Assembly (NCBI GenBank): GCA_903921965.1
Contig: CAIXSE010000353.1
Span: 1 to 10,100 of the forward strand
Direction of reading: 5' to 3'
DNA from: an uncultured Thermoleophilia bacterium
Lineage (GTDB): Bacteria > Actinomycetota > Thermoleophilia > UBA2241
DNA length: 10,100 nt
The position numbers and the translations under genes were made by a program. The notes beneath the pieces are model-generated. The model was not told where the DNA came from, did not search any database, and saw nothing but the letters and a program-made list of their open reading frames with translations. Below are positions 1-10,100 of the stretch, piece after piece. Positions within the stretch are counted from its first letter, which is position 1, and each line of letters opens with the position of its first letter.

Positions 1-1
1 C

Positions 2-349
2 GCGGTGATCGTGAACATCCGCGGCCGGCTCAAGAAGGACAGCCCGCAGCACCAGCACTCGCACGAGAGCGACTGGATGTTCCTCTACCTGCTGCTGTGG
101 GTGGCGGTGACCGGCGTGCTGCAGAACATCCTGCACCGCTCGGGCGCCGACGAGGCGGCCAACGTCATGTACATCGTGCACCTGATGGGCGTGGTGCCGA
201 TGCTGGTGCTCGAGGTGCCGTTCGGCAAGTGGGCGCACCTCGCGTACCGCCCGCTGGCCGTGTACTTCACCAAGGTCCAGGCGCACGCCGAGGTCTCGGC
301 CGCGGCCCGGGCCGAGAAGGCCCGCAAGGCGGCCGCGGAGGCGGCGTGA
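2..349 (+). CDS. C-terminal part of a QmoC/HdrE-like membrane cytochrome b subunit (5' end outside window)
   Basis: The frame is open from the window edge, so the GTG at position 5 is probably an internal valine. About 115 residues are visible. Two hydrophobic segments can be seen: one starting at DWMFLYLLLW, and one around YIVHLMGVVPMLVLEVPF followed by KWAHLAYRPLAVYF. The histidines in VHLMG and AHLAYR are placed like heme b ligands in the cytochrome b domain of QmoC and related heterodisulfide-reductase-type subunits, which pass electrons between the quinone pool and soluble iron-sulfur/flavin partners. The SHESDW segment before the first helix also fits that family. The protein ends in an Ala/Lys/Glu-rich cytoplasmic tail. 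Other NarI- or DsrM-like cytochrome b subunits remain possible because the N-terminal part and partner genes are missing. Confidence 0.6.
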   Translation, partial: AVIVNIRGRLKKDSPQHQHSHESDWMFLYLLLWVAVTGVLQNILHRSGADEAANVMYIVHLMGVVPMLVLEVPFGKWAHLAYRPLAVYFTKVQAHAEVSAAARAEKARKAAAEAA

Positions 350-378
350 CCTGAGCCGACAGAACAACTCCGTGACAA

Positions 379-413
379 CGGCGGCGGCGCCTCGATGAGA
401 CGGCGCCGCCGTT
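379..413 (+). terminator. Hairpin terminator after the cytochrome b-like gene
   Basis: GGCGGCGCC (383-391) pairs perfectly with GGCGCCGCC (402-410) across a 10-base loop. A further C-G pair and two G-T pairs extend the stem. It lies about 30 bases after the stop codon. There is only a short TT after the stem, as is common in GC-rich genomes. Confidence 0.65.
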
Positions 414-648
414 CGTACGTCAGCGGCTACTCCGCACCGTCAGCGCTCGCCGAGCTGCCGACCCGCTCCCGACGATCCTCCGTCGCCACGCTCACAGCAT
501 GGCCGTGCCGGCCGCCGAACCAGCGTGACCGGCCTGAGACGGGTCGCCTCCAGAGAGGACGAACTCGAGCGACTGACCTGCGGCCGTACCGGTCGACAAT
601 GAACACACGCCTGTTGTTCCTGGCGCCCGCGGGCAGGGAGGAGGCGCG
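414..648. other. Gene-poor stretch between terminator and NifX-like fragment
   Basis: I see no convincing gene here. Long open frames run through it on both strands, but their composition is arginine/serine/proline-rich and they have no recognisable domain or ribosome site. It should hold the promoter for the NifX-like genes. The only weak candidate is TCGACA at 591-596, without a good -10 partner. Confidence 0.4.
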
Positions 649-783
649 ATGCGCCTCGCCGCGTGCAGCCCGGGGAGCGATATCGAGCAGCTCGTGGGCC
701 CGCGTTTCGCCCGCGCGCGCCGGATCATCGTGGCAGACACCGCGTCGGGCGAGTGGACGGCCGTGGACATCACGGCCGATCTC
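649..783 (+). pseudogene. Truncated NifX/NifB-family (dinitrogenase iron-molybdenum cofactor domain) fragment
   Basis: An ATG with an excellent Shine-Dalgarno (GGGAGGAGG, 636-644, four bases before the start) opens a frame whose first 41-45 residues match the N-terminus of NifX-family cluster-binding proteins: MRLAACSPGSD, then VGPRFARARRIIVADTASGEW, in place of the family's usual start, 'SPRFGRA' and 'VDTETGE' elements. After about ITADL the similarity ends. The frame stays open but runs into the next gene in a different register, where its residues are a composition artefact. The remaining two-thirds of the usual fold is absent, so I read this as a truncated paralogue of the gene immediately downstream. 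The two copies are clearly different in sequence, so it is not a recent duplication. The end coordinate marks where similarity stops, not a stop codon; the strong ribosome site means a short protein could still be made. Confidence 0.55.
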
Positions 784-832
784 GTCCGACCGGGACACCC
801 GTCGAGCAACCCACAGAAGAGAGCGAGCCCGC

Positions 833-1213
833 ATGACCGAGACCCAGACGACCACGCGCATCGCCGTCCCCTCCGAGTCGCCGGGCGGGCTCGACGCCCA
901 GCGCTCCGGCCACTTCGGCCGCGCCGCCTGCTTCACGCTGGTCGACATCGTCGACGGCAGGGTGGCGGCCGTCGGCGTGCTCGAGAACGCCCCGCACGTC
1001 GAGGGCGGCTGCATGAGCCCCGTCCTCGCGCTGGCCGAGAACAACGTCGATGTCGTCGTCGTGGACGGTATCGGCGGTCGTCCGCTGATGGGATTCGACC
1101 AGCTGGGCATCGCCGTGCACGCCGGGTACGGCGCGGACGTGAAGACCGCCGTTGCCGCCTACGTCAAGGGCGCGCTGCCGGTGGTGGGCATGGAGGGCGC
1201 CTGCCAACACTGA
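833..1213 (+). CDS. NifX/NifB-type dinitrogenase iron-molybdenum cofactor domain protein
   Basis: This 126-residue protein has the single-domain fold of the NifX/NafY/NifB-C-terminal family, which binds or shuttles iron-sulfur or iron-molybdenum cluster precursors. Visible family features are the opening strand RIAVPSE (9-15), the SGHFGRA segment (25-31) followed by CFTLVDIVDGRV, ENAPHVEGGC (51-60), the VDVVVVDGIGGRP strand and turn (72-84), and a closing GACQH. Cys34, Cys60 and Cys124 are possible metal or cluster ligands. No nitrogenase genes are nearby, so, as for most stand-alone members in anaerobes, the real cargo is unknown. The ATG at 833 is chosen because the family similarity starts nine residues later; the ribosome site (GAAGAGAG) is only moderate. 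It probably shares a transcript with the truncated paralogue just upstream. Confidence 0.85.
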   Translation: MTETQTTTRIAVPSESPGGLDAQRSGHFGRAACFTLVDIVDGRVAAVGVLENAPHVEGGCMSPVLALAENNVDVVVVDGIGGRPLMGFDQLGIAVHAGYGADVKTAVAAYVKGALPVVGMEGACQH

Positions 1214-1260
1214 AGCGCGACGCACTGCGGCGCGCCGGCTGCCGGCGCTCGGCGACGCAC

Positions 1261-1300
1261 GAGGCGGCGGGCGACCTGCCATCGGGCAGCCCGCCGCCTC
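1261..1300. terminator. Bidirectional terminator between convergent NifX-like and ArsR genes
   Basis: GAGGCGGCGGGC (1261-1272) is perfectly complementary to GCCCGCCGCCTC (1289-1300). A second possible stem, CTGCC/GGCAG, overlaps the loop. It lies between two genes that end toward each other (1213 and 1307), so it can serve both strands. Confidence 0.75.
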
Positions 1301-1306
1301 GCCGTT

Positions 1307-1639
1307 TCACACCAGCCGCTGCACCAGGTCGGCGTTGCGTGTCAGCATGTCCCGGAGGACGCCGCGCATGATCTCGAGGGCGTCGATGACGCGCGCGTCG
1401 GCCAGCGAGTACTTGACGCTGCCACCCTCGCGCCCCGCGACCACGATGCCCTTCTCCCGGAGAGTCTTCAGGTGGCGGGAGACGGTCGACTGGGGCGTGC
1501 CCAGTTCAGCCGCTATCTCGTGCACGTACATGTCTTGCTCACGCAAGGCATAGAGGATGAGGATGCGTTTGGGATCGGCCATCGCCTGGCAGATGCTGGC
1601 GTGCAGCAGCGTGACCTGGCATTCCAGCTGTTCGTCCAT
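1307..1639 (-). CDS. ArsR-family winged-helix transcriptional regulator
   Basis: This 110-residue protein has the ArsR/SmtB layout: an N-terminal helix with ICQAMADPKRILILYAL (16-32), a helix-turn-helix with HEIAAELGTPQSTVSRHLKTL (40-60), and a wing, IVVAGREGGSVKYSLA (65-80). Members repress their targets and release DNA on binding a metal or on thiol oxidation. The classic ELCVCDL metal site is absent. The only cysteines are Cys7 and Cys17 in the N-terminal helix, so a thiol switch or an N-terminal metal site is conceivable. I chose the ATG at 1639 because AGGAG lies about eight bases upstream and the family similarity begins there; the frame extends further upstream without similarity. The gene is alone on its transcript, so its targets may be itself or nearby redox genes. 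Confidence 0.88.
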   Translation of the reverse strand: MDEQLECQVTLLHASICQAMADPKRILILYALREQDMYVHEIAAELGTPQSTVSRHLKTLREKGIVVAGREGGSVKYSLADARVIDALEIMRGVLRDMLTRNADLVQRLV

Positions 1640-1713
1640 GGCGCCGCTCCTTCCTCGCGCCGTTGCGCTCTCCTCCGGCCCCTGCTTGGCACTTCTTCGC
1701 CTCTCCGGATGTG

Positions 1714-1741
1714 AGCATACCACGCCAATCCCGAGTGTCGC
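1714..1741 (-). promoter_or_regulatory. Candidate promoter of the ArsR-family gene
   Basis: On the minus strand, GCGACA (1741-1736) and TATGCT (1719-1714) are separated by 16 bases, about 75 bases before the start codon. The -10 match is good and the -35 match is partial. Confidence 0.4.
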
Positions 1742-1743
1742 GA

Positions 1744-1759
1744 TAGCTTCTCTCAGCTA
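1744..1759. promoter_or_regulatory. Small inverted repeat upstream of ArsR, possible operator
   Basis: TAGCT and AGCTA flank a six-base centre just upstream of the candidate -35 element. ArsR-family operators are commonly inverted repeats of this spacing, but the arms are only five bases, so chance is a real alternative. Confidence 0.25.
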
Positions 1760-1787
1760 ACCGCCCGTCTGCGGCGTCTCAAGAGAA

Positions 1788-1819
1788 GGGCCGCGGAGGC
1801 ACAGTCGCCCCCGCGGCCC
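1788..1819 (-). terminator. Terminator after the secreted Ig-like protein gene
   Basis: CCGCGGCCC/GGGCCGCGG arms (1811-1819 and 1788-1796) form a perfect 9-bp stem. Read on the minus strand the stem is followed by TTCTCTT, a pyrimidine-rich tail. It lies about 40 bases after the stop at 1860. Confidence 0.65.
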
Positions 1820-1859
1820 GCAGAGAGCCGCCACCGCGGATCTCGCTGAGGGACTCAGG

Positions 1860-2570
1860 TCACTTGACCGTCACGGTCTCGGGGATCGAGCTAGCCTTCA
1901 TGGCCGTGGCGGGATCCGTGAAAGACGTGCGGAACCACCACGTTCCCTTGGCGGGCATCTTGTACTTGAGGGAGTAGGCGCCCTTGGCGTCGGTCTCCAC
2001 GGTCGCGACCACCTTGTACGACTTCGCCCCGGGCGCCTTGACGCTCAGCACGAGCTCTGCGGCCATCGCCGGCGCGAGCGTGCCGGAGAGCACGATGGTC
2101 TTGCCGGCCTTCACCGAGGTGGGCTTCGCGCCCAGGTACACCATCGGGTTCACGACGAAGATCGCCTCGTGCTGCGCCTCGACGTTGCCCTCGGTATCCT
2201 GCGACCAGTACTTGAGCGTGTGCTGGCCGATCGGGAGCGGCACCATCTCGGGATGCGGGTCGACGGCGGCCACGAGGACCGGCGGATCCACCGTGACGTC
2301 CCACTCCGTGTGGACGGTGTCGGTGGGCACGACGGAGCAGTCGAGGACGCTCTTGTCGATGCGGTAGTACACGTAGGAGACGCCCGAGGCGTCGGTCGCG
2401 TGGAAGCTGAAACTCACGTCGTCGCCGTCGTAGCTGGCGCGCACGTCGGACGTGGTGACCGGCGGAGTCAGGTCGCCGGCGCTCTTCGCGGCGAACGCCG
2501 TGACAGCACCTACGGCGAGCACCGCGACGGCAGCGAGCAGCGCCACCGTGAGGATCGTTGTCTTCTTCAC
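1860..2570 (-). CDS. Secreted protein with OmpL47/Ig-like beta-sandwich domains
   Basis: This 236-residue protein starts with a classic signal peptide (MKKTTILTVALLAAVAVLAV through TAFAA, cleavage near residue 28). Residues about 33-141 begin DLTPPVTTSDV and contain FHATDASGVSYVYYRID and GQHTLKYWSQDTEGNVE, the pattern of chitobiase/OmpL47-type beta-sandwich domains common on bacterial surface proteins. Residues 142-236 look like a second Ig-like domain (SVKAGKTIVLSGTLAP, then GAYSLKYKMPAKGTWWFRTSF). There is one cysteine in the mature protein, no sortase or lipobox signal and no catalytic motif, so a structural or binding role outside the membrane is the most I can say. Translation starts at GTG, with GGAGG seven bases upstream. 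It lies 75 bp downstream of the cytochrome gene on the same strand and is probably co-transcribed with it. Confidence 0.78.
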   Translation of the reverse strand: MKKTTILTVALLAAVAVLAVGAVTAFAAKSAGDLTPPVTTSDVRASYDGDDVSFSFHATDASGVSYVYYRIDKSVLDCSVVPTDTVHTEWDVTVDPPVLVAAVDPHPEMVPLPIGQHTLKYWSQDTEGNVEAQHEAIFVVNPMVYLGAKPTSVKAGKTIVLSGTLAPAMAAELVLSVKAPGAKSYKVVATVETDAKGAYSLKYKMPAKGTWWFRTSFTDPATAMKASSIPETVTVK

Positions 2571-2587
2571 TTCAACACCTCCATCCA

Positions 2588-2617
2588 GGTCCGGGAGCGG
2601 CCATGCGCGCCCGGACC
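2588..2617 (-). other. Intercistronic hairpin before the secreted Ig-like protein gene
   Basis: GGTCCGGG (2588-2595) and CCCGGACC (2610-2617) form a perfect 8-bp stem with a 14-base loop. It sits in the 75-bp gap after the cytochrome gene and ends a few bases before the next gene's Shine-Dalgarno. No T-run follows, so an mRNA-stability or partial-termination element is more likely than a full terminator. Confidence 0.45.
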
Positions 2618-2645
2618 GTCACAAGCGGGTCGGGGACTCTCGCGG

Positions 2646-3503
2646 TCAGTGACCCATCGAAGCGGACTTCGCGAGCGTCTGATCGTGGCACGAGCTGCAG
2701 GCCATCTTGGCACCGGTGTACGTGAGGTGACAGGTCCGGCAGGCCTCGACGCTCGGGTCAAGCGCGACGGGGGCCGCCGACGGCTTGGCCATCTGGAAGT
2801 AGGTGTTCAGGAGCTCGGTGGTCTTCAGGACGAGGTCGAAGCACGCCTTGCCGCAGCGGTCGCGCTGGAGCGGTCCGCCGTTCTTCGCGCCGGTGGTCAT
2901 GGTCCACTGCACAAGGGAGGAGTGACACAGCGGCGAGTGGGCGGTGGAGGAGGGGACGTTCTGGAGGGGCACGGTGGCCGGCGCCCACGGCGTCGTCAGG
3001 CCGAGCTCGTCCTTGTACGACTTCCAGGCCTGGTTCGTGGGCAGCGCGGTGTTGGCGTAGTACTGCATGATCGCGTCGATGAGGTTGTTGCGGTGGGTGC
3101 TGTCGGCGACGCACATGCCGATGAGGGCGGCGGACCCGTTCACCGTGCCGCACACGGTGCCCCACCCGCCGACACCGCCTCCGCCGAAGCGGAAGACGTT
3201 CTTCGGCATGGTGCCCCACGAGTCGGCGTACTTGGCGCCGAGGAACTCGATGACCGGCCACCACGAGGCCTCGGCGCAACCGGAGGCGAAGTAGACCTCG
3301 AAGGCGCGGCGCGCCATGGCCTCGGGCACGGGCTGGTCGGCCGCGGCGCCCGGGTACGGCCACGGGACGGTGACCGCCGCCGCCGCTTCAGCCGGCGACG
3401 CGATCTTCGAGAGTCCCATGCTCGCCACCGCGGCGGCGCCGGCGACCGTCCCGGCGCTGGCGAGGAACTTGCGCCGTGACATCCCCTTGTCTGTGTCGGA
3501 CAT
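2646..3503 (-). CDS. Tat-exported C_GCAxxG/split-Soret-type diheme cytochrome c
   Basis: The 285-residue product opens with a twin-arginine signal (SRRKFLASAG at 9-18, hydrophobic stretch to about 35, cleavage near PAEAAAA). The core carries the C_GCAxxG_C_C family signature: SGCAEASWWPVIEFLG (74-89), the glycine-rich FGGGGVGGWGTVCGT (106-120), and later cysteines at 131, 193, 217 and 221. The C-terminus holds two heme c attachment sites, CRTCH (255-259) and CSSCH (269-273). This arrangement matches split-Soret cytochromes, periplasmic or extracytoplasmic electron carriers of anaerobes. Start 3503 is supported by AAGGAG six bases upstream; the internal ATG at 3482 would leave a shorter Tat signal. 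It heads a likely two-gene transcript with the secreted Ig-like protein. The combination of Tat export, c-type hemes and many extra cysteines suggests an additional metal site, which is inference. Confidence 0.82.
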   Translation of the reverse strand: MSDTDKGMSRRKFLASAGTVAGAAAVASMGLSKIASPAEAAAAVTVPWPYPGAAADQPVPEAMARRAFEVYFASGCAEASWWPVIEFLGAKYADSWGTMPKNVFRFGGGGVGGWGTVCGTVNGSAALIGMCVADSTHRNNLIDAIMQYYANTALPTNQAWKSYKDELGLTTPWAPATVPLQNVPSSTAHSPLCHSSLVQWTMTTGAKNGGPLQRDRCGKACFDLVLKTTELLNTYFQMAKPSAAPVALDPSVEACRTCHLTYTGAKMACSSCHDQTLAKSASMGH

Positions 3504-3646
3504 CCTGGTCTCCTTGCTCGCGACTGTCTGACCCCAGGGGACGACGATGATCGAGTCGCGCGAATCCGCCGATCCGGGTGCCGCTCACGCGGCGCATCAC
3601 TGACCCCCACGGCGGCGGCCCCACTCCATCTATCCCCTGCGAAAGT

Positions 3647-3658
3647 GCGGATATCCGC
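3647..3658. promoter_or_regulatory. 12-bp perfect palindrome, operator candidate 1
   Basis: GCGGATATCCGC is a perfect palindrome. It overlaps by one base with the next inverted repeat, in the middle of the divergent region. A dimeric repressor or activator site is the natural reading. Confidence 0.45.
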
Positions 3659-3679
3659 TCATCCGCTCTTCCGGATGAG
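3658..3679. promoter_or_regulatory. Perfect 8-bp inverted repeat, operator candidate 2
   Basis: CTCATCCG (3658-3665) and CGGATGAG (3672-3679) are exact reverse complements with a six-base centre. The half-site contains ATCCG, as does the palindrome beside it, which suggests two sites for the same regulator. Confidence 0.5.
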
Positions 3680-3697
3680 AACGTTATCACGTTCACA
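3676..3697. promoter_or_regulatory. Inverted repeat GAACGT-TATC-ACGTTC, operator candidate 3 with possible extended -10
   Basis: GAACGT (3679-3684) and ACGTTC (3689-3694) flank TATC, and TG/CA pairs continue outside one mismatch. On the minus strand TGATAACGT fits an extended -10 element (TG-N-TANNNT) for the cytochrome gene, which would leave a leader of about 175 bases. A near copy, differing at one base in 11, occurs upstream of the MoaE-like gene. Confidence 0.42.
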
Positions 3698-3747
3698 CGC
3701 AGCCCGCCGCAAGAGTTTGTCCGGGTCTGTTCGGGCAGGACCCGAAG

Positions 3748-3857
3748 GCGCGGCGAGGCAGTGCCCGGCCGGCGCCCTCGATCCTGCGTGCGTCTCGCGG
3801 CCAGGAGCCACGACCGCCCGCGCATCCCGAAGGGTTTGGACGGCCGCCTCGCCGCGC
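3748..3857 (+). other. Possible structured leader of the TusA-like mRNA
   Basis: GCGCGGCGAGGC (3748-3759) is exactly complementary to GCCTCGCCGCGC (3846-3857), closing an 86-base interval. The interval contains CGCGG/CCGCG (3796-3800, 3818-3822) and a small CCC-GAA-GGG hairpin. The closing stem ends just before the ribosome site of the next gene. I recognise no known riboswitch consensus, and at this GC content a chance match of this size is possible. Confidence 0.3.
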
Positions 3858-3869
3858 AGAACGAGGACG

Positions 3870-4121
3870 ATGGCCGACGACTTCACACCCCCGCAGCCCG
3901 ACCACATCGAGGACTCCCGCGGCAAGCTGTGCCCGGTGCCGGTGCTGGCCGCGAGCAAGGCCATCGGCAAGGTGCCGGTGGACGGTGTGCTCGAGGTGCA
4001 GGCGACCGACGCGGGCGCCGCCGCCGACCTCCCCGCCTGGGCGAAGCGCGCGGGGCACGAGTACCTCGGCATGACGCGGGAGGGCGGCTGCCTCCGGCTC
4101 TTCATCAGGCGCCGCGCCTGA
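3870..4121 (+). CDS. TusA/SirA-family sulfur carrier protein
   Basis: The 83-residue protein has the TusA fold signature: DSRGKLCPVPVLAASKAI (15-32) with the CPxP motif around Cys21, a second strand VDGVLEVQATDAGAAADLPAWAKRAGHEY (37-65), and a closing strand GGCLRLFIRRRA. Cys21 is the expected persulfide-carrying residue. Family members relay sulfur from desulfurases or rhodaneses to tRNA thiolation, molybdenum cofactor assembly or dissimilatory sulfur enzymes. Cys74, in the position before the last strand, is an extra thiol seen in some TusA-like subfamilies. The start at 3870 is preceded by a modest GAGGA site; the frame is open much further upstream, but only with non-family residues. The gene is probably a single-gene transcript. 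A MoaE-like gene end to end with it is suggestive, because both can take part in sulfur delivery to molybdopterin. Confidence 0.85.
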   Translation: MADDFTPPQPDHIEDSRGKLCPVPVLAASKAIGKVPVDGVLEVQATDAGAAADLPAWAKRAGHEYLGMTREGGCLRLFIRRRA

Positions 4122-4136
4122 CGCCCGCCCGGCGCG

Positions 4137-4184
4137 GCGCCCGGCCTCAGGCCGCGGGCGCGCCCCGGCCTGCCGGCCGCCGGG
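4137..4184. terminator. Paired hairpins between convergent TusA-like and MoaE-like genes
   Basis: GCGCCCGGCC (4137-4146) pairs with GGCC and GGGCGC (4150-4153, 4156-4161) around a TCA loop. CCCGGC (4164-4169) pairs with GCCGGG (4179-4184). The hairpins fill the 66-bp gap between the two stop codons. Neither has a T-run. Confidence 0.5.
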
Positions 4185-4187
4185 TCG

Positions 4188-4556
4188 TCAGCGCGTCTCG
4201 GCCTCCTGCACGACCTCGCGCTTGATCACGCCGACGAGCCGCTGCAGTGCGTCGAAGACGTGCTCGCGGATGTCCCCGGCGACGAGCACCTTCATGATGT
4301 CGTCGCCGACGGCGAGGGAGCCCTCGTTGACCCAGGCGCGCACGGCGACGATGCCCGGCCAGGTGGCGGCCTCCGCCAGGACCGCCGCCAGCCGCTCCCG
4401 GTCCACGCTCAGCTCCATGCCGGTGACGGGCTCGCCGGAGCGCGAGGATCCGCGCACGATGCCCTGGTGCGAGAGCAGCATGCCGATGCCGGCCGCCTCG
4501 GGCCGCGCCTTCACCTCGGCGATCCAGACGGTCAGGTCTGGGCTCTCGGTGCTCAT
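4188..4556 (-). CDS. Divergent MoaE-like (molybdopterin synthase large subunit-type) protein
   Basis: The 122-residue protein shows the MoaE fold: GIGMLLSHQGIVRGSSRSGEPVTGMELS (23-50) corresponds to the family's opening 'G..v.F.G.VR..n.g..V..l..e' segment, and VNEGSLAVGDDIMKVLVAGDIREHVFDALQRLVGVIKREV (76-115) to the 'G.l.vGe..v.v.v...hR..af.a....id.lK' part. In true MoaE the end reads K..vPiWK, with two lysines important for transferring sulfur to precursor Z. Here K112 is present, but the second lysine and the PxWK element are replaced (REVVQEAETR). It may therefore be a MoaE-derived protein with altered activity. Start 4556 has AAGGAA upstream; the frame continues 47 codons further without family similarity. 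No MoaD-like partner is in the window. Confidence 0.75.
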   Translation of the reverse strand: MSTESPDLTVWIAEVKARPEAAGIGMLLSHQGIVRGSSRSGEPVTGMELSVDRERLAAVLAEAATWPGIVAVRAWVNEGSLAVGDDIMKVLVAGDIREHVFDALQRLVGVIKREVVQEAETR

Positions 4557-4602
4557 CGGCTTCCTTTCGGCGGTCCCGGGTGCTGCCTGCGGGGTACCGG
4601 AC

Positions 4603-4613
4603 AACGCTATCAC
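4603..4613 (-). promoter_or_regulatory. Candidate extended -10 promoter of the MoaE-like gene
   Basis: Read on the minus strand, TGATAGCGT fits TG-N-TANNNT, about 50 bases before the start at 4556. The 11-base string GTGATAGCGTT matches the one upstream of the cytochrome gene at 10 of 11 positions. No good -35 is visible, and that region overlaps the divergent ECF-type promoter. Confidence 0.35.
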
Positions 4614-4620
4614 CCGCACC

Positions 4621-4651
4621 TGTAACGTCCGGTCTGCTGCCGCGTAGAAGG
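4621..4651 (+). promoter_or_regulatory. ECF-type promoter of the DUF2202 gene
   Basis: TGTAAC (4621-4626) is followed after exactly 15 bases by GCGTAGAAGG (4642-4651). The same two blocks with the same spacing precede the repeat-protein gene at 6751-6781, while the spacers differ in sequence. An AAC-containing -35 and a CGT-containing -10 are typical of ECF sigma promoters. The start codon is 34 bases past the downstream block. Confidence 0.72.
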
Positions 4652-4668
4652 TGGTGTACGCCACCACC
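4650..4668 (+). other. Hairpin at the start of the DUF2202 leader RNA
   Basis: GGTGGTG (4650-4656) and CACCACC (4662-4668) are exact complements around a five-base loop. The hairpin lies right at or after the expected transcription start and before AAGGAG (4672-4677). A 5' stability hairpin is a plausible role. Confidence 0.4.
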
Positions 4669-4684
4669 CACAAGGAGCGCAGCC

Positions 4685-5299
4685 ATGAAGAGAGCACTGA
4701 CGATCCTCACCGGCGGACTGGTCCTCGCTGCCGCGGTCCTCGCGGCGGCCGCCGTCGTGCAGCTGGGCGCGGGTCCGGCCGCCGCGGCCGGCCCGTCCGG
4801 CGGCAACGGCCCCGGCCCGTCCCAGACAGGCACCTGCGTGGCCTCCGACCCCTCCGTGCCGCTCAGCGCCACCGACGCGGCCGGCCTCCAGTTCATGAGC
4901 CAGGAGGAGAAGCTGGCGCACGACGTCTACGTCGCCTTCTCCAGGCAGTACAGCGTGCGGGCCTTCGCCAACATCGCCCGCTCCGAGAGCCGCCACATGG
5001 CCGCGGTCGAGCGGCTCATGGGCATCTACTCGGTGCCCGACCCGGTCGCCGGTGCGTCCGAGGGGAGCTTCAGCGACCCCGTCTTGGCGCAGCTGTACGC
5101 GTCGCTCACCGCCCAGGGAGCCCAGTCGCTGAGCGGGGCGCTGCAGGCCGGTGTGACCATCGAGCAGCGCGACATCGACGACCTCGAGGCGCGCATCGCC
5201 GCGACCGACCGCGCCGACCTCAAGGCCGTGTACGGCAACCTCCTGCGCGCCAGCAACAACCACCTGCGCGCCTTCCAGCGGCTGCTCGGCACCCTCTGA
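4685..5299 (+). CDS. Secreted DUF2202 ferritin-like protein
   Basis: This 204-residue protein has a signal peptide (KRALTILTGG then a hydrophobic run to about 27, Ala-rich cleavage region to 36), a Gly/Pro linker, and a DUF2202 domain from about 62 to 204. The domain is predicted to be a four-helix ferritin-like bundle. Visible likely iron ligands are the glutamates in SQEEKLAHDVY (72-82), SESRHMAAVE (100-109), and TIEQRDIDDLE (158-168), plus the last helix with NNHLRAFQRL (191-200). This ExxH-type pattern implies a di-iron or similar metal centre outside the cytoplasmic membrane. The biochemical role of DUF2202 is not established; iron storage, peroxide reduction or metal handling are possibilities. 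AAGGAG sits about seven bases before the ATG. It has its own ECF-type promoter and a strong terminator, so it is transcribed alone. Confidence 0.85.
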   Translation: MKRALTILTGGLVLAAAVLAAAAVVQLGAGPAAAAGPSGGNGPGPSQTGTCVASDPSVPLSATDAAGLQFMSQEEKLAHDVYVAFSRQYSVRAFANIARSESRHMAAVERLMGIYSVPDPVAGASEGSFSDPVLAQLYASLTAQGAQSLSGALQAGVTIEQRDIDDLEARIAATDRADLKAVYGNLLRASNNHLRAFQRLLGTL

Positions 5300-5365
5300 G
5301 CCGCAGCCCGGGCGGCCACTGACCCCACCCGGGCCACACTCCGGGCCTTCCTCCGGCCGCCCGCA

Positions 5366-5407
5366 GGGCCGGCGCCGGCAGCCGCCTTCGGCTCCCGGCG
5401 CCGGCCC
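5366..5407 (+). terminator. Strong terminator after the DUF2202 gene
   Basis: GGGCCGGCGCCGG (5366-5378) pairs perfectly with CCGGCGCCGGCCC (5395-5407). Inside, AGCCG/CGGCT closes a CCTT loop after a single mismatch. TTCACAAGTT follows. It lies 66 bases after the stop codon. Confidence 0.8.
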
Positions 5408-5417
5408 TTCACAAGTT

Positions 5418-5461
5418 CCGCACAATCCGTTCAAGAGCGCCGCACAACCGCCCTCTAGACT
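5418..5461 (+). promoter_or_regulatory. Candidate promoter region of the polyferredoxin gene with CCGNNCAA repeats
   Basis: CCGCACAA occurs at 5418-5425 and again at 5440-5447, a 22-base interval (about two helix turns), with a related CCGTTCAA at 5427-5434. A TAGACT (5456-5461) resembles a -10 element about 60 bases before the start codon. No clear -35 is seen, which would fit an activator-dependent promoter, but this is speculative. The TGTAAC motif of the two flanking genes is absent. Confidence 0.35.
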
Positions 5462-5519
5462 CGGAGACAGACGGCTGAGGGCGGCGCACGGGCGCGCCCT
5501 GGACACGGAGGGGCGGCGC

Positions 5520-6689
5520 ATGGCACCGGAGAGGACGGACGAGGGGGGCAGGAAGCGGGCCCGCCGGCTGCGGTGGACGATTCTCGGGATCGTGCTGGCG
5601 GGCATGACCGTACTCGTCACGGCGCACCAGACGGGCCGCGGCTCTGGACGCTGGACCGGGGTCGACTTCCTCTGCCCGTTCGGCGGGCTCGAGACCCTCT
5701 ACTCACTGCTCACCGGCGACGGCTTCCTCAAGCACACCGCGGCGAGCTCGGTCATCCTGCTCGCCGGCATGCTCCTCATGGCGCTGATCTGGCGCCGCTC
5801 GTTCTGCGGGAACCTGTGCCCGCTCGGCACGCTGCAGGGGATCTTCGGCGCCGCCGGCCGCAGGCTCCTGCGGCGGCGCCTCGTCGTCCCGCGCGGCGTC
5901 GACCGCGTGGCCCGCTACCTGAAATACGCGGTGCTCGCCTGGTTCGCGCTGTGGACGTGGCAGGCGGCCGAGCTCGTCCTGCGTTCGTACGACCCCTGGG
6001 TCGCCTGGGCGCACCTCACCTCGGGGGACCTCCTCGGCACGTACCTGATCGGCCTCATCGTGCTCGTCGTCTCGCTCGCCGGCTCGCTCGCCTACGACAG
6101 GTTCTTCTGCAAGTACCTGTGCCCCGCCGGGGCGCTGCTCGCCCTGCTCTCGCGCTTCAGCGTGCTCGGCATCCGCAGGGACCCCGGCGCCTGCATCGAC
6201 TGCGGCCGCTGCGACAAGGCCTGCATGATGAACATCGATGTCGCGACCGCCGACGTCGTCACCAGCGCCGAGTGCATCTCGTGCAACGAGTGCGTCAACG
6301 CGTGCCCCGTCAAGGGCGCCCTCCAGGTGGAGACCCCGGGCGGCCGCAGGGCGACCGCGCTCGCGGCGACCGGCGTGATCGTCGCCGTCATGATCGCGGT
6401 GGTCGGCGTGACGACACTCGCCGGGAGCTTCGACTGGCGTCAGCCGGGGCTCGCCGAGGCCATGGCGCAGACCGGCGCCGCGCCCGGTGGGACGTTCGAC
6501 CCGATGCTGATCAAGGGCTACATGTCGCTACAGGAGATCGGCGAAGCGACCGGCGTGCCGGGCGACGAACTCAGCGCCGTCTTCGGCGTCCCGGCGGAAG
6601 AGCTCGGAGCGCCGATGCGCGAGATCAAGGACAAGTACGGCTTCACGCCGGAGGACGTCCGGGCCTGGCTGGCGGAGCGGCTGCAGTGA
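5520..6689 (+). CDS. Membrane polyferredoxin, NapH/CcoG-like 4Fe-4S protein
   Basis: The 389-residue protein has an N-terminal membrane helix (about 19-36), a FLCPFGGLETLYS motif (50-62), a helix (77-91), FCGNLCPLGTLQG (95-107), further helices (135-155, 172-191), FFCKYLCPAGALLALL (196-210), and then two 4Fe-4S ferredoxin motifs: CIDCGRCDKAC (225-235) and CISCNECVNACP (252-263). A last helix (about 281-301) leads to a soluble tail with MSLQEIGEATGVP, VFGVPAEELGAPMREIKDKYGF and EDVRAWL. Proteins of this group carry electrons across or along the membrane to extracytoplasmic reductases or help metal-cofactor maturation. The tail resembles helical repeats found after such domains in other anaerobes. 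GGAGGGG six bases before the ATG makes the start secure. Its neighbours are two secreted proteins and a sigma factor, suggesting it supplies reducing power to them; that link is inference. Confidence 0.85.
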   Translation: MAPERTDEGGRKRARRLRWTILGIVLAGMTVLVTAHQTGRGSGRWTGVDFLCPFGGLETLYSLLTGDGFLKHTAASSVILLAGMLLMALIWRRSFCGNLCPLGTLQGIFGAAGRRLLRRRLVVPRGVDRVARYLKYAVLAWFALWTWQAAELVLRSYDPWVAWAHLTSGDLLGTYLIGLIVLVVSLAGSLAYDRFFCKYLCPAGALLALLSRFSVLGIRRDPGACIDCGRCDKACMMNIDVATADVVTSAECISCNECVNACPVKGALQVETPGGRRATALAATGVIVAVMIAVVGVTTLAGSFDWRQPGLAEAMAQTGAAPGGTFDPMLIKGYMSLQEIGEATGVPGDELSAVFGVPAEELGAPMREIKDKYGFTPEDVRAWLAERLQ

Positions 6690-6726
6690 GCCGCGCGGCC
6701 GCGACGGGAGCGAACGGAGCGAGGGT

Positions 6727-6743
6727 CCCGGGAAGTCCCCGGG
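6727..6743 (+). terminator. Weak hairpin after the polyferredoxin gene
   Basis: CCCGGG at 6727-6732 and again at 6738-6743 can pair around a five-base loop, 38 bases after the stop and just before the next promoter. It has no T-run. It may be only a partial terminator. Confidence 0.3.
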
Positions 6744-6750
6744 GTCGTGG

Positions 6751-6781
6751 TGTAACACCTGGTGGTCCGGTGCGTAGAAGG
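6751..6781 (+). promoter_or_regulatory. ECF-type promoter of the cysteine-repeat protein gene
   Basis: TGTAAC (6751-6756), 15 bases, then GCGTAGAAGG (6772-6781), identical in both blocks and spacing to 4621-4651. The similarity continues as GGGGTG versus TGGTG after the block. The start codon is 40 bases past the downstream block. The nearest candidate sigma factor is the ECF protein encoded at 7242-8831. Confidence 0.72.
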
Positions 6782-6820
6782 GGGTGCAAGCGGGTCAACG
6801 ACACCTCAAGGAGGACCCCG

Positions 6821-7129
6821 ATGAAGTTCTTCAAGACACTGCTGGCCGCCGGAGCCGTCTCCCTCATGGTCGCGGGGGCCGCCTTCGCCGGCACCGCTAC
6901 CCTCGACCGCGACCGTCAGCAGCTCAAGGACGGTAGCTGCACCACGGTGGCGGCGAAGGGCGCGCAGAACGGCGACCGCCTGCAGGACCAGGACCGTCAG
7001 CAGCTCAAGGACGGTAGCTGCACCACGGTGGCCTACCGGAACGGCGCTCGCAGCCACTCGCAGACGGGCAGCGGGAGCGGCACGCAGGATCGCCAGCGCC
7101 TGCACGATGGGACCTGTGTGGCGGCCTGA
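6821..7129 (+). CDS. Small secreted protein with three cysteine-containing repeats
   Basis: The 102-residue protein has a clear signal peptide (MKFFKTLLAAGAVSLMVAGA, cleavage after AFA near residue 23). The mature part is built of a repeated unit: DRQQLKDGSCTTVA at 31-44, the same 14 residues at 58-71, and a degenerate DRQRLHDGTCVA at 90-101, joined by polar Gly/Ser/Asn/Gln linkers. Each unit carries a single cysteine (40, 67, 99) and charged residues, so disulfide cross-linking or metal or thiol chemistry is possible. There is no CxxCH or other known motif, and I do not recognise the family. CAAGGAGG lies about nine bases before the ATG. The first two repeats are identical for 41 bases at the DNA level. 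An ECF-type promoter precedes it and a very strong hairpin follows it. Confidence 0.78.
   Translation: MKFFKTLLAAGAVSLMVAGAAFAGTATLDRDRQQLKDGSCTTVAAKGAQNGDRLQDQDRQQLKDGSCTTVAYRNGARSHSQTGSGSGTQDRQRLHDGTCVAA
6911..7032 (+). repeat. 41-bp exact direct repeat inside the cysteine-repeat gene
   Basis: Bases 6911-6951 recur without change at 6992-7032. The 81-base offset is 27 codons, so the reading frame is kept. Such identity implies a recent duplication or repeat homogenisation, and copy number could vary between strains. Confidence 0.9.
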
Positions 7130-7143
7130 CGAGGATCGGGACT

Positions 7144-7183
7144 CGCATGCGGACGGCGGGCGTGCGCCCGTCGTCCGCATGCG
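7144..7183 (+). terminator. Long hairpin terminator, 40-base near-perfect palindrome
   Basis: CGCATGCGGACG (7144-7155) pairs with CGTCCGCATGCG (7172-7183). A G-T pair follows, then CGGGCG (7157-7162) pairs with CGCCCG (7165-7170), giving about 19 paired positions around a two-base centre. It begins 14 bases after the repeat-protein stop and ends 58 bases before the sigma-factor start. There is no T-run. Confidence 0.65.
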
Positions 7184-7241
7184 TGCAGGATACGGAGGCA
7201 GCCGGCGACACGGGCGCCTCGAAGGACGAAGGGCAGGTCAG

Positions 7242-8831
7242 GTGGATCGCAGTGCGCGGGCTGACGAAGGCAAGGACGCGGAGAGGCGAGACGTCGCCGC
7301 CTCCGGGCGCGCCCGGACGGGCGGCACGGACGGCGCGGAGTGGTTCGAGCAGCTGTGGGCGGACGCCCACGCGCGCATCTACAACCTCGCCGCCCGTATC
7401 GTCGGCGACCGCGACGCCGCCGCCGACATCACCCAGGAGGTCTTCCTCCGGGCGTTCACACACGCCGACGACGTGCGCAGGACAGACGACCCCGTCCCCT
7501 GGCTCTACCGCGTGGCCGTCAACGTCTGCTACGACCACCTCAGGCGACGGAAGGTGAGGCCGACAGCCCCACTGGAGGCGGCCGGAGAGGTCGCGTCCTT
7601 CCACGACGGTTTCGCCGCGGCCGAGACGACGCGCGCCGTCGAGACCGCGCTCGGCACGCTGACCCCGCGCTACCGCACGGCCCTGGTCCTCAAGGACCTG
7701 CACGGGCTCGACACCGGGGAGATCGCGAGCGCGATGGACGTGACGCAGCCGACGGCGCGGGTCCTGCTGCACCGCTCGCGGGCCGCCTTCAAGAAGGCGT
7801 TCCGCCAGGTCGCCCCGGCCGGCGGCGTCCCGGTGGCCGGACTCGCCGTGCTGACCGCGCTCCCCGTGCCGCCCGGGCTGCAGGTTCCGGTGCCTCTCGT
7901 CCCCGTGCCCTCGCCCCCCGGGCCGGGGACTCCGGGTCCGGACCTGTCGGGCCTCGGGGCGCCCACGACGGGAGCCTCCGCCGCGCCACTCGCGCCGGCG
8001 GCGCTCTCGCCGGCGGCGGCCGTCCCGGCGGCGGCACCTCTCCTCGCGCCCGCCGCCGGCGTACTGGCAAAGGTGGGCAGCGTCATCGGCCTCAAGGCGG
8101 CGGCCGTGGCGAGCGCGGCGGTCATCGCAGCGGGCGGGGTGGCGGTGGTCGCGACCGAGCCGTCACCTCACACGACCGCCTCGCCGGGCAACGGAGCGGC
8201 GACGGCCGGCCCCCACAGCGGGAGCGCGGCGGGCGGAAGCTTCAGCTCGCCCGGCCCTGGGCTCGGCGCCGGCGCAGGGAGCCGGGGAGGTGTCGCCTCG
8301 GGCGCGGACGGCACTGGGCCGCGCACGACCGGCGCGGGCGGCGGTCCGCAAAGCGGCGTGAGAGCAGGCGGCGGAGCCACTGCCGCCAACGGCCCAGGCG
8401 GAGCAGGCGCGGACCCGGGTCCGGCCGCACGCCCCGGCGGCGGAAGCGGGGGCGGGGATGCGGCCCCCGGCGCGAACGGTACCGGCGCATCCGGAGCCGG
8501 CGGTCAGGGCGGTGCCGGGGCCGGGAGCCAGGGTGAGCCGGCAGGCCAGGGCGGCGACGGGCAGGCGGCGGGTCCGCAGGACGGATCGGGAACGAAGGCG
8601 CCCGGCGGTACAGGCGGCGACACCGGCGGCGCGCAAGGCTCGGGTGAGCCGGCCGGCCCTGGTGCGCCTGACACGGGCGAGCCGGCCGGCGGACAACAGG
8701 ACGACCCCGGATCGACCGCCGGTCCTCAGGACGGCGGATCGGGTCCCGGCGCTCCGGACGAGCCCGCCGGCCCCGAGCAGCCGGCCGGCGACACCGGCTG
8801 GACCGGGGACTCGGAGAGCACAGGGTACTGA
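7242..8831 (+). CDS. ECF-type sigma factor fused to a transmembrane helix and a long low-complexity tail
   Basis: The GTG start, with AAGGG about eight bases upstream, gives 529 residues. Region sigma-2 spans about 34-104 (EWFEQLWADAHARIYNLAAR, DAAADITQEVFLRAFTH, PWLYRVAVNVCYDHLRRRK). Region sigma-4 spans about 131-189 (TPRYRTALVLKDLHGLDTGE, then MDVTQPTARVLLHRSRAAFKKAF with the helix-turn-helix). After it come a Pro/Ala-rich linker of about 90 residues, one hydrophobic helix (about 281-304, VIGLKAAAVASAAVIAAGGV) and about 225 residues rich in Gly, Ala, Pro, Gln and Asp with GEPAG and PGAPD repeats, ending STGY. This predicts a sigma factor anchored in the membrane with its tail outside, a self-contained sensor in place of a separate anti-sigma factor. 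No zinc-finger anti-sigma domain is visible. Earlier in-frame starts, from 7107 on, would run through the long hairpin and overlap the previous gene. Its likely targets are the two ECF-type promoters upstream. Confidence 0.82.
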   Translation: MDRSARADEGKDAERRDVAASGRARTGGTDGAEWFEQLWADAHARIYNLAARIVGDRDAAADITQEVFLRAFTHADDVRRTDDPVPWLYRVAVNVCYDHLRRRKVRPTAPLEAAGEVASFHDGFAAAETTRAVETALGTLTPRYRTALVLKDLHGLDTGEIASAMDVTQPTARVLLHRSRAAFKKAFRQVAPAGGVPVAGLAVLTALPVPPGLQVPVPLVPVPSPPGPGTPGPDLSGLGAPTTGASAAPLAPAALSPAAAVPAAAPLLAPAAGVLAKVGSVIGLKAAAVASAAVIAAGGVAVVATEPSPHTTASPGNGAATAGPHSGSAAGGSFSSPGPGLGAGAGSRGGVASGADGTGPRTTGAGGGPQSGVRAGGGATAANGPGGAGADPGPAARPGGGSGGGDAAPGANGTGASGAGGQGGAGAGSQGEPAGQGGDGQAAGPQDGSGTKAPGGTGGDTGGAQGSGEPAGPGAPDTGEPAGGQQDDPGSTAGPQDGGSGPGAPDEPAGPEQPAGDTGWTGDSESTGY

Positions 8832-8843
8832 CCCTCCCCGCAG

Positions 8844-8876
8844 GGCGCCTGCGCGCTTCGGCGCGCTTCTGGCGCC
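8844..8876 (+). terminator. UUCG-loop hairpin after the sigma-factor gene
   Basis: GCGCGC (8851-8856), TTCG, GCGCGC (8861-8866) form a very stable tetraloop hairpin followed by TTCT. Outer GGCGCC arms (8844-8849, 8871-8876) can extend it. It starts 13 bases after the stop codon. Confidence 0.72.
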
Positions 8877-8888
8877 GGACGTGACGGC

Positions 8889-8932
8889 GGCTCCGCGGCG
8901 GCAGGTGGGGGGCTGTCCGCCGCCGCGGAGCC
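8889..8932. terminator. Bidirectional terminator between sigma-factor and methyltransferase genes
   Basis: GGCTCCGCGGCGGC (8889-8902) and GCCGCCGCGGAGCC (8919-8932) are exact 14-base complements around a 16-base loop. GTGA and TCAC outside can add to the stem. It lies between two convergent genes. Confidence 0.75.
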
Positions 8933-8986
8933 GGTCACTGAGAGGCGCTCTCGCGGCGCCCCCCTCGCCGAGCCGGTACTCGAGGC

Positions 8987-9580
8987 TCAGCCGGCGGGCG
9001 CCGGCTTCCGCGCCACGAGCACCACGTGGCAGCAGAGGCCGTCGCCCTGGTCGTGGGCCTCTTCTTCTTCCAGGCCCATGTCACGGGCGATCTGCCTGAC
9101 GGCCTCCAGCCCGAGCACGTGGTCGAGCGGAGGGCCGACCTGACGGTCCTTGTCGCCCCAGTCGAGCACCACGAAGAGGCCGCCGGGGCGCAGCAGCCGG
9201 GCGGCCTCGTCGAGCGCCCCCGGCTGGTCGTACAGGTGGTGCAGCACGTCGACCATGACGACGCGGTCGGCGCAGCCGTCCTCGACCGGGACGTGGTTGT
9301 CCGCTGTCACGACGACGTCGACGTGTTCGAGCAGGTCCCGCCCGAGACGCTCGCGCAGCTTCGCGGCCAGCTCGGGCAGGGCCTCGACGGCGATCACGAG
9401 GCCGTGCGGCAGCGCCGCGGCCACGGCCTCGGTGTACACGCCGGTGCCGGCGCCGTAGTCGACGACGGTCTCGTCACCTTCGAGCCGCAGGAAGCGGACG
9501 ACGTCCGCCTGCGGCAGCGCCTTCAGCCGCTCGGGCGCCTCGAGCCTGGGGCCGTGCTCGTGATGGAACGCTTCGGCCAT
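8987..9580 (-). CDS. Class I SAM-dependent methyltransferase
   Basis: The 197-residue protein has a Rossmann-type methyltransferase core. Motif I is VVDYGAGTGVYTEAVA (39-54), the SAM-binding glycine loop. The acidic end of strand 2 is VIAVEA (62-67). TADNHVPVEDGCADRVVMVDVLHHLYD (92-118) gives motifs II-III, followed by EAARLLRPGGLFVVLDWGDKD (125-145). The N-terminus is histidine- and acid-rich (AEAFHHEHGPRLEAPERL), and there is a CC pair at 183-184. The substrate cannot be told; UbiE-like small-molecule methyltransferases are the nearest in pattern. AGGAG eight bases before the ATG supports the start. It lies 26 bp downstream of the OsmC-like gene on the same strand and is very probably co-transcribed with it. 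Confidence 0.85.
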   Translation of the reverse strand: MAEAFHHEHGPRLEAPERLKALPQADVVRFLRLEGDETVVDYGAGTGVYTEAVAAALPHGLVIAVEALPELAAKLRERLGRDLLEHVDVVVTADNHVPVEDGCADRVVMVDVLHHLYDQPGALDEAARLLRPGGLFVVLDWGDKDRQVGPPLDHVLGLEAVRQIARDMGLEEEEAHDQGDGLCCHVVLVARKPAPAG

Positions 9581-9606
9581 CTCTTCGTCTCCTCGCGTGT
9601 CCTGCG

Positions 9607-10017
9607 TCAGGACCCGGGCAGGGCTTCCACGGCCGTGACCGCGAACTCCGGCGGGTCGTGGAGGTGCTTCTTGACGCTGCAGAGTTCCATGGCGTTGACG
9701 ATGGCGCCTCTGTACTTCTCGGGGAACTCCGGCGGCAGGGTGAGTTCGATGCCGATCTTGCCGATCAGCCCTTTCTCGCGGTCGTACTCCATGGTCATGT
9801 CGATGCCGGAGCCGGTGGGGTCGATGCCGCGCTGCTGCATGAACCCGAGCGCGAAGATGCCGGCGCAGGTGCCGATGGAGGCGAGGAACAGGTCGAACGG
9901 AGCGGGCGCGGACCCGTCGCCGCCGCCGCGGGCGGGCTGGTCGGTCTCGATGGTGACGTCGCCGTAGTCCGCGTACACGCGCTTGCCGCCCGGGACGTAG
10001 ATCTTCATGTCCGCCAT
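9607..10017 (-). CDS. OsmC-family protein (thiol peroxidase-like)
   Basis: The 136-residue protein shows the OsmC/YhfA pattern: an N-terminal strand region (KIYVPGGKRVYADYGDVTIETD), the helix APAPFDLFLASIGTCAGIFALGFMQQRGID (38-66), a middle sheet (IDMTMEYDREKGLIGKIGIELTLP), and the second conserved cysteine in the helix NAMELCSVKKHLHDPPEFAV (108-127). Cys51 and Cys113 match the two active-site cysteines of OsmC-type hydroperoxidases, which detoxify organic peroxides; many homologues with this layout have no proven substrate. GGAGG eight bases before the ATG at 10017 makes it the best start; an internal ATG at 10008 is less well placed. It is the first gene of the visible pair with the methyltransferase. 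Length is normal for the family. Confidence 0.85.
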   Translation of the reverse strand: MADMKIYVPGGKRVYADYGDVTIETDQPARGGGDGSAPAPFDLFLASIGTCAGIFALGFMQQRGIDPTGSGIDMTMEYDREKGLIGKIGIELTLPPEFPEKYRGAIVNAMELCSVKKHLHDPPEFAVTAVEALPGS

Positions 10018-10044
10018 CGTCCGTGCCTCCGGCTATCGTCCTGG

Positions 10045-10068
10045 GGCCTGGCCCTCGGCGGGCCGGCC
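10045..10068 (-). other. Hairpin upstream of the OsmC-like gene
   Basis: GGCC-T-GGCCC (10045-10054) pairs with GGGCC-GGCC (10060-10068) around TCGGC, with one bulged base. It could end an upstream minus-strand gene or be part of the OsmC leader. The remaining bases to 10100 carry no gene I can support. Confidence 0.35.
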
Positions 10069-10100
10069 CGGTTTCACTGCCCAGCTGATTTCCATGTTGC

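What the first reader, a model, noticed from the sequence alone, without database searches (positions are those of the whole stretch)
4621..6781. Two secreted-protein genes share an identical bipartite promoter with ECF hallmarks
TGTAAC, exactly 15 bases, then GCGTAGAAGG occurs at 4621-4651 before the DUF2202 gene and at 6751-6781 before the cysteine-repeat gene. The spacers differ in sequence, while both blocks and their spacing are kept, as expected for a sigma-factor site. The start codons follow at similar distances (34 and 40 bases). I did not find the motif before the other genes in the window. An ECF sigma gene lies just downstream, so a local regulon is likely.
Basis: partly seen in the sequence, partly recalled or inferred. 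Interest (0 to 1): 0.72.

Follow-up and report, generated by a model that had tools for sequence, protein, structure and literature searches.

The report
Shared promoters beside a membrane-tethered sigma factor
Two genes for secreted proteins carry the same on-switch, of the type read by a class of stress-response sigma factors; the best candidate reader is the unusual, probably membrane-tethered one encoded next door, because distant relatives carry a variant of this switch at genes for the same kind of sigma factor.

Summary
Read as -35/-10 it is TGTAAC-N16-CGTA, the AAC/CGT hallmark of ECF promoters. As a bare repeat it is not rare enough (33 of 250 shuffles hold as good a pair); with both copies required upstream of starts, 1 of 250 does. 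The decisive evidence is comparative. In 69 genomes of the nearest order held, a profile of extended ECF sigma factors found 16 strong members. All 16 have one [TC]GTAAG-N16/17-CG[AT] site upstream: 9 before the ECF gene, 7 before a small gene ahead of it. The 6 members not used to set the pattern all have it; 0 of 4 weaker relatives do. Four relatives repeat the window's order: site, DGSC-containing gene, ECF gene. I conclude these are ECF promoters, most likely read by the adjacent sigma factor, which would then drive its own operon. Against: relatives' boxes differ (AAG, CGWC), the window's sigma factor is a separate clade without their zinc finger, genome-wide counts do not exceed the reversed-pattern control, and DUF2202 loci of relatives lack the site (0 of 5). 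Transcription starts and sigma dependence are untested.

The parts
4621..4651 (+). ECF-type promoter P1: -35 TGTAAC (4621-4626), 16 bases, -10 CGTAGA (4643-4648), then AGG; 34 bases before the DUF2202 start
   Evidence: AAC/CGT hallmark from passages of PMC8103513 and PMC3426412
4685..5299 (+). DUF2202 protein, 204 aa, signal-peptide-like start, ferritin-like helix bundle predicted
   Evidence: PF09968 E 2.8e-35; MJ0754 E 4.9e-35; model and Foldseek
5365..5408 (+). Hairpin after the DUF2202 gene (20-bp arms, 95% complementary), no T-run found; may end that transcript
5520..6689 (+). NapH-like membrane ferredoxin, no such site before it
6751..6781 (+). ECF-type promoter P2: -35 TGTAAC (6751-6756), 16 bases, -10 CGTAGA (6773-6778), then AGG; 40 bases before the Cys-repeat start
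   Evidence: counterpart sites in relatives
6821..7129 (+). Cys-repeat protein, 102 aa, signal-peptide-like start, three repeats ending DG(S/T)C
   Evidence: 10 homologs, alignment A5
7144..7183 (+). Hairpin between the repeat gene and the sigma gene (19-bp arms, 95% complementary); possible attenuator or stabiliser
7242..8831 (+). ECF sigma factor with C-terminal extension, 529 aa from GTG (start tentative)
   Evidence: Sigma70 r2 and r4; 107 homologs; A1 and A3
7839..7880 (+). Conserved segment after sigma4 (residues 200-213, GLxxxLxxLPVPxxL in the window)
   Evidence: L201, L207, P210, L213 invariant in 75 aligned proteins; fuller motif in 65 of 75
8097..8153 (+). Predicted membrane helix of the sigma factor (residues 286-304), then a Gly/Pro-rich tail
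   Evidence: Hydropathy 2.21

Best explanation
The two sites are the -35/-10 elements (TGTAAC-N16-CGTA) of two promoters recognised by an ECF sigma factor, most likely the one encoded at 7242-8831. P2 drives the small secreted Cys-repeat gene and, by read-through past the hairpin at 7144-7183, the sigma gene behind it (positive autoregulation). P1 drives a secreted ferritin-like DUF2202 protein. The sigma factor is probably held inactive at the membrane by its own extension (conserved GLxxxLxxLPVPxxL segment, one membrane helix, outer Gly/Pro-rich tail) and freed by an envelope signal, through proteolysis or a change of shape. Shown here: the sites, their architecture, and the constant pairing of such sites with this kind of sigma gene in relatives. 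Inferred: recognition by this sigma factor, read-through, membrane tethering, release, and a metal or redox role.
For: AAC/CGT boxes are the ECF hallmark (passages) and a 16-17 bp spacer is usual (passages on SigE of Streptomyces). Both copies sit just upstream of starts (1 of 250 shuffles as good). In 69 genomes of the nearest order held, an ECF profile (A6) gave 21 matches in 18 genomes; the 16 strong ones (E 1e-93 or better, 14 genomes) each have exactly one [TC]GTAA[GC]-N16/17-CG[AT] within 620 bases upstream (528 available for one), with 0 on the other strand of the same stretches and 0 in the gene bodies. Background in the same order is 0.047 per 700 bases of one strand. The pattern was set on 10 members; the 6 others, found by protein alone, all have it. 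Of 20 matches to YGTAAGG-N15-CGWCWT in the 69 genomes, 14 lie 2-84 bases before an ECF gene of this kind (4) or a small gene with a signal-peptide-like start judged by eye (10). 14 of the 20 lie in the 14 ECF genomes, against 3 of 22 control matches. Site, DGSC-containing gene, ECF gene in that order: L158, L159, L171, L172.
Against: The bare repeat is weak (33 of 250 shuffles). Genome-wide counts do not exceed the reversed control (11 versus 10; 20 versus 22); only the positions do. The window's boxes differ from the relatives' (AAC versus AAG; CGTA versus CGWC), its sigma factor is a clade apart and lacks their zinc finger. Five DUF2202 loci of the order have no such site. No genome of the window's own lineage could be scanned and no close relative of its sigma factor turned up. 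The 16 include near-copies (G415/G424a, G444/G446, G448b/G449), so there are about 13 distinct cases, and about 4 among the 6 held out. Three of the 10 pattern-setting loci (G415, G424a, G448a) had first been reached through the motif.
Confidence: 0.8

Rival explanations
1. The sites are genuine ECF promoters but are read by another ECF sigma factor of the same cell; the neighbour has other targets.
For: ECF boxes overlap widely between sigma factors, and sampled Actinomycetota genomes often give several ECF matches (264 of 306 genomes have at least one). The window's sigma factor is not in the relatives' clade.
Against: In relatives the site goes with this kind of ECF gene: 16 of 16, against 0 of 4 weaker ECF relatives. 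P2 lies ahead of the sigma gene itself.
Confidence: 0.13
2. The shared blocks are binding sites of an activator or repressor, or a conserved 5' leader element, not a sigma site.
For: The second block is longer (10 bases) than a usual -10 box, and similarity runs on for a few bases after it. No sigma-70-like promoter was found in 4500-7400.
Against: The blocks are not inverted repeats of each other, no Rfam family matches, the two leaders fold differently and not better than shuffles beyond z -1.8, and relatives keep exactly the ECF spacing with other letters in the spacer.
Confidence: 0.05
3. The repeat is a coincidence in a G+C-rich window.
For: 33 of 250 shuffles contain a bipartite pair as good somewhere; genome-wide counts in relatives equal the reversed control.
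Against: Placement before two neighbouring starts (1 of 250), the ECF hallmark letters, and the counterpart at the same place in relatives.
Confidence: 0.02

Closest known systems
ECF48, ECF52 and ECF53 sigma factors of Actinobacteria (fused zinc-finger anti-sigma; SCO4117)
   Same: ECF sigma domain with a C-terminal fusion, membrane helix and long low-complexity outer part; autoregulation proposed for SCO4117 (passages of PMC8999054 and PMC5826349). The ECFs of the related order even keep a zinc finger (H276, C280, C283 invariant in 10)
   Different: The window's protein has no zinc finger and no carbohydrate-binding match; it has the GLxxxLxxLPVPxxL segment instead. The motif printed for SCO4117 is CSGYN-17-SRHA, unlike TGTAAC-N16-CGTA
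ECF41 sigma factors and their TGTCACA-N16-CGTC promoters
   Same: C-terminal extension that regulates activity; a partner gene upstream usually carries the promoter while the ECF gene behind it lacks one (passages of PMC3426412)
   Different: ECF41 extensions are soluble domains and partners are enzymes; here a membrane helix and small secreted proteins, and another -35 box
MJ0754 (DUF2202, PDB 3q4n, 3q4r)
   Same: DUF2202 domain, E 4.9e-35, 46% identity in the structural match
   Different: The window's protein has a signal-peptide-like start; no function is known from the calls made here

Membership tests
[quoted passage not shown]
   TGTAAC and CGTA in both copies; hallmark in PMC8103513
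ECF-type promoter | 16-17 bp between the boxes | tested here: met
   16 in both copies; in relatives 13 of 16 have 16 and 3 of 16 have 17
ECF-type promoter | Transcription starts there and depends on an ECF sigma factor | not testable with these tools
   Needs 5'-end mapping and a sigma deletion or in vitro transcription
ECF sigma factor | Only sigma2 and sigma4, linker under 50 residues | tested here: met
   Pfam r2 at 88-149 and r4 at 176-227 of the ORF from 7107, no other sigma region
ECF sigma factor with separate cognate anti-sigma gene | Anti-sigma gene beside it | tested here: not met
   None among the nine ORFs scanned; the genes after it are a methyltransferase and an OsmC protein on the other strand
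ECF48/52/53 (fused zinc-finger anti-sigma) | Zinc-finger domain after sigma4 | tested here: not met
   HxxxCxxC in 2 of 75 family members (P0085, P0088), not in the window's protein; zf-HC2 in those two at E 0.003, below cut-off
ECF48/52/53 (fused zinc-finger anti-sigma) | Membrane helix in the extension | tested here: met
   Hydropathy 2.21 at residue 286; 73 of 75 members have a segment of at least 1.6 after residue 200; hydropathy only, and not every best segment need be the helix
ECF52 | Carbohydrate-binding domain at the C-terminus | tested here: not met
   No Pfam match beyond the sigma regions
ECF family A6 of the order of G136 | Same clade of sigma domains | tested here: not met
   The 16 A6 members form their own clade (98/92); the window groups with P0001, P0006, P0004
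DUF2202 (PF09968) | Profile match above the curated cut-off | tested here: met
   122 bits, cut-off 22

The most novel reading that the evidence does not exclude
An undescribed ECF group in which the sigma factor is its own membrane sensor without a zinc finger, the GLxxxLxxLPVPxxL segment serving as built-in anti-sigma element, and whose constant output is a secreted DGSC-repeat protein that, with a secreted ferritin-like protein, handles metal or redox stress outside the membrane and may feed back on the sigma factor's outer tail.
Probability: 0.2. Interest if true: 0.7.

Novelty: new variant of a known kind. Interest (0 to 1): 0.5.

Why it matters
It gives a predicted promoter, at least two targets and a testable feedback loop for a family of probably membrane-tethered sigma factors for which I found no described member (paper searches in a library that lacks most subscription papers), and it ties a secreted repeat protein of unknown function to that kind of regulator in several lineages. 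Between the window and the relatives the boxes differ (AAC and AAG, CGTA and CGWC) while spacing and gene order stay, so sigma-promoter co-evolution could be tested in a small local system.

Tried and rejected
Reaching relatives. The window's own genome is not held. No close relative of the sigma factor appeared in 396 phylum genomes (E 1e-25), in 69 order genomes (4 at E 1e-20, distant) or in 396 class genomes (the same 4); these sets overlap. The profile A2 on 306 phylum genomes matched 264, none of the listed matches spanning the tail segment to its end (the list was cut). A search for the tail segment in the loci then held found none. The one viral contig with the exact motif (L001) carries it on the minus strand inside an ORF region of a phage-like contig; I judged it chance. 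Viral contigs gave only distant ECFs (12 loci).

Tests that failed or weakened the case. The plain look-elsewhere test (one search is an earlier version in which self-complementary pairs were counted: 23 of 60 shuffles). Genome-wide counts against the reversed control. The exact motif in the order: 0 of 69. DUF2202 promoters in relatives: 0 of 5 loci. The idea that the window's sigma factor belongs to the relatives' clade. The structure model of the sigma factor is unreliable outside sigma2 and sigma4. No Rfam family and no sigma-70 or terminator pattern was found.

Equal lengths suggest the same contigs.

Rows set aside. Of 21 A6 matches 16 were counted as strong; G440 was left out because its contig begins 137 bases before the match (it has a site after the ECF gene), and G430b, G431, G432 and G425 served as contrast. 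In the background some loci overlap each other, and L176-L178 had been fetched around motif matches, so that rate is if anything too high. The tree used a selection: 22 of the 107 homologs counting the window as one, 16 A6 members, 3 of the weak ones and 14 of the 80 genome-contig loci.

Literature. Searches (DUF2202; MJ0754) returned no paper in the held library. Of PMC8999054, PMC5826349, PMC3426412, PMC8103513 and PMC6767563 I saw passages only. The main ECF reclassification paper was not read.
Full report
What is there. The window is 72% G+C. Both copies of TGTAAC-N15-GCGTAGAAGG are exact and the only ones. Read as an ECF site the same letters are -35 TGTAAC, 16 bases, -10 CGTAGA. The genes that follow are a DUF2202 protein (4685-5299) and a 102-residue protein with three repeats ending DG(S/T)C (6821-7129), both with signal-peptide-like hydrophobic starts. 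A NapH-like membrane ferredoxin (5520-6689) lies between them. An ECF sigma gene (GTG 7242, tentative, to 8831) follows the repeat gene after 112 bases that hold a 19-bp hairpin; a 20-bp hairpin follows the DUF2202 gene.

Is it more than chance? As a bare repeat, not convincingly: the pair is the best of 33 bipartite pairs in the window, but 33 of 250 shuffles hold one as good. With both copies within 100 bases upstream of predicted starts in the same orientation, 1 of 250 does. TGTAAC-N16-CGTAGA has no match in 69 genomes of the nearest order held (reversed control 5).

The sigma factor. Pfam finds sigma regions 2 and 4 only. After sigma4 come a conserved segment (L201, L207, P210, L213 invariant in 75 aligned proteins; fuller motif in 65 of 75), a predicted membrane helix at 286-304 and a Gly/Pro-rich tail. 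Of 107 homologs, 90 have E below 4e-27 and are 312-616 residues long. Two of the 75, P0085 and P0088, have an HxxxCxxC zinc-finger motif after sigma4 (zf-HC2 below cut-off). The AlphaFold model is confident for the sigma domains only. Few homologs carry organism names: Actinobacteria bacterium (two) and Thermoleophilia bacterium (one).

Finding relatives. There a profile of the repeat protein matched 11 of 69 genomes at E 0.001, clearly in G450 (2.8e-17) and G428 (2.8e-16) and less so in G424 (3.2e-7). In G428 a DUF2202 gene lies on the opposite strand about 6 kb away, and a polyferredoxin (28% identical to the NapH-like protein over 206 residues), the repeat gene and an ECF gene follow each other; in G450 the repeat gene is followed by an ECF gene. 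Upstream of the repeat genes stand TGTAAG-N16-CGACTT (G428, G424) and TGTAAG-N16-CGACAT (G450).

Test across the order. TGTAAG-N16-CGACWT gave 11 matches in 8 of 69 genomes (control 10). Eight of the 11 lie just before an ECF gene (2) or a small gene with a signal-peptide-like start (6), among them a DGSC-repeat gene of G448 that the profile search had not listed; 3 lie inside opposite-strand ORFs. All 10 extended-ECF loci examined by then have [TC]GTAAG-N16/17-CG[AT] upstream; 3 of the 10 had been reached through the motif. A profile of those ten ECFs (A6) gave 21 matches in 18 of 69 genomes. The 16 strong ones (E 1e-93 or better, 14 genomes) each have exactly one site within 620 bases upstream, with none on the other strand of those stretches and none in the gene bodies. 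In 9 the site is directly before the ECF gene and in 7 before a small gene ahead of it. The 6 members found only all have it. Near-copies (G415/G424a, G444/G446, G448b/G449) reduce the number of distinct cases to about 13, and to about 4 among the 6. Of the five weaker matches four have no site on the sense strand and one lacks upstream sequence. Background: 18 matches in 134,012 bases, 0.047 per 700 bases of one strand.

A wider pattern, YGTAAGG-N15-CGWCWT, has 20 matches in 16 genomes: 14 in the 14 ECF genomes (control 3) and 6 in the other 55 (control 19); in total it does not exceed the control (22). By position 14 of the 20 lie 2-84 bases before an ECF gene (4) or a small gene with a signal-peptide-like start (10); for G422 and G443 no ECF gene was seen beside it. 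The other 6 are not so placed.

What this says about the window. P2 stands where the relatives' site stands, before the DGSC-repeat gene that precedes the ECF gene, with the same spacing. The letters differ: all 16 relatives have AAG where the window has the classical AAC, and 15 of 16 have CG(A/T)C where the window has CGTA. The sigma domains form separate clades, and the relatives keep a zinc finger (H276, C280, C283 invariant in ten) that the window's protein lacks. Common descent of the two systems is therefore inferred from gene order and the repeat protein, not from the tree. P1, before DUF2202, has no counterpart in 5 DUF2202 loci of the order.

Function. DUF2202 matches MJ0754 (E 4.9e-35); the model's best Foldseek hits are MJ0754 entries, one titled as with Zn2+, followed at weak E by a DUF305 fragment and bacterioferritins. 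E75, E101xxH104, E160 and H193, invariant in 44 sequences, would suit a metal site. Together with a secreted protein of single-Cys repeats, a metal or redox role outside the membrane is a guess and no more.

Mechanism, with status. Sites and architecture: shown. Constant link with extended ECF genes: shown in relatives. Reading of P1 and P2 by the neighbour: inferred, likely. Autoregulation by read-through: inferred. Membrane tethering and release: inferred from hydropathy and by analogy with ECF48/52/53 (passages of PMC8999054 and PMC5826349). ECF41 offers a parallel in logic: the upstream partner gene usually carries the promoter while the ECF gene behind it lacks one (passages of PMC3426412).

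Noticed in passing
L182, L183, L189, L191, L193: In several relatives a second site of the same type lies just after the ECF gene, before another small gene with a signal-peptide-like start, so the local regulon brackets the sigma gene.
   Followed up: partly
L183, L189, L191, L193, L194, L201: Where the site precedes the ECF gene itself, the first in-frame start codon follows the -10 box by only about 2-11 bases, which would make these transcripts nearly leaderless.
   Followed up: no
window 7839-7880: The segment after sigma4 (ECF residues 200-213) is as conserved as the sigma core in proteins without a zinc finger; it may be a built-in inhibitory element.
   Followed up: partly
window 7144-7183: Near-perfect 19-bp hairpin between the repeat gene and the sigma gene, without a detected T-run.
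   Followed up: partly
window 2646-3503 (-): Protein resembling split-Soret cytochrome c and the C_GCAxxG_C_C family (both NCBIfam matches below cut-off), beside a secreted Ig-like protein at 1860-2570 (-).
   Followed up: no
L136 and L195: In G417 and G435 the small gene ahead of the ECF gene encodes a His-containing protein without DGSC repeats (in G417 it ends HHDGTCND), so the partner of the sigma factor seems to vary.
   Followed up: no
L172 (G448) and L201: G424 and G448 each hold two ECF genes of this family, every one with its own upstream site.
   Followed up: no
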